Below the pieces are notes generated by a model. The model made no database searches and was not told the DNA's origin. It worked only from the letters and a program-made list of their open reading frames with translations. Both the position numbers and the translations under genes were made by a program. A DNA stretch of 64,000 nucleotides from Candidatus Binatia bacterium (GTDB taxonomy: Bacteria > Desulfobacterota > Binatia > UBA12015): assembly GCA_029248525.1 (NCBI GenBank), contig JAQWJE010000033.1, positions 1-64,000 on the forward strand. The letters are read 5' to 3'. This document shows positions 1 through 64,000 of the stretch, piece by piece; positions within the stretch are counted from its first letter, which is position 1; each line of letters starts with the position of its first letter.

Positions 1-277
1 GGTTAGTCGATGCGCGAAGCCTAGGTCAGAGCCGCCTTGGCGGTCAAGGCGAGGAAGTGGGCTGGTGCAAAAACGGCGGGTTTCTAGGGGTTTTATGCGC
101 CTGCAGAAATTAGTCGCGAATGTCGTCTGCTGATATTTCCAGCCTGCCCCGATTTGCGGGCGACTACTGCAACGACCGCCCCGCGAACACCGACTCCGCG
201 ATCGCGGCTTGATCCTCTGCCGACTCCGCGACGACCACCATGTCGGCGAAGGCCACGCCGCTCGAGCAAGCGAGTCC
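1..277. other. Left-edge non-coding stretch
   Basis: I see no convincing gene here. Downstream of the radC stop on the minus strand, the same frame stays open for 37 more codons (277 down to 167) to a TAG at 166-164. It contains two Ala-Glu-Ser triplets but no recognisable domain. The plus strand offers only short frames without a ribosome binding site. The stretch is probably the 3' flank of radC plus the flank of a gene beyond the window. Confidence 0.5.
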
Positions 278-991
278 TCAGGAGCGATCGAGGGCTGAGA
301 AAACTCGTTCCGCGGGCACCAGTCCCCCGATCCAGCCAGCATCGGCAAAACTCGTGTAAGTCTCGGCGCCCACGACGATATGATCCAGCACCGGGATGCC
401 CAGAAGGTCGCCCGCGCGCACCAGGCGATCCGTGAGTTGCCGGTCCTCCGGCGACGCCGTCGGGTCGCCACTCGGGTGATTATGCACAAGTATCATCGCG
501 GCAGCGGTTTCGCGGATCGCACGGCGGAAAACCTCGCGAGGATGCACGAGGCTCGCGGTCAGTGTTCCCTCCGAGATGCGCACATCAGCCTGCAGGCGCC
601 CTTGTCCATCGAGAAGAAGGACATAGAAACGCTCTTGCAGGACCCCGGCGAAGCGCGGCCGAACATAACGGTAGACTTCATCACTGCAGCCGATCGGCTC
701 GCCGACGCGCAGGCCTGCGGCATCCGCACGACGCACCAGAGCAATTGCTGCCAGCAGTGTGGTTGCGCGAGTGAGACCCAGCCCATCGAGTTGAGCAAGC
801 TCGCAAAGACTCGAGATCGACAGGCCGCGCAACCCGCCCTGCCTCGACATCCAGCAACGCAAACGTGCTTCGTCGAGCGGGCCCGATCCGGCCAGAACGA
901 GACGGATCAATTCCAGATCACTCAGGGCCTCGGCCCCGCCACGAATAAACCGCTCGCGCGCCTCGCCTTCCCATCCGTTTGCTTGCCGCAT
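278..991 (-). CDS. radC: RadC family JAB-domain protein
   Basis: The protein has 237 residues, the usual RadC length. The N-terminal half is a helix-hairpin-helix-like segment; around residues 62-75 it reads as a UPF0758 N-terminal region. The C-terminal half is a JAB1/MPN-type metalloprotease fold, with the metal-binding signature HNHPSGD at residues 170-176 and a preceding catalytic-type Glu in the strand at about 141. The family was named for a DNA-repair phenotype in E. coli that was later questioned; its substrate is unknown. It lies 112 nt downstream of the CaiB gene on the same strand, so it may be the last gene of that run or have its own promoter. Family assignment is firm; function is open. 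Confidence 0.9.
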   Translation of the reverse strand: MRQANGWEGEARERFIRGGAEALSDLELIRLVLAGSGPLDEARLRCWMSRQGGLRGLSISSLCELAQLDGLGLTRATTLLAAIALVRRADAAGLRVGEPIGCSDEVYRYVRPRFAGVLQERFYVLLLDGQGRLQADVRISEGTLTASLVHPREVFRRAIRETAAAMILVHNHPSGDPTASPEDRQLTDRLVRAGDLLGIPVLDHIVVGAETYTSFADAGWIGGLVPAERVFSALDRS

Positions 992-1103
992 GAATCGCTA
1001 CCAAGCGATTCTCGTGCCGCGTTCAAATCCAGCAAGGAGTGTCGATCCGCAAGGCACCATAAGCAGAGTGCTTCACTCAAGCCCGGGAAAGCGAAACGAG
1101 TTG

Positions 1104-2327
1104 TTACAGGCGGTGGTCGGGGGTGCCGACGATTTTCCCCTCGATCAGGGCACGCACCTGGTCGGGACTCCGGCCACTCTCGCCGAGAATTTCCTCGCTA
1201 TGCTCGCCGCGAAGCGCCGGGATCGAGGCTTGCGGCGCCGGCGTTGCCGAGAAATCCGTCGCCGGCAAGACTTCGCGGAAATCCCCATAGACTGGATGGC
1301 GGCGTTCCTGCACGCGTCCGTTGTGGACGATCTGGGGGTCCTGACATACCTCGTCAATCTCATTGACCGGCGCCACCGGTACTCCGTGCGCACGCAGCCT
1401 CTCGACGACCTCTGCGGTGGTGAGGTTCGCAAAGCCATCAAGCACACGCTGGCCGATCTCGGCACGACTTTCCTCCGTGCCCACCCGCCCCCGCGAGAAC
1501 TGCTCCTCGTCCTGCCACTCGGGATGGCCTAGCGCGGTAAAGAGGTTGTAGACATCTTCGGTGGTGTTGGTGAAATAGACGATTTGTCCGTCCTGAGTCA
1601 TCCACACGCGGTAAGTATCAGCAATCATCAAGGTACGGCGCACGCCTTCGCCCAGAAGGCTACGCGTCAGCATGCCGTCGGGCCAGAAGAACGACAGGGC
1701 CACGTCCAGCATCGAGATCTGCAGGTGCTGTCCGCGCGCACCGCGCTCGCGCGCGAGCAAGGCCGCCGTGATCGATTGCGCCGCCGTATAGGCCGTGGCC
1801 TTGTCCACCTCGACGTTGCGCACCAGATCGCGAATCGGAAACTCGGGGTTTTCTTGCAGGGCAACATAACCCGACAGTGCCTGCAGCACCGGATCGTAAA
1901 CACGGTGGTCGCTGTAAGGTCCGGTGGGACCGAAGCCGGTGATCTGGCAATGAATCAAATCGGGACACTCCGAACGCAAATCCGCCTCACCCAAACCCAA
2001 TCGCTCGGCCGCCCCCGGACGCCAATTCGAAATAAACACATCGGCACCTCGAATCAGATCGCGGGCGACCGCGATTCCCTCCGGTTGCTTCATGTCGAGG
2101 ACAATCGAGCGCTTACCCCGATTGCAGTTCAGATAGAGCGCCGCCATGCCCTTGCGTTCGTTGATCGCTTGGCGGCTCAGGTCGCCAACCCCGGGCGGTT
2201 CGATCTTGATGACGTCCGCTCCCTGATCAGCAAGGGTCATCGCCGCGAGCGGCCCTGCCACGACACTTGAGACGTCGACTACTCGGTAGCCCGAAAGGGG
2301 CCCCTTGGAAAAATCCGGTTTCGCCAT
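1104..2327 (-). CDS. CaiB/BaiF (family III) CoA-transferase
   Basis: The chosen ATG at 2327 gives 407 residues, with a purine-rich AAGGAAG upstream on the minus strand. A longer frame to 2387 would add a basic, unsupported leader overlapping moaC. The fold signature is clear: VVDVSSVVAGPLAAM near the N-terminus, ADVIKIEPPG, GKRSIVLDMK, FISNWRPGA, YDPVLQALSG, and the Asp of EVDKATAY (about residue 175), where family III enzymes carry the catalytic aspartate that forms the acyl anhydride. Such enzymes move CoA between acids such as carnitine, formate, oxalate or bile acids. The substrate cannot be told from sequence. It follows moaC by 29 nt and could be co-transcribed with it. Confidence 0.9.
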   Translation of the reverse strand: MAKPDFSKGPLSGYRVVDVSSVVAGPLAAMTLADQGADVIKIEPPGVGDLSRQAINERKGMAALYLNCNRGKRSIVLDMKQPEGIAVARDLIRGADVFISNWRPGAAERLGLGEADLRSECPDLIHCQITGFGPTGPYSDHRVYDPVLQALSGYVALQENPEFPIRDLVRNVEVDKATAYTAAQSITAALLARERGARGQHLQISMLDVALSFFWPDGMLTRSLLGEGVRRTLMIADTYRVWMTQDGQIVYFTNTTEDVYNLFTALGHPEWQDEEQFSRGRVGTEESRAEIGQRVLDGFANLTTAEVVERLRAHGVPVAPVNEIDEVCQDPQIVHNGRVQERRHPVYGDFREVLPATDFSATPAPQASIPALRGEHSEEILGESGRSPDQVRALIEGKIVGTPDHRL

Positions 2328-2356
2328 GCGCCTACGCTGCTTCCTTTTCCCCGTGC

Positions 2357-2863
2357 CTACTTCGCGGACTCGCCATCGCGCACCCAATCACCACTGCGCC
2401 CCCCGGATTTTCGCAACAGGCAGATATCCTCGATCACCATGCCCCGATCCACGGCCTTGCACATATCGTAGATCGTCAATGCCGCCGCACTCACCGCCGT
2501 GAGCGCTTCCATTTCAATTCCTGTTTTGGCCGTGATCCGCGCTTCGGCCTCAATCGCCACGCAACCGACGTCGGCATCCACTTCGAGACGAACGTCGACG
2601 TATTCCAGAGGCAGCGGATGACATAGGGGGATCCACTCGCCGGTGCGCTTGGCCGCCATCACCCCGGCAATCCGGGCTGTCGCAATCACATCGCCCTTGG
2701 CGATCGATCCCTCGGCAATCCGGGCCGCCGTCGCAGGCAGCATGCGAACACGGCCTCGCGCCGCGGCCACGCGGTGGGTTATCGCCTTGTCACCGACATC
2801 CACCATATGCGCCTTGCCGCTGGCATCGACGTGCGAGAGGTCGCTTCCTTCGGGATCACTCAT
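2357..2863 (-). CDS. moaC: Cyclic pyranopterin monophosphate synthase MoaC
   Basis: The 168-residue length is standard for MoaC, which converts the MoaA product 3',8-cyclo-GTP to cyclic pyranopterin monophosphate in molybdenum cofactor synthesis. The N-terminal MVDVGDK motif, LCHPLPLEY at 80-88, KTGIEMEAL at 113-121 and the catalytic Asp/Lys pair in YDMCKA (about Asp133 and Lys136) are all present. No other Moco gene lies in the window, so this is a detached member of the pathway. It sits 24 nt after the carotenoid oxygenase gene and 29 nt before the CaiB gene on the same strand, suggesting one transcript without an obvious functional theme. Confidence 0.96.
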
Positions 2864-2887
2864 AGAGGCAAGGTAGGCATCCAGCCG

Positions 2888-4336
2888 TTAATTCGCCAGC
2901 GGCACCCAGGTCCCGTGAAACCCATGCGGCACCCGTTGCGGCAAGCGGACCTCGGCAATCGGTCCGCGCGCGACATCCTGTGCGTCGAGCACGACAAAGT
3001 CGCTCGCGGCAGCCGCGCGGTCATAGACGATGGCCAGCAACCAACCCTCGCCCTCGCCTGATCCACCGGGAACAAAGATCGCTTCGCCGGACTGCCGTGC
3101 CATCCCGGGGTCCCAATGATTTACTCGTCCGGCAGGGCCGTCCAGATGGTAGATTCCGCCGGGATCGAGGGTCGCGCTATTTTCGCGCAATCCGACACAC
3201 CACCCGTGCCGATTCTCGCGCCCCGTGAAACGACGGTCGATCTGCGGAAACTCCATCGAGCGGTCGTCCACAGCCCCTTCGTCTTCAAAACTCATGGTCG
3301 AACCAGTCCCAATGCGCCACCTATGCAATCGGGGCAGGCTTGAGAGCTGAATCTCGGCCCCCGGAAGGCTTTCATGGCGGGAAACATCCAGAACGATCTC
3401 TTCTCGGTCGCGATACGCGTTCAGCTCATGAAAGACATAGCAATTGGGCATCTCGACCCATCGGATCTCCGAGCCAACCCCACCCAGCGGCATCACGCCG
3501 ACTCGAGAGCCGTAAGAGGGCTCCCAGGTATAGGGCAGTCCCCCTGTGACAGCCGGTGCGCCGAACACCGCCGGGCATTCCCAGAAAACGACATCGGTTT
3601 CAGTAATCGCAAACGAGTGGATCATCGTGTCACGCGCGACGGGAATTTCGGTGCGATGAATCACCCGACCAGCCGTATCGGCAACATAATATTGCAAAAA
3701 CGGTGGCGCGAAAAAGTAACCGAAAAAGTGCAGGTAGCCCGTCTGCGGATCGATCTTGGAATGCGCGGTAAAGGAGTTCCCCAAGTCCCCCTCGAAATCC
3801 GTCCAACCCAACGTCTCAAGGTTCCGCGGATCGATACGATAGGGTGCTCCGACCTCACCGGACGCGAGTAGCTGCCCGCCATGCCAGGTCAGGCTGACGT
3901 TCGACTGGTGGTTGCCCTGCATCGGTGGACCAAAACCATTGCGATAGTCGACGCCCTCGCGGTAGTAGGGCGTGTCGATATAGCGATTTCGGTACCAGGA
4001 CACCCGACCGCGATCGATCTCGATACCGTGGAGCATTCCGTCCCCGAGAAACCAATGCGTAGAATCGCCACTCTGTGGGTTGGAGCCATTGCGCACATAG
4101 AGGCCCGAGAGTTCGGACGGAATTGCGCCTCGGACCCGGAGATCTGTCGCCAGAATCTCGTCGGCAACTGGAGCAAAATTATTCTGCAACCACCAGGCAC
4201 GCTCCGGGTCGACCTGCAGCGGGGGTACCGTCGAAGTCGAATCCCCGCAGGCCGAAGCCCACGGAAAGGAAAGTGCACCCGCTGCCGCAAGCGAACCGCG
4301 CAGGAAACGTCGGCGAGAGAACTGGTTGGTCGACAT
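2888..4336 (-). CDS. Tat-exported carotenoid oxygenase (RPE65/CCD family)
   Basis: The protein has 482 residues. The first 30 form a twin-arginine signal (SRRRFLRG, then a hydrophobic Ala/Gly stretch) ending in ASAC, so it may be lipidated or cleaved after export. The body is a seven-bladed carotenoid cleavage oxygenase. The four iron-binding histidines can be matched to His192 (AHSKID), His240 (MIHSF), His303 (VFHEL) and His474 (GFHG). LYVRNGSNP at about 79-87 is the usual N-terminal signature. The family cleaves carotenoids, stilbenes or related alkenes with O2; the substrate here is unknown. Export by Tat is less common for this family and is the notable feature. It is divergent from YjbQ, and a possible promoter sits immediately upstream. 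Confidence 0.9.
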   Translation of the reverse strand: MSTNQFSRRRFLRGSLAAAGALSFPWASACGDSTSTVPPLQVDPERAWWLQNNFAPVADEILATDLRVRGAIPSELSGLYVRNGSNPQSGDSTHWFLGDGMLHGIEIDRGRVSWYRNRYIDTPYYREGVDYRNGFGPPMQGNHQSNVSLTWHGGQLLASGEVGAPYRIDPRNLETLGWTDFEGDLGNSFTAHSKIDPQTGYLHFFGYFFAPPFLQYYVADTAGRVIHRTEIPVARDTMIHSFAITETDVVFWECPAVFGAPAVTGGLPYTWEPSYGSRVGVMPLGGVGSEIRWVEMPNCYVFHELNAYRDREEIVLDVSRHESLPGAEIQLSSLPRLHRWRIGTGSTMSFEDEGAVDDRSMEFPQIDRRFTGRENRHGWCVGLRENSATLDPGGIYHLDGPAGRVNHWDPGMARQSGEAIFVPGGSGEGEGWLLAIVYDRAAAASDFVVLDAQDVARGPIAEVRLPQRVPHGFHGTWVPLAN

Positions 4337-4342
4337 GCCGTG

Positions 4343-4372
4343 AGATTACTCGGAGGTTCTTTCGCCCGTCAA
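4343..4372 (-). promoter_or_regulatory. Candidate promoter of the carotenoid oxygenase gene
   Basis: On the minus strand TTGACG (4372-4367) is followed by an 18 nt spacer and TAATCT (4348-4343). Only 6 nt separate TAATCT from the ATG at 4336, so transcription would begin at or next to the start codon and give a nearly leaderless message. The -10 match is weak (3 of 6), so this is tentative. Confidence 0.3.
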
Positions 4373-4431
4373 GCGGAAGGATATACCGAGCGACACTCGA
4401 ACGAAATTCTCTCGTTATGTTATGCTCCGGA

Positions 4432-4848
4432 ATGCAAATGTCCAAAACACACAAGATCGCCTGCGGCGTGGCGGGCCAAGGGCTGCAGGAGATCACCACG
4501 CTGGTCACGGACCTGGTGACGCAGGCCGCTCCCGAAGACGGGCTTTGCACGATTTATGTGCCCCATACCTCCGCGAGCCTCACGATTCAGGAGAATGCCG
4601 ACCCGGCGGTTCTGCGCGATCTCGAGCGCTGGATGAACCGACTGGTGCCCGAGGAAGACGGACTCTATACGCATACCGCCGAGGGCCCCGATGATATGCC
4701 CGCCCATATCAAGGCCGCACTCACATCGACGTCGCTCTCGATCCCGATCATCGGAGGGCATCTCGCTCTGGGAACCTGGCAGGGAATCTTCCTTTGGGAG
4801 CATCGCCACGCCCGCAGCGACCGCCATATTCTTGTGCATCTGGCCTGA
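4432..4848 (+). CDS. YjbQ / UPF0047 family protein
   Basis: About 138 residues from ATG 4432 (ATG 4438 is equally possible), the normal size of the UPF0047 family. Characteristic segments are GLCTIYVPHTSASLTIQEN, the mid-protein Asp/Trp block around residues 57-70, DDMPAHIKAAL, GTWQGIFLWEHR and a C-terminal RHILVHL. The conserved His and Glu residues of these motifs are intact. Members show weak thiamine-phosphate synthase activity in vitro and the fold is trimeric; the physiological role is unsettled. It is divergent from the carotenoid oxygenase and 53 nt upstream of the glutaryl-CoA dehydrogenase gene, with which it may be transcribed. Confidence 0.9.
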   Translation: MQMSKTHKIACGVAGQGLQEITTLVTDLVTQAAPEDGLCTIYVPHTSASLTIQENADPAVLRDLERWMNRLVPEEDGLYTHTAEGPDDMPAHIKAALTSTSLSIPIIGGHLALGTWQGIFLWEHRHARSDRHILVHLA

Positions 4849-4901
4849 AACGCACTCCGACAGGGGGTGACCTCTCGCGGGAAGGAGGTTATCATTCGGG
4901 C

Positions 4902-6080
4902 ATGGCTTCTTCTCCGACAGATTATTACGATATCGACGATCTCCTCTCCACAGAGGAGCGTCAGGTTCAGGCAACGATCCGCCGGTTTGTGGATGAGGAG
5001 TATCTCCCGGTCGTCCGCAAGCATTTCGACGCCGGCACCTTCCCGACCGAACTCACGCCGCGACTTGCCGAACTCGGCTGTTTTGGGCCGACGGTTCCGG
5101 TCGAATATGGCGGCGCCGGCCTGAACAGCGTCTGCTACGGCCTCATGGCGCAGGAACTCGAACGCGGCGACTCCGGACTCCGCTCCTATGCGAGTGTCCA
5201 GAGTTCCTTGTGCATGTATCCGATTCTGACTTTCGGCACCGAGGAACAGAAGCAGCGTTGGTTACCCGCCATGGCTCGCGGCGAGGCCATCGGATGCTTC
5301 GGCCTGACCGAACCCGACTACGGCTCCAATCCCGGGGGAATGATCACCCGGGCGACGCGACAGGACGGCGGCTTTGTCCTAAACGGGACCAAACGCTGGA
5401 TCACCAATGGATCCATCGCTGATATCGCAATCGTCTGGGCAAAACTCGAGGAAGATGGCCGGGACACCATCCGCGGGTTCCTCGTCGAGAAAGAGCGCTC
5501 GGGATTCGAACGGCCGCTGATGCATGGCAAATGGAGCCTGCGGGCCTCGATCACATCCGAGTTGATCTTTGAAGATTGCTTTATCCCGGAAGAAAACCTC
5601 CTGCCGGCTTCCGGCGGGTTGAAATCCCCCCTGCTTTGCCTCACACAGGCTCGATACGGAATTTCCTGGGGAGCCATCGGTGCCGCTCTGGCCTGCTACG
5701 AATCGGCGCTCGACTATGCCAAAAGTCGCACCGTCTTTGCGAAGCCCATTGGCGGCTACCAGTTGGTGCAGGCCAAGCTGGTCGAGATGCTCGCCGAAAT
5801 CACCAAGGCGCAACTTCTTTCCTGGCGACTCGGGCGCCTCAAGGATAGTGGCAAAATGCGGCACGAGCAGGTTTCGTTGGCCAAGATGAATAACGTATCG
5901 TGGGCACTCAAGATCGCCCGCAATGCCCGCGATATCCATGGAGCCAACGGCATCACGGATGACTATCCGATCATGCGCCATATGATGAATCTGGAGACCG
6001 TGAACACCTACGAAGGAACCGAAGACATCCACCGCCTGACTCTTGGACGTGACATCACCGGCTTGGGCGCTTTTGAATAG
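4902..6080 (+). CDS. gcdH: Glutaryl-CoA dehydrogenase (acyl-CoA dehydrogenase family)
   Basis: The ATG at 4902 is preceded by GAAGGAGG with about 13 nt spacing and gives 392 residues. It is a full FAD acyl-CoA dehydrogenase that fits the glutaryl-CoA branch: SGLRSYASVQ (Arg94, the glutarate-carboxylate-binding position), GCFGLTEPDYGSNP, KWSLRASITSE, ENLLPASGGL, and NTYEGTEDIH with the catalytic base Glu371. The enzyme oxidises and decarboxylates glutaryl-CoA to crotonyl-CoA in lysine/tryptophan and aromatic degradation. No partner pathway genes are adjacent. The MltB-like frame overlaps its 3' end by 38 nt. Non-decarboxylating variants exist and cannot be excluded. Confidence 0.9.
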   Translation: MASSPTDYYDIDDLLSTEERQVQATIRRFVDEEYLPVVRKHFDAGTFPTELTPRLAELGCFGPTVPVEYGGAGLNSVCYGLMAQELERGDSGLRSYASVQSSLCMYPILTFGTEEQKQRWLPAMARGEAIGCFGLTEPDYGSNPGGMITRATRQDGGFVLNGTKRWITNGSIADIAIVWAKLEEDGRDTIRGFLVEKERSGFERPLMHGKWSLRASITSELIFEDCFIPEENLLPASGGLKSPLLCLTQARYGISWGAIGAALACYESALDYAKSRTVFAKPIGGYQLVQAKLVEMLAEITKAQLLSWRLGRLKDSGKMRHEQVSLAKMNNVSWALKIARNARDIHGANGITDDYPIMRHMMNLETVNTYEGTEDIHRLTLGRDITGLGAFE

Positions 6081-7029
6081 CGAACCGCAACCAAGGCGAA
6101 CACGGGCCTCGCGAGAAGCCGAGCCCCCGGCCTTCGCGAAACGCTCCCGAACAGGCTTGCTGATCGTTATGGCCATCGCGGTCGGTTGCCTGTGGCCATG
6201 GCCGGCTTTCAGCCAAAGTTCAGCCAAGCAAGCCGAGACCTGGTCCTACCTGACCCGACAATTGATAAACGACGGCATCCCTGCGGCAAAGGTCCGCGCG
6301 GCCTATCAGGATCGACGGGTCGGCCGCTTCGACGGGGTCGAATACGCTTTGGTCGTGGGAGAGAGCAAGCGCAGCTACCGGGACTTTCTCGGCCGCAAAA
6401 GCCTCGCCGCGGCGCACCGGTGCCGCCAGCGCTACGCCCGCGACTTCGAAACCTTCGGTCGCGAGCATGGCGTCGACCCCGACGTCGTTGCCGCAATCCT
6501 TTATATCGAAACCCGCTGCGGCGCGTATACCGGAAACCGCGTTGCTCTGCGCCAATTGTCGCGGTTGGCCATGGTCAACGAACCCGGCAATCTGGCGGAG
6601 AACATCAAACGCCTGAAAATCAAGGAAGCAGCCGATTATTCGCCCGCAGAAATCGAGCGCATCGCGCGCGAGCGCGCCGCCTACCTGCAGGCAACTTTTT
6701 ACCCCGAGGTGCTGGCCATCTTCCGCCTCGGAGCCAAGGTTGGCATCAACCCGGCAGGCATCCGCGGCTCGAGCGCAGGGGCATTTGGCCTGCCCCAATT
6801 CCTGCCCTCAAGCTATCTGCGCTTCGCTCAGGACGGGAACGAGAATGGTCGAGTCAGCCTCTATGAAGCTCCCGATGCAATCCACTCGACCATGCATTTT
6901 CTTCGTGAAAACGGCTGGAAACCGGGCATTTCCGTAAAGGAAAAACGCGCTGTCCTCTGGCAATATAATCGCTCCGATCCTTATATTGACACGATTTTGC
7001 TGGTCGCAGATAAATTGAGCAAGAACTGA
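6043..7029 (+). CDS. Lytic murein transglycosylase, MltB-like (SLT_2 family)
   Basis: The frame gives 328 residues. A signal-type segment (KRSRTG, then a hydrophobic run ending WPAFSQ) spans residues 33-58. The catalytic region follows, with Glu156 in AILYIETRCG, the family's acid/base residue, and the typical AGAFGLPQFLPSSYLRFAQDGN segment, split here by the GNENGR loop. It should cleave peptidoglycan glycan strands to 1,6-anhydro-muropeptides in the periplasm. The start is uncertain: ATG 6043 lies inside gcdH, TTG 6073 overlaps the gcdH stop, and ATG 6169 would remove the positive n-region. The following methyltransferase starts one base after this stop. Confidence 0.87.
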   Translation: MDVTSPAWALLNSEPQPRRTRASREAEPPAFAKRSRTGLLIVMAIAVGCLWPWPAFSQSSAKQAETWSYLTRQLINDGIPAAKVRAAYQDRRVGRFDGVEYALVVGESKRSYRDFLGRKSLAAAHRCRQRYARDFETFGREHGVDPDVVAAILYIETRCGAYTGNRVALRQLSRLAMVNEPGNLAENIKRLKIKEAADYSPAEIERIARERAAYLQATFYPEVLAIFRLGAKVGINPAGIRGSSAGAFGLPQFLPSSYLRFAQDGNENGRVSLYEAPDAIHSTMHFLRENGWKPGISVKEKRAVLWQYNRSDPYIDTILLVADKLSKN

Positions 7030-7908
7030 ATGGCCGACAAATCCGCGACTCGATTTCACGAGAGCCTCCGCAAGATCTATCAGCGTGCCCCGCTCCCCGA
7101 GGCATGGAAGTATCAGGGCAACCTGCCCTGGGCCGACCCGGCCTTCGGGGCTCGGATGCTGCAGGAACACCTCGATGATTCGCATGGGGCCGCCTCCCGG
7201 ATCAGCGCAGAGCGAGCAAGACAGGTCGACTGGATCTGCGATCGCCTGGATCTCAAGGCCGGTGATCGCCTTTGCGACCTGACCTGCGGCCCGGGGCTCT
7301 ATGCCGTCGAGTTCGCGCAGCGCGGCGTGCATGTCACTGGCGTTGATTTCGCGCCGACCTCGATTGCATACGCCCGCTCGCTCGCCGCCAGCGAGGGTGT
7401 GGAGACGCGTTGCAACTTCAAGCAACAGGATATCCGAAGTCTGGACCTTGCCGAGGCAAAATTCGATGCCGCGATTCTGCTCTACGGACAGCTGGGCGTA
7501 TTTCCCCGGTCCGAAGCCGCGGCGATTCTGGGCGCGGTCCACAAACTTCTCGTGCCGGGCGGACAGTTGTTGCTCGAAATGCTCGACCCCGCGAAAGTCG
7601 ACAAGACCGATACCAATTGGTGGTTTACCGACGACAGCGGGATCTGGGGCGAATCGGCGTTCCTGCACCTTGGCGAGCGTTTTTGGGATGACGCCCAGCA
7701 ACTCTCCACCGAGCGCTTCCACACCATCGACCTCGCGACGGGCCAACTCAGTGAAATGCAGCTTAATGACCAAACCTACCAGCCAGCCGACCTCGCCGGG
7801 ACTCTGCGTGAGAGCGGGTTTGACGAGCCCGCTCTGCTCCCCGCCTGGAACGGCCTCGAACTCTATGACGCCGCAGAATGGCTGGTCTACATCGCCCCGC
7901 GGACCTGA
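7030..7908 (+). CDS. Class I SAM-dependent methyltransferase
   Basis: 292 residues. SAM-binding motif I is LCDLTCGPGLYA at about 81-92, followed by the acidic end of strand 2 (VTGVDFAP), a motif like DIRSLDL, and motif IV-like FDAAILLYGQLGVF. The C-terminal part has the WWFTDDSGIWGE insertion and an aromatic-rich small-molecule-type cap. The substrate is unknown; the family resembles ubiE-like or glycine/sarcosine-type small-molecule methyltransferases rather than RNA or protein methylases. It abuts the transglycosylase gene exactly (TGA then ATG), which implies translational coupling. Confidence 0.85.
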   Translation: MADKSATRFHESLRKIYQRAPLPEAWKYQGNLPWADPAFGARMLQEHLDDSHGAASRISAERARQVDWICDRLDLKAGDRLCDLTCGPGLYAVEFAQRGVHVTGVDFAPTSIAYARSLAASEGVETRCNFKQQDIRSLDLAEAKFDAAILLYGQLGVFPRSEAAAILGAVHKLLVPGGQLLLEMLDPAKVDKTDTNWWFTDDSGIWGESAFLHLGERFWDDAQQLSTERFHTIDLATGQLSEMQLNDQTYQPADLAGTLRESGFDEPALLPAWNGLELYDAAEWLVYIAPRT

Positions 7909-7937
7909 TGCCGTCGCCTTGATCGCCGACAGCGAGC

Positions 7938-8708
7938 TTATCCGTAGAGGAGCGTCTCCCAGCCCGAGCGGCGAAAGGGTTCCCAGGTTCCCTCCGGCTG
8001 GGCCAATCGATCGGCAATTGCCAAAAAGACCAGCGCATTGAACCCGAGGCCGCAGTGACTACCGGGGACTTCGATATTCTCCGTATGATCGGTGTCCGGT
8101 TCGCAGCAAGCTCTCCAATGCGCGACGCCGTCGGTCCGGGAATAGATAGCGGTCGATGGACGCGGAGGCGGCTTGCGCAGGGCCGCCACCATGCCGGGGT
8201 CCCAATGCAAAGGGGCGTTCGGGCGCAGCCAATCCAGCATTCGGGTGACGTTGGTCCCCCGCGATATATCGCCGAAGGGGCTGCCCAGAGTCACGACCGA
8301 TCGGATGGGATCGGGGATCCATTTGGCGATCTCCCGAGCGTAGACGCCGCCCAGCGACCACCCGATCAGAGAGACCCGTCGGCCGGATCCACGATGCAAC
8401 TCGGAGATTCGGGCCTCGAGCCGCTCGGACAGTTGGTCGCGAGGACCGAGGTTTCGACCAAACCCCCATCCGTGGACATCGTAGCCGATGCGCGCGAGGA
8501 ATTCGCGCAGGGCGATCGTCGATCCGTCGTCCGCCATGAAGCCCGGAAGAACCACGACGGGGTGTCCATCTCCGCGAGGCGCGCCAGCCAGCATGGGCAA
8601 CGCGGGGACGAGTGAGAGCATTTCGCAAAAGGCACGTTGCGGCTCGAGTAGCAGCCATGGAAGCGCCGGGGCGCCGGAAAATCCTTCATTCTGCGACGTG
8701 AATTGCAT
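7938..8708 (-). CDS. Alpha/beta hydrolase (lipase-like)
   Basis: The ATG at 8708 has AAGAGG seven bases upstream and gives 256 residues. The longer frame to 8840 would run through the intergenic promoter area. The nucleophile elbow is GWSLGG with Ser at about residue 118. VVVLPGF precedes it as the oxyanion-hole strand, and the catalytic His is likely that in GSHCGLGFN near the C-terminus, with Asp/Glu in the preceding TDHTENIEVPG. The LPGFMADDGST segment resembles secreted triacylglycerol-lipase-like or PGAP1-like hydrolases, but there is no signal peptide. It is convergent with the methyltransferase (29 nt apart) and divergent from cysC. Confidence 0.85.
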   Translation of the reverse strand: MQFTSQNEGFSGAPALPWLLLEPQRAFCEMLSLVPALPMLAGAPRGDGHPVVVLPGFMADDGSTIALREFLARIGYDVHGWGFGRNLGPRDQLSERLEARISELHRGSGRRVSLIGWSLGGVYAREIAKWIPDPIRSVVTLGSPFGDISRGTNVTRMLDWLRPNAPLHWDPGMVAALRKPPPRPSTAIYSRTDGVAHWRACCEPDTDHTENIEVPGSHCGLGFNALVFLAIADRLAQPEGTWEPFRRSGWETLLYG

Positions 8709-8825
8709 GAGGAAGCCTCTTGGATCCAATAAAACCCTTGCCGATACGGGTTGTTCCCACCCTACTCTCTCTGACGAGCTCTCACCATCCAGTTTCCTGC
8801 GCGACCGTTGCGGAAAATGGGTTTT

Positions 8826-8854
8826 TTGACAGTCGGACACCTGATTACTAGGTT
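8826..8854 (+). promoter_or_regulatory. Candidate cysC-operon promoter
   Basis: A perfect TTGACA (8826-8831), a 17 nt spacer and TAGGTT (8849-8854) lie directly before the cysC ATG at 8861. The predicted start of transcription falls on or next to the ATG. No Shine-Dalgarno sequence is visible between them, so a leaderless operon message is possible. The -35 match is strong and the -10 match weak. Confidence 0.4.
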
Positions 8855-8860
8855 TTTCGC

Positions 8861-9478
8861 ATGGCTAATGAACCCAAAGCTAAAAATATTGTATGGCATC
8901 CCGGCGACGTGTCCCGGGAAGCTCGTCAGAAAAAGCTCGGACACCGTGGCTGCACGATGTGGTTTACGGGTCTCTCCGGCTCCGGAAAGTCCACCGTCGC
9001 GGTCGCCCTCGAAAAGGCACTCTGGGATCGCGGGATCGTCTCCTACATCCTCGACGGAGATAACGTTCGTCATGGACTGAACAAGGATCTCGGCTTCTCC
9101 CCGGAAGATCGGACGGAGAATATTCGTCGCATCGGCGAAGTCGCCAACTTGTTCACGGACTCCGGCGTCGTCAATCTGACCGCTTTCATCTCCCCGTACC
9201 GGGCTGACCGCGACGTCGTTCGCGAGCTCATGGAAGACGGCGACTTCATCGAAGTCCACGTCGACTGCCCGCTCGAGGAGTGTGAGAAGCGTGACGTGAA
9301 GGGCCTTTACAAAAAGGCGCGTGCGGGAGAGATCCCCGAATTCACCGGAATCTCGGCTCCTTACGAAGCACCGGAGAACGCAGAGCTCACGTTGAAGACC
9401 GGCGAACTTGCTCTCGAAGAGAGCGTCGCAGCCTGCATCGCCTACCTCGAGGCCAAGGGGTACATCGCGAAGGCCTAG
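8861..9478 (+). CDS. cysC: Adenylyl-sulfate kinase (APS kinase)
   Basis: 205 residues, a complete stand-alone APS kinase that phosphorylates adenylyl sulfate to PAPS. Walker [10 protein letters not shown] is at 37-45, the DGDNVRHGL substrate segment at about 65-73, FISPYR with the phosphoserine-type Ser111, and the signature [12 protein letters not shown]. No cysD/cysN (ATP sulfurylase) or cysH is in the window, so the upstream step is encoded elsewhere. PAPS would serve the two sulfotransferases encoded at 25.4 and 36.2 kb. It is the first gene of a tight plus-strand run; the nitroreductase begins 8 nt after its stop. Confidence 0.96.
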
Positions 9479-9486
9479 CTTTCGCG

Positions 9487-10167
9487 ATGGCGATGACCGA
9501 CCCGATCGACATCGCCCGGATTGGCGAAGAGGTCCCCCTTCTGGAGGGGATTCGAACCGCCTGCGCCATCCGACGTCTCCGAACAGAGCCCGTCCCCCAC
9601 TCATTGATCCGCAAGGTTTGTGAGGCGGGGACGTTTGCTCCGTCCGGAGGAAACCGCCAGCCCTGGACATTTATCGCTGTCACCGAACCGGAACGTCGGG
9701 CCTGGGTGGCCGAGCGGTACCGGAAAACCTTCGACAACTATATCGCCCCCGGATTGGAAGCCGCGAAGAAGCCGGGCTACGCGGAGTCTCGCCGCAAAAT
9801 TCTCGAAGGCGCTCTTTATCTGGCCGAGCACCTGCATGAGGCGCCGGTTCTTCTTTTCGTTGCCGGATGGACGCGACGCGGACAGGAGCAAAAAGAAGGT
9901 CTGTTCCCCGCGATCCAGAACATCCTTCTCGCCTGTCGAGCCGTCGGACTTGGAGCGTCGCTGACCACGCTCACCCAAGCTTTCCGGGACGACCTCGACC
10001 CCTTTCTGGGCCTTCCGCCCGAACAACCGAGTTGCGCCATGCTTCCTATCGGGTGGCCAAAGGTACAGTATCGAAAGCCCGTCCGTCGCAGTATCGACGA
10101 TTGTCTTCATTTTGAGAAATTCCCTGCGGAACCCGCCGACAAAAAGCCGGCACCCGCGACCCCCTAG
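9487..10167 (+). CDS. Nitroreductase family flavoprotein
   Basis: 226 residues. The N-terminal FMN-binding arginine pattern (CAIRRLRTEPVP), FAPSGGNRQPWTFIAV and the C-terminal glycine-rich GLGASLTT segment identify the NfsB/BluB-like nitroreductase superfamily. Members reduce nitro groups, quinones or enones with NAD(P)H, and some act as dehalogenases or in cofactor synthesis. The AIQNILLACRAVGLGA helix is standard. No fused domain is present, and the final 15 residues are Ala/Pro/Lys-rich. It sits between cysC and trxB in one operon, consistent with a general redox role; the substrate is unknown. Confidence 0.88.
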   Translation: MAMTDPIDIARIGEEVPLLEGIRTACAIRRLRTEPVPHSLIRKVCEAGTFAPSGGNRQPWTFIAVTEPERRAWVAERYRKTFDNYIAPGLEAAKKPGYAESRRKILEGALYLAEHLHEAPVLLFVAGWTRRGQEQKEGLFPAIQNILLACRAVGLGASLTTLTQAFRDDLDPFLGLPPEQPSCAMLPIGWPKVQYRKPVRRSIDDCLHFEKFPAEPADKKPAPATP

Positions 10168-10179
10168 GAGAAGTAAAAG

Positions 10180-11121
10180 ATGTCCGAATCACATAAGGTC
10201 GTCGTTCTGGGCTCCGGCCCGGCCGGTCTGACAGCAGCGCTCTACGCCGCTCGTGCCAATCTCGATCCGATTGTCGTCGACGGGTCTCAACCCGGCGGCC
10301 AGTTGACCATCACAACCGACGTCGAAAATTACCCCGGGTTCCCCGACGGAGTCATGGGACCGGAGATGGTGGATTTGTTTCGCAAGCAGGCCGAGCGCTT
10401 CGGCACCCGCTACGTCACGGCCAGCGTGGTCTCGGTGGACACAAGCGCACGCCCCTTCAAACTCGAAGTCGAAGGTGGCGATCCCATCCTGGCCGAGACA
10501 TTGATCATCTCGACCGGCGCGAGCGCGAAATTGCTGGGTCTCCCGTCGGAAGAGGAGCTGATGGGCTTCGGCGTCTCGGCATGTGCGACCTGCGACGGGT
10601 TTTTCTTCAAGGACAAGGATGTCCTGATCGTCGGCGGCGGCGACACAGCGATGGAAGAAGCTCTTTTCCTGACACGCTTTGCCAGCAAGGTTCGCGTGGT
10701 CCATCGACGGGACGAATTGCGCGCCTCCAAAATCATGCAGGAGCGAGCGCAGGCGAATGAAAAGATCGAATTCGTCTGGAACTCGGCCATTACCGAAATC
10801 CTTGGCACCAAGGAAAGCGGCGTCACCGGAGTCATGCTGCAGGACACCAACACCGGCGAAACAAGCGAAACCGCAACCGATGGTGTTTTCATGGCGATCG
10901 GCCATCAGCCCAATACCGCCATTTTCGGAGGCAAGCTCGACATGGACGACGTCGGCTACCTGATCACCGAGGCCAAGAGTACCAAAACCAATATCCCCGG
11001 TATCTTCGCCGCCGGAGACGTGCAGGACTCCACCTACCGCCAGGCAGTCACCGCGGCAGGTACCGGCTGTATGGCGGCAATTGATGCGGAAAGATTCCTT
11101 GAATCCGAAGGCGAGAGCTGA
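10180..11121 (+). CDS. trxB: Thioredoxin reductase
   Basis: 313 residues, a low-molecular-weight NADPH-thioredoxin reductase. The FAD motif [10 protein letters not shown] is at 8-17, the GGQL substrate loop at about 39-42, the redox-active disulfide CATC at Cys135-Cys138, the NADPH motif [10 protein letters not shown] at about 152-161, and the C-terminal FAD motif [10 protein letters not shown]. An AGGAGAAG ribosome binding site lies upstream. It reduces thioredoxin in the cytoplasm. It is the third gene of the cysC operon, 12 nt after the nitroreductase and 29 nt before fbp. No thioredoxin gene is adjacent. Confidence 0.96.
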
Positions 11122-11150
11122 GCCTCGGCTCAGCCGCGAAAGGCAAACCC

Positions 11151-12176
11151 ATGGCAAACTCCCAGATTGGCAAAACTCTCACCCACAAGATTCAGCTCGA
11201 AGAACGCGAGCATAAGAAGCGGACGGGTGAGGAAACTACCGGTGATTTCTCCGAGTTGTTGAACCAACTGGCTGTCGCCGGAAAAATCATCTCGGCCGAA
11301 GTGAATATGGCCGGTCTTGCCGACATCCTCGGGGTCGCCGGGCGCACCAATATTCAAGGTGAGGAGGTCATGAAACTCGACCTCTTTTCCAATCGAACCA
11401 TCATCGAAATCCTGCGCCGCTCGGGAAATGTCGCGATTATGGCATCCGAGGAAGACGACACCTCCGTAGGCGTCGAGGCCCCTCATGTGCCGGGAGAATA
11501 TGCGGTCGCCTTCGATCCGCTCGACGGCTCCAGCAATATCGACGTCAACGTGAGCATCGGCACCATCTTTTCGATCCATCGCCGCCGCTCGGATGCCGGA
11601 AGCACTGGCAACGACAGTGATCTTTTGCGGCGCGGCTCGGAGCTCGCGGGAGCCGGATATATCATTTACGGCTCGTCCACGATGCTCGTCTATACCACAG
11701 GCCACGGGGTACATGGATTTACCCTCGATCCATCGATCGGCGAGTTCCTGCTCTCGCACGACAATATTCGCATCCCCGAGAAATGCGGGACCTATAGCGC
11801 GAACGAGGGAAACTCCGGCAGCTGGAGCGACGGGACGCGCGCGTTTGTCGACCAGGTCAAAGGAAAGGGCGGCGAGGAATTGTCCGGAATGAAGTCACGC
11901 TATATCGGCTCTCTGGTCGCAGATTTCCACCGCAACCTTCTCAAGGGAGGCGTTTTTCTCTACCCAGCCGATCGCGAGACCGGCAATGGCAAGCTGCGTC
12001 TCCTTTATGAAGCCGCTCCTCTTGCCTTCATCGCCAAAGCCGCAGGGGGATACGCATCGACCGGCAAAGAAGCCATCCTCGACATCGATCCCGATGACCT
12101 CCACCAGCGGGTTCCTCTGATCATCGGCAACACGGATGCGGTGAAAGCTTACGAAAAATCCGTCAGCGGAGAGTGA
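11151..12176 (+). CDS. fbp: Fructose-1,6-bisphosphatase class I
   Basis: 341 residues, the typical class I length. Metal and phosphate sites are conserved: MASEEDD around Glu100, AFDPLDGSSNID at 120-131, the YIIYGSSTMLVYT strand, YIGSLVADFHRNLLKGG and the C-terminal LLYEAAPLAF. It hydrolyses fructose-1,6-bisphosphate to fructose-6-phosphate for gluconeogenesis or a Calvin-type cycle. No Calvin cycle genes are nearby, so a gluconeogenic role is more likely. Its place behind trxB is suggestive of redox control, but I see no evidence of the plant-type regulatory cysteine insertion. Confidence 0.96.
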   Translation: MANSQIGKTLTHKIQLEEREHKKRTGEETTGDFSELLNQLAVAGKIISAEVNMAGLADILGVAGRTNIQGEEVMKLDLFSNRTIIEILRRSGNVAIMASEEDDTSVGVEAPHVPGEYAVAFDPLDGSSNIDVNVSIGTIFSIHRRRSDAGSTGNDSDLLRRGSELAGAGYIIYGSSTMLVYTTGHGVHGFTLDPSIGEFLLSHDNIRIPEKCGTYSANEGNSGSWSDGTRAFVDQVKGKGGEELSGMKSRYIGSLVADFHRNLLKGGVFLYPADRETGNGKLRLLYEAAPLAFIAKAAGGYASTGKEAILDIDPDDLHQRVPLIIGNTDAVKAYEKSVSGE

Positions 12177-12204
12177 GCTGGTCCCTCGCCTCCAGGAGAA
12201 GAGC

Positions 12205-12831
12205 ATGATCCAACCGAAAATTTTCTGGCTTGTTCTTCTCGGCCTATGGCTCGGCTTTTTCACCTGGTACACCTCCTTCGGCGGTCCGATGACTGCCACC
12301 GAAATCACGACAATTCTGGAAGCCTCGGAAAGACGTGGACGCAACCCGGAGCAACTCGCGCGCCTCCGCAACTTTCTGGAATCTGACACCGGCGACGATT
12401 TCGTGATGGTCAACGTGATCGAGTTCAATGATCCAGTACCCGATCTGCCCGGGATGCCCGCCGATGCGAGCGCTGATGACCTGCTGAACGAGTATATGGC
12501 CTATATGTTCCCGGCCCTTTTGAGTCGGGCCTCACACCCCATCATGATGGGCGAGGCCGCAGCACCTGCATTGGATATCTGGGGACTCGAGGGCGCTGAC
12601 AACTGGACCCGAGCCGCGCTGATGCGCTACCGAAGCCGCCGCGACATGATCGAGATCGCCGGTAATCCGGAATTTCTCGGTCCGCATGAGTACAAGGTCG
12701 GCGCGATGCAAAAGACGCTGGCCTTCCCCGTCGACCCGTGGACTAACGCGGGCGACCCCAGATTCATCCTCGCCCTGATCTTGATCATTATCGGCCAGGC
12801 AAACAGCCTGCGCTGGACCAAACGGAGTTAA
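12205..12831 (+). CDS. DUF1330-like membrane-anchored protein
   Basis: 208 residues. Residues 5-25 and about 186-202 are hydrophobic, so the protein is probably held by one helix at each end with the middle on one side of the membrane. The middle (VMVNVIEF near 72, and RSRRDMIEIAGNPEF near 150) resembles the small ferredoxin-like DUF1330/YCII-type fold, which here carries an insertion. No catalytic motif is evident. An AGGAGAAG sequence precedes the ATG. It is 28 nt after fbp and 3 nt before the acyl-CoA synthetase gene, so it is co-transcribed and probably translationally linked. Function unknown. Confidence 0.7.
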   Translation: MIQPKIFWLVLLGLWLGFFTWYTSFGGPMTATEITTILEASERRGRNPEQLARLRNFLESDTGDDFVMVNVIEFNDPVPDLPGMPADASADDLLNEYMAYMFPALLSRASHPIMMGEAAAPALDIWGLEGADNWTRAALMRYRSRRDMIEIAGNPEFLGPHEYKVGAMQKTLAFPVDPWTNAGDPRFILALILIIIGQANSLRWTKRS

Positions 12832-12834
12832 AAT

Positions 12835-14427
12835 ATGTTCGACGCACAACGTCTCGCGCGGTTTCAATTTGCTGGCCAGGATATTCCCTGGCTTCTTCGC
12901 CACTGGGCCGAGCAGAAACCGGACCACCCGGTCCTGATCTGGGAGCCGAAGGACGGTCTCGACCGTCAATGGTCCTACAAACGTTTCGATGACGAAACGT
13001 CGCAGATCGCGGCCGGACTAAAAGCAAAAGGCGTTGGCGTCGGAGACAAGGTCCTGATTCATGCGGACAACTGCCCCGAAATGGTGCTCGCCTGGTATGC
13101 GTGCGCCAAGGTCGGTGCCGTCGGCGTAACGACCAACACCCGCTCGGTCGGGGCCGAGATCGAGTATTTCGCCAGCCACACACAATGCGTCGGAGCGATC
13201 ACCCAGCCGCAATATGCCGCCCTCGTGCAAAAACATGCGCCGGAACTTGGCTGGATTGTCGTCACTGAAGACAACAGCGGCATTGCCCCCACCGAAGCTG
13301 AGGCGACGCATGGCCTCCCGCTTTTCGATTCGCTCTTCGGAAACGCAGCCGATGCCCCAACCCGCGAACCCGAGCCCATGCTGCCCGTTGGCATCATGTT
13401 CACCTCGGGCACGACGTCTCGTCCCAAGGCGGTTGTTCATACGCATGCCAATGCACTCTGGGCCGGTCGACAGGGTTCGCTGAATATAGAGATGACCACC
13501 GACGACACCTATCTGATCTACCTGCCGTTCTTTCACGTAAATGCGCAGAGCTGGTCGATGTGGAGCACGCTGGGCGTCGGTGGCACGATCGTGCTTCAGC
13601 CGAAATTCTCTGCGAGTCGATTCTGGGAAGTCATCGCCAAACATTCCGTGACCCATATCTCGCTGATCCCGTTTGTGTTCAAAGCGGTCGCGGGTGAGCC
13701 GGTACCCGACCACACAGTCAAGGTCGGTGCATTTGGTCTCGTGATGCCGGAGCTCGAAGCGTGGCTCAAGATGCGTGTGGCTCCCTTTTGGGGAATGACC
13801 GAGACGGTGATTCACGCGACACGAAGCGACTCGCAACAAACCTACCCGAACGGCACGATGGGAAAACCGACTCCAGGCTACGAGTACGCCATCGTCAATA
13901 CGGAGACAGGTGAGCTCTGCGACGATGGTTCGATTGGCGAACTGTGGGTCCGCGGCACCCGCGGCATCCAGCTATTCCTCGAGTACTACGACAACCCCGA
14001 AGCCATGGCGAGTGCCTTCACCGAAGACGGCTGGTTCAAAACCGGCGACATGGTGCGACTCGGAGACGAGGGTTGCTTCTATTATTGTGACCGCGACAAG
14101 GATGCCCTCAAAGTTGGCGGAGAGAATGTATCTGCCAAGGAAGTCGAGGACGTCTGCCGCGCCGTACCTGGTGTTGCGGATATCGCTATCGTGGGGCGCT
14201 CCCATGAGATGCTCGACATGGTTCCAGTGGCTTTTGTGATCAAGACACCCGACGCGCCGGCCGACGATGAATTATCCGCGAATCTGATCGCGGCATGCAA
14301 GGAAAACCTGGCAGACTTCAAGGTGCCGAGGGCGGCCTGGGTTGTCGAGGAATTCCCGCGTGCCCTGCTCGACAAGGTCGCCAAGAACAAACTGCGCGAC
14401 ATGGCAGAAGAGCGCGACCTGGCGTAG
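12835..14427 (+). CDS. Acyl-CoA synthetase (AMP-binding, ANL superfamily)
   Basis: 530 residues. The ATP-binding P-loop MFTSGTTSRPKAVVHTH is at about 188-204, the A5-type motif is FWGMTET, the A7 region is WFKTGDMVRLGDEG, and A8 is the hinge DKDALKVGGENVSAKEVE. The near-C-terminal Lys in LDKVAKNKLRD is the A10 catalytic lysine. It activates a carboxylic acid as an acyl-adenylate and transfers it to CoA. The sequence resembles the crotonobetaine/carnitine- and long/medium-chain ligase group; the exact acid is not deducible. It is the last tightly spaced gene of the cysC operon, starting 3 nt after the preceding stop. Confidence 0.92.
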   Translation: MFDAQRLARFQFAGQDIPWLLRHWAEQKPDHPVLIWEPKDGLDRQWSYKRFDDETSQIAAGLKAKGVGVGDKVLIHADNCPEMVLAWYACAKVGAVGVTTNTRSVGAEIEYFASHTQCVGAITQPQYAALVQKHAPELGWIVVTEDNSGIAPTEAEATHGLPLFDSLFGNAADAPTREPEPMLPVGIMFTSGTTSRPKAVVHTHANALWAGRQGSLNIEMTTDDTYLIYLPFFHVNAQSWSMWSTLGVGGTIVLQPKFSASRFWEVIAKHSVTHISLIPFVFKAVAGEPVPDHTVKVGAFGLVMPELEAWLKMRVAPFWGMTETVIHATRSDSQQTYPNGTMGKPTPGYEYAIVNTETGELCDDGSIGELWVRGTRGIQLFLEYYDNPEAMASAFTEDGWFKTGDMVRLGDEGCFYYCDRDKDALKVGGENVSAKEVEDVCRAVPGVADIAIVGRSHEMLDMVPVAFVIKTPDAPADDELSANLIAACKENLADFKVPRAAWVVEEFPRALLDKVAKNKLRDMAEERDLA

Positions 14428-14551
14428 ACTCCAGAGGGGCGCGATCGGCAAATTTTCCGTCAGTCGCACTCCAAACCATTATTTCCAACCCGTAGATTCG
14501 TTTCGGAGAGATGCGTGGCTCTTCTGCGCAGACTTTCAAGGAGAAACCAGC

Positions 14552-16378
14552 ATGTTTGGCACCTACAGCGTCGCAGCAAGGGTCCTGATGATCGTCATTG
14601 CCTTGAGCGGATGCACCCGGCACACCGAGGCGCCCTACCCGACGGATCCTGCGACGAAACGAATCACAAAACAGGGCGAGGTTATAGGCTACCGCGCCAG
14701 CAACGGTGCGCTTGGCTGGTTGGGGATTCCCTACGCGGCCGCGCCCATCGGCGAGCAGCGTTGGAGAGCCCCCGAACCCATGCCCGCATGGGCTGGGGAG
14801 CGCACCGCAACCCGGACGGGAAGCGCTTGCTTGCAGAAGGGTTCGTGGATGGGCGGCGCCCCCGAGAAATCCATCGGCAAGGTCTTCGGCTCGGAGGATT
14901 GTCTCTTTTTGAATATCTGGACGCCGCAGATCGTTCCTGCCGAAGGCCTGCCCGTGATGGTGTGGATCCATGGCGGGGGCAACACTTCGGGGCATGGCGG
15001 ATCTTACGACTTCAGCGAGATGGCGGAACGCTTTGACTTGGTGATGCTGAGCTTCAACTATCGGCTGGGCAGCCTCGGCTGGTTCCATCAGGAAGCTCTC
15101 TGGGATCAAGGCGATGACGCTACCGACCGCTCCGGCAACTTCGGACTTCTGGACCAGGTGGCCCTGCTGGAATGGGTGCAGGATAATATCCGTAATTTTG
15201 GTGGCAACCCGGATCGGGTGACCATCTTTGGCGAGTCTGCCGGCGGTTTGAATACTTTTGCGCTGCTGGTTTCGCCTATGTCCAGAGGGCTATTCCACGG
15301 AGCAATTGCGCAAAGTGGTTACACCACCAGCTTCAGCCCACGCGAAGCCAGTATCGTTTATCCGACAAGGACCGGCGATAACGCGGGGACCAGCAACGAT
15401 ATGCTTGTCTACTGGCTTCAGGGCGAAGGACTCGCCGATAGTCGCAGCGCCGCCATCGACAAGGCTAAGACTATGAATCACAAGGAGATCGCCGCCTTCC
15501 TGCGCTCGCGAAGCCCCGACGAATTGATTCTCGACTACGATCAGAACCGGACCCGCCTGCCAATCATGATCGAGGATGGAACCGTTCTGCCTCGAGCAGG
15601 CATCGCAGGCGCGTTGGCCGGAGGGGATTTCCATCAAGTCCCGATGATCGCCGGGACCAATCGCGACGAGAACAATCTCTGGCTCGCCCTGAGCCCGGAG
15701 CTGGTCGACGATCATTTCGGAGTCTTCTATCGCGCCAAGGACGAAGACCGGTACCGCTTTTTCTCAAAATATCGGGCGCTCGGCTGGAAGAGCCGCGGTG
15801 CCGATGATCCCAACCGCTGGGTCACCGCAGGCGGAGGAACCTCCTTTGCCTACCGTTGGGATTGGGATGAGGAGCCGGATAATATTCTCGGCAACTTCGC
15901 CCTGCTCGTCGGGGCAGCTCACGGTCTCGAGACAACCTTTCTCACCGGAGTCTTCCCGGAAGATGACCTCGCGGGATTGCTCTTTAACGAAGAGAACCGA
16001 CCGGGCCGTCTGATCCTCTCCCGCGATATGCAATCCTATTGGGCCGAGTTTGCCTACACCGGCCGACCAGGCCGGGGGCGCGATCAGAAACTGCCGCAAT
16101 GGCCTGCCTGGAACTCCGCGAAGGGTGCCGCAAAGTTCATGATTCTCGATACACCCGCCGGCGGTGGTCTGCGCATGTCCACAGAGGAGGTGTCTCGGGA
16201 TCAGGTTCTCGCGGAGGCCGCCACACACATCGACGCCCGTGGTCTTGAGGATGTATGCTGGTTGGTCTACCTCAATCTGAAGGACGAACCGCATTACCAT
16301 CCCGAGCAATACGCGCGTTGGCAGGACGGCCGCTGTCGGGAGTTCCCGCCAGCCCACTTCGATGCCAAAGCCAGTTGA
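14552..16378 (+). CDS. Type-B carboxylesterase lipoprotein
   Basis: The ATG at 14552 follows AAGGAGAAA and gives 608 residues. A lipoprotein signal ends at LSGC (Cys21), so the enzyme is probably anchored outside the cytoplasm. It has the complete carboxylesterase/cholinesterase fold: GIPYAAAPIGE, SEDCLFLNIW, WIHGGG oxyanion hole, the nucleophile GESAGG with Ser229, the GTNRDEN acidic segment, and GAAHGLE with the probable catalytic His. It hydrolyses carboxylic esters of unknown identity. It lies 124 nt after the acyl-CoA synthetase gene; an ester-cleaving enzyme feeding an acid to that ligase is an attractive but untested link. Confidence 0.93.
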   Translation: MFGTYSVAARVLMIVIALSGCTRHTEAPYPTDPATKRITKQGEVIGYRASNGALGWLGIPYAAAPIGEQRWRAPEPMPAWAGERTATRTGSACLQKGSWMGGAPEKSIGKVFGSEDCLFLNIWTPQIVPAEGLPVMVWIHGGGNTSGHGGSYDFSEMAERFDLVMLSFNYRLGSLGWFHQEALWDQGDDATDRSGNFGLLDQVALLEWVQDNIRNFGGNPDRVTIFGESAGGLNTFALLVSPMSRGLFHGAIAQSGYTTSFSPREASIVYPTRTGDNAGTSNDMLVYWLQGEGLADSRSAAIDKAKTMNHKEIAAFLRSRSPDELILDYDQNRTRLPIMIEDGTVLPRAGIAGALAGGDFHQVPMIAGTNRDENNLWLALSPELVDDHFGVFYRAKDEDRYRFFSKYRALGWKSRGADDPNRWVTAGGGTSFAYRWDWDEEPDNILGNFALLVGAAHGLETTFLTGVFPEDDLAGLLFNEENRPGRLILSRDMQSYWAEFAYTGRPGRGRDQKLPQWPAWNSAKGAAKFMILDTPAGGGLRMSTEEVSRDQVLAEAATHIDARGLEDVCWLVYLNLKDEPHYHPEQYARWQDGRCREFPPAHFDAKAS

Positions 16379-16444
16379 CCATTTGCTCTGCTATGCATTG
16401 ATCGGCGACGCGCGATTTCGCCTTGCTGGCCACGAAAGATTCCC

Positions 16445-18538
16445 TTGAACAACCCCATCATCAAAGAAGAGCTGGAGCTTTTGGCAACCGTCCGCGAGGG
16501 GCTCGATGCACGCGAAGCCCGCGCCACGACCAGTCCATACGACCGCGAAAAGAAAGTTCTCGAAGAACTTGATCGTATTCGTGCCCTTCTGAGTTCCGGC
16601 GAGGAGGACAAGGATCGAGCCGCCCTGCTGGAGCAGTGGCATCACCAGTCTTCGCTCCTGGACCAGATGAAAGCAGCGCGCGAAGTCGAAGCTCTGAACC
16701 CGGACGTACCATATTTCGGTCATCTCCGTCTCCGTGAGGAGGACCAGGAGTGGGACCTCTGCATTGGTCGAACCAGCTGTGTGGAACATGGGCTGCGCAT
16801 TGTTGCGTGGCGAGACGCACCGATTGCGCGTCTTTTCTACAGCTATCGGCAGGGCGAGGATTACGACGAAGAGATCGCCGGCCGGGAGCGGATCGGCGAG
16901 ATCGTCACCCGCCGGATGGTCGGCATTCAGGAGGGTGCCTTGCGAAGGATTCAGGCCCCGGAAGGTGATTTCTTCAGCGACCCCGCGGCGCCCGAGCAAT
17001 GGCAGGAGCGCGATCAGGCAGCACCTCGACTGGCAGGCGGGGAAGCCGCCGCGATTCGCGCCCACGGCAGCAACACTGCCGGGGCGCAACTCGGAACGGC
17101 TTCACCCGGTGCGGCCGGGCGCAGCGACCGTTTTCTCCCCGAGATCACCGGGCTGATTGATCCCGAGCAATATGAACTGATCACCCGACCATCGAGCGGC
17201 TTCCTTGTCATTCGCGGGACGGCCGGCTCGGGAAAGACGACGGTTGCGCTGCATCGTGTCGCTTTTCTCGCCTACGACGAGCCGCGAATCGACGGGCCCG
17301 AAACCCTGATCGTGATGTTCTCCGAGGCGCTACGAAGCTACGTGCGGCACGTACTCCCGTCGCTCGGGTTGCACGAGGTGCGGCCCACCACCTATCGCTT
17401 CTGGGAGCGAGGCGTGCGCAGGCGCCATTTTCCGCAATTCCCGGATAAAGAACGCGAAGATACCCCCGGCGTGGTCATCCGCGCGAAGCTGCACCCGATC
17501 ATGGGGGCAGCGCTCGAGAGACATATCGAGCGAACGGAGGCGGCACCAACGGTCGAGCAGGCCATCGACGACTGGGCGACCGTTCTGACCAACCTGGAAC
17601 TGCTCACCGAAATCCGTGATGAATTCGGCAACGACGCCTTTTCCGACAGCGAACTCGAACGAGTTGTCCGATGGAACCGCGACCATATCAGCGCGCTGCA
17701 GGACTACCTTTCCGGCGAATCCAAGGACGCCGAGATCGATGCCGAGGACGACACCTTGTTGCTTCGCTGCTGGCAGTTGCGCGTCGGTCCGTTGCGCGCC
17801 AAGGGCCGTCGCCCTCTCCGCCTGCGCCACATCGCGGTCGACGAGGTGCAGGACTTCTCGCCGCTCGAGGTGCAGGTTCTTTTGGGGTGTCTCGACCGAC
17901 GTGGGAGCATCACGCTGGCTGGCGACACCCAGCAACATATCGTCGAGAACAGCGGATTCGTTTCCTGGACCGACTTCCTGCAGCATTTGGGTGTCAAAGG
18001 TCAGGAAGTCGAGACCCTGAAAATCAATTACCGCTCCTCCGCTCAGGTCACAAAATTCGCCTTCGACGTACTCGGCGACCTTCGGGAAGACGATGAGGTC
18101 CCGCCCAGCAGTCGTCAGGGACCACCGGTCGAGCTTTTCCGATTCGACGATACCGGCGCCTGTGTCTTTTTTCTTGCAGAGGCGCTCGATGCCCTGCGCA
18201 GCAGCGAGCCGATGGCGACTGTCGCGCTCATCACCCCATCCCCGGAAATCAGCGCGGCCTATCATGCCGGCCTCGAGCGAGCGGAAGTATCGAAAATTCG
18301 TCTGATTCGCGACTTCAACTTCACCTTCTCACCCGGAATCGAGATCACCGAGCTGGAACCCTGCAAAGGTCTCGAATTTGATTACGTCATTTTACTCGAC
18401 GTCAATGCGACCCATTATCCGGACACACCACGCGCCCGGCGTGCCCTGCATGTAGCCTCGACCCGTGCGATTCATCAGCTTTGGGTGGTCAGCACCGCAA
18501 CTCCCTCGCCACTGATTGCCGCATTTGAAACCTCCTGA
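16445..18538 (+). CDS. HelD-like UvrD/Rep superfamily ATPase
   Basis: 697 residues from a TTG start. The N-terminal 110 residues are acidic and helical with the PYFGHLRLREEDQ segment, typical of HelD-type proteins. Walker A GTAGSGKTTVALHR lies at about 257-270, Walker B VDEVQDFSPLE at about 464-474, then LAGDTQQHI, the NYRSS motif and a C-terminal CKGLEFDYVIL. HelD proteins pull stalled RNA polymerase off DNA and recycle it in Firmicutes and actinobacteria; other UvrD-like helicases unwind DNA. The N-terminal arm favours the HelD type, but assignment to RNA polymerase recycling here is inference. It follows the carboxylesterase by 66 nt. Confidence 0.8.
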   Translation: MNNPIIKEELELLATVREGLDAREARATTSPYDREKKVLEELDRIRALLSSGEEDKDRAALLEQWHHQSSLLDQMKAAREVEALNPDVPYFGHLRLREEDQEWDLCIGRTSCVEHGLRIVAWRDAPIARLFYSYRQGEDYDEEIAGRERIGEIVTRRMVGIQEGALRRIQAPEGDFFSDPAAPEQWQERDQAAPRLAGGEAAAIRAHGSNTAGAQLGTASPGAAGRSDRFLPEITGLIDPEQYELITRPSSGFLVIRGTAGSGKTTVALHRVAFLAYDEPRIDGPETLIVMFSEALRSYVRHVLPSLGLHEVRPTTYRFWERGVRRRHFPQFPDKEREDTPGVVIRAKLHPIMGAALERHIERTEAAPTVEQAIDDWATVLTNLELLTEIRDEFGNDAFSDSELERVVRWNRDHISALQDYLSGESKDAEIDAEDDTLLLRCWQLRVGPLRAKGRRPLRLRHIAVDEVQDFSPLEVQVLLGCLDRRGSITLAGDTQQHIVENSGFVSWTDFLQHLGVKGQEVETLKINYRSSAQVTKFAFDVLGDLREDDEVPPSSRQGPPVELFRFDDTGACVFFLAEALDALRSSEPMATVALITPSPEISAAYHAGLERAEVSKIRLIRDFNFTFSPGIEITELEPCKGLEFDYVILLDVNATHYPDTPRARRALHVASTRAIHQLWVVSTATPSPLIAAFETS

Positions 18539-18701
18539 GGCAGGTGGCCACCCCCTTCGATCGGAGCAAAGCCCGGGCTCTGCCCCTCACCCCTGAGGGC
18601 ATCACCTCGACTTTCGGAGATCGAGCACCACGGGCAAGATGAAAACGACTCTTCTGGTCCGGTTGGCGCCGTGATATCGGCAACGCAGATTCCCGCATTT
18701 C

Positions 18702-20081
18702 ATGAGATACCCAATCCACTCAGGCCGGGCCCAATCAGCAAGCCGCTCGCCCGCCGCAATCAACGGTCTTGAGAGGCCATCCCAAAGGCTACTCTGGACC
18801 CATTGGCGGATAGCCGGAATGCTGCTGCTCGGGCTGATTTTGGTTTTTCTGCCGCGTCCTGCCAGAGCGTCGCCCGAGCCGAATCCCGAGACCATACAGG
18901 CGCCAGTTCGTGTCATGGAAGTGTCGGCAGCATATGCCTATCTGGGTCTGACAAATAATGCGGGTGCGGAATACGTAGTCTTCGATATTTCGCGTCCCGA
19001 ATTGCCCCGCATTGTGGATCAGGCAGAAGTTGGTCAAACCGTCAGTGCCCTCCACCCTGCGGCCACCGGAACTTTCATCGCCACCGAAAGCGCCCAGCGA
19101 GAAATCTTCCTGCGCACACGAGAGCCGGACACCCTGCGCAAAATCATCACGCTGCCCGGTGAGGGAAAAATCGTGAAACTGGACCAGATCGGAGAACTCC
19201 TTGTCGTTCTGAGCAAGGCTGACACTGGGGGCGACCACACCTTTCTTCTCGACATCCAGGACCCCGCCAAGCCCAAAATTCAGTCGGGCTCCCCGCGCAG
19301 CGAGGCACGGATTGCCCACAAGCTCCGGACCCCTCCACAAATAGCGCAAATCCCCCCTCGGAAAGTGGCTCGGCTGTGGGAGCAACACCCGGGAGACGCC
19401 AACTATGCGTTGGTCGGTCTGGACACTGAGAAAGATTCCTTTCGCGTGCACCGCGTCGAGCCCGAAACACTTCGCTTCGAGGACAACAATGGCGATGGCA
19501 TGCTTGAATTGGCCTGTATCGGTGATTCCAACACTGTCGGCAGCACCAACGTCTGGCCCTCCAATTGGTGCCATTGGGTTGCCGAGGAGATCCTGAACTC
19601 GGCGTTTGCGACCACCAACTACTCAGCCAACGGGGCCCGGATCGATAGCCTGTGGCCAGACCAGTCGGGCGCGACTCTTCTTGCGAACGCTCTCGAGGAA
19701 AAACCGGATGCCATTGTCTTCGCTCTGGGAAGCAACGACCTGCCATACCTGCGGCCCGGACATCTGGACGAGGATATTCGCGTACGCATCCACCAGCTCG
19801 AGGCACTCGTCGCAACGGCCCGGAAAAACGGCGCACAGTCCTTCGTCGCCCTCCTCCCGCCACGCTTCGACCAAAAGGAACCATCGGGAGCAAGGAGTCG
19901 ATTCAACGAGGCGATTCGTGCCCATTGGGAGCCGCACGAGATTCTCGACTTTGATTCCGGATTTTCCTCATCCGATTTCGGATCCGACGGGCTTCATTTC
20001 AAGGGAGTCGGCCACGCCAAACGTGCGGTTCGCGCCGCCGAGTTCCTCCAAAAGGATTCGCCCGAGAAACAAACTCCATGA
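18702..20081 (+). CDS. SGNH/GDSL hydrolase with N-terminal beta-rich domain
   Basis: 459 residues. A hydrophobic segment at about 40-55 (ending PRPARA) is a signal peptide or membrane anchor with a long N-terminal tail. Residues 65-250 contain beta-strand blocks resembling LVIVD-type propeller repeats (VRVMEVSAAYAYLGL, DNLLVV-like strands). A calcium-loop-like DNNGDGMLE precedes block I, GDSNT (nucleophile Ser276). The Asn of GSNDLPYL and the C-terminal DGLHFKGVGH supply the rest of the SGNH set. Such enzymes are esterases or acetylhydrolases, often on polysaccharides. No Shine-Dalgarno is obvious, so the start may be later. It is convergent with the FMN protein gene, 85 nt away. Confidence 0.8.
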   Translation: MRYPIHSGRAQSASRSPAAINGLERPSQRLLWTHWRIAGMLLLGLILVFLPRPARASPEPNPETIQAPVRVMEVSAAYAYLGLTNNAGAEYVVFDISRPELPRIVDQAEVGQTVSALHPAATGTFIATESAQREIFLRTREPDTLRKIITLPGEGKIVKLDQIGELLVVLSKADTGGDHTFLLDIQDPAKPKIQSGSPRSEARIAHKLRTPPQIAQIPPRKVARLWEQHPGDANYALVGLDTEKDSFRVHRVEPETLRFEDNNGDGMLELACIGDSNTVGSTNVWPSNWCHWVAEEILNSAFATTNYSANGARIDSLWPDQSGATLLANALEEKPDAIVFALGSNDLPYLRPGHLDEDIRVRIHQLEALVATARKNGAQSFVALLPPRFDQKEPSGARSRFNEAIRAHWEPHEILDFDSGFSSSDFGSDGLHFKGVGHAKRAVRAAEFLQKDSPEKQTP

Positions 20082-20166
20082 AAATCGGCAAAGCATGCGG
20101 GCCGGCAGACAACCTTATCGAAGGGAGACGGCCTCCGATCCACGCGCCAACCCTGAAAAGGAAAGA

Positions 20167-21765
20167 CTACCAGTGTGCGGCTTCGGCCGAATCCCAGAAG
20201 CGTTGCAAAACTGGCCCGGCATTGCCCTCCAGGAGCTGGCCGGCTTCGTAGAAATCATACATCCGACTCATCGGACGAACATCATTCATCGCCATCCGCC
20301 ACCAGAGATGGTCCGGGGTAAAGCCCGACGGGTGCTCCAGCCCCGCGGCCCCGGTAACCGCAGCCAGGGCCTCTACTGTATTCCGATGAAAGTGGAAGAC
20401 ACGGTCGGCCTTGTCCTCGACGTTCAACGCACGTTGCAGCAACTTGTCCTGCGTGGCGACGCCAACCGGACAGGCATTGGTGTGGCACTGCTGCGCCTGA
20501 ATGCATCCAACCGACAGCATGAAGCCGCGCGCCGAATTACACCAATCAGCACCCATCGACATCGCCCCTGCAATCTCGAACCCGCTGATACGCTTGCCAC
20601 TCGCAGCCACCTTCAGCTGGTCGCGCACTCCGACGCCGACCAACATATTTTGCACAAGAACAAGCCCCTCACGCAGGGGGACTCCGAGGTGATCCGAGAA
20701 TTCGATGGGTGCAGCACCGGTGCCGCCCTCGCCGCCATCCACGGTAATGAAGTCCGGCAGCAACCCCGTCTCGTGTATGGCCTTGCCCAAGGCGAAAACC
20801 TGCCGCGGATCGCCAACGCACAACTTGAAACCGACCGGCTTACCCCCCGAGAGCTCACGTAATTGCGCCACGAATTCCAGCAAACCTATGGGCGAAGAAA
20901 AAGCGCTATGGCCGGGTGGTGATATGCACTCAACACCTTGTGGGACCCGACGGGCCTCGGAGATTTCCTTGGTCACCTTGGCCCCGGGGAGAACGCCCCC
21001 GTGCCCCGGCTTGGCACCCTGAGAGAGCTTGATCTCGATCATCTTCACCTGATCCACAGATGCCTGCTCGGCAAACATCTCCTTGTCGAAGGTTCCCTGA
21101 TCGCTGCGACAGCCGAAATAACCGGTACCGATTTGCCAGATGATGTCGCCACCTTCCTGACGATGATACGAAGACAGGCCACCCTCGCCCGTATTATGCG
21201 CGAAGCCTCCCTTGCGCGCTCCTGCGTTCATGGCTCGCACGGCTCGTGCCCCGAGCGCACCAAAACTCATTGCAGAGACGTTGAACACAGAGGCGTCGTA
21301 GGGTTGGGCGCAACGTTCCGCTCCGACCAGAGTTCTCAGGTTCCTTGCGGGATCAGCCACCGGCGGTATCGGCGCCAACGATTGCGTAATCCACGAATAG
21401 CCTTCCTTGTAGACGTCCAGCTCGGTGCCGAAAGGTTTCTCGGCCGGAAGATTCTTGGCTCGCTCATACATCAGGGAACGCTCGTCCCGATTGAAGGGCT
21501 TGCCATCCGTATTGCTCTCGACCAGATACTGATGCAGTTCGGGTCCGACGTCTTCAAGAATAAAGCGAAGGTGCCCGAGCAAGGGATAGTTCCGCAAAAT
21601 GTTATGACGTTTTTGAGTCAGATCGTATGCGCAGACCAACAGCAAAGCGCCGAAGGTAATCAACGGCCAGAGGAATCCGAAGGAGACATAATACGTCAAC
21701 AAGGCGCTGCCGATGACCAACAGCAGGATAAAAGGAAAAACATAGCTGCGTAATTTGTGAATCAA
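20167..21765 (-). CDS. FMN-binding glutamate-synthase-like protein
   Basis: I choose TTG 21765, which follows GGAGGGAG; TTG 21795 is the longest alternative. The product has 532 residues with two N-terminal membrane helices (about 8-45) and then the FMN-binding core of the glutamate synthase large subunit: SFGALGARAV, HNTGEGGLSSYH, KLSQGAKPGHGG, VDGGEGGTGAAP. The cluster CIQAQQCHTNACPVG keeps the C-x5-C-x4-C spacing of the GltB 3Fe-4S site. There is no glutaminase domain, so it is not a full glutamate synthase. This widespread stand-alone family is of unknown substrate; archaeal relatives act as glutamate synthase cores. No gltD-like partner is adjacent. Confidence 0.88.
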   Translation of the reverse strand: MIHKLRSYVFPFILLLVIGSALLTYYVSFGFLWPLITFGALLLVCAYDLTQKRHNILRNYPLLGHLRFILEDVGPELHQYLVESNTDGKPFNRDERSLMYERAKNLPAEKPFGTELDVYKEGYSWITQSLAPIPPVADPARNLRTLVGAERCAQPYDASVFNVSAMSFGALGARAVRAMNAGARKGGFAHNTGEGGLSSYHRQEGGDIIWQIGTGYFGCRSDQGTFDKEMFAEQASVDQVKMIEIKLSQGAKPGHGGVLPGAKVTKEISEARRVPQGVECISPPGHSAFSSPIGLLEFVAQLRELSGGKPVGFKLCVGDPRQVFALGKAIHETGLLPDFITVDGGEGGTGAAPIEFSDHLGVPLREGLVLVQNMLVGVGVRDQLKVAASGKRISGFEIAGAMSMGADWCNSARGFMLSVGCIQAQQCHTNACPVGVATQDKLLQRALNVEDKADRVFHFHRNTVEALAAVTGAAGLEHPSGFTPDHLWWRMAMNDVRPMSRMYDFYEAGQLLEGNAGPVLQRFWDSAEAAHW

Positions 21766-22178
21766 CTCGCGACTCCCTCCGGACAGGATCGGCAAGAAAG
21801 CTCCGATCTCAAATATTCGCCGCCCCTCGAGACAACGACCCTTCCGTAAAGATTCTGCCTATCAGAAAAGCCGCGAATGTGGACCCGGAAGAGTGATATT
21901 CCTCAAGCGCAGAATCCCGATGCGCGTCGCGCGGCGGTTCCATTGCCGGAATGACGGAGAATTATGCTCACAGAAAAGACGCAAGCTCTCTTTTCGGGCT
22001 GTTTCCACTCGATATGGTTCCGGGGCATCCTATGCGCAACTGGAGGCGGACGATCAACCTGTTCGGGCGGGCCGGCTTCCCACGTCCCGATCAATATGCT
22101 TTTCCGTTGGATACGCCCGGACCCTTGAGTGCAATCTCCGAAAATTTCCGTGGACGTCGTGGATTTGAAAGATTCGGC
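21766..22178. other. Divergent intergenic region, no gene seen
   Basis: The region between the FMN protein gene (minus) and the GT39 gene (plus). The plus frame of GT39 stays open upstream to 21951, but its translation here (Arg/Pro/Phe-rich) does not look like the membrane protein that follows. I see no hairpin, repeat or RNA gene. It must hold both promoters; a relatively A+T-rich patch at 21805-21870 is the likeliest place. Confidence 0.4.
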
Positions 22179-23792
22179 ATGAATGAAGAGAACCCCATTG
22201 CGCAAGGAATGCCCTCGCCACAGAAGTGGACGGGCCTTCTGGAGAATGACTGGATTCTTCTACCCGTGCTCGCCGTCACTTTCTTCCTAGGCCTCGGCAA
22301 TGCCCCCCTCTTCGATCTCGACGAGGGTGCTTTCAGCGCCGCGACCTGGGAGATGTTGCAGCGTGGGGATTTCATCACCACTTACCTGAACGGCGCCGTT
22401 CGTTTCGATAAACCCATCCTGATTTATTGGTTACAGGCAGCTTCGGTTGCGAGTTGGGGTTCCGTCGAATGGGCCTATCGTCTGCCCTCGGCGGTCGCAG
22501 CCACCCTTTGGGTTCTGGTCGTCTACCGTTTCGCCAAGCCAAGGCTACCTGCAGGTGGCGGGCTCGCCAGTGCTCTGATCATGAGCCTTTCCCTGATTGT
22601 GTGGATCATCGGACGAACCGCGTCCGCTGACGCCCTGCTCAACCTCTGGCTGACCCTCACGCTGCTGGATATCTATCGTTACTGGGAGAGGCCCGAGAAA
22701 AGAATTCTCGACCGAATCTTCCTCTGGATGGGTCTCGGGTTCCTGACCAAAGGGCCGGTGGCCATCGCCTTGCCGCTTGGCATCAGCGCCGTATTCTACG
22801 CTTCTTTTCGGCAATGGAGAGAATGGTTGAGCGGCGCCGTCCATTGGCGGGGGTGGCTGATTCTGATCGGCATCGCAGGCCCTTGGTACCTGCTCGAATA
22901 TCAAGCACAGGGCCAAGCATTCATCGACGGATTTTTCCTCAAGCATAACGTGGGTCGCTTTACGCAAACCATGGAAAACCACGGGGGCACGATCTTCTAT
23001 TATCTGCCGATGCTCCTGTGGATGTACCTGCCTTTCACCGGATTGCTGCTTGTCGCCTTCAGCCGCATACGCGCCATGCGTTCACAGCCCCTCGACCGCT
23101 TCCTCTGGATCTGGTTCGGTGTCGTCTTTGCGATCTTTTCCTTTTCCTCAACCCAGCTGCCCCACTACCTTCTCTATGGAAGCGTGCCCTTGTTTCTCCT
23201 CATGGCTAAAGCTCGATCGCCTCTCGCGCGGCACTGGCTGCTTCTCGGGCCGGCGGCAGCACTTTTGCTGGTCCTGCCCGTCCTCCCCGAGATCGTGGCA
23301 GTCGTGGCATACTTCACAAAACACCCCTATACCGCCGCCATGCTGGCCCCCATTCGCGACCTCGCATCAACGGGTTACCGAGTCTGGACCTTGGCTGGCG
23401 CGCTGTTGGCAATTTTTGTCCTGACCCGAAGGAACATCGCGCCCTGGCATACATTACTCATGCTCGGTCTGATCCAAACGCTGGTCATGACTCAGGCAGC
23501 CTTGCCGCTCGCGGGAAGGCTGCAGCAAGGGCCGGTTGTCGAGGCAGCGAGCTTCGCCCGCAAATACCCAGGGGTGATCGTGATGTGGGGCATCAATATG
23601 CCGAGCTTCACGATTTACCGGGAGAAGATCACTCCGAGACGCCCGCCGCGAGAAGGAGATTGGGTTTTCACGAAGAAAAACAAGGTGGATGCATTCGGAC
23701 CCTATCGGATTCAGTTTCAAAGCGGTGGTGTCGCACTCATCTCGCTTGAATCGCCCGCGACCGGAACCGCGCCGTCGGAACCTAACCAATAA
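22179..23792 (+). CDS. GT39-type (ArnT/PMT-like) membrane glycosyltransferase
   Basis: The ATG at 22179 gives 537 residues. The earlier in-frame ATG at 21951 adds a non-membrane, unsupported leader. The family's first luminal loop with the acidic pair is clear (LFDLDEGAFSAATWEML), followed by FDKPILIYWLQA, RLPSAVAATLWVL and about 11 hydrophobic helices. ArnT-like enzymes move a sugar from a polyprenyl-phosphate donor to lipid A, other glycolipids or proteins on the outer face of the inner membrane. A GT2 that could make the donor and a PAP2 phosphatase lie next door. Its last 76 nt overlap the 3' end of the PAP2 gene on the other strand. Confidence 0.9.
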   Translation: MNEENPIAQGMPSPQKWTGLLENDWILLPVLAVTFFLGLGNAPLFDLDEGAFSAATWEMLQRGDFITTYLNGAVRFDKPILIYWLQAASVASWGSVEWAYRLPSAVAATLWVLVVYRFAKPRLPAGGGLASALIMSLSLIVWIIGRTASADALLNLWLTLTLLDIYRYWERPEKRILDRIFLWMGLGFLTKGPVAIALPLGISAVFYASFRQWREWLSGAVHWRGWLILIGIAGPWYLLEYQAQGQAFIDGFFLKHNVGRFTQTMENHGGTIFYYLPMLLWMYLPFTGLLLVAFSRIRAMRSQPLDRFLWIWFGVVFAIFSFSSTQLPHYLLYGSVPLFLLMAKARSPLARHWLLLGPAAALLLVLPVLPEIVAVVAYFTKHPYTAAMLAPIRDLASTGYRVWTLAGALLAIFVLTRRNIAPWHTLLMLGLIQTLVMTQAALPLAGRLQQGPVVEAASFARKYPGVIVMWGINMPSFTIYREKITPRRPPREGDWVFTKKNKVDAFGPYRIQFQSGGVALISLESPATGTAPSEPNQ

Positions 23793-24391
23793 CGCGCGAC
23801 CAACAGCGAAACACCGGCACCAAGAACCGTGCCTGCGAGAACATCCGAAGGCCAATGCACGTTCATGCTCATCCGGCTGAGGCTGACCAGAACAGCCACA
23901 AGACCCGAACCGATCCAGAACCAGCGACGAGGGATCAGGATCCCGGCGAAAAAAGCGCAGATCCAGATATCCACTGTATGCCCCGAAGGAAAGGCGTGGA
24001 ATTGCGGACTCCACTCAAATCCGAAAAACGAATCTCCAAGACCGGCATCCGGCCGCGCGCGACCGAGTACCATCTTCAGCGATCGGGCGATGATTCCGGC
24101 ACCCAGGATTTCGGCAACCAGGTAGGCCTGAACGACGCGACGACTCTGGAGGTCCGACCTCCGATAGCTCCGATAGCTCCGAAGAAACGCTGCCACGAAC
24201 AGCGCGTAGAATCCATAGAGAGAAAAGTTGGAAAAGGCGCGTACCAGCGGCCGCCAATCGCCAAGATTCAGAAACCGTTGCGTCGCACCGAGGAAATCCG
24301 GATCGCCCCAGTAGAGCCATCCGATGACCGATATCAGGACAAAGCATCCATTGATCAGGAAGTAATCCTGCAAATGCTGACGCTGCAACAC
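23717..24391 (-). CDS. PAP2 family membrane phosphatase
   Basis: 224 residues with about five membrane helices. The three PAP2 phosphatase motifs are intact: KMVLGRARP (KX6RP), FPSGHT (PSGH) and SRMSMNVHWPSD (SRX5HX3D). Members remove phosphate from undecaprenyl pyrophosphate, phosphatidic acid, lipid A or polyprenyl-linked intermediates. It is 12 nt downstream of the GT2 gene, so the two form an operon facing the GT39 gene. The overall set suggests lipid-carrier recycling or lipid A/phospholipid dephosphorylation; which one is not decidable. The RSYRSYRR stretch comes from a short tandem DNA repeat. Confidence 0.93.
   Translation of the reverse strand: MLQRQHLQDYFLINGCFVLISVIGWLYWGDPDFLGATQRFLNLGDWRPLVRAFSNFSLYGFYALFVAAFLRSYRSYRRSDLQSRRVVQAYLVAEILGAGIIARSLKMVLGRARPDAGLGDSFFGFEWSPQFHAFPSGHTVDIWICAFFAGILIPRRWFWIGSGLVAVLVSLSRMSMNVHWPSDVLAGTVLGAGVSLLVARYWLGSDGAVPVAGDSSEMSATPPL
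24160..24182. repeat. 9-nt tandem repeat inside the PAP2 gene
   Basis: The unit TCCGATAGC occurs twice in full and then for five more bases (about 2.5 copies). On the coding strand it produces Arg-Ser-Tyr-Arg-Ser-Tyr-Arg in a cytoplasmic loop of the PAP2 protein. Because the unit is a multiple of three, copy-number change would add or remove three residues without a frameshift. Confidence 0.7.
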
Positions 24392-24403
24392 CTCAACCCA
24401 GCT

Positions 24404-25360
24404 CTACTCAAGGATTTCCCGGACGACATAAACTGTCTTGTCCTGAGATTCGTGCCAAGTTCGCGCCATCATTTCGGCAAGCAAGCCAAACGTCAAAAAC
24501 TGAAGACCGGTGATCGAAAGAAAGATTGCGAGCAAAACGAGGGGACGGTTCCCCAACTCGACCCCGAGAAAGAGGCGCTCGAAACCGAGCCATAGCAGCA
24601 TCAGAAGACCGCCGAGAAACGAGGGGAGTCCCAGAAATCCGAAAAAGTGGATCGGCCGGGTCGCGTAACCGGAGAGAAAGCGCACCGTCAGAAGATCCAG
24701 AACCACGCGCAGAGTGCGCGACAGACCATATTTCGATTCCCCAATCGTGCGTGCACGATGATTGACAGGTAGTTCTGCCACTTCGGCACCGAGGTCGGCG
24801 GCGAGTGCCGGCAGAAAACGGTGCATCTCGCCGTAAAGACGAATGCCGCGAGTGATCTCGGCGCGGTAAACTTTGATCCCACAGCCGAAATCGTGAAGGT
24901 TCACACCAGTCACCCGGCGTATAATCCCGTTGGCGATTCGCGAAGGCAGAATCCTGGTAGCGAACAAATCCTCCCGCTCGCGTCGCCAACCTGAAACGAC
25001 ATCCGCTCCCCCTTCCAGAACCTCCAGCATCCGCGGGATCTCTGCCGGGTCATTTTGCATATCGCCGTCCAAAGTGATGACAATTTCGCCGCGGGCGTGC
25101 TCAAAACCGGCCGCTATTCCCGCGGCTTGCCCAAAGTTGCGCCGAAAGCGAACCACCCGCACCCGGGCATCTCCCTCGCGGACCGCCGCCAAACGAGCGA
25201 AGGTGGCATCTTTGGATCCGTCGTCGACCGCGACTACTTCGCACGGACACTCCAGTCCATCCAGAACCGAGAGAAGTTCCTCAAAAAAAGGTGCGATCAC
25301 ATCCTCTTCCTGAAAAAACGGAACAACAACGGAAATTTTGGGTTCTACGCTCTCGGTCAT
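24404..25360 (-). CDS. GT2 polyprenyl-phosphate glycosyltransferase (DPM1/ArnC-like)
   Basis: The ATG at 25360 gives 318 residues beginning MTESVEPKISVVVP; a longer frame to 25429 would run into the neighbouring gene. The GT-A core shows VVPFFQEE, VVAVDDGSKD, the DxD-type LDGDMQNDP, LHDFGCGIKVYR and NHRARTIGESKYG. Two C-terminal membrane helices follow (about 225-255 and 265-290). Such enzymes charge undecaprenyl/dolichyl phosphate with a sugar (mannose, glucose, 4-amino-arabinose derivative and others). With GT39 and PAP2 next to it, donor synthesis for GT39 is the natural guess. The sugar is unknown. Confidence 0.92.
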   Translation of the reverse strand: MTESVEPKISVVVPFFQEEDVIAPFFEELLSVLDGLECPCEVVAVDDGSKDATFARLAAVREGDARVRVVRFRRNFGQAAGIAAGFEHARGEIVITLDGDMQNDPAEIPRMLEVLEGGADVVSGWRREREDLFATRILPSRIANGIIRRVTGVNLHDFGCGIKVYRAEITRGIRLYGEMHRFLPALAADLGAEVAELPVNHRARTIGESKYGLSRTLRVVLDLLTVRFLSGYATRPIHFFGFLGLPSFLGGLLMLLWLGFERLFLGVELGNRPLVLLAIFLSITGLQFLTFGLLAEMMARTWHESQDKTVYVVREILE

Positions 25361-25425
25361 GTCTCGCGGCCTCGGGTCGAGTCTAGCAAATGAGCATTCG
25401 GGATCGAGTCCCTTTGGACCCGCGG

Positions 25426-26274
25426 TCAACCACGACTTTGCGCCCGGCCTTCATTCGAGGCCTCGCGACAACAACGCTCCCAATCCACCCGATAGTAGCG
25501 GTCGATGGCCCCCAGTGTTTCTTCGGGGACCAGCGGAGCCTCGCCCATTGGCAAGATCCGAGACCCGTAGAGCACCAGATAGCGCACGAAGTCGCGGAAG
25601 AGGCGCTGCACCTGAAAAGCCACGACCGGTTTGAAAGCCGCCCGACGCCGCAACGTAATAAACTTGGTGACGGCACGAAATGCTCGCAGTTCGCGATCGC
25701 TATAAGAAACATGCTTGGGCGCCAACCCCACGGTCTCTTCGGGAAATGCAGCTCCGGTGATCCGGGCCAACTCTTGTACGAAGGCGAGACCGTCCTGTCG
25801 GAGATCCTCGTAGAATAGGATGATCGGCTTGCTGGTGAAGGATTTCTCGAGACAAGCAATTCGATCGGCCAGGCAGAGATCGGACGGCTGATAGACGGCG
25901 TCCGCGTTCGAGGGGTCCCAGACCTCCGAGAATTGTCGGACAACACCGTTTTTCAGAAGTCGCTTGTATTCGGAGCGCAACCAATCGCCCTGCTTTCGAA
26001 GCACCAGAATCGGACGGGCCTCGGGCCAGGCCCGCGCGAAATTTCGAATTTCTTCCGCACCACGATCACCTTGATAGACTTCGTAGGAAACCAGAAATCG
26101 CTTTTCACGCTTTGCCGCTACAATCTGCAATCTGTTCGCGTACTGATCCTTGCCGATATATTCGAGCCCCTCGAAAAAAGGGAATACAGAAGATTGCAGA
26201 TAAGTCGTTCCCGTCCGCATCATCCCGCAGTGCCAGAAAATCAACGGTTGCCGAGATGGGGTGTCGGTACTCAT
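25426..26274 (-). CDS. Sulfotransferase-like P-loop protein
   Basis: 282 residues. The N-terminal strand-loop FWHCGMMRTGTTYLQ at about 13-27 matches the PAPS 5'-phosphosulfate-binding loop of bacterial/carbohydrate sulfotransferases. PILVLRKQGDWLRSEYKR at about 87-104 fits the 3'-phosphate-binding segment with its Arg and Ser. The C-terminal part is basic and helical. Proteins like this sulfate glycans or lipids at the cytoplasmic side, but some family members have lost activity. It lies 65 nt upstream of the GT2 gene on the same strand, so sulfation of the same glycolipid is plausible. The CysC at 8.9 kb could provide PAPS. Confidence 0.75.
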   Translation of the reverse strand: MSTDTPSRQPLIFWHCGMMRTGTTYLQSSVFPFFEGLEYIGKDQYANRLQIVAAKREKRFLVSYEVYQGDRGAEEIRNFARAWPEARPILVLRKQGDWLRSEYKRLLKNGVVRQFSEVWDPSNADAVYQPSDLCLADRIACLEKSFTSKPIILFYEDLRQDGLAFVQELARITGAAFPEETVGLAPKHVSYSDRELRAFRAVTKFITLRRRAAFKPVVAFQVQRLFRDFVRYLVLYGSRILPMGEAPLVPEETLGAIDRYYRVDWERCCREASNEGRAQSRG

Positions 26275-26472
26275 TCTGACGCCACTCTAACGGATGCAGC
26301 CAACAAACTACGAGCGTTGTCGCGAGACATTCGTCCAAAAAAACGAAAACTTGCCGGCTCCTCGAGAAATCCCGCGAAACTACCGGCGAGGGAGCGCTCA
26401 ACGAGAACCGCGACTGACCGCCGCGCTGGCACCAACTCCAATTTGCCGACCATTTGCGCTATCCAACAAGGG

Positions 26473-27660
26473 GTGGCCAACCCCGACGTCATCATATTAG
26501 GCGCCGGCGCCGCCGGATTGCTCTGCGCGATCGAGGCCGGGCGCCGTGGCCGAAACGTCCGGGTCCTGGAAAGCGGCCCCGCGCCGGGGGCCAAAATTCG
26601 TATTTCCGGTGGTGGTCGCTGCAATTTTACCAATCTCTATTGCGGGCCGGATGACTTTCTTTCCGACAACCGACACTTTTGCCGCTCCGCCCTCGCACGT
26701 TTCACGCCTCAGGACTTCATTGACCGGGTCGATGCCGCCGGTATCGCGTGGCATGAGAAAAAGTTGGGGCAATTATTCTGCACAGAGCGTGGGGGGGCAG
26801 CCCTGATTGTCGATCTCCTCCTCGAGGCCTGCAAGGAAACGGGCCATGTGGAGATTCAGTGCAATACCGATGTCCAGAATATCCGCCGCACCGATACGGA
26901 CTTCGAAATCCTGCTTGCTGACCAAACGCTGCGTTGCGAATCCGCCGTGATCGCCACCGGAGGTCCGTCCATACCGAAGATGGGGGCCAGCGGGTTCGGC
27001 TATGAAATCGCCCGCAGGTTCGGCCTTCCCCTGATCAAGCCGGAGGCCGCTCTCGTCCCGCTGACGCTTGCTCCCGAACTGCTGCAGGAAACCTCGACGT
27101 TGTCCGGAATCTCGCTACCGGTCCAAGCCACAGCCGGGCGAGCTCAATTTCAGGAAGGGATGCTGTTTACCCATCGCGGATTATCCGGGCCCGCCATTCT
27201 TCAGATTTCCTCCTACTGGTCCGCGGGGGATAGCGTCGAGATTGATTTGCTTCCTGAGCAGGATCTCGCCGCCGAACTGGAACAGGGTCGGCGAGAAACA
27301 CCTCGCAAACACCTGTTGAACTTTCTGGAAAACAAACTGCCCGCGCGACTGGCGGGATGGATTGTCGGCGAGTCCGGTTATGACGGCACCCTCGCCCACC
27401 TGTCGGCCCACCATACCGAGCGACTGATCGATCGAATCCACCGTTGGCGTTGCCGACCAGCCGGCAGCGAGGGCTTCCGCACGGCGGAAGTGACCCGCGG
27501 CGGCGTCTCGACCCAGGCCCTCTCGTCGAAAACCATGGAATGCCGAGAGCACCCCGGGCTCTACTTTATCGGCGAAGTTGTCGACGTGACCGGCCACCTT
27601 GGGGGATTCAATTTCCAGTGGGCCTGGTCAAGTGGCTACGCGGCTGGACAAGTTGCCTAA
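26473..27660 (+). CDS. NAD(P)/FAD-dependent oxidoreductase (BaiN/HI0933 family)
   Basis: The GTG at 26473 gives 395 residues and puts the FAD motif VIILGAGAAGL at residue 6, as in relatives; no ATG is available. The longer upstream frame is not protein-like. Family marks are KIRISGGGRCNFTN, the LFCTERGG segment, TGGPSIPKMGASGFGY, GMLFTHRGLSGPAIL, EVTRGGVSTQ and the C-terminal FIGEVVDVTGHLGGFNFQWAWSSG (given here in two overlapping family blocks). Relatives include clostridial BaiN, proposed in bile-acid dehydroxylation, and RdsA-type proteins, but the biochemical role of most members is unknown. A sulfotransferase gene is divergent from it. Confidence 0.9.
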   Translation: MANPDVIILGAGAAGLLCAIEAGRRGRNVRVLESGPAPGAKIRISGGGRCNFTNLYCGPDDFLSDNRHFCRSALARFTPQDFIDRVDAAGIAWHEKKLGQLFCTERGGAALIVDLLLEACKETGHVEIQCNTDVQNIRRTDTDFEILLADQTLRCESAVIATGGPSIPKMGASGFGYEIARRFGLPLIKPEAALVPLTLAPELLQETSTLSGISLPVQATAGRAQFQEGMLFTHRGLSGPAILQISSYWSAGDSVEIDLLPEQDLAAELEQGRRETPRKHLLNFLENKLPARLAGWIVGESGYDGTLAHLSAHHTERLIDRIHRWRCRPAGSEGFRTAEVTRGGVSTQALSSKTMECREHPGLYFIGEVVDVTGHLGGFNFQWAWSSGYAAGQVA

Positions 27661-27738
27661 CGCGCCATAAGGTCGGGCCAAACAGAAGGTCGCTGCCAAC
27701 CGCATCAGCGATGCATTGATCCGAATATAGGGAAGCTC

Positions 27739-28152
27739 ATGGCAAACAAAAGACCTTTATTTTTGACAATCATGTCGATTCTTTTCGTCGCGCTCGCCAT
27801 CTCGAACGCCACGAAGGTCCTCCAAATTGCCCAGGGAAATCCGATCAGCGGCTTTGTCTTTTTCGGCAATCGTTTCCACGATTCCGCCACAAATCTTTTG
27901 CTCGGCCTGCCTTTTGCCGCGCTATTGCTGACCTACGCTTTTGGTCTCTGGAAAATGAAAAAGTGGGTGGCCTGGATTGCCGTACCCTATGCCTTCTACG
28001 TGCCGACGAACCTGACCCTTTTCTGGTTTTTCCAACCGGCCGACAACCTTCCCTCCATTGCCTTCATCGTGGGCTATCTGACCCTCGCCCTCGGAGGCTC
28101 CGTGGGCACCGGCCTTTTTGTCATGCGCTATTTTGACCGACTCGAGGACTGA
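27739..28152 (+). CDS. Small four-helix membrane protein, unknown
   Basis: 137 residues, mostly hydrophobic, with four predicted helices (about 8-27, 48-70, 78-98, 106-127). The second loop is basic (KMKKW), placing it in the cytoplasm. AGGGAAGC precedes the ATG. I do not recognise the family. It is 78 nt after the BaiN-type gene and 13 nt from the convergent GH84 gene, so it may be the end of a two-gene transcript. The ARG/DRLED C-terminus has no motif. Confidence 0.65.
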   Translation: MANKRPLFLTIMSILFVALAISNATKVLQIAQGNPISGFVFFGNRFHDSATNLLLGLPFAALLLTYAFGLWKMKKWVAWIAVPYAFYVPTNLTLFWFFQPADNLPSIAFIVGYLTLALGGSVGTGLFVMRYFDRLED

Positions 28153-28169
28153 GCACGCGCTCGTCTCAG
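28149..28169. terminator. Candidate bidirectional hairpin between convergent genes
   Basis: The arms CTGAG(C)ACG and CGTCTCAG pair over 8 bp with one bulged C around the loop CGCT. The hairpin spans the stop codons of the small membrane protein (plus) and the GH84 gene (minus). There is no strong U-run on either side, so intrinsic termination is uncertain. Confidence 0.3.
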
Positions 28170-29242
28170 CTATCGGTCAGGATATCCGCGCTGACCACCG
28201 AGCGCCCTTGCAACCAATGCACCACCTCCGCAGCTCCGGGGTGATCGATCGCGGTATATTCATCGACGAGGCGCATTGTGTCCGCTGGCGAGATCCCGTC
28301 CAACCCCTCTGTACCGAATTGGCACCAATCGCGAACCAGTAACTCTGCCAGGGTCGCGGGGAAAACCCGGTGGAGAGCGTCTGCCGTTGCCTCGCTGCGG
28401 TCGGCGACCTCGGCACGGCTCTGCAAGGAGTCGCTGACCGCATCCAGCGCGACTCGACTCAGATAGGGCTGGTTCATCGGGTTGATGAAGATCCCCGCGG
28501 CCGATTCCCGGAGAGCGATGGGCCGATCGGGCGCACCCAGATGCAGGCGCCTGCACATTCGCGGGCCATCATTGACCGGATAATTATCCCAGAGCAACGG
28601 ACGACGTCCGAGCCTCTCACGGACCGCGGCCAGATGCTCTTGCGGGTAAGCGGCGGAACAGATCTCCGGTCCAGTCCAGAATATATCGACACCCGGGTCC
28701 AGCGCCGCTCCCAAATCCTCAAGGTACGTGGGCGGCCGTTCCCCGAAAACCTTGTCGAGAACCGCGGCATCGGAATAGTAGGTGGGACATATCTGCAACT
28801 GGTCACAGACCCCGCAATCCGCCACAAAGGAGAGGATCTCTCCCTGTGTCCTTGCAAGGTTCGGAAAGCTTCCGGGCATATCGTCGAAGAGAATCGCGAG
28901 TTGGTCGAGTTTCAATGTGGCCAGCGATCGCAGCCTCATGCGCAAATCCGCGCGCCCCTGCCGGTCCCATGTCTCGTGCAGCCCCAGAGGGCTGATACCG
29001 ACCCCGAACTGGATCCCCTCGGCCTGACAGGCTGCGGTAAAATCGGCGAGCCGTTGTTCCGACGACGACGAGGGCTCGCTCCGCCAGTCACGCCGGAGCG
29101 AGCGATCGGCTTTCGGCGCATAAAGGTAGTGGGAGAAGCCGCGCTCGACCAGAAAATCGAGCGAAGCACGACGCTCTTGCCAGCCCCATGGCTCTCCGTA
29201 AAAACCTTCGACGACTCCCAGCACGAACCCGCCTTGTCCCAT
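28166..29242 (-). CDS. GH84-type beta-N-acetylglucosaminidase (O-GlcNAcase-like)
   Basis: 358 residues, essentially the catalytic TIM barrel of family GH84 without the flanking domains of larger members. It starts with GVVEGFYGEPW, then YLYAPKADR (usual KDD/KND position reads KAD), and the catalytic pair Asp120-Asp121 in ILFDDMPG, which performs substrate-assisted hydrolysis of N-acetylglucosaminides. WTGPEICS and the DNYPVND sugar-binding segment follow. There is no signal peptide, so it is cytoplasmic or exported by other means. The change from Asp to Ala in the APK-A-D motif (Ala45) affects a residue next to the sugar-contacting Lys. It lies downstream of an OPA-type transporter on the same strand. 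Confidence 0.87.
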   Translation of the reverse strand: MGQGGFVLGVVEGFYGEPWGWQERRASLDFLVERGFSHYLYAPKADRSLRRDWRSEPSSSSEQRLADFTAACQAEGIQFGVGISPLGLHETWDRQGRADLRMRLRSLATLKLDQLAILFDDMPGSFPNLARTQGEILSFVADCGVCDQLQICPTYYSDAAVLDKVFGERPPTYLEDLGAALDPGVDIFWTGPEICSAAYPQEHLAAVRERLGRRPLLWDNYPVNDGPRMCRRLHLGAPDRPIALRESAAGIFINPMNQPYLSRVALDAVSDSLQSRAEVADRSEATADALHRVFPATLAELLVRDWCQFGTEGLDGISPADTMRLVDEYTAIDHPGAAEVVHWLQGRSVVSADILTDS

Positions 29243-29441
29243 GTGTCTGTCTCCGGCTCAAATGCCCGCACCCCGAGGCGGAGGAAGACCGGGGGGGCGA
29301 TGGCGGCAAACGATGATCCATCGAGTTGCCCCCTGTTCGCGAGCCGGACCGAACCGGGCCGCCCCTCGGTCAGGCGTGCAAAGCCGCGTATGAGATCGCC
29401 GAAGTTGTCCACCAGATCAACGCCACAGACTCCCGTGGCGG

Positions 29442-30725
29442 TCAGGCCGTTTCTCGGGCGCCTCGCTCGTAATAGGACAGAAACAGCCCGGACACGGCAC
29501 AGCCAAGAGCGACCAGCGAGAGCGCGGCGAACGCGTGGCCCCATCCGCCCCCGGTCGCCAAATCCGCAATTCCTCGACCCGCCAGAATTCCCCCCAGATA
29601 GCCGAACCCATCAATCAGGCCGCTAGCGGTGCCACTGCCCACTTTTCCGCCCAGATCGATCGCGGTTGCCCCCGCAAGATAAGCGTATGCGGCCAATGTG
29701 GTCATCGCGACCAAAGCGACGAGCAATATTGCCGTTCCCGGATCGGGACGATCGCTCACGGAGGAAAGCCCGTAGAGGGCGCCGGCTGACCCGATGCAAG
29801 CCAGAATAATGACTACCGATCGCCCCCATCGCCCAACACGGTCGCCCAACACGCCGGCGGCCAGAACACTCAGCCCACCAAAAAAGGGAAAAATCGCGCT
29901 CCAGCGGGCTGCTGCTCCCACTTCCATCCCCGCCGCCTGCACGAAATAGAGCGGGGTCCAGATATTAAAGGTCTCACGGAGCAATGTCAGGCCAAAAGAA
30001 AGGATGCATACGATCCGAAAAGAGGGGGATGCCATCAAACCGCGGAGGATCTCGCCTGGACCGATCGCTGCAGGTGCCGCTGCGAATATATTTTCCGGGT
30101 GCGGTGGCGGTTCCGGAAGATTGCGTTCCTCTGGCGCTCCATGCAGCTCCCGAGCGATCCAGAGGCAGAGAAAAAGAAGCAGCGCTGCCGAGATCACAAA
30201 CACCAGTCGCCAACCGGCGCCGAACGCCAGCAAATATCCGAGGCCAACGCGAATCAGGGCATCACCAAAGAGAAAACTCTGGCTGACGATCGCCATCGCG
30301 CTCGCATAGCTTGCCGCGGGCAACCAACGTGAGCAAATCTGGACCATGCCGACCCATCCCCCCGACTGCACGAGTCGATTGCCGATCCACGCAATCGAAA
30401 AAAGGGGCAACCCGCCGGCCAGAGCGAAAAGCACGGTGAAAAGAACCGATCCCGCCATCCCGCCCAAAAACCCGACTCGCCCTCCGAAACGATCGTTGAA
30501 GGGTCCGCTCAAAAATTTACCGCCGGCGTACGCAAGGACGCCGGCCGAGGCGACTCCACCGAGAGCAATGCTCGCTTCGTCCGCCGACAGTCCGGTCCCC
30601 TCCAGGTAGTCGATCAGGAGCGGCAATGTGACGGAAAAGTTCGACCGGCAGAGGTAGTAACCGGCATACCCCAGAGTCAAAAGAGCGATGAGGCGTCGGC
30701 GCGCCTTTTTTTCCGGAATTTCCAT
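29442..30725 (-). CDS. MFS transporter, organophosphate:phosphate antiporter-like
   Basis: The ATG at 30725 with AGGA upstream gives 427 residues; GTG 30740 is an alternative. Twelve membrane helices are predicted. LTLGYAGYYLCRSNFSV in helix 1 and the GGKFLSGPFNDRFGGR loop after helix 2 are typical of the GlpT/UhpT/PgtP (OPA) family, which exchanges sugar phosphates, glycerol-3-phosphate or phosphoenolpyruvate for phosphate. The essential helix-1/helix-7 arginines have plausible counterparts (CRSNF and LRETFNIWTP). The GH84 gene starts 199 nt downstream, suggesting amino-sugar or sugar-phosphate uptake coupled to glycan breakdown. Confidence 0.85.
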   Translation of the reverse strand: MEIPEKKARRRLIALLTLGYAGYYLCRSNFSVTLPLLIDYLEGTGLSADEASIALGGVASAGVLAYAGGKFLSGPFNDRFGGRVGFLGGMAGSVLFTVLFALAGGLPLFSIAWIGNRLVQSGGWVGMVQICSRWLPAASYASAMAIVSQSFLFGDALIRVGLGYLLAFGAGWRLVFVISAALLLFLCLWIARELHGAPEERNLPEPPPHPENIFAAAPAAIGPGEILRGLMASPSFRIVCILSFGLTLLRETFNIWTPLYFVQAAGMEVGAAARWSAIFPFFGGLSVLAAGVLGDRVGRWGRSVVIILACIGSAGALYGLSSVSDRPDPGTAILLVALVAMTTLAAYAYLAGATAIDLGGKVGSGTASGLIDGFGYLGGILAGRGIADLATGGGWGHAFAALSLVALGCAVSGLFLSYYERGARETA

Positions 30726-30781
30726 GAAAAGTCCTGCCACCTTCGATTCCCGACTTTCCGATCAGATTCAAACCCCTCGGA

Positions 30782-30815
30782 GGTCGTCCCTGCGGGCACC
30801 CGCGAGGCCACGACC
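30782..30815. promoter_or_regulatory. Structured element in a divergent intergenic region
   Basis: The arms GGTCGT and ACGACC (6 bp) enclose a 1x2 internal loop, then CCT/AGG and, after a bulged G, GCGG/CCGC around the loop GCAC. That is about 13 bp in 34 nt. It lies between the transporter (minus) and SDR (plus) genes and is followed on the plus strand by five A residues. It could be an operator, an untranslated-leader structure or a chance palindrome. Confidence 0.35.
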
Positions 30816-30929
30816 AAAAAGCCGAGCACACAGATAGCGTTCCGACGTCCAATCCCCTAAACCTTCCCCGGAAAGCATTCCGTGACGGCCCGGGCGGGGC
30901 CACTGCCAAAAGCGAAGAAAGGTCAGACC

Positions 30930-31652
30930 ATGGGAAAACTCGACGGAAAGATAGCCATCATCACCGGTGGCGGTACTGGAATCGGCAAGGCGATCGCGAA
31001 AGAGTTTGCCGATGCGGGAGCCCGCGTTGTTCTGGCGGCACGCGACCTCGACCGTCTCGAAGCTGCCGCGCACGAGATCGGCAGTGCGGCTTCAGCCGTT
31101 CGCTGTGATGTCTCCGATGAGACACAAGTCGAGGCCCTATTCGCTCGGGTCGATGAAGAGCAAGGCCCTGTCGATATCATGGTCAACAACGCAGGACTTG
31201 CCTCGCCGGCACTGACCCACGAACTGGAACTCGAGCGCTGGCAGCAAGTGATTTCGGTCAATCTCACGGGAGCTTTTTTAGGGTCCAAACACGCGCTGAA
31301 GCGGATGATACCTCGCAAAAGCGGCCGAATCCTGAACATTGGCAGCATCAGCGGACAGATGTCCCGGCCCCACTCCGCCGCCTACACCTCGAGTAAATTC
31401 GGGCTGGACGGACTGACGCGTTCGATGGCCCTCGATGGCCGCGAGCACGGCATCGCCGTCAGCGTCCTCCATCCGGGAAATGTCGACACGGACATCTGGA
31501 AAGGCATGCGGGAGATGGCCGAGCTGGAAGGCATGGTTCCCCTCGCCGATGTGGCCCATGCCGCCCTGGCAATCGTCAGCATGGAAGACGGCGTCAATAT
31601 GCTCAGCTCGGTCATTTTACCGGTGACCCAGCCCTATATCGGGCGCGGCTGA
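30930..31652 (+). CDS. Short-chain dehydrogenase/reductase
   Basis: The ATG at 30930 follows GAAAGG and gives 240 residues; the in-frame upstream start adds an unsupported basic leader. Classical SDR layout: TGGGTGIGKAIA at about 12-23, VRCDVSDE acidic stretch, VNNAGLASP, the catalytic Ser of NIGSISGQ, and YTSSKFGL with Tyr and Lys. It uses NAD(P) to oxidise or reduce an alcohol/ketone; the substrate is unknown. A P450 gene begins about 40 nt downstream on the same strand, so the two probably act on the same compound or share an operon. Confidence 0.9.
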   Translation: MGKLDGKIAIITGGGTGIGKAIAKEFADAGARVVLAARDLDRLEAAAHEIGSAASAVRCDVSDETQVEALFARVDEEQGPVDIMVNNAGLASPALTHELELERWQQVISVNLTGAFLGSKHALKRMIPRKSGRILNIGSISGQMSRPHSAAYTSSKFGLDGLTRSMALDGREHGIAVSVLHPGNVDTDIWKGMREMAELEGMVPLADVAHAALAIVSMEDGVNMLSSVILPVTQPYIGRG

Positions 31653-31695
31653 CACACTCGGTTTCGGTTGGCAGCTTGCCCTTCCGGTGCCGCTG

Positions 31696-32961
31696 ATGCC
31701 TACTGCGGGCATGGGTGCGAGAGCGTCAATCAAAGGGCCTTATCAGGGTAAATTTACTCCGAGCCTGCCACTCAATCTGGGCAGCGACTCGTTCATCAAC
31801 AACAAATACGAACATTACGCCTGGATGCGGGAAGAGGCGCCGGTCTGCCCGGGAAAAATCAGCCTCTTTCGACTCAAACTCCTCAGCCGTTACGAGGATT
31901 GTGCCCAACTGGCCAAGGACGAACGCTTTCGAAGGAATCGAACTCGGGCCGTGGGCGGATCGCGCTTTCCCATTCCCTTGCCCAAATCCGTTCAAGCGGT
32001 CGCCGACAGCATGATCGTCGAGGACGACCCCGAACATCGACGACTGCGCGGCCTGGTCAATCAGGCCTTCAAGCCCGCGGCGGTCAAGCGACTGGGCGAT
32101 CAAATCGAAGAACTGGCCGACCAGCTTCTCGACCGACTCCATGGGCAGCAGACGATCGAACTGCTTCGCGACTACGCTCTTCCGATCCCCGTCACCATGA
32201 TTCAGCGATTGATGGGCGTGCCCGAGCAGGAGATGCCCCAGTTCCGAAAGGTTCTGGGCCACCTCTCGGACGGACTCACCGGATTTCAGGTCATTCGCAC
32301 CTTCTTGTGGGACTTGCCGCGCAGCTTGAAATTCATGCGCGCGATGGTCGACAGGAAGCGCCATCATCCTGAGGACGATATCCTCACAGCACTCATCCAT
32401 GCTGAAGAAGAAGGCGATACTCTTTCCGAAGATGAGCTTTTGAGTATGTGCTTCCTTCTCATTATCGCCGGCTACGAAACAACCTCCCACCTGATCACCA
32501 ACGCCGTCCTGACCATGCTGCAACACCCCGACCAACTCGAACGTCTCCGCGAGGAACCAGGCCTGATCGGATCAGCCGTCGAGGAGGTGCAGCGATTCAA
32601 TGGACCTCTCCATGGGGCCAAACTTTCCTACGCCATCGAGGATATTGACTGGAACGGGGAGCTGATTCGTCGGGGAGAGCCCGTCATGCCGCTCTATGGT
32701 GCCGCAAACCATGACCCGACAGCTTTCGACAATCCCGAAACCTTCGATATCGCACGCGAGCCCAACCACCATTTCGGATTCGGCCATGGCGTGCACTTTT
32801 GCCTCGGTGCGCAACTCGCACGAATGGAAACAAAAGTGGCCCTGACGCGCCTCTTTGAGCGTTTTCCCGATCTACGGCTGGCGGTATCTCCGGAATCGCT
32901 GCAATTCGACAAACTGCCCGGCTGGCATCGTTATAAAGCGCTGCCGATTCGGCTGTTCTGA
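31696..32961 (+). CDS. Cytochrome P450 (first copy)
   Basis: About 421 residues from ATG 31696 (GTG 31687 and ATG 31711 are alternatives; none has a clear Shine-Dalgarno). P450 signatures: DDPEHRRLRGLVNQAF (helix C/D region), the I-helix AGYETTSH, VEEVQRFNGPLHG (ExxR-like K-helix region, where E-x-x-R reads EEVQR), and the heme loop FGFGHGVHFCLGA with the axial Cys. It should be a soluble bacterial monooxygenase needing ferredoxin and reductase, neither of which is adjacent. It resembles CYP families that hydroxylate terpenes, fatty acids or steroids. A second, only distantly similar P450 lies at 39.7 kb. Confidence 0.94.
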   Translation: MPTAGMGARASIKGPYQGKFTPSLPLNLGSDSFINNKYEHYAWMREEAPVCPGKISLFRLKLLSRYEDCAQLAKDERFRRNRTRAVGGSRFPIPLPKSVQAVADSMIVEDDPEHRRLRGLVNQAFKPAAVKRLGDQIEELADQLLDRLHGQQTIELLRDYALPIPVTMIQRLMGVPEQEMPQFRKVLGHLSDGLTGFQVIRTFLWDLPRSLKFMRAMVDRKRHHPEDDILTALIHAEEEGDTLSEDELLSMCFLLIIAGYETTSHLITNAVLTMLQHPDQLERLREEPGLIGSAVEEVQRFNGPLHGAKLSYAIEDIDWNGELIRRGEPVMPLYGAANHDPTAFDNPETFDIAREPNHHFGFGHGVHFCLGAQLARMETKVALTRLFERFPDLRLAVSPESLQFDKLPGWHRYKALPIRLF

Positions 32962-33034
32962 GGGAGCTTGCCGCGTCAAGTTGCCGCACACTTACAAAGT
33001 TGACTCCCTCCCGGCACCGAGGCATCGTCTCTGA

Positions 33035-34429
33035 ATGAGGTTTCAGGACACTCCCACCGCAAGCCTGATCGCAGAAACATGGATCCGTGCTGCACGACTC
33101 GTTTTCCTGCTACTCGTTGTCGCACTGCTCCTTCCAGTGGCGCGGGGCTTGGCGGATGCGGGAAACGAGTGTACCGGCGGGCGCTACATGGTTGGAGAAG
33201 CTTCCGGCGCAGCTTCACCGCTCGCCGACACGGTGATTGTGGTCGCAGGCGGGACCGTCTCGATGGAACCCTGCGGAGAACCGGATCGGACCCGCATCAA
33301 GCGCACTCGGCGCGGCATGGTGCTCAAAGCATCCTGGCGACAATGCAATCAGGACATCGGAAAGACCAAGTTACGCATGCGCACGGACGCCGACTGCCAA
33401 AAGGCTCGCGGCACGCTGGTCACACAAACCCCGAGGAGCCGTGTTCGCTTCGAGACCTCTCACCGGTGCGAGGTCGCAATTCTCTGCACCCCGCAAACAA
33501 TCCCCGTCGATACCAATGGGGATGGTTGCGAAAATTCTTGCCTTCCCTGCCCGGCGCTCCAATGCCAACCCGGGTATGGTCCTGTCGATACCGACGGGGA
33601 TGGCTGCCATGACGAGTGCGAAGTCACCGTGGATGTGGCTTGCGATGCCGATCGGGACTGCTCATCGGACAACCGCATGTACTGCGCGAAGCCGTCGGCC
33701 AGTTGCGGTTCCGCAGCGGAAGATGCGCCAGGTGTGTGCCGGATACCGCCGCAAAATTGCACTCTGGAATACGAACCCGTCTGCGGTTGCGATGGCACCA
33801 CATACAGCAATGCCTGCGTTGCCGCCGCAGCTGGCGTCAACGTCGCTTCGGAAGGAGCTTGCGAGAGGACTTGCGGAAGCCTTCCGCTCCCCGGTGTCCC
33901 GTCGGGTTGCGAAAACAACCAGATCTGCGATCTGCCGCCGAACACTTGCGACATCGCCGACCTCCCGGGGGTCTGCGTACAACAGCCCGACGCATGCGCC
34001 GAAATCTACCAACCGGTCTGTGGTTGCGATAACCAGACCTACGCCAATGACTGTGTTCGCCTGCAAGCAGGGGTCCCTCTGCAATTTGCCCGCGCCTGCG
34101 ACGAGCCATGCGCCACGGTGGATTGTCCGCCGGATAGTCGACCCCTCGACACCAACGGTGACGGGTGCGAGGACGCCTGCGAGGTGGCCTACGATATCCC
34201 GTGCACAACGAACTCGGATTGCTGGTGGCGAAGCACCTTATATTGCGCCACCGCCCCTGGCACCTGCGGCGAATCAGGTCCGGGGGTCTGCACCGCGGCC
34301 GCCGGGGCCTGCACCATGGAATACGATCCCGTCTGTGGTTGCGATGGCATGACTTACGGCAATGGCTGCAGCGCGGCCGCGGCCGGGATCAACATCGATA
34401 CGATCGGCGCTTGTGATAGCACCCGTTAG
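33035..34429 (+). CDS. Membrane-anchored/exported Kazal-repeat protein 1
   Basis: 464 residues. A hydrophobic signal or anchor lies at about 21-40. Residues 45-150 form an unrecognised domain with several Cys. Then come Cys-rich modules: [12 protein letters not shown] (158-169), module A1 (172-276: VDTDGDGC motif plus a Kazal domain ending GAC), module B (277-355: CGSLPLPG lead-in plus a Kazal domain), and module A2 (356-460). Each Kazal domain has the C-x-C-G/D-x-x-T-Y-x-N-x-C core. Kazal domains inhibit serine proteases, but the reactive-site residues here are not canonical enough to name a target. The DxNGDGC motifs look like calcium loops. The next gene has the order B-A. Confidence 0.85.
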
Positions 34430-34486
34430 GTCCGAGCGTTCAATTCGAGCACGACAACATCGGCAATGAGACAGGGAGAGTTGAAA

Positions 34487-35152
34487 ATGCGCTTCGATCG
34501 CTTTCGGATGATTGGTTGTTTTATGGCATTCCTGCTCGTTTCCGCCTGCGGAGGTTCCAGCATGCCCAAGGACTCGTGCGACCCTGAGACAGGCAGCTGC
34601 GAGCAAGTTTGCGGAGGGTTGCCGCTACCCGAAATGAGCACCGCTTGCGATGCCGACCAGGTCTGTGAGCGGCCGGCAGACAGCTGCAGAATCGCTGACC
34701 TGCAGGGAGTCTGCGTCGCCAAACCCGAATTATGTCCCGAGATCTACCAGCCGGTTTGTGCCTGTAACGGCCAGACCTATGGCAACAACTGCCTGCGTCT
34801 GCAGGCAGGTGCCGCATTGGATTTCCCGGGCGCCTGCGACCAGCCCTGCCCGGTTCTCGATTGCCCGCCCGGTAGCCGCCCCGTCGACGCCAATGGCAAT
34901 GGCTGTGCCACAACCTGCGAGGAGGCCTACGATGTCCCCTGCAGCGTCGAGGAAGACTGCTGGTGGCAAGACAATCTCTACTGCAAGCGACCTGAGGGAA
35001 CCTGTGGGAGTGTCGACGGAATCTGCACGACAAAGGCCGAAGGTTGCACGAGCGACTACACCCCGGTTTGCGGCTGTGATGAGGCCACATACAGCAACAG
35101 CTGCGACGCGGCCATCGCGGGCGTCAGTGTGGCAGCTTCAGGCCCCTGTTAG
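34487..35152 (+). CDS. Kazal-repeat lipoprotein 2 (truncated paralogue of the previous gene)
   Basis: The ATG at 34487 follows AGGGAGAG and gives 221 residues. The signal ends at LVSAC (Cys21), so it is a lipoprotein. Module B (38-117, starting CGGLPLPEM, Kazal core CACNGQTYGNNC) and module A (118-221, DCPPGSRPVDANGNGC, then CWWQDNLYC and a Kazal core CGCDEATYSNSC) closely match modules B and A2 of the upstream protein. Its stop (TAG) falls exactly where module-linker GAG occurs in gene 1, and recognisable B-module codons continue beyond it, so the gene was probably longer. Spacing to gene 1 is 57 nt. Confidence 0.85.
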   Translation: MRFDRFRMIGCFMAFLLVSACGGSSMPKDSCDPETGSCEQVCGGLPLPEMSTACDADQVCERPADSCRIADLQGVCVAKPELCPEIYQPVCACNGQTYGNNCLRLQAGAALDFPGACDQPCPVLDCPPGSRPVDANGNGCATTCEEAYDVPCSVEEDCWWQDNLYCKRPEGTCGSVDGICTTKAEGCTSDYTPVCGCDEATYSNSCDAAIAGVSVAASGPC

Positions 35153-35226
35153 AAAACATAGGGTGGATACCCGGAACCGGGCTTGGAGGAACCTGCCGGC
35201 TGCGCGGCTGAACAGGTCTGCGATAT
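35153..35226 (+). pseudogene. Decayed remnant of a further Kazal B module
   Basis: In the same frame as lipoprotein 2 and past its stop, the codons read K-T-stop-GGYPEPG...AGCAAEQVCDI. They line up with [12 protein letters not shown]...[11 protein letters not shown] of gene 1: E is replaced by the stop (GAG to TAG), R/K and T match, a second Cys is now TAG, then GS/GG, P-P and G match, the C and Q-x-C-D positions agree, and one 6-nt insertion is needed. Similarity ends at about 35226, just before a hairpin and the convergent symporter gene. Confidence 0.75.
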
Positions 35227-35228
35227 CC

Positions 35229-35248
35229 GGGGCGAGTCATCTCGCCCC
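35229..35248. terminator. Candidate hairpin between Kazal and symporter genes
   Basis: A perfect 8-bp inverted repeat, GGGGCGAG and CTCGCCCC, around a TCAT loop. It sits between the end of the Kazal remnant (plus) and the stop of the symporter gene (minus, 35255). It is strong in G+C but no U-run follows on either strand; it may act as a transcription roadblock for convergent transcripts. Confidence 0.4.
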
Positions 35249-35254
35249 CAGCCG

Positions 35255-36124
35255 TCAAGAGGTTCCGGCAGAGGCCCCGAGCCACCGGAGGCGTGCCCGG
35301 AAACCCACCAACAGCAACAGGGCGGCCGGCATCATGACTCCAGAATAGACAAACAACGGGACGTTGGGATCGATTTGGGGGAAGGCAGACGCCAGAACAA
35401 CCATCCCGAGAAGCACGTTCTTGACGCAGAGCTCGATGGCGATCGTCACTGCATCCTCAAGCGTCTGGCCGAAGATCAGAGGCACGACAACGCCAACCAG
35501 GACGCCCAGCAGGACCAGGCACAAGACCGGCAGGAATGCCTGCTCGAGCAGAGCCAATGGCGCTTCTGGCTGATCCGCGGTGTCCCAGATCATCACGGCC
35601 AACAAGGCCAGTCCACTGAGGCCTGTAACCCTCCGTTCGTAGCGAGCCGCCTGAGGATACCCCTCGCGCACAAGCATCCCCAAGGCCACGGGCAATACCG
35701 TCAAAATGCCCAACTGCAGAGCGGTATCGAGAACCGGAACAATCACGGTTTCCGCCTCGGCACCCAGCAAGCCTTGCGTTCCCCGAATCCACAAGGGGAG
35801 TGTAAATAGTGCGGCAAACGTCGCTGTCGCTGTAAGCGTGATCGACAAGGCGGTATGCGCGCGGCCGAAATGCACCAGAAGATTGGAACCAGCGCCACCG
35901 GGAAGGGCCGCGCAAACAACCATTCCAAGACCGAGGAGAGGCGGAAGATCGAAGAACACGGCCAGGGCGCCGCCCACAAAGGGCATCAAGAATAATTGCA
36001 GGCAGAGTCCGGTCACGACTGGCGCTTTGACCGACAAAACCCGGCGAAAATCCTGAACGGTCAGAGCCAGCCCCATGCCGAACATCAGGCTGAACATCAG
36101 CGCCTGAGCGATCGAAGAATTCAT
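35255..36124 (-). CDS. Bile acid:sodium symporter (BASS) family transporter
   Basis: About 289 residues from ATG 36124 (GTG 36136, with AAGGAGGG just upstream, is an alternative). Nine to ten hydrophobic helices are predicted. The start SLMFGMGLALTVQDF and the CAALPGGAGSNLLVHFGRA segment are family signatures, and ELCVKNVLLGMVVLA is the second crossover-helix region. Members carry bile acids, pantoate, keto acids or other organic anions with Na+. The bacterial substrates are poorly known. It sits 39 nt downstream of the sulfotransferase gene on the same strand, inside the P450/SDR/sulfotransferase region, so uptake of a sterol-, bile-acid- or terpenoid-like anion is conceivable. Confidence 0.87.
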   Translation of the reverse strand: MNSSIAQALMFSLMFGMGLALTVQDFRRVLSVKAPVVTGLCLQLFLMPFVGGALAVFFDLPPLLGLGMVVCAALPGGAGSNLLVHFGRAHTALSITLTATATFAALFTLPLWIRGTQGLLGAEAETVIVPVLDTALQLGILTVLPVALGMLVREGYPQAARYERRVTGLSGLALLAVMIWDTADQPEAPLALLEQAFLPVLCLVLLGVLVGVVVPLIFGQTLEDAVTIAIELCVKNVLLGMVVLASAFPQIDPNVPLFVYSGVMMPAALLLLVGFRARLRWLGASAGTS

Positions 36125-36163
36125 CGGATCCTGCACCAGCCCTCCTTTTCCGCAGAGCGGCTT

Positions 36164-37444
36164 CTAGTGAACCTTGGCGACCGGAATGGAAAATCTCTCT
36201 CGATAGGGGGCGTAATGCTTCTCGAGTTCGGCCGCATCGAAACCAAATTGCTCGAGACTGTGCCGATGCTTGCCATGCTTGTTCTGCTGATTCCCGGCCA
36301 TCCACGAAGACATTTCTTCGAGTGCCTGGTCGGAAAGGTCCAGATCGAAGTGTCGATACACGCGACCGACTTCCCGCTCCCAATCGTCGTTGATATCCTG
36401 ATAAAGGAGGTCGATGATCTGGCCATCGCTCACGAGATCACTATCGCGAACCTCGAGATAATTGCGGATCGAGGTGTCTTGAAAGCGCTTCCATTGGGCG
36501 CCGATCATCTGCGGGTCGAGTTCATCATAGTCCCGAACCAACGACATCCAGGCCATCGACATCAACGAACTCAGCACGGACAATGGATCGCGGTGCGTGG
36601 AAACGATCCTGGCGTCCGGAAAGCACCGCAGAAGCGGCGCAAAGTTCACCATATGCTCCGGCGTCTTCAGGATCCACGGCTTCTCGGGATCATCCTTGCG
36701 AAACCAGCTGATCAACTTCATCATCTTGACCATATATTGATAGGACGCATCACACGGTCGATCGATATACCAGTCGAAATAGCTCGGGAGCGTGTTCATC
36801 GCCGAGAAGAGCGATGTTTCGAAGCCATGCTGGATCAAACCAGCTTCTTCCTCCACCTCTTCGGTTCCCATCGGATGCACGGATGCCATATGCGGCATCA
36901 AGTAGAGAACCATTCGCAGACCGTAATCTGTATTTCGATAACGCGGGTCGATCGACGCCGTAAAACTTTCGGGGACGGGCGCCGGCATCACTGACTCCCA
37001 CGTCTTGAGATGCACAAATTGGGGATCGCTGGCGAGCAGACGATGGGTGCGGGTCGTCCCGGACCGGGCAAGGCCCACCACCGCAATCGGAGGCCGCAGA
37101 TCGCGGGCGAGAATCTCGGGGTGTCGCGTGAATAAATCTTGCGCGAGCAAGCGGTTCTTCAACAAACGCACCAGATTCGTCCGCGTGAAAAAGTCGCCTA
37201 GTGGATTGGTCCTCGATTCGTGCTCCAGCCCGTACAAAACCTGGCGCATCGGCTCCACAAAACAATCGTCGCCAAAATCATGCAACCCGGTCTCACGCCG
37301 CGCTTTTGCCAGCAGGCTATTCTCGTCCAGTTTGATCTTGCCGATCCCCAGGCGGTGTAAAATTTCCCATGCACGATTGATTGCCCTTGCGGGAACACGC
37401 TGTAATGATCTGGGCGTCGGAAGTGCCCCTTCATCGGTAGACAT
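36164..37444 (-). CDS. Sulfotransferase, large bacterial family
   Basis: The ATG at 37444 has AGAGG eight bases upstream and gives 426 residues. The PAPS loop is PIAVVGLARSGTTRTHRLL, preceded by a ~115-residue helical N-terminal region with LLAQDLF. KPWILKTPEHM and RIVSTHRDPLSVLSS mark the 3'-phosphate site (Arg and Ser). Residues after 330 include YEDIN-like LLYQDINDDWE. The family is abundant in mycobacteria and environmental deltaproteobacteria-like lineages, with largely unknown acceptors. It is divergent from the DUF1214-like gene and upstream of the symporter gene, which links the three. Confidence 0.9.
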   Translation of the reverse strand: MSTDEGALPTPRSLQRVPARAINRAWEILHRLGIGKIKLDENSLLAKARRETGLHDFGDDCFVEPMRQVLYGLEHESRTNPLGDFFTRTNLVRLLKNRLLAQDLFTRHPEILARDLRPPIAVVGLARSGTTRTHRLLASDPQFVHLKTWESVMPAPVPESFTASIDPRYRNTDYGLRMVLYLMPHMASVHPMGTEEVEEEAGLIQHGFETSLFSAMNTLPSYFDWYIDRPCDASYQYMVKMMKLISWFRKDDPEKPWILKTPEHMVNFAPLLRCFPDARIVSTHRDPLSVLSSLMSMAWMSLVRDYDELDPQMIGAQWKRFQDTSIRNYLEVRDSDLVSDGQIIDLLYQDINDDWEREVGRVYRHFDLDLSDQALEEMSSWMAGNQQNKHGKHRHSLEQFGFDAAELEKHYAPYRERFSIPVAKVH

Positions 37445-37569
37445 ACATGACCTCTCGTGGTCCTGTTTCAAAATCGCAAGGTGGGGTCAAACAGTCTCGA
37501 CATCCAGACGAATCCACAGACCTGCGCATGACCACCAGATCCGTTCGAAAAGCCGGCGAGGAGACCGCA

Positions 37570-38742
37570 ATGAGCCAAGATCCAATCACTGAAATCACTG
37601 ATATGACAGCAGCCTATCAGGCGGCTGCGACGCAGGGCGATGCTGCCGCAAAGGCCTATGCCGAACTCTCCAAAACGCTTCTTCTGATCGAACAGGAGTA
37701 TGTCTGCGCCGATCCGACTCTTACGTCGCAGCAGCGCGCAGCACGCCGGTATCTGGTTGCCAATACCCTCCAGCACGGTTTCCACTGCTGGTTCGACTGC
37801 GATCCGCGGCGCCCCTGGTTTCACCGCTGGCTCAGCCCGACCAAGAAATTGCTCGGGGACAACCCCGATGCCGTCTATTACGGCTGCGTCGTGGACCCGG
37901 CCTATTCCTACCGAATTCGCGGCAACACCATGGATGCGGCGTATACCTCGTTTACGGTGGAGCGCGGTGTGGAGAACGGAAATATTTCGGCCGGCTTGAC
38001 CGCTACGCTGAACGATGGGGAATTTGAAGTGAACCCCGACGGCAGCTTCGAAATCATCGCAAGCCCCGAGCCACAAGAGAAAAATTGGCTCAAGCTCGAG
38101 CCGGGTGCCGGGGGAATTACCACCCGCCATTATTGGGAGATGGAGCGCCAGATCGCTGCGGACCCGACCTTCCACGTCCCTCTCTGGATCGAACCGATCG
38201 ATGATCCCGGTCCAGGCGCATTGATGGACGATGCCGCTGTCGCCGCAGGAATTCAGCGGGTCATCAACTTCGTCCGTGGAACCACCCTCGACTTCCCGGA
38301 AATTCCCGAGGAACTGATGCCCGCATGGATCTCAAAGGAAGTGAACAAATTCGCGGGCGGGGATAATGACAACGAATTGATTGGCTACTCGGCCAAGGAC
38401 ATCGACTATCGACAAACGATCTACGACCTCGGCCCCGATGATGCATTGGTGATGCGGGGGCGCTTCCCGCGCTGCCGGATGGGTAACGTCGTGATCTGGA
38501 ACGAACAGCTTCAGACACCTCCTTATATCAACCGAAACGTGTCGCTGAACCGGCGTCAGGTCCAATACCTGCCGGACGGAAGCTTCGAAATCGTCATCGC
38601 ACACAAGGACCCGGGCGTGCCCAACTGGATCGATGCTGCCGGCCAAAAAACCGGGATGATTTTTTGGCGGTTCCTCTTGCCCGAAGAGGAAGTTCCCCCA
38701 ATCGAAACTCGACTGGTGAACGTCGCGTCCTTGCGTAACTGA
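37570..38742 (+). CDS. DUF1214-like protein with two internal repeats
   Basis: The ATG at 37570 follows GGCGAGGAGA and gives 390 residues. Residues about 20-110 are helical. Two copies of a beta-rich unit follow: one with NPDGSFEIIASPEPQEKNW and RHYWEME at about 160-215, the other with LPDGSFEIVIAHKDPGVPNW and IFWRFLL at about 335-375. The pattern PDGSFEI, about nine residues, then NW resembles the DUF1214 C-terminal region. No signal peptide or catalytic motif is seen. Such proteins often neighbour sulfotransferases and P450s in actinobacteria-like genomes, and this one is divergent from a sulfotransferase. Function unknown. Confidence 0.75.
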   Translation: MSQDPITEITDMTAAYQAAATQGDAAAKAYAELSKTLLLIEQEYVCADPTLTSQQRAARRYLVANTLQHGFHCWFDCDPRRPWFHRWLSPTKKLLGDNPDAVYYGCVVDPAYSYRIRGNTMDAAYTSFTVERGVENGNISAGLTATLNDGEFEVNPDGSFEIIASPEPQEKNWLKLEPGAGGITTRHYWEMERQIAADPTFHVPLWIEPIDDPGPGALMDDAAVAAGIQRVINFVRGTTLDFPEIPEELMPAWISKEVNKFAGGDNDNELIGYSAKDIDYRQTIYDLGPDDALVMRGRFPRCRMGNVVIWNEQLQTPPYINRNVSLNRRQVQYLPDGSFEIVIAHKDPGVPNWIDAAGQKTGMIFWRFLLPEEEVPPIETRLVNVASLRN

Positions 38743-38763
38743 GGAGGCTCCGCGCTCCCTCAG
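38739..38763. terminator. Candidate bidirectional terminator hairpin
   Basis: CTGAGG and CCTCAG pair over 6 bp, with an inner GC/GC pair after a 2x2 internal loop and the loop TCCGC. It covers the stop codons of the convergent DUF1214-like (plus) and SDR (minus) genes. No clear U-run is present. Confidence 0.35.
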
Positions 38764-39554
38764 CTTCGACTCGGGGGTGTGCTCGAACTCTTTTTTCCGG
38801 AGTAGAGCTCACCCCGGAGCCAATGCTCGTGGTGATGAGCATCGCGCACATCCCAGCGAGAACCCGCAAACTCGCCATCGGGAACCTCGAGAAGAAGCCA
38901 GCGGAAAAAGGCTCCTATTTTTTCGGGCGCGATGGTCTCCCCGCGCTCGACCATGCCGACATAAACACCACGGGCTGGAAAATCTTCCTCGGAGGCACCG
39001 ATCGAGTCCGTCAGCATTTGCGTTTCGACCAGACCCGGTTTGGCGATCGCAAATCCGATTCTATCCCCGAGTTCCAGGCAGAGGCACCGCCAAAGCATCT
39101 CCGAAGCTACCTTCGAGACAGAATAAGCCGCTCCCCCTGCGCGAGGGTTCACGGATGCATCCGAGCCAGGAAAGAGCACTCGACCACCTGCGAGGGACTC
39201 GCGCAGGTCCATGACCAAATGCAAGCGGGCATCCACATTGGTAGCCATCGCCTTCCGCCACCCTTCGAGATCCATCGTCTCGAGCCTGCCCCGCGGGAAG
39301 ATCCCCGCGCCATGGAACAGGCCCGAAAGGGAGCGCCCTGCTACCGCCCGGCGAATTTCAGCACGGGCAAGGCCCACTGTAACATCCGCCTCGACCGTGA
39401 CGATGCGCCCCTGCCCCTGCGCCGCGGTTTCCGCGAGGGCTGATGCTCGCCGGCCGACCGCCAGAACTTCAGCCCCGGCCGAAGCGAGCGCGATAGCCGT
39501 CATCCGTCCAATGCCGCTGCTGGCACCGGTGACGAGGAAAAGAGATGGTTCCAC
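38760..39554 (-). CDS. Short-chain dehydrogenase/reductase (second)
   Basis: About 264 residues from GTG 39554, placing TGASSGIGRMTA at residue 9 as in relatives. The frame stays open to 40514, but that part is antisense to a P450 gene and not protein-like. VEADVT, FHGAGIFPRG (in place of the usual NNAG), the Ser of FPGSDASVNP and YSVSKVASEM (Tyr/Lys) are present. A C-terminal extension (residues about 225-264) is basic and rich in His (DAHHHEHW). The NAG motif change to HGAG is unusual for classical SDRs. It is divergent from P450-2 with a 135 nt gap. Confidence 0.85.
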   Translation of the reverse strand: MEPSLFLVTGASSGIGRMTAIALASAGAEVLAVGRRASALAETAAQGQGRIVTVEADVTVGLARAEIRRAVAGRSLSGLFHGAGIFPRGRLETMDLEGWRKAMATNVDARLHLVMDLRESLAGGRVLFPGSDASVNPRAGGAAYSVSKVASEMLWRCLCLELGDRIGFAIAKPGLVETQMLTDSIGASEEDFPARGVYVGMVERGETIAPEKIGAFFRWLLLEVPDGEFAGSRWDVRDAHHHEHWLRGELYSGKKSSSTPPSRS

Positions 39555-39689
39555 AATGGCTGGGAAGAGTACCAGACGCGAAAACCGTGTCGAGGGACCA
39601 AACCAGCCAAATTTCCATGGACGTGCTGTCGCCACTTCCCGGACTTGCGAGCGGCTTGCCCGCAGACGAATCTCGGGGGCCAAAACTAG

Positions 39690-40994
39690 ATGACACGCCA
39701 TATGAATCTGATAGGTAGTGGCAGCGTGTTGCAGATCGTACAAAAACTGGTCGCCAACGACCGGATGCTGCGAGCGGTTCGACCCTTGATCGGACCGGTC
39801 AACCTCTGGACACCGGAATATCGACGGAACCCTCACGCCACCTGGAAAAACCTGCGCTGCGACAGCCCGATTGTCTACAGCCGGACTTTCCAGAACTGGG
39901 TCCTCACGCGTTACGAGGATGTGCACGAGGCTCTCCAGAGCCCTTGCCTGTCTTCGGACCGCTCGGTCGTACCCAGAGTTCGCCTCGCCCAGTGGTTGAA
40001 TCGAAACGAGCCTGAGTTTCTGGACTTCCTGCAGCGTAACCTGCTGATGCGCGAAGGCGAGGACCATCGACGGCTCCGCCGTATCGTCAGCAAGGCGTTT
40101 ACCCCGCGTCGCGTAAATCAACTGCGCCCCCGCCTCGAGGAACTTGCCGACGAACTCCTCGACGAAGCGACATCGCAGGGCGACATGGAATTGATTGGAG
40201 ACTTTGCCTACCCCTTTCCGATTTCGGCGATCGCGGAGCTCCTCGGGATTCCCCGAGCCGATCGAGAAAAGTTTTTTGTCTGGACAGCAGACCTCGTTCA
40301 GATCCTCGACCCTTTGCAGGGAACCGATGGTGCGGAATCCATGCGACGCGCCGCCAGATCTCTTTACGCCTATTTTCGACCTCTTCTCGCCAAAAGACGG
40401 CTTGAACCCAAGGATGATCTGATGTCTGCGATGATCGCGGCAGAGGATGCCGGGGAAACGCTCGAAGAGGGCGATATGGTTGCGCTCTGCGGCCTCTTGC
40501 TGGCCGCGGGCCATGAAACTACCGCCAATCTCATCGGCTTGGCCGTGCTGAACCTGCTACGCCACCCCGAACAGCGCCAACGCCTGCAGGATGATCTCGG
40601 ACTGCTTCCCACGGCTGTCAATGAATTCCTGCGTTACGAAAGTCCGATTCAATTAACCGATCGCGCCGTTGTGCAACGCTTCGAGATTGGCGGACGGGAA
40701 TTCCGTCCCGGCCAGATTTTGGGAGTCAGCCTCGTTTCGGCCAACCGCGACGCAGCCCAATTCGAGAACCCCGACGAACTCGATCTCAGCCGCGAACACA
40801 ACCCGCACCTCGCATTGGGCCAGGGCGCGCATTTCTGCCTCGGCGCCCAACTCGCAAAAATCGAAGGCGAGATTGCCCTCGGCGCAATCCTCCGGCGTTT
40901 CCCCGATTTTCAGGGACCGACCGAACCACCCGGCTGGCGACGCTCGGTGATCATCAGAGGACCAACCACCCTTCCGCTCCGTCTCCGAACCTAG
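39690..40994 (+). CDS. Cytochrome P450 (second copy)
   Basis: 434 residues. EGEDHRRLRRIVSKAFTPRR in helix C, the I-helix AAGHETTANL, VNEFLRYESP (ExxR-region), and the heme loop LALGQGAHFCLGAQLAKIEG with the axial Cys are standard for soluble bacterial P450s. The FGxGxHxCxG loop has Leu and Ala in place of the usual first Phe-Gly (LALGQGAHFC). The long N-terminal region (about 35 residues before the first helix) is unusual. It differs clearly from the P450 at 31.7 kb, so it is not a recent duplicate. No ferredoxin gene is adjacent. It lies between the SDR (minus) and hisF (minus), convergent with the latter. Confidence 0.94.
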   Translation: MTRHMNLIGSGSVLQIVQKLVANDRMLRAVRPLIGPVNLWTPEYRRNPHATWKNLRCDSPIVYSRTFQNWVLTRYEDVHEALQSPCLSSDRSVVPRVRLAQWLNRNEPEFLDFLQRNLLMREGEDHRRLRRIVSKAFTPRRVNQLRPRLEELADELLDEATSQGDMELIGDFAYPFPISAIAELLGIPRADREKFFVWTADLVQILDPLQGTDGAESMRRAARSLYAYFRPLLAKRRLEPKDDLMSAMIAAEDAGETLEEGDMVALCGLLLAAGHETTANLIGLAVLNLLRHPEQRQRLQDDLGLLPTAVNEFLRYESPIQLTDRAVVQRFEIGGREFRPGQILGVSLVSANRDAAQFENPDELDLSREHNPHLALGQGAHFCLGAQLAKIEGEIALGAILRRFPDFQGPTEPPGWRRSVIIRGPTTLPLRLRT

Positions 40995-41017
40995 GGTCTG
41001 AGAGCGCGATCTTCTGG

Positions 41018-41791
41018 CTACGAAAGCGACCCCATCCGCACAGGAATCCCTCGCGAGTGCAGGTATTCCTTGCAGGCACCGATCTCGATTTCGCGGTAGT
41101 GAAAAATTGAAGCAGCCAGTGCCGCGCTGGCATGCCCTTCACTCAAGGCTTCTTCCAGGTGCTCCACTGTCCCCGCACCACCTGAGGCAATCACCGGGAC
41201 AGGAACCGCGTCGGCGACCGCGCGGGTCAGCCCGATATCATAGCCATCCTTCTGGCCATCGCGATCCATACTCGTGAGCAGAATCTCTCCGGCGCCATTC
41301 TCGACCAGGCGTTGCGCCCACTCGACGGCGTCCAGACCCGTTTCTCGGCGGCCACCGTGGGTGAAAACTTCCCAGCGGCCAGCCTCCACAAATTTCGCAT
41401 CGATCGCGACCACCACGCACTGTGTGCCGAACTTTTCTGCAGCACGCGCCACCAGGTCGGGGTCCGCGACTGCCGCAGTATTCATCGAGACCTTATCCGC
41501 TCCTGCCGCGAGCAAGGTACGAATATCGGAAAGCTCGCGCACTCCGCCGCCGACCGTCAGCGGCATGAAGCACCTCTCGGCTGTTTCACGCACCACATCC
41601 AATATGATTTCACGTTCCTCATGTGATGCTGTGATGTCGAGAAAGGTTAGTTCATCCGCACCTTCGGCATCATAGCGCTCAGCGACTTCCACTGGATCGC
41701 CTGCGTCGCGCAAGCCGACAAAAGAGACGCCCTTGACGACCCGGCCCCCTTTGACATCGAGACACGGGATGATGCGCTTGGCCAGCATCAA
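41018..41791 (-). CDS. hisF: Imidazole glycerol phosphate synthase cyclase subunit HisF
   Basis: 257 residues, a TIM barrel that closes the imidazole ring using ammonia from HisH. The catalytic aspartates lie in [14 protein letters not shown] and [17 protein letters not shown] and [15 protein letters not shown] are the phosphate-binding loops. Its ATG overlaps the hisA stop by 4 nt (ATGA), implying translational coupling. It is the last gene of the minus-strand hisB-hisH-hisA-hisF run; the hisI/hisE genes that often follow are absent, and a plus-strand P450 gene is convergent. Confidence 0.97.
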
Positions 41792-42534
41792 CCCTCACCA
41801 CGAGCGAGTCGAACCGCCTCCGCCAGGTCGATATCCCCCTCATAGAGGGCCCGACCGATAATGACGCCGCAGAGGTTGGCGCCCCGATCAAAGGCCGCGC
41901 GCGCCTCGCGAATATCGGCAACCGTAGCCACCCCTCCGGAAACGATGACCGGCACTTTATGCCCCGCAGCAAATTGAACGGTGGCTTCGATACTCGCGCC
42001 CTCCCCCGTTCCGTCGCGACTGATATCCGTATAGACGATCGCCGTAGCCCCCCCGGCCTCCGCCGACTGGGCAATCTGCATGGCCGTCACAGTCGCTTCC
42101 TCGAGCCAGCCCTCAGTGGCGACCTTCCCGGCTCGTTCATCGATGCCCACCGCGATATGACCAGGCCATCTCTCGCAAGCGGCCTGAATCAGTTCCGGCT
42201 GCTGGGCGGCGGCAGTCCCGAGGATTGCACGGTCAGCGCCCGCGTCCAGAACCGAGGCGATAGAATCGAGATCGCGTAGCCCGCCGCCAACCTGAACCGG
42301 AATCTGCAACGCCTTGCAGATATCTCCAATGACGGAACCGTGCTGCCTCGAGCCTCGAGCCGCTCCGTCGAGGTCCACTACGTGCAAGCGACTGCCGCCC
42401 TCGGCTTCCCAGCGCTGCGCCATGGCCACAGGGTCGTCACCATATTTCTTTTCTCGGGCAAAATCGCCCTTGGTGAGTCGGACGCATTTTCCACCACGGA
42501 GATCGATCGCCGGAAGCACTTCAAAATTTCTCAT
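41788..42534 (-). CDS. hisA: Phosphoribosylformimino-AICAR phosphate isomerase HisA
   Basis: 248 residues, a TIM-barrel isomerase acting before HisF in histidine synthesis. The general acid/base residues are in [14 protein letters not shown] (Asp) and [13 protein letters not shown] (Asp/Thr). The [10 protein letters not shown] and [13 protein letters not shown] phosphate loops are present. AAGGTGA precedes the ATG. The gene is 26 nt after hisH and overlaps hisF by 4 nt. In some actinobacteria a HisA homologue also serves tryptophan synthesis (PriA), but a separate TrpF cannot be judged from this window. Confidence 0.96.
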
Positions 42535-42560
42535 AATTCACCTTGCAGCAACGACTGCGC

Positions 42561-43187
42561 CTAGAGGCGCGCAACAAAATCTCCGAGCAGCCGAATCCCG
42601 GCGCCCTGGCTCTTTTCGGGATGGAATTGGGTGCCGAAAATATTATCGCGGGCGACAGCGGCAACAACGGTCGCCCCGCCGTACTCGACCGAAGCGACAA
42701 TCTGATCTGCCTTGGCCGGATGTGCCGCATAGGAATGTACAAAATAGAAATATGTCCCATCTTCGGTGCGCCGCATGATCGGAGCCTCCCCATGCAGACG
42801 AATCGCATTCCAGCCCATATGAGGAATGGGGACATCGACGGATTGCAGGCGCTCCACCCGACCGGGAAGAATTCCCAGACCAGCCACCGGACCGAACTCA
42901 TCGGATTCCTCAAAAAGGATCTGCATGCCGACACAGATTCCCAAAAAGGGCTTGCCCGAACTCGCGGCTTCGCGAACGGCCGGCAACAGGCCCGACTCGA
43001 GAAGGCTCTGCATACACGCCCCAAAAGCGCCGACCCCCGGCAAGACGACTGCGTCCGCGTCCCGCAATACCGACGCAGTGGAGGTCACCTTCACCGTCGC
43101 TTCGATGCCCTCTTCGGATGCCGCTCTTTCCAATCCTTTGGCAGCACTCCGCAGATTTCCGACGCCGTAGTCGACGACCGCGATCAC
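42561..43187 (-). CDS. hisH: Imidazole glycerol phosphate synthase glutamine amidotransferase HisH
   Basis: 208 residues, class I glutaminase that passes ammonia to HisF. The nucleophile is in GICVGMQILFEES, and the His/Glu of the triad are in FGTQFHPEKSQG. VVLPGVGAFG forms the oxyanion region and PHMGWNAI the interface. The start overlaps the hisB stop by 4 nt; hisA follows after 26 nt. The protein should act as a dimer with HisF, both encoded in the same operon. Confidence 0.97.
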   Translation of the reverse strand: MIAVVDYGVGNLRSAAKGLERAASEEGIEATVKVTSTASVLRDADAVVLPGVGAFGACMQSLLESGLLPAVREAASSGKPFLGICVGMQILFEESDEFGPVAGLGILPGRVERLQSVDVPIPHMGWNAIRLHGEAPIMRRTEDGTYFYFVHSYAAHPAKADQIVASVEYGGATVVAAVARDNIFGTQFHPEKSQGAGIRLLGDFVARL

Positions 43188-43825
43188 AGAGTGCCCTTGG
43201 TCGAGGGGACTCCTTCAACTCGCGGATCCACCTGAATCGCGGCATCGAGAGCGCGAGACAGGGCCTTGAAAGCGGCCTCAATCATATGGTGAGGATTGCG
43301 GCCGCGAATACAATCCACATGCAGGTTCATTCGCGTTTCGTTGACAAAGGAAAGCAGAAAATCGTGGACCAGACCGGTATCAAAATCGCCGACACGCTCC
43401 TGACCTGGCTCCAATTCGTAGACCAGATACGGGCGTCCGCTGAGATCCACCACGATTTGCACCAGCGCCTCATCGAGCGGACAGGCATAGGATCCATAGC
43501 GCCGGATTCCATGCTTGTCTCCGAGCGCCTGTGCAAAAGCCTGACCAAGCGCCAATCCGACATCCTCTACCGTGTGGTGTTGGTCAACCTCAAGATCGCC
43601 CGTAGCCTCGACCTCGAGATCAAATAGACCATGCTTCGAGAATAATTCCAGCATATGGTCGAGAAAGGGCACACCCGTGGAGATTTTGGACTGACCCGTT
43701 CCGTCGAGATCAATCGTCAGCGAAATTTGCGTTTCCCTGGTCTCTCGGCGCACTTGAGCCGATCGCCGCCGGGGAGTCTCTTTCGAAGAACCATTGCCAG
43801 AATCGTTGGAAGTCGCTGGAGCCAT
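43184..43825 (-). CDS. hisB: Imidazoleglycerol-phosphate dehydratase HisB
   Basis: The ATG at 43825 gives 213 residues with a short charged N-terminus; an earlier frame to 43948 overlaps the plus-strand membrane gene and is not supported. The two metal-binding His motifs are DHMLELFSKHG, DQHHTVEDVGL and NPHHMIEAAFKALSRAL (two of them HHxxE type), so both manganese sites are intact. This is the monofunctional type without the HisB phosphatase half, so histidinol-phosphatase must be encoded elsewhere. It opens the hisBHAF run; the plus-strand membrane gene 43935 is divergent from it. Confidence 0.97.
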   Translation of the reverse strand: MAPATSNDSGNGSSKETPRRRSAQVRRETRETQISLTIDLDGTGQSKISTGVPFLDHMLELFSKHGLFDLEVEATGDLEVDQHHTVEDVGLALGQAFAQALGDKHGIRRYGSYACPLDEALVQIVVDLSGRPYLVYELEPGQERVGDFDTGLVHDFLLSFVNETRMNLHVDCIRGRNPHHMIEAAFKALSRALDAAIQVDPRVEGVPSTKGTL

Positions 43826-43934
43826 GCGTTTATTGTCGCATAGCTTTCCGACGAGTTCGACCCACAGCGATTCGACGGGGGTAGAGAGCCCCGGATTTCG
43901 TGATAAGGAAGGGGAGTTCGCGCGAGGAGTCCGT

Positions 43935-44606
43935 ATGCAACCAATCAATCCATCTGGCCAGCCTATTTCGGCAACCGAAGCCTACCGGGCAGCGCTCGGC
44001 CGGTTCCGCGAGCAATGGCTCGCGCTGTTGATGATCATGACCGGTTATACCGCCGTCTCGGTCCTCTCCGGGACAGCGACGGGCCCGCTAGGCTTCCTTC
44101 TGCAGGTGCTCGTCGTCGGCCCCCTGGGCTTTGGCACCGCTTACGCGCTGCTCACCGCCATCCGCGGCGAAAACGTGGAACTCAACCAGATATTCATCCC
44201 TTTCCAGCGCTGCTACAGCCAGTCCGTCTGGGGGTCCCTGCTCCTCAGCGCGGCCCTGCTGACAGGAGTGCTCTTTCTCGTGCTTCCCGGGATCTATCTT
44301 GCCGTCCGGCTGGTCTTTGTCCCCTATCTGGTGGTCGATGAGGAGCTGGACGCGATTTCCGCTTTCCGCGAAAGTTGGCAGCGCACGGGCCCCTACTCGT
44401 TGGAAATATTTCTGACCATGCTGCTGGCTGTGCCGCTTATGGCGATCGGCTTGGCTTTTTTGATCATCGGCTTTCTGCCGGCCGCCGTATGGTCGGGACT
44501 GGCGGTGGCCAGCCTTTATGAAGAGATCTCCGCGAATCACGGCCAGTCTACACCAGCCCAGCCCGTTACCGGCGCAGGCGGGTTTCGGGCCACTCCTCCT
44601 TCATGA
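43935..44606 (+). CDS. Small polytopic membrane protein (DUF975-like)
   Basis: The ATG at 43935 follows GAGGAG and gives 223 residues. A short cytoplasmic N-terminus with a predicted amphipathic helix leads to four to five helices (about 30-50, 55-80, 110-130, 150-180). SLLLSAALLTGVLFLVLPGIYLAVRLVFVPYLVVDE is the pattern seen in DUF975/GlyGly-containing integral proteins with the P-G-I-Y/L motif. Function unknown. Its stop overlaps the start of the following transporter gene by 4 nt (ATGA), so they form a couplet transcribed against the flanking his genes. Confidence 0.75.
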   Translation: MQPINPSGQPISATEAYRAALGRFREQWLALLMIMTGYTAVSVLSGTATGPLGFLLQVLVVGPLGFGTAYALLTAIRGENVELNQIFIPFQRCYSQSVWGSLLLSAALLTGVLFLVLPGIYLAVRLVFVPYLVVDEELDAISAFRESWQRTGPYSLEIFLTMLLAVPLMAIGLAFLIIGFLPAAVWSGLAVASLYEEISANHGQSTPAQPVTGAGGFRATPPS

Positions 44607-46381
44607 AGCAAAGCGATCCAGAAACCACCCACGAGGAGGCTCCGGTCGAAAAACCGATTCCCCTCAGCCGGATGCTGGCCTTTGGGGCTCCCGGGTTTGC
44701 AGGTGCGGGGATGGCGATTCCGATCGCCGTCCTGATGCCCGTTTTTTACAGCGACGTTGTAATGGCACCTCTGGGGACGATCGCTTTGGCCATCGCCATC
44801 GCGCGCAGCTTCGATGCCCTCACCGACCCACTGATGGGGTGGCTCAGCGACCGTACACGCTCTCGCTTTGGCCGGAGGAAACCATGGATCGCGCTCGGAG
44901 TGCCCCTATGCGCGGTGTTCTTCTATCTGCTCTTCGCACCGCCGGATCAGATCACCGGCCAGGCTGCGGGACTGTGGTTTGGCGTGACCTATACGGCGTA
45001 CTTCCTGTTTCATACCATCTATCAGGTGCCGCACGGGGCGCTGGGGTCCGAGCTGACGCTCGACTACGACGAGCGCTCGAAGCTTTTCGGCATCCAATCG
45101 CTATTCATTCTGGTCGGCATCCTGACCGCATCCGTCGCGCCGAGCATCCTGAGCGGGGCATTCGATATCGAAAACCCCAGAACCACCCATGCTCTGATCG
45201 CCGGGTTTTTCGCGACGCTGCTCGTCGTTCTTTACGCAGCACTCCTGCGCTGGGTTCCCGAGCGCCCTGAATTTGCGAAATCCGATCCCAACCCTCTCGT
45301 TCCCGGTGTCCGCCGGGCACTCCGCAACCGCCCTTTCCGAATCTTCTTTTTCGCCGGAATGGTCTCGGCCATCCCGGCCGCAATCCCCGGAATTCTCATT
45401 CCCTATTATACCACCTATGTTCTGCAGGTTGCCGACCCCGAGCAATGGCTTGGCATCCTGCTGGTCACCTACTTTGGAACCGGGCTGATCGCGGTTCCGA
45501 TATGGATGCGGCTCGCCGAAAGGTTCAGCAAGCTGTGGACGATTGTCGCTAGTGCGATTATCGGAACTACAGGCGGAACCTGCCTCTTCTTTCTCGGCGA
45601 TGGCAATTCGATGGTGGTCCTGGGGATCTTCCTGCTGATCGGCTTCGCCTCATCGACCGGGTTGGTGATTCTCCCATCCATGGTCGCGGACGTCATTGAC
45701 TACGACGAATTTCTCACCGGCAAACGTCGCGAAGCACAATTCGGCTCTTTCTGGGCGATTGTTCCCAAATTTGTGGCCATCCCGGGCGCCTCACTCCCTC
45801 TCGCCCTGCTCGCCTGGGTCGGCTACCAGCCCAACGAGGTCCAGAGCGACGAGGTGGTCCTCACTATTCGACTCCTGCTCGGTATTTTCCCGGCGGCCTT
45901 CAATATCCTCACGGTCGCCATCCTCGTGCGATACCCCCTCTCACGGGCGGTCCACGCGACAATCCGCGAAGGCATCCGGGCGCATAACCGGGGTGAGTCC
46001 TTCAAGGACCCGCTCTCCGACCGCTGGATCGAACCCTCGTCGCGCCGCCTGCTCGACAACGAGGACGGCTGGTTTCTGGATACGTTCTCCCACGCCGAAT
46101 TAAGACGTATTGTGCAGTCGGGTCCGCGTCGTGCCCTGCAGGATGTTCTGCGCGCGGTGATCGCCTCCGGGCTTCTGGCGCTGGCTTGCGGCTGGCTTGC
46201 CTGGCAGACCGTCGGTGATCTCAACAGCGAGCCCGGACCAAGTACCATTTTGGCCGTCGTCGGCGCGGGGCTCTCGATCACCGCCATGTGCTTTCACCTT
46301 TTGCGCGTGCAACCTGCCAGACGACTCCGGCACGCGGGAATCACCAGCGAGCGTATCGAAGCCCACCTCGCCGATATCTGA
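44603..46381 (+). CDS. GPH-type sugar:cation symporter with C-terminal extension
   Basis: 592 residues. The first 460 form the usual 12 helices of the glycoside-pentoside-hexuronide (GPH) family: DALTDPLMGWLSDRTRSRFGRRKPW is the diagnostic loop, and HTIYQVPHGALGSELTLDYDERSKL a second. Family members import lactose, melibiose, xylosides or glucuronides with H+, Na+ or Li+. The last ~130 residues are unlike the standard family: a charged cytoplasmic segment with SSRRLLDNEDGWFLDTFSH followed by two extra helices (about 530-550 and 555-575). Substrate unknown. The gene interrupts the his/mur block and is convergent with hisD. Confidence 0.87.
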   Translation: MKQSDPETTHEEAPVEKPIPLSRMLAFGAPGFAGAGMAIPIAVLMPVFYSDVVMAPLGTIALAIAIARSFDALTDPLMGWLSDRTRSRFGRRKPWIALGVPLCAVFFYLLFAPPDQITGQAAGLWFGVTYTAYFLFHTIYQVPHGALGSELTLDYDERSKLFGIQSLFILVGILTASVAPSILSGAFDIENPRTTHALIAGFFATLLVVLYAALLRWVPERPEFAKSDPNPLVPGVRRALRNRPFRIFFFAGMVSAIPAAIPGILIPYYTTYVLQVADPEQWLGILLVTYFGTGLIAVPIWMRLAERFSKLWTIVASAIIGTTGGTCLFFLGDGNSMVVLGIFLLIGFASSTGLVILPSMVADVIDYDEFLTGKRREAQFGSFWAIVPKFVAIPGASLPLALLAWVGYQPNEVQSDEVVLTIRLLLGIFPAAFNILTVAILVRYPLSRAVHATIREGIRAHNRGESFKDPLSDRWIEPSSRRLLDNEDGWFLDTFSHAELRRIVQSGPRRALQDVLRAVIASGLLALACGWLAWQTVGDLNSEPGPSTILAVVGAGLSITAMCFHLLRVQPARRLRHAGITSERIEAHLADI

Positions 46382-46398
46382 GTGTGGTTCTGCCGCGA

Positions 46399-47688
46399 TC
46401 AGCGAGTCCGACGGGCGACAGCCGCACCATGGGCGGTCAGGCCCTCCATCTCGGCGAGATCGACCACCGCCTCGCCCAGTGCACGCAGGGCTTCTCGGGG
46501 CGCATGAATCACACCGGTGCGTTTGGTGAAATCATAGACACCCAGCGGAGAGGAAAAACGGGCGGTTCCGCCGGTCGGCAGAACATGATTCGGGCCGGCA
46601 AGATAATCACCGAGGGCTTCGGGGGAGTAGTGCCCGACAAAGATGGCGCCGGCATGACGAATCTGACGGACCAAGCCCTCGGCGTTGCGAACGGCGAGCT
46701 CGAGGTGCTCGGGGGCGATCTGGTTGGCCAGATCGATCGACTCCTTGAGACTCCGGGTAACGACAATCACGCCGTGGCCCTCGATCGACTGACGAGCCAA
46801 CTCGGCGCGCGGGAGTTGCTCGAGTTGGGCGATCACTTCCTTTTCGATTTTCTCCGCCAGTCGGCGACTCGTCGTGAGACAGACAGCCGTTGAATCAGGA
46901 CCGTGTTCGGCCTGCGCCAGCATATCGGCCGCGACGTGCTCGGCCTTGGCGCTGGTATCTGCAATGACCAGAACCTCGCTGGGCCCCGCCACCATATCAA
47001 TGGACACTACCCCCGAGACCAGGCGCTTCGCTGTCGCCACCCAACGATTTCCCGGCCCGACAATTTTATCGACCTTGGGGACCGTTTGCGTCCCGAACGC
47101 CAATGCCCCGATCGCCTGAGCACCACCGACGCGAATAATTTTATGCACGCCGGCGATATGGGCCGCTGCGAGAATGGCATCCGGCTCCCCACCCTCGTGA
47201 GGTGGTGTCATGGCGATGATTTCATCAACACCCGCCACAGAAGCGGGGACGGCATTCATCAGGAGCGTCGAGGGGTAGAAGGCTCCGCCTCCGGGGACAT
47301 AAAGACCCGCTCGTTCGACGGCCCGAATCTCCTGTCCGAGCGATACGCCCAGCGCATCCTTGTAGCGAAACGATTTTTCCACCTGATGCTTGTGAAACTC
47401 GCGAATGCGCCTCGCTGCGAGACGCAGTACCGTGCGGGCACGCGCCGGCAATCGCGCGGCCGCGGCAGCCATCTCGTCGGGACCGATTACCAGATCCGCG
47501 GCGCGCATCTTCACCCCATCGAAGCGCAAATTATAATCCAGAAGAGCGCGATCACCGCGACCACGAACGTCCTCGAGAATTTCGCGCACAGGAGCTTCGA
47601 CCGAGCTGTCCTGCGTCGTACCGCGCGCGAGAAGCTTCTTCAGAACGCGCGCGAAACGAGGCTCCGAGCTCCCGACTACCAACTTCAT
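46399..47688 (-). CDS. hisD: Histidinol dehydrogenase HisD
   Basis: 429 residues, the zinc enzyme that oxidises L-histidinol to L-histidine in two NAD steps. Identifying segments are AGLYVPGGGAFYPSTLLMNA, GGAQAIGALAFGTQTV, GPGNRWVATAK, SEVLVIAD, MLAQAEHGPDS with zinc-ligand-type Gln/His, IAPEHLELAV and NHVLPTGGTARFSSPL. Its start overlaps the murA stop by 4 nt, so it is translationally linked to murA rather than to the other his genes. hisG and hisC, often found on either side in related clusters, are missing here. Confidence 0.97.
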   Translation of the reverse strand: MKLVVGSSEPRFARVLKKLLARGTTQDSSVEAPVREILEDVRGRGDRALLDYNLRFDGVKMRAADLVIGPDEMAAAAARLPARARTVLRLAARRIREFHKHQVEKSFRYKDALGVSLGQEIRAVERAGLYVPGGGAFYPSTLLMNAVPASVAGVDEIIAMTPPHEGGEPDAILAAAHIAGVHKIIRVGGAQAIGALAFGTQTVPKVDKIVGPGNRWVATAKRLVSGVVSIDMVAGPSEVLVIADTSAKAEHVAADMLAQAEHGPDSTAVCLTTSRRLAEKIEKEVIAQLEQLPRAELARQSIEGHGVIVVTRSLKESIDLANQIAPEHLELAVRNAEGLVRQIRHAGAIFVGHYSPEALGDYLAGPNHVLPTGGTARFSSPLGVYDFTKRTGVIHAPREALRALGEAVVDLAEMEGLTAHGAAVARRTR

Positions 47689-49058
47689 TCGCGGCCACCT
47701 ACCGATGCGGCGCGCCTGCGGCCTTGACCTGCAGACGAGCCGGCAGAGCGAAGCTGCCCACCTCCGGCCGCGACGGCTTTGGCCATCTGGCGTCCCTCCG
47801 GGGTGCGGCCATCCACCCGAGCAATACCCGCCCCGAGATCGGAGAGTTTTCCCTCGAGATTCTCGTAGCCGCGATCGAGGTGATAGACGCGCTGCAGGCG
47901 TGTCGTTCCCGATGCGCCAAGCGCGGCGATCACGAGCGATACACTCGCGCGTAAATCCGTCGCCATCACGTCAGCACCAGACAGCGCGCGGCCGCCATGC
48001 ACCAGTGCCGCGCCTCCGTCGATCACGATATCGGCTCCGAGTCGGGCCAATTCCTGAGCATGCATGAAACGATTCTCGAAAATTGTCTCGCGAATCCGGC
48101 TCTCCCCATCCGCGAAACACAACAATGCCATCAGCTGCGCCTGCAGGTCCGTAGGAAATCCCGGATAAGGAGCCGTCACGACGTCCACGGGCCGCAAACC
48201 ATCCGGCGCGGAGGCGCGAATCGAGTCGCCAAAGATTTCCAGATGGCCACCCATCTCGCGCAATTTATCGAGGAAGGCTCCGAGGTGCTGCTCGCGCGCG
48301 CCATGCACCAGCACCTCGCCGCCCGTCGCCAGTGCAGCCGCCAACCAGGTTCCGGCCTCGATACGATCAGGAATCACGCGGTGCCGCATCCCGGCGAGCG
48401 ACTCCGAGCCTTCAATCACAATCGTGGCGCCACCATCGCCCGAAATAACCGCGCCCATGGAACGCAGGGCGCAGGCAAGATCAACAATTTCCGGCTCGCG
48501 GGCCACATTATCGAGGATCGTCGTCCCGGCGGCCAGACAGGCCGCCATCATCAAATTCTCGGTCGCCCCCACCGAGGGAACGTCCATCCGGATTTCCGTG
48601 CCCTGCAAGCGGTCGCATCGGACCTCGACATAGCCTTGCGCCATCTCGACTGTGGCGCCCATCGCCTCAAAACCGCGAAGGTGCTGATCCACCGGTCGAC
48701 TCCCGATGGCACATCCGCCAGGCGTCGCCACGCGGGCCCGACCAAAGCGGGCGAGAAGAGGCCCCATCGCGAGAAAGGACGCGCGCATGGTTTTCACGAG
48801 ATCGTAGTTGGCCTCGTAGTCGGTAATCTGCGCGGCGGCCACGGATACCATATTGGCGTCCATGGCGACTTCGGCCCCAAGTTCCTCGAGGAGGCGACAG
48901 CTGGTGCGTGTGTCGGCAACATTCGGGACGTTCTCGACTCGAGAAGCTTCGGGAGAAAGGAGAGTCGCGAACAGGATCGGAAGTGCCGCATTCTTGGCGC
49001 CACTCACTTGCACTTCCCCGGTCAGAGTTTCTCCACCCCGGATAATGATCTCGTCCAT
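47685..49058 (-). CDS. murA: UDP-N-acetylglucosamine 1-carboxyvinyltransferase MurA
   Basis: 457 residues, the first committed enzyme of peptidoglycan synthesis, target of fosfomycin. [18 protein letters not shown] contains the substrate Lys-Asn pair. The active-site loop [17 protein letters not shown] carries the Cys that corresponds to Cys115, so the enzyme should be fosfomycin-sensitive in principle. [12 protein letters not shown] and [12 protein letters not shown] follow. After the normal end ([11 protein letters not shown]) about 40 extra Ala/Gly/Arg-rich residues remain, overlapping hisD at the last codon. It lies 33 nt downstream of prmC. Confidence 0.97.
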
Positions 49059-49091
49059 TTCGTGCCTTCCCGTGTCAGCAAACTTCGCCGG

Positions 49092-49955
49092 CTAAACCTG
49101 GTCGATTTTCTCCGCTCGGATCACGCGATCAAGTCCGGCGAGATCTCGCAACAACACCACCTGCTGAAACCCGACTTCGCTTGCAACCTCTGCGGCTTGC
49201 ACTCCCTGATCGGCACCGATCTCGAAGAGAAGGGTGCCACCGGGAGCAAGCTGCCGCCAGGCAGCCCTCACCAGTCTTCGAATTACCCCGAGCCCGTCGC
49301 AATCGCCACCCACCAGGGCCATTTTTGGCTCAAAAGCGAGTTCCGGCATCCCCTCGGCCATCAAGCTCTCTCGGATATAAGGGGGGTTCGAGACCACCAG
49401 ATCCAGCACCCCGGCTCGCACGGCGCCCAGCAAATCCCCCTGCAGAAGCGCTATCCGGCCCCCCGTCGGCAGCAAAACCTCAGAATTGGCCGCAGCGACC
49501 CCCAGCGCAGCGCGGGAAAGATCGACCGCAGCAACCGAAAGGCCAGACAGCCCGAGCCGCTCTGCGGCCAATGTCAGGGCGACGGCGCCGCTGCCCGTCC
49601 CCACATCGACCACCCGTCGCGCACCAGCATCAATGACTTCGAGGGCCAGCTCAACGAGCAGCTCGGTTTCCGGACGAGGCGTAAGCACGGCGGAATTCAC
49701 CAAAAAAGGTCGTCCGAAAAACTCGCGGGCTCCGACCAGATGCGACACTGGCTCTCGGGACGCACGCCGGCGGCATAGAGCTGAAAAGGCATCGACGTCG
49801 GCAGCGGCAATCAGATCGCCTCGGCGGGCCACCAGACCCGCGCGCGTGTGCCCCAGAACGAAGCCGAGAAGCACTTCGGCATCGAGCATGGGAGTATCGC
49901 AGCCAGCCTCCCTGAAGTCCTCGGCTGCAGCACGAAGCGCCTCGCGCAGAATCAA
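49092..49955 (-). CDS. prmC: Peptide chain release factor N5-glutamine methyltransferase PrmC
   Basis: 287 residues. The N-terminal helical domain recognises the release factor. The SAM-binding motif I is [17 protein letters not shown], and the catalytic-site NPPY occurs in [11 protein letters not shown]. It methylates the GGQ glutamine of RF1/RF2. Its start overlaps the prfA stop by 4 nt, and PrfA, its substrate, is encoded immediately upstream. The C-terminus ([17 protein letters not shown]) is standard. Confidence 0.96.
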
Positions 49956-51016
49956 TCGATCGCCTTCAGGGCCTCAGCCTGCGTGTAAGTGATCAGCGGC
50001 TCGATCACCAGATCAGCCTCACCCGCGATGACACGATCGAGCGCATGGGTGGTCAGCCCGATGCGATGGTCGGTGACCCGGTTCTGAGGAAAATTGTAGG
50101 TACGAATTCGCTCGGAGCGGTCGCCCGTGCCGACCATCGCCTTCCGGTCCGCAGCAATCGCGGCATCGTGCTCGGCCTGAGCCTTTTCAAAAAGTCGCGC
50201 ACGGAGAACTTTCAGAGCCTTGGCCTTGTTCTTGTGCTGCGATTTTTCATCCTGACAAATCACGATCATTCCGGTCGGCAAATGAGTGACCCGAATTGCT
50301 GAGTCGGTGGTATTCACGCTCTGCCCACCAGGGCCCGAGGCGCGAAACACGTCCACGCGCAGATCCTTGTCCTCGATATTCAGCTCGACCTCATCGGCCT
50401 CGGGGAGAACCGCCACTGTGACTGCCGAAGTATGAATCCGCCCCTGAGTCTCGGTAGCCGGGACTCGCTGAACGCGGTGGACGCCACCCTCGAACTTGAG
50501 ACGGCTGAAAGCGCCAGCACCCTCGATCGAGGAAACAATCTCCTTGAATCCGCCAAGACCAGTTGGACTCGAGTCCATGATATCGACCCGCCAGCCCCTC
50601 TCTTCCGCGTACCGCGTGTACATCCGAAAGAGATCCGCCACAAAAAGGGCCGCTTCGTCGCCCCCGGTTCCGGCTCGAATCTCGAGAATGACGTTTCGTT
50701 CGTCATTCGGGTCGGTGGGCAGCAAGAGAACCTTCAGCCGCTGTTCCAATTCGTCTTTACGCTGGCGCAATTCGGGGAGTTCGGCCTCGGCCATCTCGCG
50801 CATCTCGGGGTCTTCGTCTTTTTGCAGGAGAACCAGTCCGGACTCTTCCGCAACCAACTCGTTGAACTGACGAAAAACTGCGATCAAGTCCGTGAGGCTG
50901 GCGTGCTCGCGCGAGACGGACACGAACCGACCACGATCGCCGATCACCTCGGGGTCGCCAAGCATCTCCTCGAGCTCGCCGTAGCGACGCTCTACTTCAG
51001 CGAGCTTATCGAGCAT
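49952..51016 (-). CDS. prfA: Peptide chain release factor 1
   Basis: 354 residues, complete RF1, which terminates translation at UAA and UAG. The decoding tripeptide P-A-T lies in [12 protein letters not shown], and the GGQ hydrolysis motif in [15 protein letters not shown]. The four-domain length is normal. It follows rpmE by 44 nt and overlaps prmC. Together rpmE-prfA-prmC-murA is a gene order found widely in Proteobacteria- and Firmicutes-like genomes and helps date this block as ancestral core. Confidence 0.97.
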
Positions 51017-51060
51017 CGGTCCCGCTCTGCTGGCCCGGACTCCTCAGAGTCCGGCCGCGA

Positions 51061-51294
51061 TCAGGATTCTGCCTGTTCGTCAGCGACCGGCGCAGGCTTC
51101 TTGCCATAGCGGCGCTGGAATCTTTCGACACGTCCCGCCACGTCGATGATCTTCTGCTTGCCGGTATAGAAGGGGTGGCAGTCGGAACACAGCTCCACCT
51201 GAATCTCGGGCTGCGTGGACTGTGTCTCGAGGATATGACCACAGCTGCATTTGATAATGGACGGCCCGTACTCCGGATGAATTCCCTGTTTCAT
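51061..51294 (-). CDS. rpmE: 50S ribosomal protein L31 (zinc-binding type)
   Basis: 77 residues. Four cysteines at 16, 18, 36 and 39 (CSC and CSDC) make this the C+ zinc-binding RpmE rather than the zinc-free paralogue. The middle reads [25 protein letters not shown], the normal L31 core. A Pro/Ala/Glu-rich tail of 11 residues follows. It heads the minus-strand rpmE-prfA-prmC-murA-hisD run, 55 nt downstream of glpK. Confidence 0.97.
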
Positions 51295-51349
51295 GACCCT
51301 TGTCTCCTAGCAATCGATCCGCCCCGGGGAAAGCCCCTCGTCACGACAA

Positions 51350-52825
51350 TCAGAGGACCCGATCGACGGCCGCGCGCCAGCCGGAAAAGAGAGATTCCCG
51401 CTGCTTTTTCTTCATTTCAGGCGCAAAAACCCGGTCCTGGACCCTCATTTTCTCCAACTGGGTGGATTTCCAGAGCCCGACACCCAATCCCGCAAGAAAT
51501 GCAGCCCCCATCGCCGTCGTTTCGACCACCCGGGGCCGATTCACGGCAACGCCGAGTTGATCGGCCTGAAATTGCATCAAGAAATCATTGGCCGCAGCCC
51601 CGCCATCGACACGAACCTCGCGCAGTCGGGTGCCGGTATCCTTCGCAATGGCATCGATCACCTCGCGTGATTGGTAGGCGATCGCCTCAAGGGCCGCGCG
51701 CGCGAGGTGGGCTCGTGTATTGCCCCGGGTCAGCCCCACCAACGCTCCGCGCGCCTCCGCATTCCAATAGGGTGCGCCCAGCCCGGTAAATGCCGGCACC
51801 ATATAGACACCATCATTGCCCTCGATCGAGGCGGCCAAAGCCTCGCTTTCGGCCGCGGATTTCAGAATCCCCAAACCATCGCGCAACCATTGGATCGCGG
51901 CGCCGCCAACGAAGACCGACCCCTCGAGAGCGTACAAGGGCTCCCCCTTCGGACCGCATGCCAATGTGGTCAACAAACCACTGCGGGAAGGCCTCGGGCG
52001 CTCCGCCACCGGCATCAGCGCAAAACAGCCAGTCCCGTAGGTGTTTTTCACCATGCCCGGTCGCACGCAGAGCTGGCCAAACAAGGCCGCCTGCTGGTCC
52101 CCTGCGATCCCGGCGACGGGAATTTCCGAAGAGCCGAAGAGCCCTTTGGCCGTGCGGCAAAATTCGCCCGATGATGGACGCACTTCGGGGAGCATTTCCT
52201 GGGGGACGTTGAGCATCGCGCAGAGCTTGGGGTCCCACCGCCGCCGGTGGATATCATAAAGCATGGTGCGTGAGGCATTGGTGTAATCCGTCGCATGCAC
52301 CTGCCCACCCGAAAGTTTCCACACCAGCCAGGAGTCGATCGTCCCGAAAGCCAGATCCCCCCGGGCCGCGCGCTTGGCCAGTCCTTTTCCATTGCGCAGA
52401 ATCCACTCGATCTTCGTCCCTGAAAAGTAGGGGTCCAGAACCAGACCGGTGCGGCTGCGCACATGAGGCAAAGCACCCGCAGCGCGCAATTCCTCGCATC
52501 GATCGGCGGTCCGCCGGTCTTGCCAGACAATCGCTCGGTGCGCGGGTTCCCCCGTTTTCCGATCCCAAACCACCGTCGTCTCACGTTGATTGGTGATGCC
52601 GATCGCCGCCACCTCCGGTGGCTTGATGCCCGCCCGGCGCAGGGCAAGACGCATCACCCGCAGCGAAACCTCCCAAATCTCTTCGGGATCATGTTCGACC
52701 CAACCAGGTTTCGGAAAATGCTGAGTGAATTCTCGATAGGCTCGCGCAATGACCTGCCCCCGGCTGTTCATCACCAGAGCTGTGGAACCGGTAGTCCCCT
52801 GATCGATCGTCAGTACATATGGCAT
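51350..52825 (-). CDS. glpK: Glycerol kinase
   Basis: The ATG at 52825, preceded by GGGAGAG about ten bases upstream, gives 491 residues; the longer frame adds eight. It is a FGGY-family kinase that makes glycerol-3-phosphate from glycerol and ATP. LTIDQGTTGSTALVMN, NQRETTVVWDRKTG, IVWQDRRTADRC, the catalytic Asp region AGIAGDQQAALFGQ, and RVDGGAAANDFLMQFQADQLG all fit. No glpF or glpD is nearby, so the enzyme may serve lipid breakdown or be a lone gene. The CobS-like gene lies 83 nt upstream on the same strand. Confidence 0.96.
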   Translation of the reverse strand: MPYVLTIDQGTTGSTALVMNSRGQVIARAYREFTQHFPKPGWVEHDPEEIWEVSLRVMRLALRRAGIKPPEVAAIGITNQRETTVVWDRKTGEPAHRAIVWQDRRTADRCEELRAAGALPHVRSRTGLVLDPYFSGTKIEWILRNGKGLAKRAARGDLAFGTIDSWLVWKLSGGQVHATDYTNASRTMLYDIHRRRWDPKLCAMLNVPQEMLPEVRPSSGEFCRTAKGLFGSSEIPVAGIAGDQQAALFGQLCVRPGMVKNTYGTGCFALMPVAERPRPSRSGLLTTLACGPKGEPLYALEGSVFVGGAAIQWLRDGLGILKSAAESEALAASIEGNDGVYMVPAFTGLGAPYWNAEARGALVGLTRGNTRAHLARAALEAIAYQSREVIDAIAKDTGTRLREVRVDGGAAANDFLMQFQADQLGVAVNRPRVVETTAMGAAFLAGLGVGLWKSTQLEKMRVQDRVFAPEMKKKQRESLFSGWRAAVDRVL

Positions 52826-52908
52826 CCTGAATCTCTCCCATAACCGCACGGGTTACTGCAATGAGTTTGCCCTCGCGTGCCGCCGAATGCCGCTCGATCC
52901 GAAAGCCC

Positions 52909-53658
52909 TCAGCTTCCAGCGGCCAGCCGCGCGATGCTGCCAATCAGGATCACGACACCTGCCTCTGCGAGAAAGGCTCCAGCGCCCAGCGATACGCCGG
53001 ACACACCACCCTGCCGGCGATGCGTGAAGATCCGCAGCAAAATCGAAAGCGACGCCACCAAAAAGAGCACCAGAGTTCCCAGCGCATTGATCAGCATCAG
53101 CGACAAAGCCATGGCACAGACGCTGGCCGTGGCGAACTGCGTGAACTGCATATGACGAACCATCATCGAGGCAAACCCGTCGCTGCGCGCCGGGAGAGAC
53201 CCATACGCCTGAACGACATAGGCCCATCGGCCGAGCATCGGAGCGAGGACCAGAGCAATCACCCGCAAGTTTCCATCGAGATTCAAAAACGCCCAGGCCT
53301 CGGCACCGAGCAAACCAGCCAGAAACAGCGTCCCGAGAATCCCGCCGCCAAGAAATCGGAAAAGGTCGAGGGCCGGACGTCCACCCGAGAGCAAAGCCAG
53401 CAATGCCACCGGCAAGAGGGCACGCATCGCGGGGGCTTCCGGCCCAACCAATATCAGCATTTCGGCCACGATCGAGCCACCGGCAGCACCAAACAGGGGG
53501 AAGAAGAGCGCCCCCCGGGCCACGGAGGCGCGAATCTCGGCCTGTGGCGGCCTCCATCCGAGAAGAAACCGCAGACCGCACCAGCCGTCGCGCAGAAGGG
53601 TCGCCAGCGCCCCGCCGATCGAAGCCGGAGACGAAGCATGTTTTTCGGACTCGGACAC
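52909..53658 (-). CDS. CobS-like membrane protein with degenerate acidic motif
   Basis: 249 residues with six to seven hydrophobic helices. Three parts resemble cobalamin synthase CobS (adenosylcobinamide-GDP ribazoletransferase): FPLFGAAGGS near 53, MLGRWAYV at about 141-148 (CobS: GRWA), and QGGVSGVSLGAGAFLAEA at about 216-233 (CobS: GGxTGDxLGA). However, the diagnostic GxHxDGxADxxDG stretch is replaced by LSGGRPALDLFRFLGGG at 90-106, and GD is changed to GV in the last motif. The Mg-binding aspartates are therefore largely lost, and cobalamin synthase activity is unlikely. No cob/cbi genes are nearby. A diverged paralogue or pseudoenzyme is the best description; homology is by eye and moderate. 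Confidence 0.6.
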   Translation of the reverse strand: MSESEKHASSPASIGGALATLLRDGWCGLRFLLGWRPPQAEIRASVARGALFFPLFGAAGGSIVAEMLILVGPEAPAMRALLPVALLALLSGGRPALDLFRFLGGGILGTLFLAGLLGAEAWAFLNLDGNLRVIALVLAPMLGRWAYVVQAYGSLPARSDGFASMMVRHMQFTQFATASVCAMALSLMLINALGTLVLFLVASLSILLRIFTHRRQGGVSGVSLGAGAFLAEAGVVILIGSIARLAAGS

Positions 53659-53776
53659 TCCTCACTCCTGTGGCCATTGCCGGGCGATCACGCAAGCCCG
53701 ACATGGCCCGCAAGCTGAAAAAGGGCCGCTCGTGGAAGTTTGGCTCCGGACGCGCTCTGCGCGATAGTGCCCCCCT

Positions 53777-55114
53777 ATGGAATATTTGGCCCCCACCAAG
53801 CGCGGAAAGTTCCGCAGCAATCTCGGCTTTATTCTCGCGGCTTCGGGGAGCGCTGTCGGCCTCGGCAATATCTGGAAGTTCCCCTATATCGCTGGCGAAT
53901 ATGGCGGTGGCGCCTTCGTGCTGGTGTATCTCGCGTGCATCGCAGTCGTCGGCCTGCCTCTGCTCTATGCCGAGATGATCATTGGCCGACGCGGTGGCAG
54001 CGATGTTCTGGGCAGTCTGCAGAAATTGACAGAGGCTTCGGGCTGGTCGGGAAGGCTGGTCAGTGCAACCGCAGGCGCGATTGCCGTCGCCTCAGGCTTC
54101 TTCATTCTCTCCTTCTATTCCGTGGTGGCCGGCTGGGCACTGCATTATCTGGCGATTTCCCTTCAACTCGCAGCTACCCATCCCGATGGGGCCGCGGCGA
54201 CCTTCGAAGCACTCGCCAGCGACCGCGAGACGTCGGCACTCTGGCACTCCATCTTCATGGTCATGGTCGTCGGCGTGATCGCGGGCGGAGTGCAGCAGGG
54301 AATCGAGCGAACCTGCAAGGTCCTGATGCCCGCGCTGATGGTGATTCTACTGGGCCTTCTTGGCTATGTCGCCGCCGCCGGCGGCCTTGACGCCTCCGCT
54401 GGCTTTCTCTTCCAACCCGATTTTTCCAAGATCACCGCCGACGCCGTCCTCGAGGCTCTCGGCCATGCCTTCTTCACCCTGTCCCTCGGCATGGGCGCCA
54501 TGATGACCTACGGGTCTTATCTGGATAGCGATGCCCACCTGATCCGCGACCAGTTTGCGATCGCCTTTCTTGATACAACCATCGCTATCGTCTCAGGCCT
54601 GGTCATTTTCGCCGTCGTCTTTGCCATGGGAGCGACACCCGGCGCGGGGCCGGGACTGGTTTTCATCACCCTGCCCGGACTATTTGCCGAGATTCCCGGC
54701 GGCGCTTTCGTCGCGATCGCATTTTTCGCGCTCCTCGTTCTGGCCGCCTGGTCGTCGGGAATCTCGCTTCTCGAAGTTGTCGTCGCGGTGGCCGTCGACC
54801 GGTTTTCCGTGCCGCGGCCGCTCGCCGCGGTGGGCGTGGGTATCGCCGTCTGGATTCTCGGGATGTTTTCGGCGTTCGATGGTGCCTTTCTTGATTTCAT
54901 GGACAACCTCACGACCCGCTATATGCTGCCGGTGGTCGGACTTCTGATCGCCATCGCCGCGGGATGGCTGGTCAGCAAGGAGGACCGCGAAGCCGGTTTT
55001 CGCGCCCTACCTGGGGGAGGCGTCAGGCTCGCCGCCGTCTGGACGTTTACCATTCGGTGGATCACCCCCACTCTTGTCGTCCTGGTGATTCTCCACGGAC
55101 TGAAAATCCTGTAG
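53777..55114 (+). CDS. NSS-family (LeuT-like) sodium-dependent transporter
   Basis: 445 residues with 11-12 helices. The first helix GFILAASGSAVGLGNIWKFPYIAGEYGGGAF is unmistakable for the neurotransmitter:sodium symporter family, including the unwound GxGNxWxFP segment that binds substrate and Na+. A second unwound helix region is ALGHAFFTLSLGMGAMMTYGSY (helix 6). Bacterial members import amino acids such as tyrosine, leucine or tryptophan. The substrate here is unknown. The following nucleotidyltransferase gene starts within 10 nt, so a small operon runs to the TPM and perhaps LemA genes. Confidence 0.93.
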   Translation: MEYLAPTKRGKFRSNLGFILAASGSAVGLGNIWKFPYIAGEYGGGAFVLVYLACIAVVGLPLLYAEMIIGRRGGSDVLGSLQKLTEASGWSGRLVSATAGAIAVASGFFILSFYSVVAGWALHYLAISLQLAATHPDGAAATFEALASDRETSALWHSIFMVMVVGVIAGGVQQGIERTCKVLMPALMVILLGLLGYVAAAGGLDASAGFLFQPDFSKITADAVLEALGHAFFTLSLGMGAMMTYGSYLDSDAHLIRDQFAIAFLDTTIAIVSGLVIFAVVFAMGATPGAGPGLVFITLPGLFAEIPGGAFVAIAFFALLVLAAWSSGISLLEVVVAVAVDRFSVPRPLAAVGVGIAVWILGMFSAFDGAFLDFMDNLTTRYMLPVVGLLIAIAAGWLVSKEDREAGFRALPGGGVRLAAVWTFTIRWITPTLVVLVILHGLKIL

Positions 55115-55123
55115 AATGTGAGG

Positions 55124-55843
55124 ATGCCCAGTGATTCGACGATACATGCCGCCATCGACAATTTAGGCCAGACGCTGTCTCAGGCCCTGGGGAGCAACCT
55201 CGCCTGCCTTGCGGTCTATGGCAGTGCGGCTGATGATACCTTCCGCCCGGAACATTCCGATATCAACCTGCTTGTCGTTCTTCACGACGTCGCATTCGCC
55301 GATCTCGAGCTGATCGGCGAGTTGCTCCGCCCGCAGGCCAGCCCGACATTTCGCCTCGCAACGCCGCTTGTCATCGCGCCCTCGTTTCTGAGGGACGCCC
55401 GAGACTCTTTCCCGATCGAACTTGCCGATATCGCGCGGCGACATCGCATGCTCGCGGGCGACGATCTCGTATCCGAAATTCAGGTTTCAACGGCCAGACT
55501 GCGAGACGAAGCCGAGCGCGAGGCCCGCGGCAAACTACTTCGCTTGCGTGCGCTGATCATGCACCGGCCCGGAGCCAAAGAAGTCCGCGAAGGGTTGATG
55601 GGCCTGCTCTCGAGCTTCACCATCATCGAGCGAGCGCTGATGCAGGAGGACGCCAAGGGACTCGATCTTCTTGAACGTATCGAAGCCCGCCAATCACTTC
55701 GCCTGATCAGCCTGCGCAGGCTCCAGAAAATTCGCGATGGCGCAGAATCCTGGCCGGAAGAGGTCTCGCTTCACGATCTCCTCCGAGACACCGCCTCCGA
55801 GGTGGAATCTCTGGTCCAGTGGGTCGACCAGCATGAGGGCTGA
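55124..55843 (+). CDS. Nucleotidyltransferase-fold protein (DxD altered)
   Basis: About 239 residues from ATG 55124; GTG 55118 is an alternative. AVYGSAADDTFRPEHSDINLLVVLH at about 31-55 is a polymerase-beta-type minimal nucleotidyltransferase motif (GSx...DxD/N). The second acidic position reads Asn (SDINL), so the pair is D-x-N. Families with SDIN are common in bacterial two-domain proteins of unknown function. The remaining 170 residues are helical with no other motif, like HEPN-type or DUF4111-like partners. There is no antitoxin/toxin-like partner next to it. It overlaps the TPM gene by 11 nt. Confidence 0.75.
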   Translation: MPSDSTIHAAIDNLGQTLSQALGSNLACLAVYGSAADDTFRPEHSDINLLVVLHDVAFADLELIGELLRPQASPTFRLATPLVIAPSFLRDARDSFPIELADIARRHRMLAGDDLVSEIQVSTARLRDEAEREARGKLLRLRALIMHRPGAKEVREGLMGLLSSFTIIERALMQEDAKGLDLLERIEARQSLRLISLRRLQKIRDGAESWPEEVSLHDLLRDTASEVESLVQWVDQHEG

Positions 55844-56642
55844 TCGTCGCACGCCGCTTGGCGCAGCCGGCATCGCAGTCCTGCTCGGCAGCCTGCTTTA
55901 TGCCGCCACGGCCTCAGCCGCTATCGAAGTTCCGCCACCGCAGGGTCCGGTCACGGACACCATGGGAATCCTCCCGGCAAAAACGCGGCAGCAACTAATC
56001 CAGCTCGACCGAGAACTTTCGCAAAAAACCGGCGCGCAGATCGCAATCGTGATTGTTGGCAGCACCGGCGAAGAACCTATCTTCGACTACGCGATGGCGA
56101 TTGCCGAAGCCTACAAGCCCGGAGCTACAGGCAAGGATAACGGGGTCGTTTTTCTCATCGCGACACAGGATCGCAAATTTCAGATCTTGACCGGCTACGG
56201 TGTCGAAGGCGCGCTTCCCGACGGCTTCATCGGTGAATTGCGAGACAAGGTCATCCGCCCCTCATTTCGTGCCGGCGATTATGCGGCAGGTGTCGTGAAC
56301 GCCTCGGCGATTATGGCCCAACGAATTGCCGAAGATAACGGCGTCAAGCTGACCGGGGTTCCCAAGATGGCCGCTCGCCGCCAGAAACCCCAAGAGAAAA
56401 ACTCCATCGTGCGAGTGCTCATCATTCTGGTCTGGGTCGCCTTCATGCGCTTTGGCACCTCTTACCGCAGCATGCTTGGCGGAGCGCTTCTCGGCTCACA
56501 TCTCGGCCGACGCTCTCACCACGGCGGTTTCGGGAGCGGTTCCGGGGGAGGCTTTGGCGGAGGCTTCGGAGGCGGTGGTGGGGGCTTTGGCGGATTTGGA
56601 GGCGGTGGTTTCGGTGGTGGCGGTGGCGGTGGTAGTTGGTAA
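55833..56642 (+). CDS. TPM-domain (YgcG-like) protein with Gly-rich tail
   Basis: The ATG at 55833 overlaps the previous stop by 11 nt and gives 269 residues. A signal peptide ends near ATASAA. The TPM phosphatase-like domain covers residues about 35-165 (DTMGILPAKTRQQL, DNGVVFLIATQDRKF, GYGVEGALPDG). A single membrane helix near 195-210 (IVRVLIILVWVAF) follows, and the last 50 residues are His/Gly-rich, ending GGGGGGSW. TPM proteins act in photosystem repair in plants and at the envelope in bacteria, often beside LemA. LemA is encoded 65 nt downstream. Confidence 0.9.
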   Translation: MRADRRTPLGAAGIAVLLGSLLYAATASAAIEVPPPQGPVTDTMGILPAKTRQQLIQLDRELSQKTGAQIAIVIVGSTGEEPIFDYAMAIAEAYKPGATGKDNGVVFLIATQDRKFQILTGYGVEGALPDGFIGELRDKVIRPSFRAGDYAAGVVNASAIMAQRIAEDNGVKLTGVPKMAARRQKPQEKNSIVRVLIILVWVAFMRFGTSYRSMLGGALLGSHLGRRSHHGGFGSGSGGGFGGGFGGGGGGFGGFGGGGFGGGGGGGSW

Positions 56643-56707
56643 TTCTCCCCGAACACCAGGGAAAGCCTGCGGGAAGCAAAACCTGCGACAGAACAAGAGA
56701 GAGTGCG

Positions 56708-57274
56708 ATGACAACAAGAATCCGAAATTCACCTTTTCTCCCGGCATTTGCCATCTTGCTGGCGACGATGTTCTCCGGCTGCGGCTACAACACGATGGTG
56801 CAGGAGCGCGAGGCGATCGATGCAGCATGGGCGCAGGTCGAGAACCAGCTCCAGCGACGCAACGACTTGATCCCCAATCTGGTCGAAACCACCAAAGGTT
56901 ACGCTGCGCAGGAAAAGGAAATCTTTACGGCAGTCGCCGATGCACGCTCCAAGCTGATCGGCGCCGGAAGTCGCCCGCAACAAATCGATGCTTCCAACCA
57001 ACTGACAGGGGCTTTATCGCGGCTTCTGGCTATCTCCGAGGCATACCCTCAGCTGAAATCGGACGCGCAATTCATTCGGCTTTCGGACGAACTCGCCGGG
57101 ACCGAGAACCGCATCGCAACCGAGCGACGGCGGTACAACGAAACCGTCCGCACCTATAATGTGACGATCAAAAGCTTCCCGACAAATTTCTTTGCCGGCT
57201 GTTTCGGCTTCGAAAAGCAGACTTATTTTGAAGTCCCGAAAGCCGCCCAAGCTGTGCCGGAGGTGAAGTTCTGA
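56708..57274 (+). CDS. LemA family lipoprotein
   Basis: 188 residues. The signal ends at FSGC (near Cys22), so this copy is probably a lipoprotein rather than the more common membrane-anchored LemA. The LemA body is clear: EAIDAAWAQVENQLQRRNDLIPNLVETTKGYA, then ASNQLTGALSRLLAISEAYPQLK and a C-terminal YNVTIKSFPTNFFA. The fold is a helical bundle of unknown function, repeatedly linked to TPM proteins. Its stop overlaps the likely CTG start of the next gene. Confidence 0.94.
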   Translation: MTTRIRNSPFLPAFAILLATMFSGCGYNTMVQEREAIDAAWAQVENQLQRRNDLIPNLVETTKGYAAQEKEIFTAVADARSKLIGAGSRPQQIDASNQLTGALSRLLAISEAYPQLKSDAQFIRLSDELAGTENRIATERRRYNETVRTYNVTIKSFPTNFFAGCFGFEKQTYFEVPKAAQAVPEVKF

Positions 57275-58149
57275 ATCATCCAATCGACGAAGGCGTCGCT
57301 CAACTCAACGGCCTGAAGTTAGCTTTTCGCACGGAGGGAGAGCGCGCGGGCAAACCCCTCGTATTGGTCCGCGGATTGAGCACACAGATGATTGAATGGA
57401 GCCAGCCCCTGCTCGACCAGCTGGTTCTGGATGGGCATTATCTGATCCTCTTTGACAACCGTGATGTCGGTCTCTCCGGCGACTTTGCGAACGTCGCCAC
57501 CGAGGGGCCCGCCTATTCGATTCGAGATATGGCCGGAGATCTTGTTGGCCTTCTCGACCATCTTGGAGTTGCATCGGCCCATATCGCAGGAATGTCCATG
57601 GGAGGCATGATTGTACAGCATGCCGCCCTGGCGTTCCCCGACCGAGTGCGTTCGATGACATCCATCATGTCTTCCAGCGGCAAACCCTCTCTTCCCCCTC
57701 CTTCGACCGAGGCCATGTTTTACCTCACAGCAGCCCCCGAGGACCCGGAAAATCGTGAGCAAGTCCTCGCACTCGGCGTCGAAGGTCGTCTCTGTTTCGA
57801 TGGCCCCGGCTACCCTGTCGATCCGAAAGTCCACAAGGCCAACCTCAAGCAAGCCATGGACCGGGCCTACCGCCCCGATGGTGTCGCACGCCAGCTCGCA
57901 GCAATCGCCGCCGATACGGATCGATGCGAACAACTGGCCAGAATCCGTGTACCGACAATGGTGATCCATGGAACCGATGATTCCCTGATCCCCCTGGCGC
58001 ACGGCCTCGATACAGCAAAATCAATCCCGAATGCACGCATGGAGGTCGTCGAGGGAATGGGCCACGCCCTGCCCGACAGCCTGGCCCCCTTGATCGCCGA
58101 GCTGATTCGTTCGCATACCGGAGACGTCGAGAGCCGAACAGCCTCTTAG
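57271..58149 (+). CDS. Alpha/beta hydrolase, probable CTG start
   Basis: The nucleophile elbow is AGMSMGG and the catalytic His is in EGMGHALP, with the acidic residue in VIHGTDDSLIP. The frame with the usual N-terminal strands (LNGLKLAFRTEGERAG, PLVLVRGLSTQ) has no ATG, GTG or TTG until TTG 57364, which would delete the first strand and oxyanion loop. CTG 57271, overlapping the lemA stop TGA and preceded by GGAGG, is the best start and gives 292 residues. Substrate unknown; it resembles the cluster of esterase/lactonase-like hydrolases. Confidence is high for the hydrolase and moderate for the start. Confidence 0.8.
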   Translation: MNHPIDEGVAQLNGLKLAFRTEGERAGKPLVLVRGLSTQMIEWSQPLLDQLVLDGHYLILFDNRDVGLSGDFANVATEGPAYSIRDMAGDLVGLLDHLGVASAHIAGMSMGGMIVQHAALAFPDRVRSMTSIMSSSGKPSLPPPSTEAMFYLTAAPEDPENREQVLALGVEGRLCFDGPGYPVDPKVHKANLKQAMDRAYRPDGVARQLAAIAADTDRCEQLARIRVPTMVIHGTDDSLIPLAHGLDTAKSIPNARMEVVEGMGHALPDSLAPLIAELIRSHTGDVESRTAS

Positions 58150-58196
58150 TCGCTCGCAGTTTCCTGCAAAATTCGGGGGGATCTTTTTGCGTTCGC

Positions 58197-58787
58197 TCAA
58201 CTCTCGGAATGATCTCGAGTGCCAATCTTGCGGGCGGGTGCGCCGGCCACGATCGAATAGGGCTCGGTCGAGGCCGTGACCACGGAACCCGCACCGACTA
58301 CCGTCCCCTGAGCCAGTGAAACGCCTGGCGTGACCACCGCATTCGCTCCGATCCAGCAATCGTCGCCGATCTCGATTTTCGCCTTGCGGTGGCCTTGTTC
58401 GATGATTGGCAACGTTGTGCTCAGGTCCCATCGGTGCTGCGAACTTACGACAACGACATTCGGTCCGAACAAGACGTTATCGCCGATGACCAGTCCCCCT
58501 CGGCCATCGAAGGTACACCCTGTATTGATATGGTGATTTCGCCCCATCGAGATTCCGTAACTATGGATGAACTGGATTCCTCGCATCATGTAGCCAAAGC
58601 CACCGAGGCGCTGAAAAAGAACTTTGTAAAACAGGTAACGAAGAATGAATCCCAGCAAACTGGGGATCGGCCGCAGCAAAGACCCGAGCCATTCCTCGGC
58701 GTAGACCGTGACCACCTGACGCGGGGTCATGCTCCCGAGCAGCCTCTGAAACTGCCCGACCACCGTCGGCTTGTGCGGGCTTGTCAT
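58197..58787 (-). CDS. Left-handed beta-helix O-acetyltransferase-like protein
   Basis: 196 residues. Hexapeptide-repeat acyltransferase of the Maa/WbbJ type: an N-terminal helical segment of about 60 residues, then GISMGRNHHINTGCTFDGRGGL, NVLFGPNVVVVSSQHR, and the acetyl-CoA-region GDDCWIGANAVVTPGVSLAQGTVVGAGSVVT. The catalytic His is in SSQHRWD. Such enzymes O-acetylate sugars of surface polysaccharides. The start overlaps the stop of the methyltransferase gene by one base. Substrate unknown. Confidence 0.9.
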   Translation of the reverse strand: MTSPHKPTVVGQFQRLLGSMTPRQVVTVYAEEWLGSLLRPIPSLLGFILRYLFYKVLFQRLGGFGYMMRGIQFIHSYGISMGRNHHINTGCTFDGRGGLVIGDNVLFGPNVVVVSSQHRWDLSTTLPIIEQGHRKAKIEIGDDCWIGANAVVTPGVSLAQGTVVGAGSVVTASTEPYSIVAGAPARKIGTRDHSES

Positions 58788-59659
58788 CAGCGGGCTCGCC
58801 TTGCGGTGACCAGGATCTCGCCGATCGGAAGAGGCCAGGCGTAACCGGCAAGTCGGCGAGGAAGAATCCGTGCGAGGCCACCCACGACCGGGGCCATCGC
58901 CGGCAGAAAGTGTCCCAATTGCTCGGCAGCGTAATCCATCGTCAAAGGCTTGTAGGACGGCTGAATCGAAATTTCCTCAAGTGAGGTCTCGGCCAAGAGG
59001 CGTCCGATCGTCGCCGGGGTGAAATAATGGATATGGTCCGGCGGCGCGTAGAAGAACCAACGGGGCCCCAGAATTCGTGCAGCAAAACTGGCGATATTCG
59101 GCACGGTGATCGCCATCAAGCCGCCTGGTTGCAGCCACTCGCTCATGCGGCGCACGAAAGGAACTGGATCGACCAAATGCTCGACCAGATCGAATGCCGT
59201 CACAACCGCGTAGTCCTTGTCTGGTTGGAAATCTTCGACGGCCGATCGGTGGACACGAAGCCCACGCGATTGCGCTTGCGCGACGGCCACGCGAGAAATC
59301 TCCAAACCTTCCGCATCGAGACCAACGGCGGAGGCTTCCGCAACAAATGCCCCGGTCGACGCGCCCACATCCAACCATGCCCCCGCGGGTGCTTGCGGCT
59401 GCACCATCGAGAATCGACTTGCAGCAATGCCTTGTCGGACTTCATGCGCCGAGGCAAAAGCCGCATATTCGCCGTCTGCGTAGCTCTCATCATGATTGGA
59501 CTCGACCTCTGATGCGGTCGGCATCGGATCGATAGTGACGAGGCCACAATTGGCACAACGAAGAAAATCCCAGCCCTGCTTGGCAAAGAGCTTCTCGTCC
59601 TGAAGCTCCGCGCAAAGTTTGCAGGTCGCCGAGCCGACCGGAGTTTCGGAACAAAGCAT
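58787..59659 (-). CDS. Zinc-ribbon class I methyltransferase
   Basis: The ATG at 59659 has AAGGTG upstream and gives 290 residues. A short zinc ribbon (CKLC near 13-16 and CANC near 35-38) precedes the SAM domain. Motif I reads WLDVGASTGAFVAEA, and the FDLVEHLVDPVPFVRRM and FYAPPDHIHYFTPATI segments follow. This pattern is that of sugar or aglycone C/O-methyltransferases in surface-polysaccharide and antibiotic clusters. The acyltransferase starts at its last base, so they form a pair. Substrate unknown. Confidence 0.88.
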   Translation of the reverse strand: MLCSETPVGSATCKLCAELQDEKLFAKQGWDFLRCANCGLVTIDPMPTASEVESNHDESYADGEYAAFASAHEVRQGIAASRFSMVQPQAPAGAWLDVGASTGAFVAEASAVGLDAEGLEISRVAVAQAQSRGLRVHRSAVEDFQPDKDYAVVTAFDLVEHLVDPVPFVRRMSEWLQPGGLMAITVPNIASFAARILGPRWFFYAPPDHIHYFTPATIGRLLAETSLEEISIQPSYKPLTMDYAAEQLGHFLPAMAPVVGGLARILPRRLAGYAWPLPIGEILVTARRAR

Positions 59660-59796
59660 CGGCAGCACCTTACCCGCGTTTCTCCGAGAAATCACTGCGA
59701 ATTCTTTCAGAATCCCAAAACTTGATCGCCCCGGTCAAAATTCAGTCACCAACGTCGCTCCCACCCGGAGGGCGGACGGATCCGCCCCACAGGGAT

Positions 59797-61020
59797 TCAA
59801 CTATAGCGAATCGGCTTCCCTTTGGATTTCCCATGGTGCGCTACCGCATCGCGGAGGTCGGCCAGAAAGGGTTCGATGATCTTCTCATGCTCGGGGGAGA
59901 CCATCATATGAAGCGCATCCGGGTCTTTTTGCCGATCCAAATGCCAACCTCGTTCATCCATGACGTCTCCAATCGCCATGATATCGAACACATCAGAGCG
60001 GAAGGCTTGGATACTGACCGGAGGGTCACCGACCATCGATAATTCGTCGATCGCCTCGATACCCGCGCGTAGTGCCTGCGCATTTCGGAGAGTTTTCCCC
60101 GCGAGGCGCATATACCCCTCCTCGCCCAGATAGTTCATGACCGCCCAAGCGGCCGCGATGGGTGCCGCAGGTCGCGCGCCGGCAAGTGCCGGCGAGCCGT
60201 AGAGCCCGCCAGGCCATTGATCAAACAAGAATATCTGGTGTCGCAACATGGATTTGTCACGATGCGAGATCACCGAAGCTCCCTTGGTCGAAAACCCGTA
60301 TTTATGGACATCCGCCGAGATCGTGGTCACTCCCTCGACTCGAAAATCCCAGGGCGGCACGTCATGGCCGAGTTTCTCCAAAAACGGCAGCAGAAACCCC
60401 CCGACGCAGGCATCCGTATGAAAAGAAGCATCCGCATCCATTGCGATAGCTGCGAGCTCCGGAATCGGATCGATCATCCCGTGCGGATAGTTCGGGGCCG
60501 ACCCCACGATCAGGATTGTCCGCGGCGAGACCAACCCACGAACGGCCTCGACATCGACCCGCAGATCTTCGGCCAAAGGTGCTTGTCGGAGTTGCACGCC
60601 AAGATACTCGGCCGCCTTGGCGAATGCCGGATGCGCCGACACCGGGGTGATCATCTCCGGATCCTCTACCCCTCGCTCCTCCCGCGCGCGATTCCTCGCG
60701 GCCTTCACCGACATGAGGATACTTTCAGTCCCCCCCGAAGTCAGAGTGCCCCCTGCCTCTTCCGGAGCGTGGAGAAGATCACGTGTCATCCCGCAAATCT
60801 CCTTCTCCATATTCGCCAGACTGGGGAAGCGAAATGGATTCAAAGCATTCTCGTAGACATAGAGTTCATTGGCCGCGCGGAGAACGGCATCCACATCTTC
60901 ACCTGCCGGGTAGACAAGACTCCAGGTTCGGCCGCCCCGCCAATCCGCATCTTCGCGCTTGCGCGCCCGCATGCGATCGAAAATTTCCTCTGGATCAGAG
61001 CCCTGTATCGGTAACTTCAT
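59797..61020 (-). CDS. PLP-dependent decarboxylase/sphingosine-1-phosphate-lyase-like
   Basis: 407 residues. Fold-type I PLP enzyme. The coenzyme Lys is Lys240 in SADVHKYGFSTKG. TSGGTESILMSV, HTDACVGGFLLPF (Asp that binds the pyridine) and FDQWPGGLYGSP are the family landmarks of sphingosine-1-phosphate lyases and tyrosine/glutamate-decarboxylase relatives. It probably cleaves a phospho- or long-chain amino alcohol, or decarboxylates an amino acid; the substrate cannot be told. AAGGAG precedes the ATG. It is divergent from the M20 peptidase. Confidence 0.88.
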   Translation of the reverse strand: MKLPIQGSDPEEIFDRMRARKREDADWRGGRTWSLVYPAGEDVDAVLRAANELYVYENALNPFRFPSLANMEKEICGMTRDLLHAPEEAGGTLTSGGTESILMSVKAARNRAREERGVEDPEMITPVSAHPAFAKAAEYLGVQLRQAPLAEDLRVDVEAVRGLVSPRTILIVGSAPNYPHGMIDPIPELAAIAMDADASFHTDACVGGFLLPFLEKLGHDVPPWDFRVEGVTTISADVHKYGFSTKGASVISHRDKSMLRHQIFLFDQWPGGLYGSPALAGARPAAPIAAAWAVMNYLGEEGYMRLAGKTLRNAQALRAGIEAIDELSMVGDPPVSIQAFRSDVFDIMAIGDVMDERGWHLDRQKDPDALHMMVSPEHEKIIEPFLADLRDAVAHHGKSKGKPIRYS

Positions 61021-61121
61021 TTTCTACTCCTTGGTCAGAATGCCCGGCACGAATCTTCTGGAGATTATAGCCATGCTCGGCCGCCTCGAAAAAGGATCTC
61101 GAACCCGGTAGTTTCGAAAGC

Positions 61122-62519
61122 ATGCGACTCATACCCTTTCTGCTCGCCTTGTCCCTCTCTTTCGCTCGACCTGCCGTGGCTGCTCCTGACTTCGCGGCTG
61201 CCGGGCTCACGGTGCGGGAACTACTGGGAGAACTCGTGGCCGCGGATACCACCAACCCGCCCGGCAATGAGGCCCGGATCGCAAGAATCGGGGAAAATCG
61301 ACTCCTGGCGGCCGGGATCCCCGCGCGGCGGACAGAATTTGCCCCGGGGCGCGAAAATCTCGTCGCGCGACTCAAGGGAAATGGATCGGAAGAGCCCCTC
61401 CTGCTGATTGCCCATATCGATGTCGTAGGTGCCCGAGCCGAGGCCTGGGCGACCTCACCCCACGAAATGGTAGAAAAAGACGGATACCTCTATGGGCGCG
61501 GCGTTGCCGACGATCTGGGGATGGCCGCTGTCGAACTGGTGGTCCTCGAACTTCTGAAGACCAATCAGGTCAAACTGCGACGGGACGTGATCATGGCCTG
61601 GACCGGCGATGAAGAAAGCGGTGGCGCCGGCATTCAATGGCTTTTCAAAAACGAGCCGGACAGTATCCGTGCCGCCGGCGCCCTTAACGAAGGAGGTGGC
61701 CTGCGCCTCAACACAGCCGGCGTGCCGGCTCGAATCGATCTCCAAACCGCCGAGAAAATCTACGAAGATTTCACCCTCACCGTCGAGGGACCCTCGGGGC
61801 ATTCCTCGGTGCCTTTGCCGGAGAATGCGATCTATCGGTTGGCTCGCGCACTGGTTCGCCTCGAGGCACATTCCTTCCCGCCACAGCTGTTGCCGGTGAC
61901 GCGCGCCTGGCTTCAGGCCCGCGCATCGATTGAGGATGCCCCGACGGCCACGGCGATGCGAACGCTGGCAGAAGCCGAAGGTACCTTACCTCAGGAACCT
62001 CTGGATATGCTGATGAGCGATCCGCTCATCGCAGCGAGCCTGCAAACGACCTGCGTCGCGACCCTCCTGCAGGCTGGCAGTCGCGTCAATGCACTACCCG
62101 GACAGGCGTCGGCCAACCTCAACTGCCGTATCCTCCCCGATAGCTCACCCACCGCTGTACAGCAGGAACTGACCGCCGTGATCGATGACCCGAAAGTGAA
62201 GATCGAGGCGACTGGCAACTTCGGTTCCGGAGCCCCCTCACCCTTGGCCGGAGAGATTCCGGAAGCGATTATCCGCGTCAGCAAGGCCACCTGGCCTGAC
62301 ATCCAACTGGTTCCTTTCATGTCGCGCGGTGCGACCGACTCGCGCTTTCTTCGCGCAGCCGGGATTCCGTCCTACGGAATCAGTCCAATTCTGATCTCCG
62401 ATGAAGATGGTAGCCGGATGCACGGCGTCGATGAGCGAATCCCGGCAAAAAGCCTCCAGCCAGCGGTGGAATTCCTGTACGCTCTGGTCGTTGATCTCGC
62501 CGGAGCGAAGGAGCCCTAG
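61122..62519 (+). CDS. Exported M20 family metallopeptidase
   Basis: 465 residues with a signal peptide (cleavage near residue 20). The dinuclear zinc residues are in LIAHIDVVGA, GRGVADDLG, TGDEESGGAG (catalytic Glu) and MHGVDERIP. A dimerisation lid (residues about 200-310) includes GPSGHSSVP. The family hydrolyses peptides or acylated amino acids (carboxypeptidase, dipeptidase or aminoacylase-like). Export implies periplasmic or extracellular nutrient processing. It is convergent with the GT4 gene, 10 nt apart. Confidence 0.92.
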   Translation: MRLIPFLLALSLSFARPAVAAPDFAAAGLTVRELLGELVAADTTNPPGNEARIARIGENRLLAAGIPARRTEFAPGRENLVARLKGNGSEEPLLLIAHIDVVGARAEAWATSPHEMVEKDGYLYGRGVADDLGMAAVELVVLELLKTNQVKLRRDVIMAWTGDEESGGAGIQWLFKNEPDSIRAAGALNEGGGLRLNTAGVPARIDLQTAEKIYEDFTLTVEGPSGHSSVPLPENAIYRLARALVRLEAHSFPPQLLPVTRAWLQARASIEDAPTATAMRTLAEAEGTLPQEPLDMLMSDPLIAASLQTTCVATLLQAGSRVNALPGQASANLNCRILPDSSPTAVQQELTAVIDDPKVKIEATGNFGSGAPSPLAGEIPEAIIRVSKATWPDIQLVPFMSRGATDSRFLRAAGIPSYGISPILISDEDGSRMHGVDERIPAKSLQPAVEFLYALVVDLAGAKEP

Positions 62520-62529
62520 GCCCCTATTT

Positions 62530-63843
62530 TCAGGCTCTCGCCCGGAAGCGCGGTGCCCCTTGCCGGCCCCCCGGTCGACGCGCCTCGATCGCTCCACTCT
62601 CGTCGAGAAGGGCTCGATATTGCTCCAAAGTCCCTTTGGCTGAATGTTCCCAGGTCCAACGTTCCAACACGCGACGACGGCCGGCATGACGGATTTTCTC
62701 ACGCAACTCGGGTTGGTCCATAGCAACACCGATTCGCTCCGCGAGCGCCAGGCTATTTCCCGGCTCGACCAGAAGAGCGGTCTCACCATCGGGGCCAACC
62801 ACTTCGGGCAACGCGCCACCGGTAGTCGCCACCAGGGGCACCCCACAGCACATCAACTCTACAGCGGGCAGAGAGAACCCTTCGTAAAGCGAAGGGACGA
62901 CACCCACCTCTGCTTCATTGAAAATTTCGATGAGGCGCTCGTCACTGACCCCTTTGATGAAAGTGACAGCATCCTGAATTCCCAGCTTCTCGATCGTGCG
63001 AGCCGCGGGACCGTCCGGCCTCAACTTGCCGATCACCACGAGGTCAACATCGCGGTCACGGCGCAACATTGCCAAGGCTTCCAGCAGGAACTTCAGCCCC
63101 TTCATCGCGGCATCAGCACTCGCGGTTGTCACCAGGCGACCCTTTTTCGGGGCTATATTCGGCAACGGTCGAAACAACTCCTGATCCACACCGACCGGAA
63201 CCACATGCATCCGATCCATGGGAATCTTGTGGTCGCGATGGATATCGGCAAGCGAATTCTCCGAGACGGTGACCAGGCGCGAGATATCTCGAGCAACTCT
63301 CGTCTGCATATCCGTAAACGAGTACCAGCGGTCTTTGAAAAATCGCTCACGCCAGTTGCTCGCAGCCTCCCATTCCAGGCGACGGTCGACGGTGGTCGGG
63401 TGGTGAATCGTCCCAAGCACCGGGAGGCCGGCCCGCTGGAGGCCCAGCAGCCCCGAACCCAAAGATTGATTATCCTGCGCCAGATCGAATTCATTGATTC
63501 GAGGAATCAGGGCCTGACGAGCGCGCACACTGAAAGCCAGAGGCTCCGGAAATTGTCCGGTCAGGAACTTTCCGAACTCTACCCAGTCCCCCCAGGACTT
63601 CATCTGATGCGGTCGGGGCAGGCGCAGAGGGTGCTTTTCATTATAAAAGTCGAGGCTGGGCAATGCGTGCAGGGGCACACGCGGGTCAGTCTCCGGCCAT
63701 TCCGGGCCAGAAAAAACCTCGACCGAGTGACCGAGATCCGTCATCGCACGCGTGAGCTGCCGGGTATAAACCCCCTGCCCGCCAACCGTTTTCTTGCCCC
63801 GATAGGTCAGAAAGGCAATGCGCAGGGGAAGATCCGTATCCAT
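62530..63843 (-). CDS. GT4 family glycosyltransferase
   Basis: 437 residues, GT-B fold. N-terminal GGQGVYTRQLTRAM is the acceptor-side loop, LVTVSENSLADI is typical before the linker, and the C-terminal EX7E motif is EGFSLPAVELMCCGVPLV followed by GGALPEVVG. Retaining GT4 enzymes use nucleotide sugars for glycogen-like, LPS or glycolipid synthesis. The MELD of acceptor and donor is not readable here. It lies on the minus strand downstream of the partial gene at the window edge. Confidence 0.92.
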   Translation of the reverse strand: MDTDLPLRIAFLTYRGKKTVGGQGVYTRQLTRAMTDLGHSVEVFSGPEWPETDPRVPLHALPSLDFYNEKHPLRLPRPHQMKSWGDWVEFGKFLTGQFPEPLAFSVRARQALIPRINEFDLAQDNQSLGSGLLGLQRAGLPVLGTIHHPTTVDRRLEWEAASNWRERFFKDRWYSFTDMQTRVARDISRLVTVSENSLADIHRDHKIPMDRMHVVPVGVDQELFRPLPNIAPKKGRLVTTASADAAMKGLKFLLEALAMLRRDRDVDLVVIGKLRPDGPAARTIEKLGIQDAVTFIKGVSDERLIEIFNEAEVGVVPSLYEGFSLPAVELMCCGVPLVATTGGALPEVVGPDGETALLVEPGNSLALAERIGVAMDQPELREKIRHAGRRRVLERWTWEHSAKGTLEQYRALLDESGAIEARRPGGRQGAPRFRARA

Positions 63844-63854
63844 TCTCTGACTGT

Positions 63855-63883
63855 CGGGGTTAGCGAGGCTGCGGGCAACCCCG
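63855..63883. terminator. Weak stem-loop before the GT4 gene
   Basis: CGGGGTT and AACCCCG form a 7-bp stem around a 15-nt loop. It lies between the stop of the partial gene (63889) and the GT4 start (63843) on the minus strand. The loop is long and no U-run follows, so its role as terminator or leader structure is doubtful. Confidence 0.2.
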
Positions 63884-63888
63884 CGACC

Positions 63889-64000
63889 TCAGCGCCGCCG
63901 CGTGAGCCAGGCCACGAGAATGACGCCTGCACCGCCGATTCCGCACATGACGAGAAAGCGCGGCCATGGCCAGGAGCGGGCACCCGGCACCCGGGGCACC
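63889..64000 (-). CDS. C-terminal end of a membrane-anchored protein (cut by window)
   Basis: The last 36 codons of a minus-strand frame are visible. They contain a Pro/Trp-rich linker, then a single hydrophobic helix (FLVMCGIGGAGVILVAW) and a short basic end, LTRRR, before the TGA. This is the shape of a C-terminal membrane anchor or sorting tail (helix plus Arg cluster, as in MYXO-CTERM- or PEP-CTERM-like proteins), but there is no recognisable signature motif. The rest of the gene lies outside the window. Confidence 0.5.
   Translation of the reverse strand, partial: VPRVPGARSWPWPRFLVMCGIGGAGVILVAWLTRRR

Follow-up and report, generated by a model that had tools for sequence, protein, structure and literature searches.

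Shortening of a gene through a shift of its stop codon is a described process (Vakhrusheva et al. 2011, J Mol Evol, cited in PMC6764699 and PMC4161906). In this process, a stop that arises upstream trims the protein, and the old coding sequence is left behind it; the passages of PMC4161906 on overlapping gene pairs further describe how convergent neighbours have their ends displaced when stop codons move. Here we analyzed a window of 64,000 nucleotides, i.e., the whole stretch of DNA under study, from Candidatus Binatia bacterium (contig JAQWJE010000033.1), in which the shortening of one gene for a Kazal-type lipoprotein (gene 2) is of this ordinary kind: in-frame coding remains of the longer form are present past the current stop. 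The locus differs from such stop shifts in that gene 2 lost one module of a repeat array, and what is left of this module may extend over the end of a convergent gene; it differs from the overlapping pairs in those passages of PMC4161906, which are formed by genes that are present, in that one partner here would be a dead module. The other closely related system is that of the Kazal-type inhibitors (PF00050, PF07648). All five intact modules of the locus exceed the PF00050 cut-off, and gene 2 matches solved Kazal inhibitors, among them SPI-1 (E 2.8e-7) and pancreatic secretory trypsin inhibitor (E 2.9e-5); in contrast to that known system, the modules are bacterial, are longer (84 and 102 profile positions) and carry further cysteines ahead of each Kazal core. 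Among the literature matches listed for bacterial Kazal proteins, no title concerned this protein type.

Gene 1 and gene 2 form a tandem pair on the + strand, both with Kazal domains (Table 1). Gene 1 has three Kazal_1 stretches (E 4.9e-17), and its N-terminus, read by eye, is signal-like and is followed by an N-terminal region and then by modules A-B-A. Gene 2, for which the ATG at 34487 was used (an alternative ATG lies at 34466), has two Kazal_1 stretches (E 7e-11), a lipobox-like LVSAC (again a by-eye reading) and modules B-A, the TAG coming immediately after the last Cys of module A. This module order had been proposed in an earlier, sequence-only reading of the locus and was confirmed by A and B profiles, which were made from the locus itself: the B profile was built from the intact B modules of gene 1 and gene 2, so that both score against their own profile, and the A module of gene 2 is itself included in the A profile. 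Genome-wide, PF00050 yields five matches, all in genes 1 and 2 (29.6-35.4 bits, cut-off 21); these are the five intact modules, and the degenerate third B module described below is not among them. The loop residues before PVCGC vary by module (CTLEY, CAEIY, CTMEY, CPEIY and CTSDY). An AlphaFold model of the gene 2 protein, made from a three-row alignment, had a mean pLDDT of 47.6 and was too poor for use. Judging from the family, the product of gene 2 is most likely a membrane-seated lipoprotein that blocks serine proteases via its two remaining Kazal loops; together with the gene 1 product, it should act against serine proteases of competitors, of predators or of the cell itself.

Table 1. 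Features of the Kazal locus and its convergent neighbour; positions are those of the window.
Feature	Position	Strand	Basis
Gene 1, Kazal protein, 464 aa, ends TAG	33035..34429	+	open frame
Intact B module, gene 1 residues 276-359	33860..34111	+	B profile, 182.8 bits
Gene 2, lipoprotein with Kazal modules B-A, 221 aa	34487..35152	+	open frame
Intact B module, gene 2 residues 38-121	34598..34849	+	B profile, 183.2 bits
Intact A module, gene 2 residues 121-221	34847..35149	+	A profile, 194.3 bits
First TAG, replacing the linker Glu codon GAG	35150..35152	+	codon alignment
Degenerate third B module, first part, KT(stop)GGYPEPGLEEPAGCAAEQVCDI	35153..35227	+	B profile, 35150-35239, 15.3 bits
Second TAG, at the place of the Cys codon (TGC) that opens CGS/CGG in both intact B modules	35159..35161	+	profile and codon alignment
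Degenerate third B module, probable second part, to PEACPETHQ (gene 2: PELCPEIYQ)	35228..35311	+	B profile, 35240-35314, 4.0 bits
Perfect 8-bp GC-rich hairpin GGGGCGAG-TCAT-CTCGCCCC, inside the remnant, between convergent stops	35229..35248		sequence search
Transporter gene, SBF (bile acid:sodium symporter type), convergent, stop TGA 35257-35255	35255..36136	-	PF01758

Behind the TAG of gene 2 stands an in-frame, degenerate third B module, and this remnant is real. The frame continues past the stop as (stop)KT(stop)GGYPEPGLEEPAGCAAEQVCDIRGESSRPQPSRGSGRGPEPPEACPETHQQ, with the codons TGT (35147) TAG (35150) AAA ACA TAG (35159) GGT GGA TAC CCG ... GGC TGC (35201) ... CAG GTC TGC (35219) GAT ATC. 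The sequence-only reading had claimed that the two TAGs replace a linker Glu and a Cys, which holds: in each of the two intact B modules, that of gene 1 included, GAG stands opposite the first TAG and TGC opposite the second. The linkers can be set side by side as C-ERT-CGS in gene 1, C-(TAG)KT-(TAG)GG in the remnant and C-TSRT-CGG in a protein of another genome of the same family (G008), where the linker stands between an A and an intact B. The remnant had been followed to 35226; it proved longer, extending to about 35311, with the second part weaker. The profile match stops at position 51 of 84 (codon 35309-35311), and the Kazal core (Y.PVC.C...TY.N.C) is absent; with no core and with two TAGs inside, the third B module fails as a working Kazal domain. 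The stretch behind the stop of gene 1 (55 codons), searched for a like remnant, contained none (0.2 bits).

With the profile built from the two intact B modules, the 55 codons from 35150 score 20.3 bits. This score was reached in 0/3000 dinucleotide shuffles (maximum 4.6) and in 0/9443 other stretches (maximum 9.3), which were of the same length, partly overlapping and drawn from both strands of the whole window minus 33030-35330; this codon-level test is strong and bears out the claim that a further B module is readable past the gene 2 TAG. In control frames, i.e., both remaining forward frames and one reverse frame, the score was -2.0 bits or less, and with the whole of gene 2 placed in front, the third B module scored 17.6 bits. 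Among the 167 post-stop stretches of the window's open frames of at least 150 codons, the remnant ranks first with the B profile, the next scoring 7.9 and the third 2.8 bits. Divided into parts, the first 30 codons keep a score reached by 0/3000 shuffles and 0/9466 stretches, and the last 25 codons one reached by 1/3000 and 22/9471, respectively. The stretch that starts at 37590 (7.9-9.3 bits) holds a Cys-rich reading at 37626-37763, in another frame within a long open frame, which scores 7.0 bits with the B profile and was taken as chance.

The signal depends on which profile is used. When relatives were searched for B modules by regular expression, a single one came up; an iterative profile gave 52 rows besides the two of the locus. 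With a general profile of these 52 modules, the own two left out, the remnant scores 9.5 bits (1/3000 shuffles and 1/9443 stretches reach this score; range 9.5-10.5), and the unrelated post-stop stretch at 37590 gets 9.0-9.3. The remnant signal is therefore mostly specific to this locus. Direct nucleotide alignment, which had been suggested as a check, was weak: for the B module of gene 2, the score is reached by 51/5000 shuffles and 61/3976 real stretches, and for that of gene 1 by 631/5000 and 784/3976. Hence, the predicted codon-level similarity past 35152 is above chance by the B profile of the locus and marginal by nucleotide alignment alone. A chance likeness of untranslated DNA would agree with the weak nucleotide alignment and with a general-profile score barely above that of the next post-stop stretch (9.5 vs 9.0), but the profile of the locus's own modules lifts the remnant far over all controls, and we regard such a coincidence as highly improbable. 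It should be noted that the case rests on the locus-specific profile, because neither the general profile nor the nucleotide alignment would be proof of the remnant if taken singly.

The claim that gene 2 formerly ran in frame into a third type-B module and now ends at a nonsense codon is thus supported. Positions 33035-35809 form one frame (gene 1, intergenic region, gene 2 and remnant) that is broken by TAGs only, at 34427, 35150, 35159 and 35807, as would be expected if TAG were read through or reassigned and a longer product were made. However, of 41 long open frames in the window that do not overlap one another (not all of them confirmed genes), 13 are closed by TAG, which therefore looks like an ordinary stop, on which ground recoding was rejected; moreover, both intact B modules have Cys where the second TAG sits, and the product of readthrough would lack a Kazal core and go antisense through the transporter gene, so that this explanation is barely conceivable. 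Contraction of the array through unequal recombination between modules, as the sequence-only reading had proposed, would draw on the alternation of A and B modules that is repeated in both genes. Recombination should, however, leave whole or hybrid modules, whereas the remnant has two nonsense codons, missing Cys residues and no core. Contraction by recombination is therefore very unlikely, and the evidence points instead to nonsense, decay and, probably, deletion toward the neighbour.

The neighbour is the convergent transporter gene, which matches PF01758 with E 9.9e-30 (104.1 bits, cut-off 24.3) and TIGR00841 with E 2.3e-39, under the cut-off of the latter. A whole B module (84 positions, 252 bases) starting at 35147 would reach about 35398, well inside the conserved part of the transporter; thus, the Kazal core cannot be in place, and part of the module has been lost. 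In tblastn, the transporter aligns with its nearest relative, at 52% identity, up to residue 276 (codon 35311-35309), the same codon at which the profile match of the remnant stops. The last 16 codons of the transporter, residues 278-293 (35305-35258), lie on the strand opposite the module remnant. When the 3' ends of 18 homologous transporters, including two from the same genome, were read in antisense, the 54 readings reached at most 1.7 bits with the B profile, vs 4.0 bits for the second part of the remnant.

We consider it probable that the ancestor of gene 2 encoded more Kazal-type modules, B-A-B or a longer chain, and was shortened by nonsense, decay and a deletion toward the transporter with a junction between about 35228 and 35312. 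The deletion would have taken the Kazal core of the third B module and anything beyond it, so that the convergent transporter gene would now have its 3' end next to mid-module sequence. The nonsense codon right after the last Cys of module A would have provided gene 2 with a clean end, with decay of the stretch behind it; no order of these steps is implied. If the junction lies at 35306-35312, the last 16 codons and the stop of the transporter would have been drawn from the antisense of the broken module. Because the remnant and the transporter homology end together and the antisense controls stay that low, a deletion junction exactly at the end of the homology, with a new transporter tail, is suggested, but the evidence for it is only suggestive: that this junction gave the transporter a new C-terminal tail of 16 residues with its stop, antisense of a dead inhibitor module, is a tentative possibility that we hold somewhat short of even.

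Several observations speak against this deletion or its position. The end of the transporter homology is fuzzy: it falls at residue 276 or 277 for the nearest relative (tblastn vs genome search), at 280 or 282 for the second (43%) and at 275 or 284 for the third (36%), and two relatives at 30-31% identity reach 289 and 293. The tails of the two nearest relatives measure 17 and 15 residues, vs 16 here, and are basic as well; the tail may thus be ancient, and the agreement between the two ends accidental. The second half of the remnant is weak when taken alone (22/9471). Accordingly, nonsense followed by internal decay only, through point changes and small deletions, with the transporter uninvolved and any likeness beyond about 35227 due to chance, deserves consideration: the first 30 codons hold most of the signal (15.3 of 20.3 bits), and the similar length of the tails in the two nearest relatives also speaks for it. 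Against it, the second part is collinear, in frame and rare by chance (1/3000 shuffles), and the rest of the module has no room before the conserved part of the transporter. We consider decay without a deletion toward the transporter unlikely, and prefer the history that includes this deletion.

The hairpin inside the remnant is the sole site of its kind in the genome at up to one mismatch. It may end the transcripts of both gene 2 and the transporter; there is no T run. A terminator scan of 32900-35400 gave two sites; each lies on the - strand, and neither coincides with the hairpin. The window contains fourteen perfect stems of at least 8 bp, so that one such hairpin is not rare, and the RNA folding of 35150-35275 is unremarkable (z -1.63; 15/200 shuffles equally good).

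The family sample comprised 14 genomes including the one analyzed; one other among them is of the same genus, G058, which belongs to the same species and is 63% complete. Over 6.55 kb, the two are ~99.7% identical, with 15 substitutions and one three-base insertion, a TAC in G058 at 31663, between the SDR-like and P450 genes. No difference was found at 35132-35485; therefore, G058 has the same gene 2 stop and the same remnant. No intact longer gene 2 was found in a relative, which weighs against the proposed history, although the sole other genome of the genus in the sample is of the same species and identical here. The sequence-only reading had named a stop shared by all relatives as an argument against itself; the stop is formally so shared, but a single relative that is so nearly identical cannot decide the matter. 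Gene 2 holds 8 of the 15 substitutions, four of which alter the protein, i.e., 8 in 666 bases vs 5 events in 5883, where a run of three neighbouring changes is treated as a single event (Fisher p 9e-6); recombination or an assembly error between modules is a possible cause of this excess.

More distant relatives bear on the order of the modules. Gene 1 has matches at 1e-10 in 13/148 genomes of the class, and the B module at 1e-8 in 9/395 genomes of the phylum, the own genome counted in each case. Of 11 listed proteins of other genomes with at least two Kazal cores, 10 are without the DTNGDGC-like motif of module A and look like rows of B-like modules. The eleventh, from G008, has an intact B after an A in another gene arrangement. 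The G008 protein thus supports A-B as an older module order, but its alignment, which starts at the N-terminus, is with gene 1, and it is no ortholog of gene 2.

For the age of the loss, 26 codons were aligned by hand. At the protein level, the two intact B modules agree at 12/26 positions, and the remnant agrees with each of them at 11/26 and 10/26, respectively; at third codon positions, the intact pair agrees at 15/26, vs 9/26 for the remnant with each. Measured against the module family, the loss is therefore old, or else the decay was quick. The loss had been described as recent, which cannot be claimed, and both TAGs also occur in the other genome of the species.

No known principle is changed by this finding. 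C-terminal shortening by a new stop is a known process, and the possible tail of the transporter, put forward as a hypothesis, is the most unusual part. In the locus, the loss of C-terminal modules from bacterial repeat proteins by nonsense, decay and, probably, deletion can still be read, and perhaps it also shows how a neighbour gene acquires a new tail; if true, the tail junction would amount to overprinting on a small scale, with both parents still recognisable.
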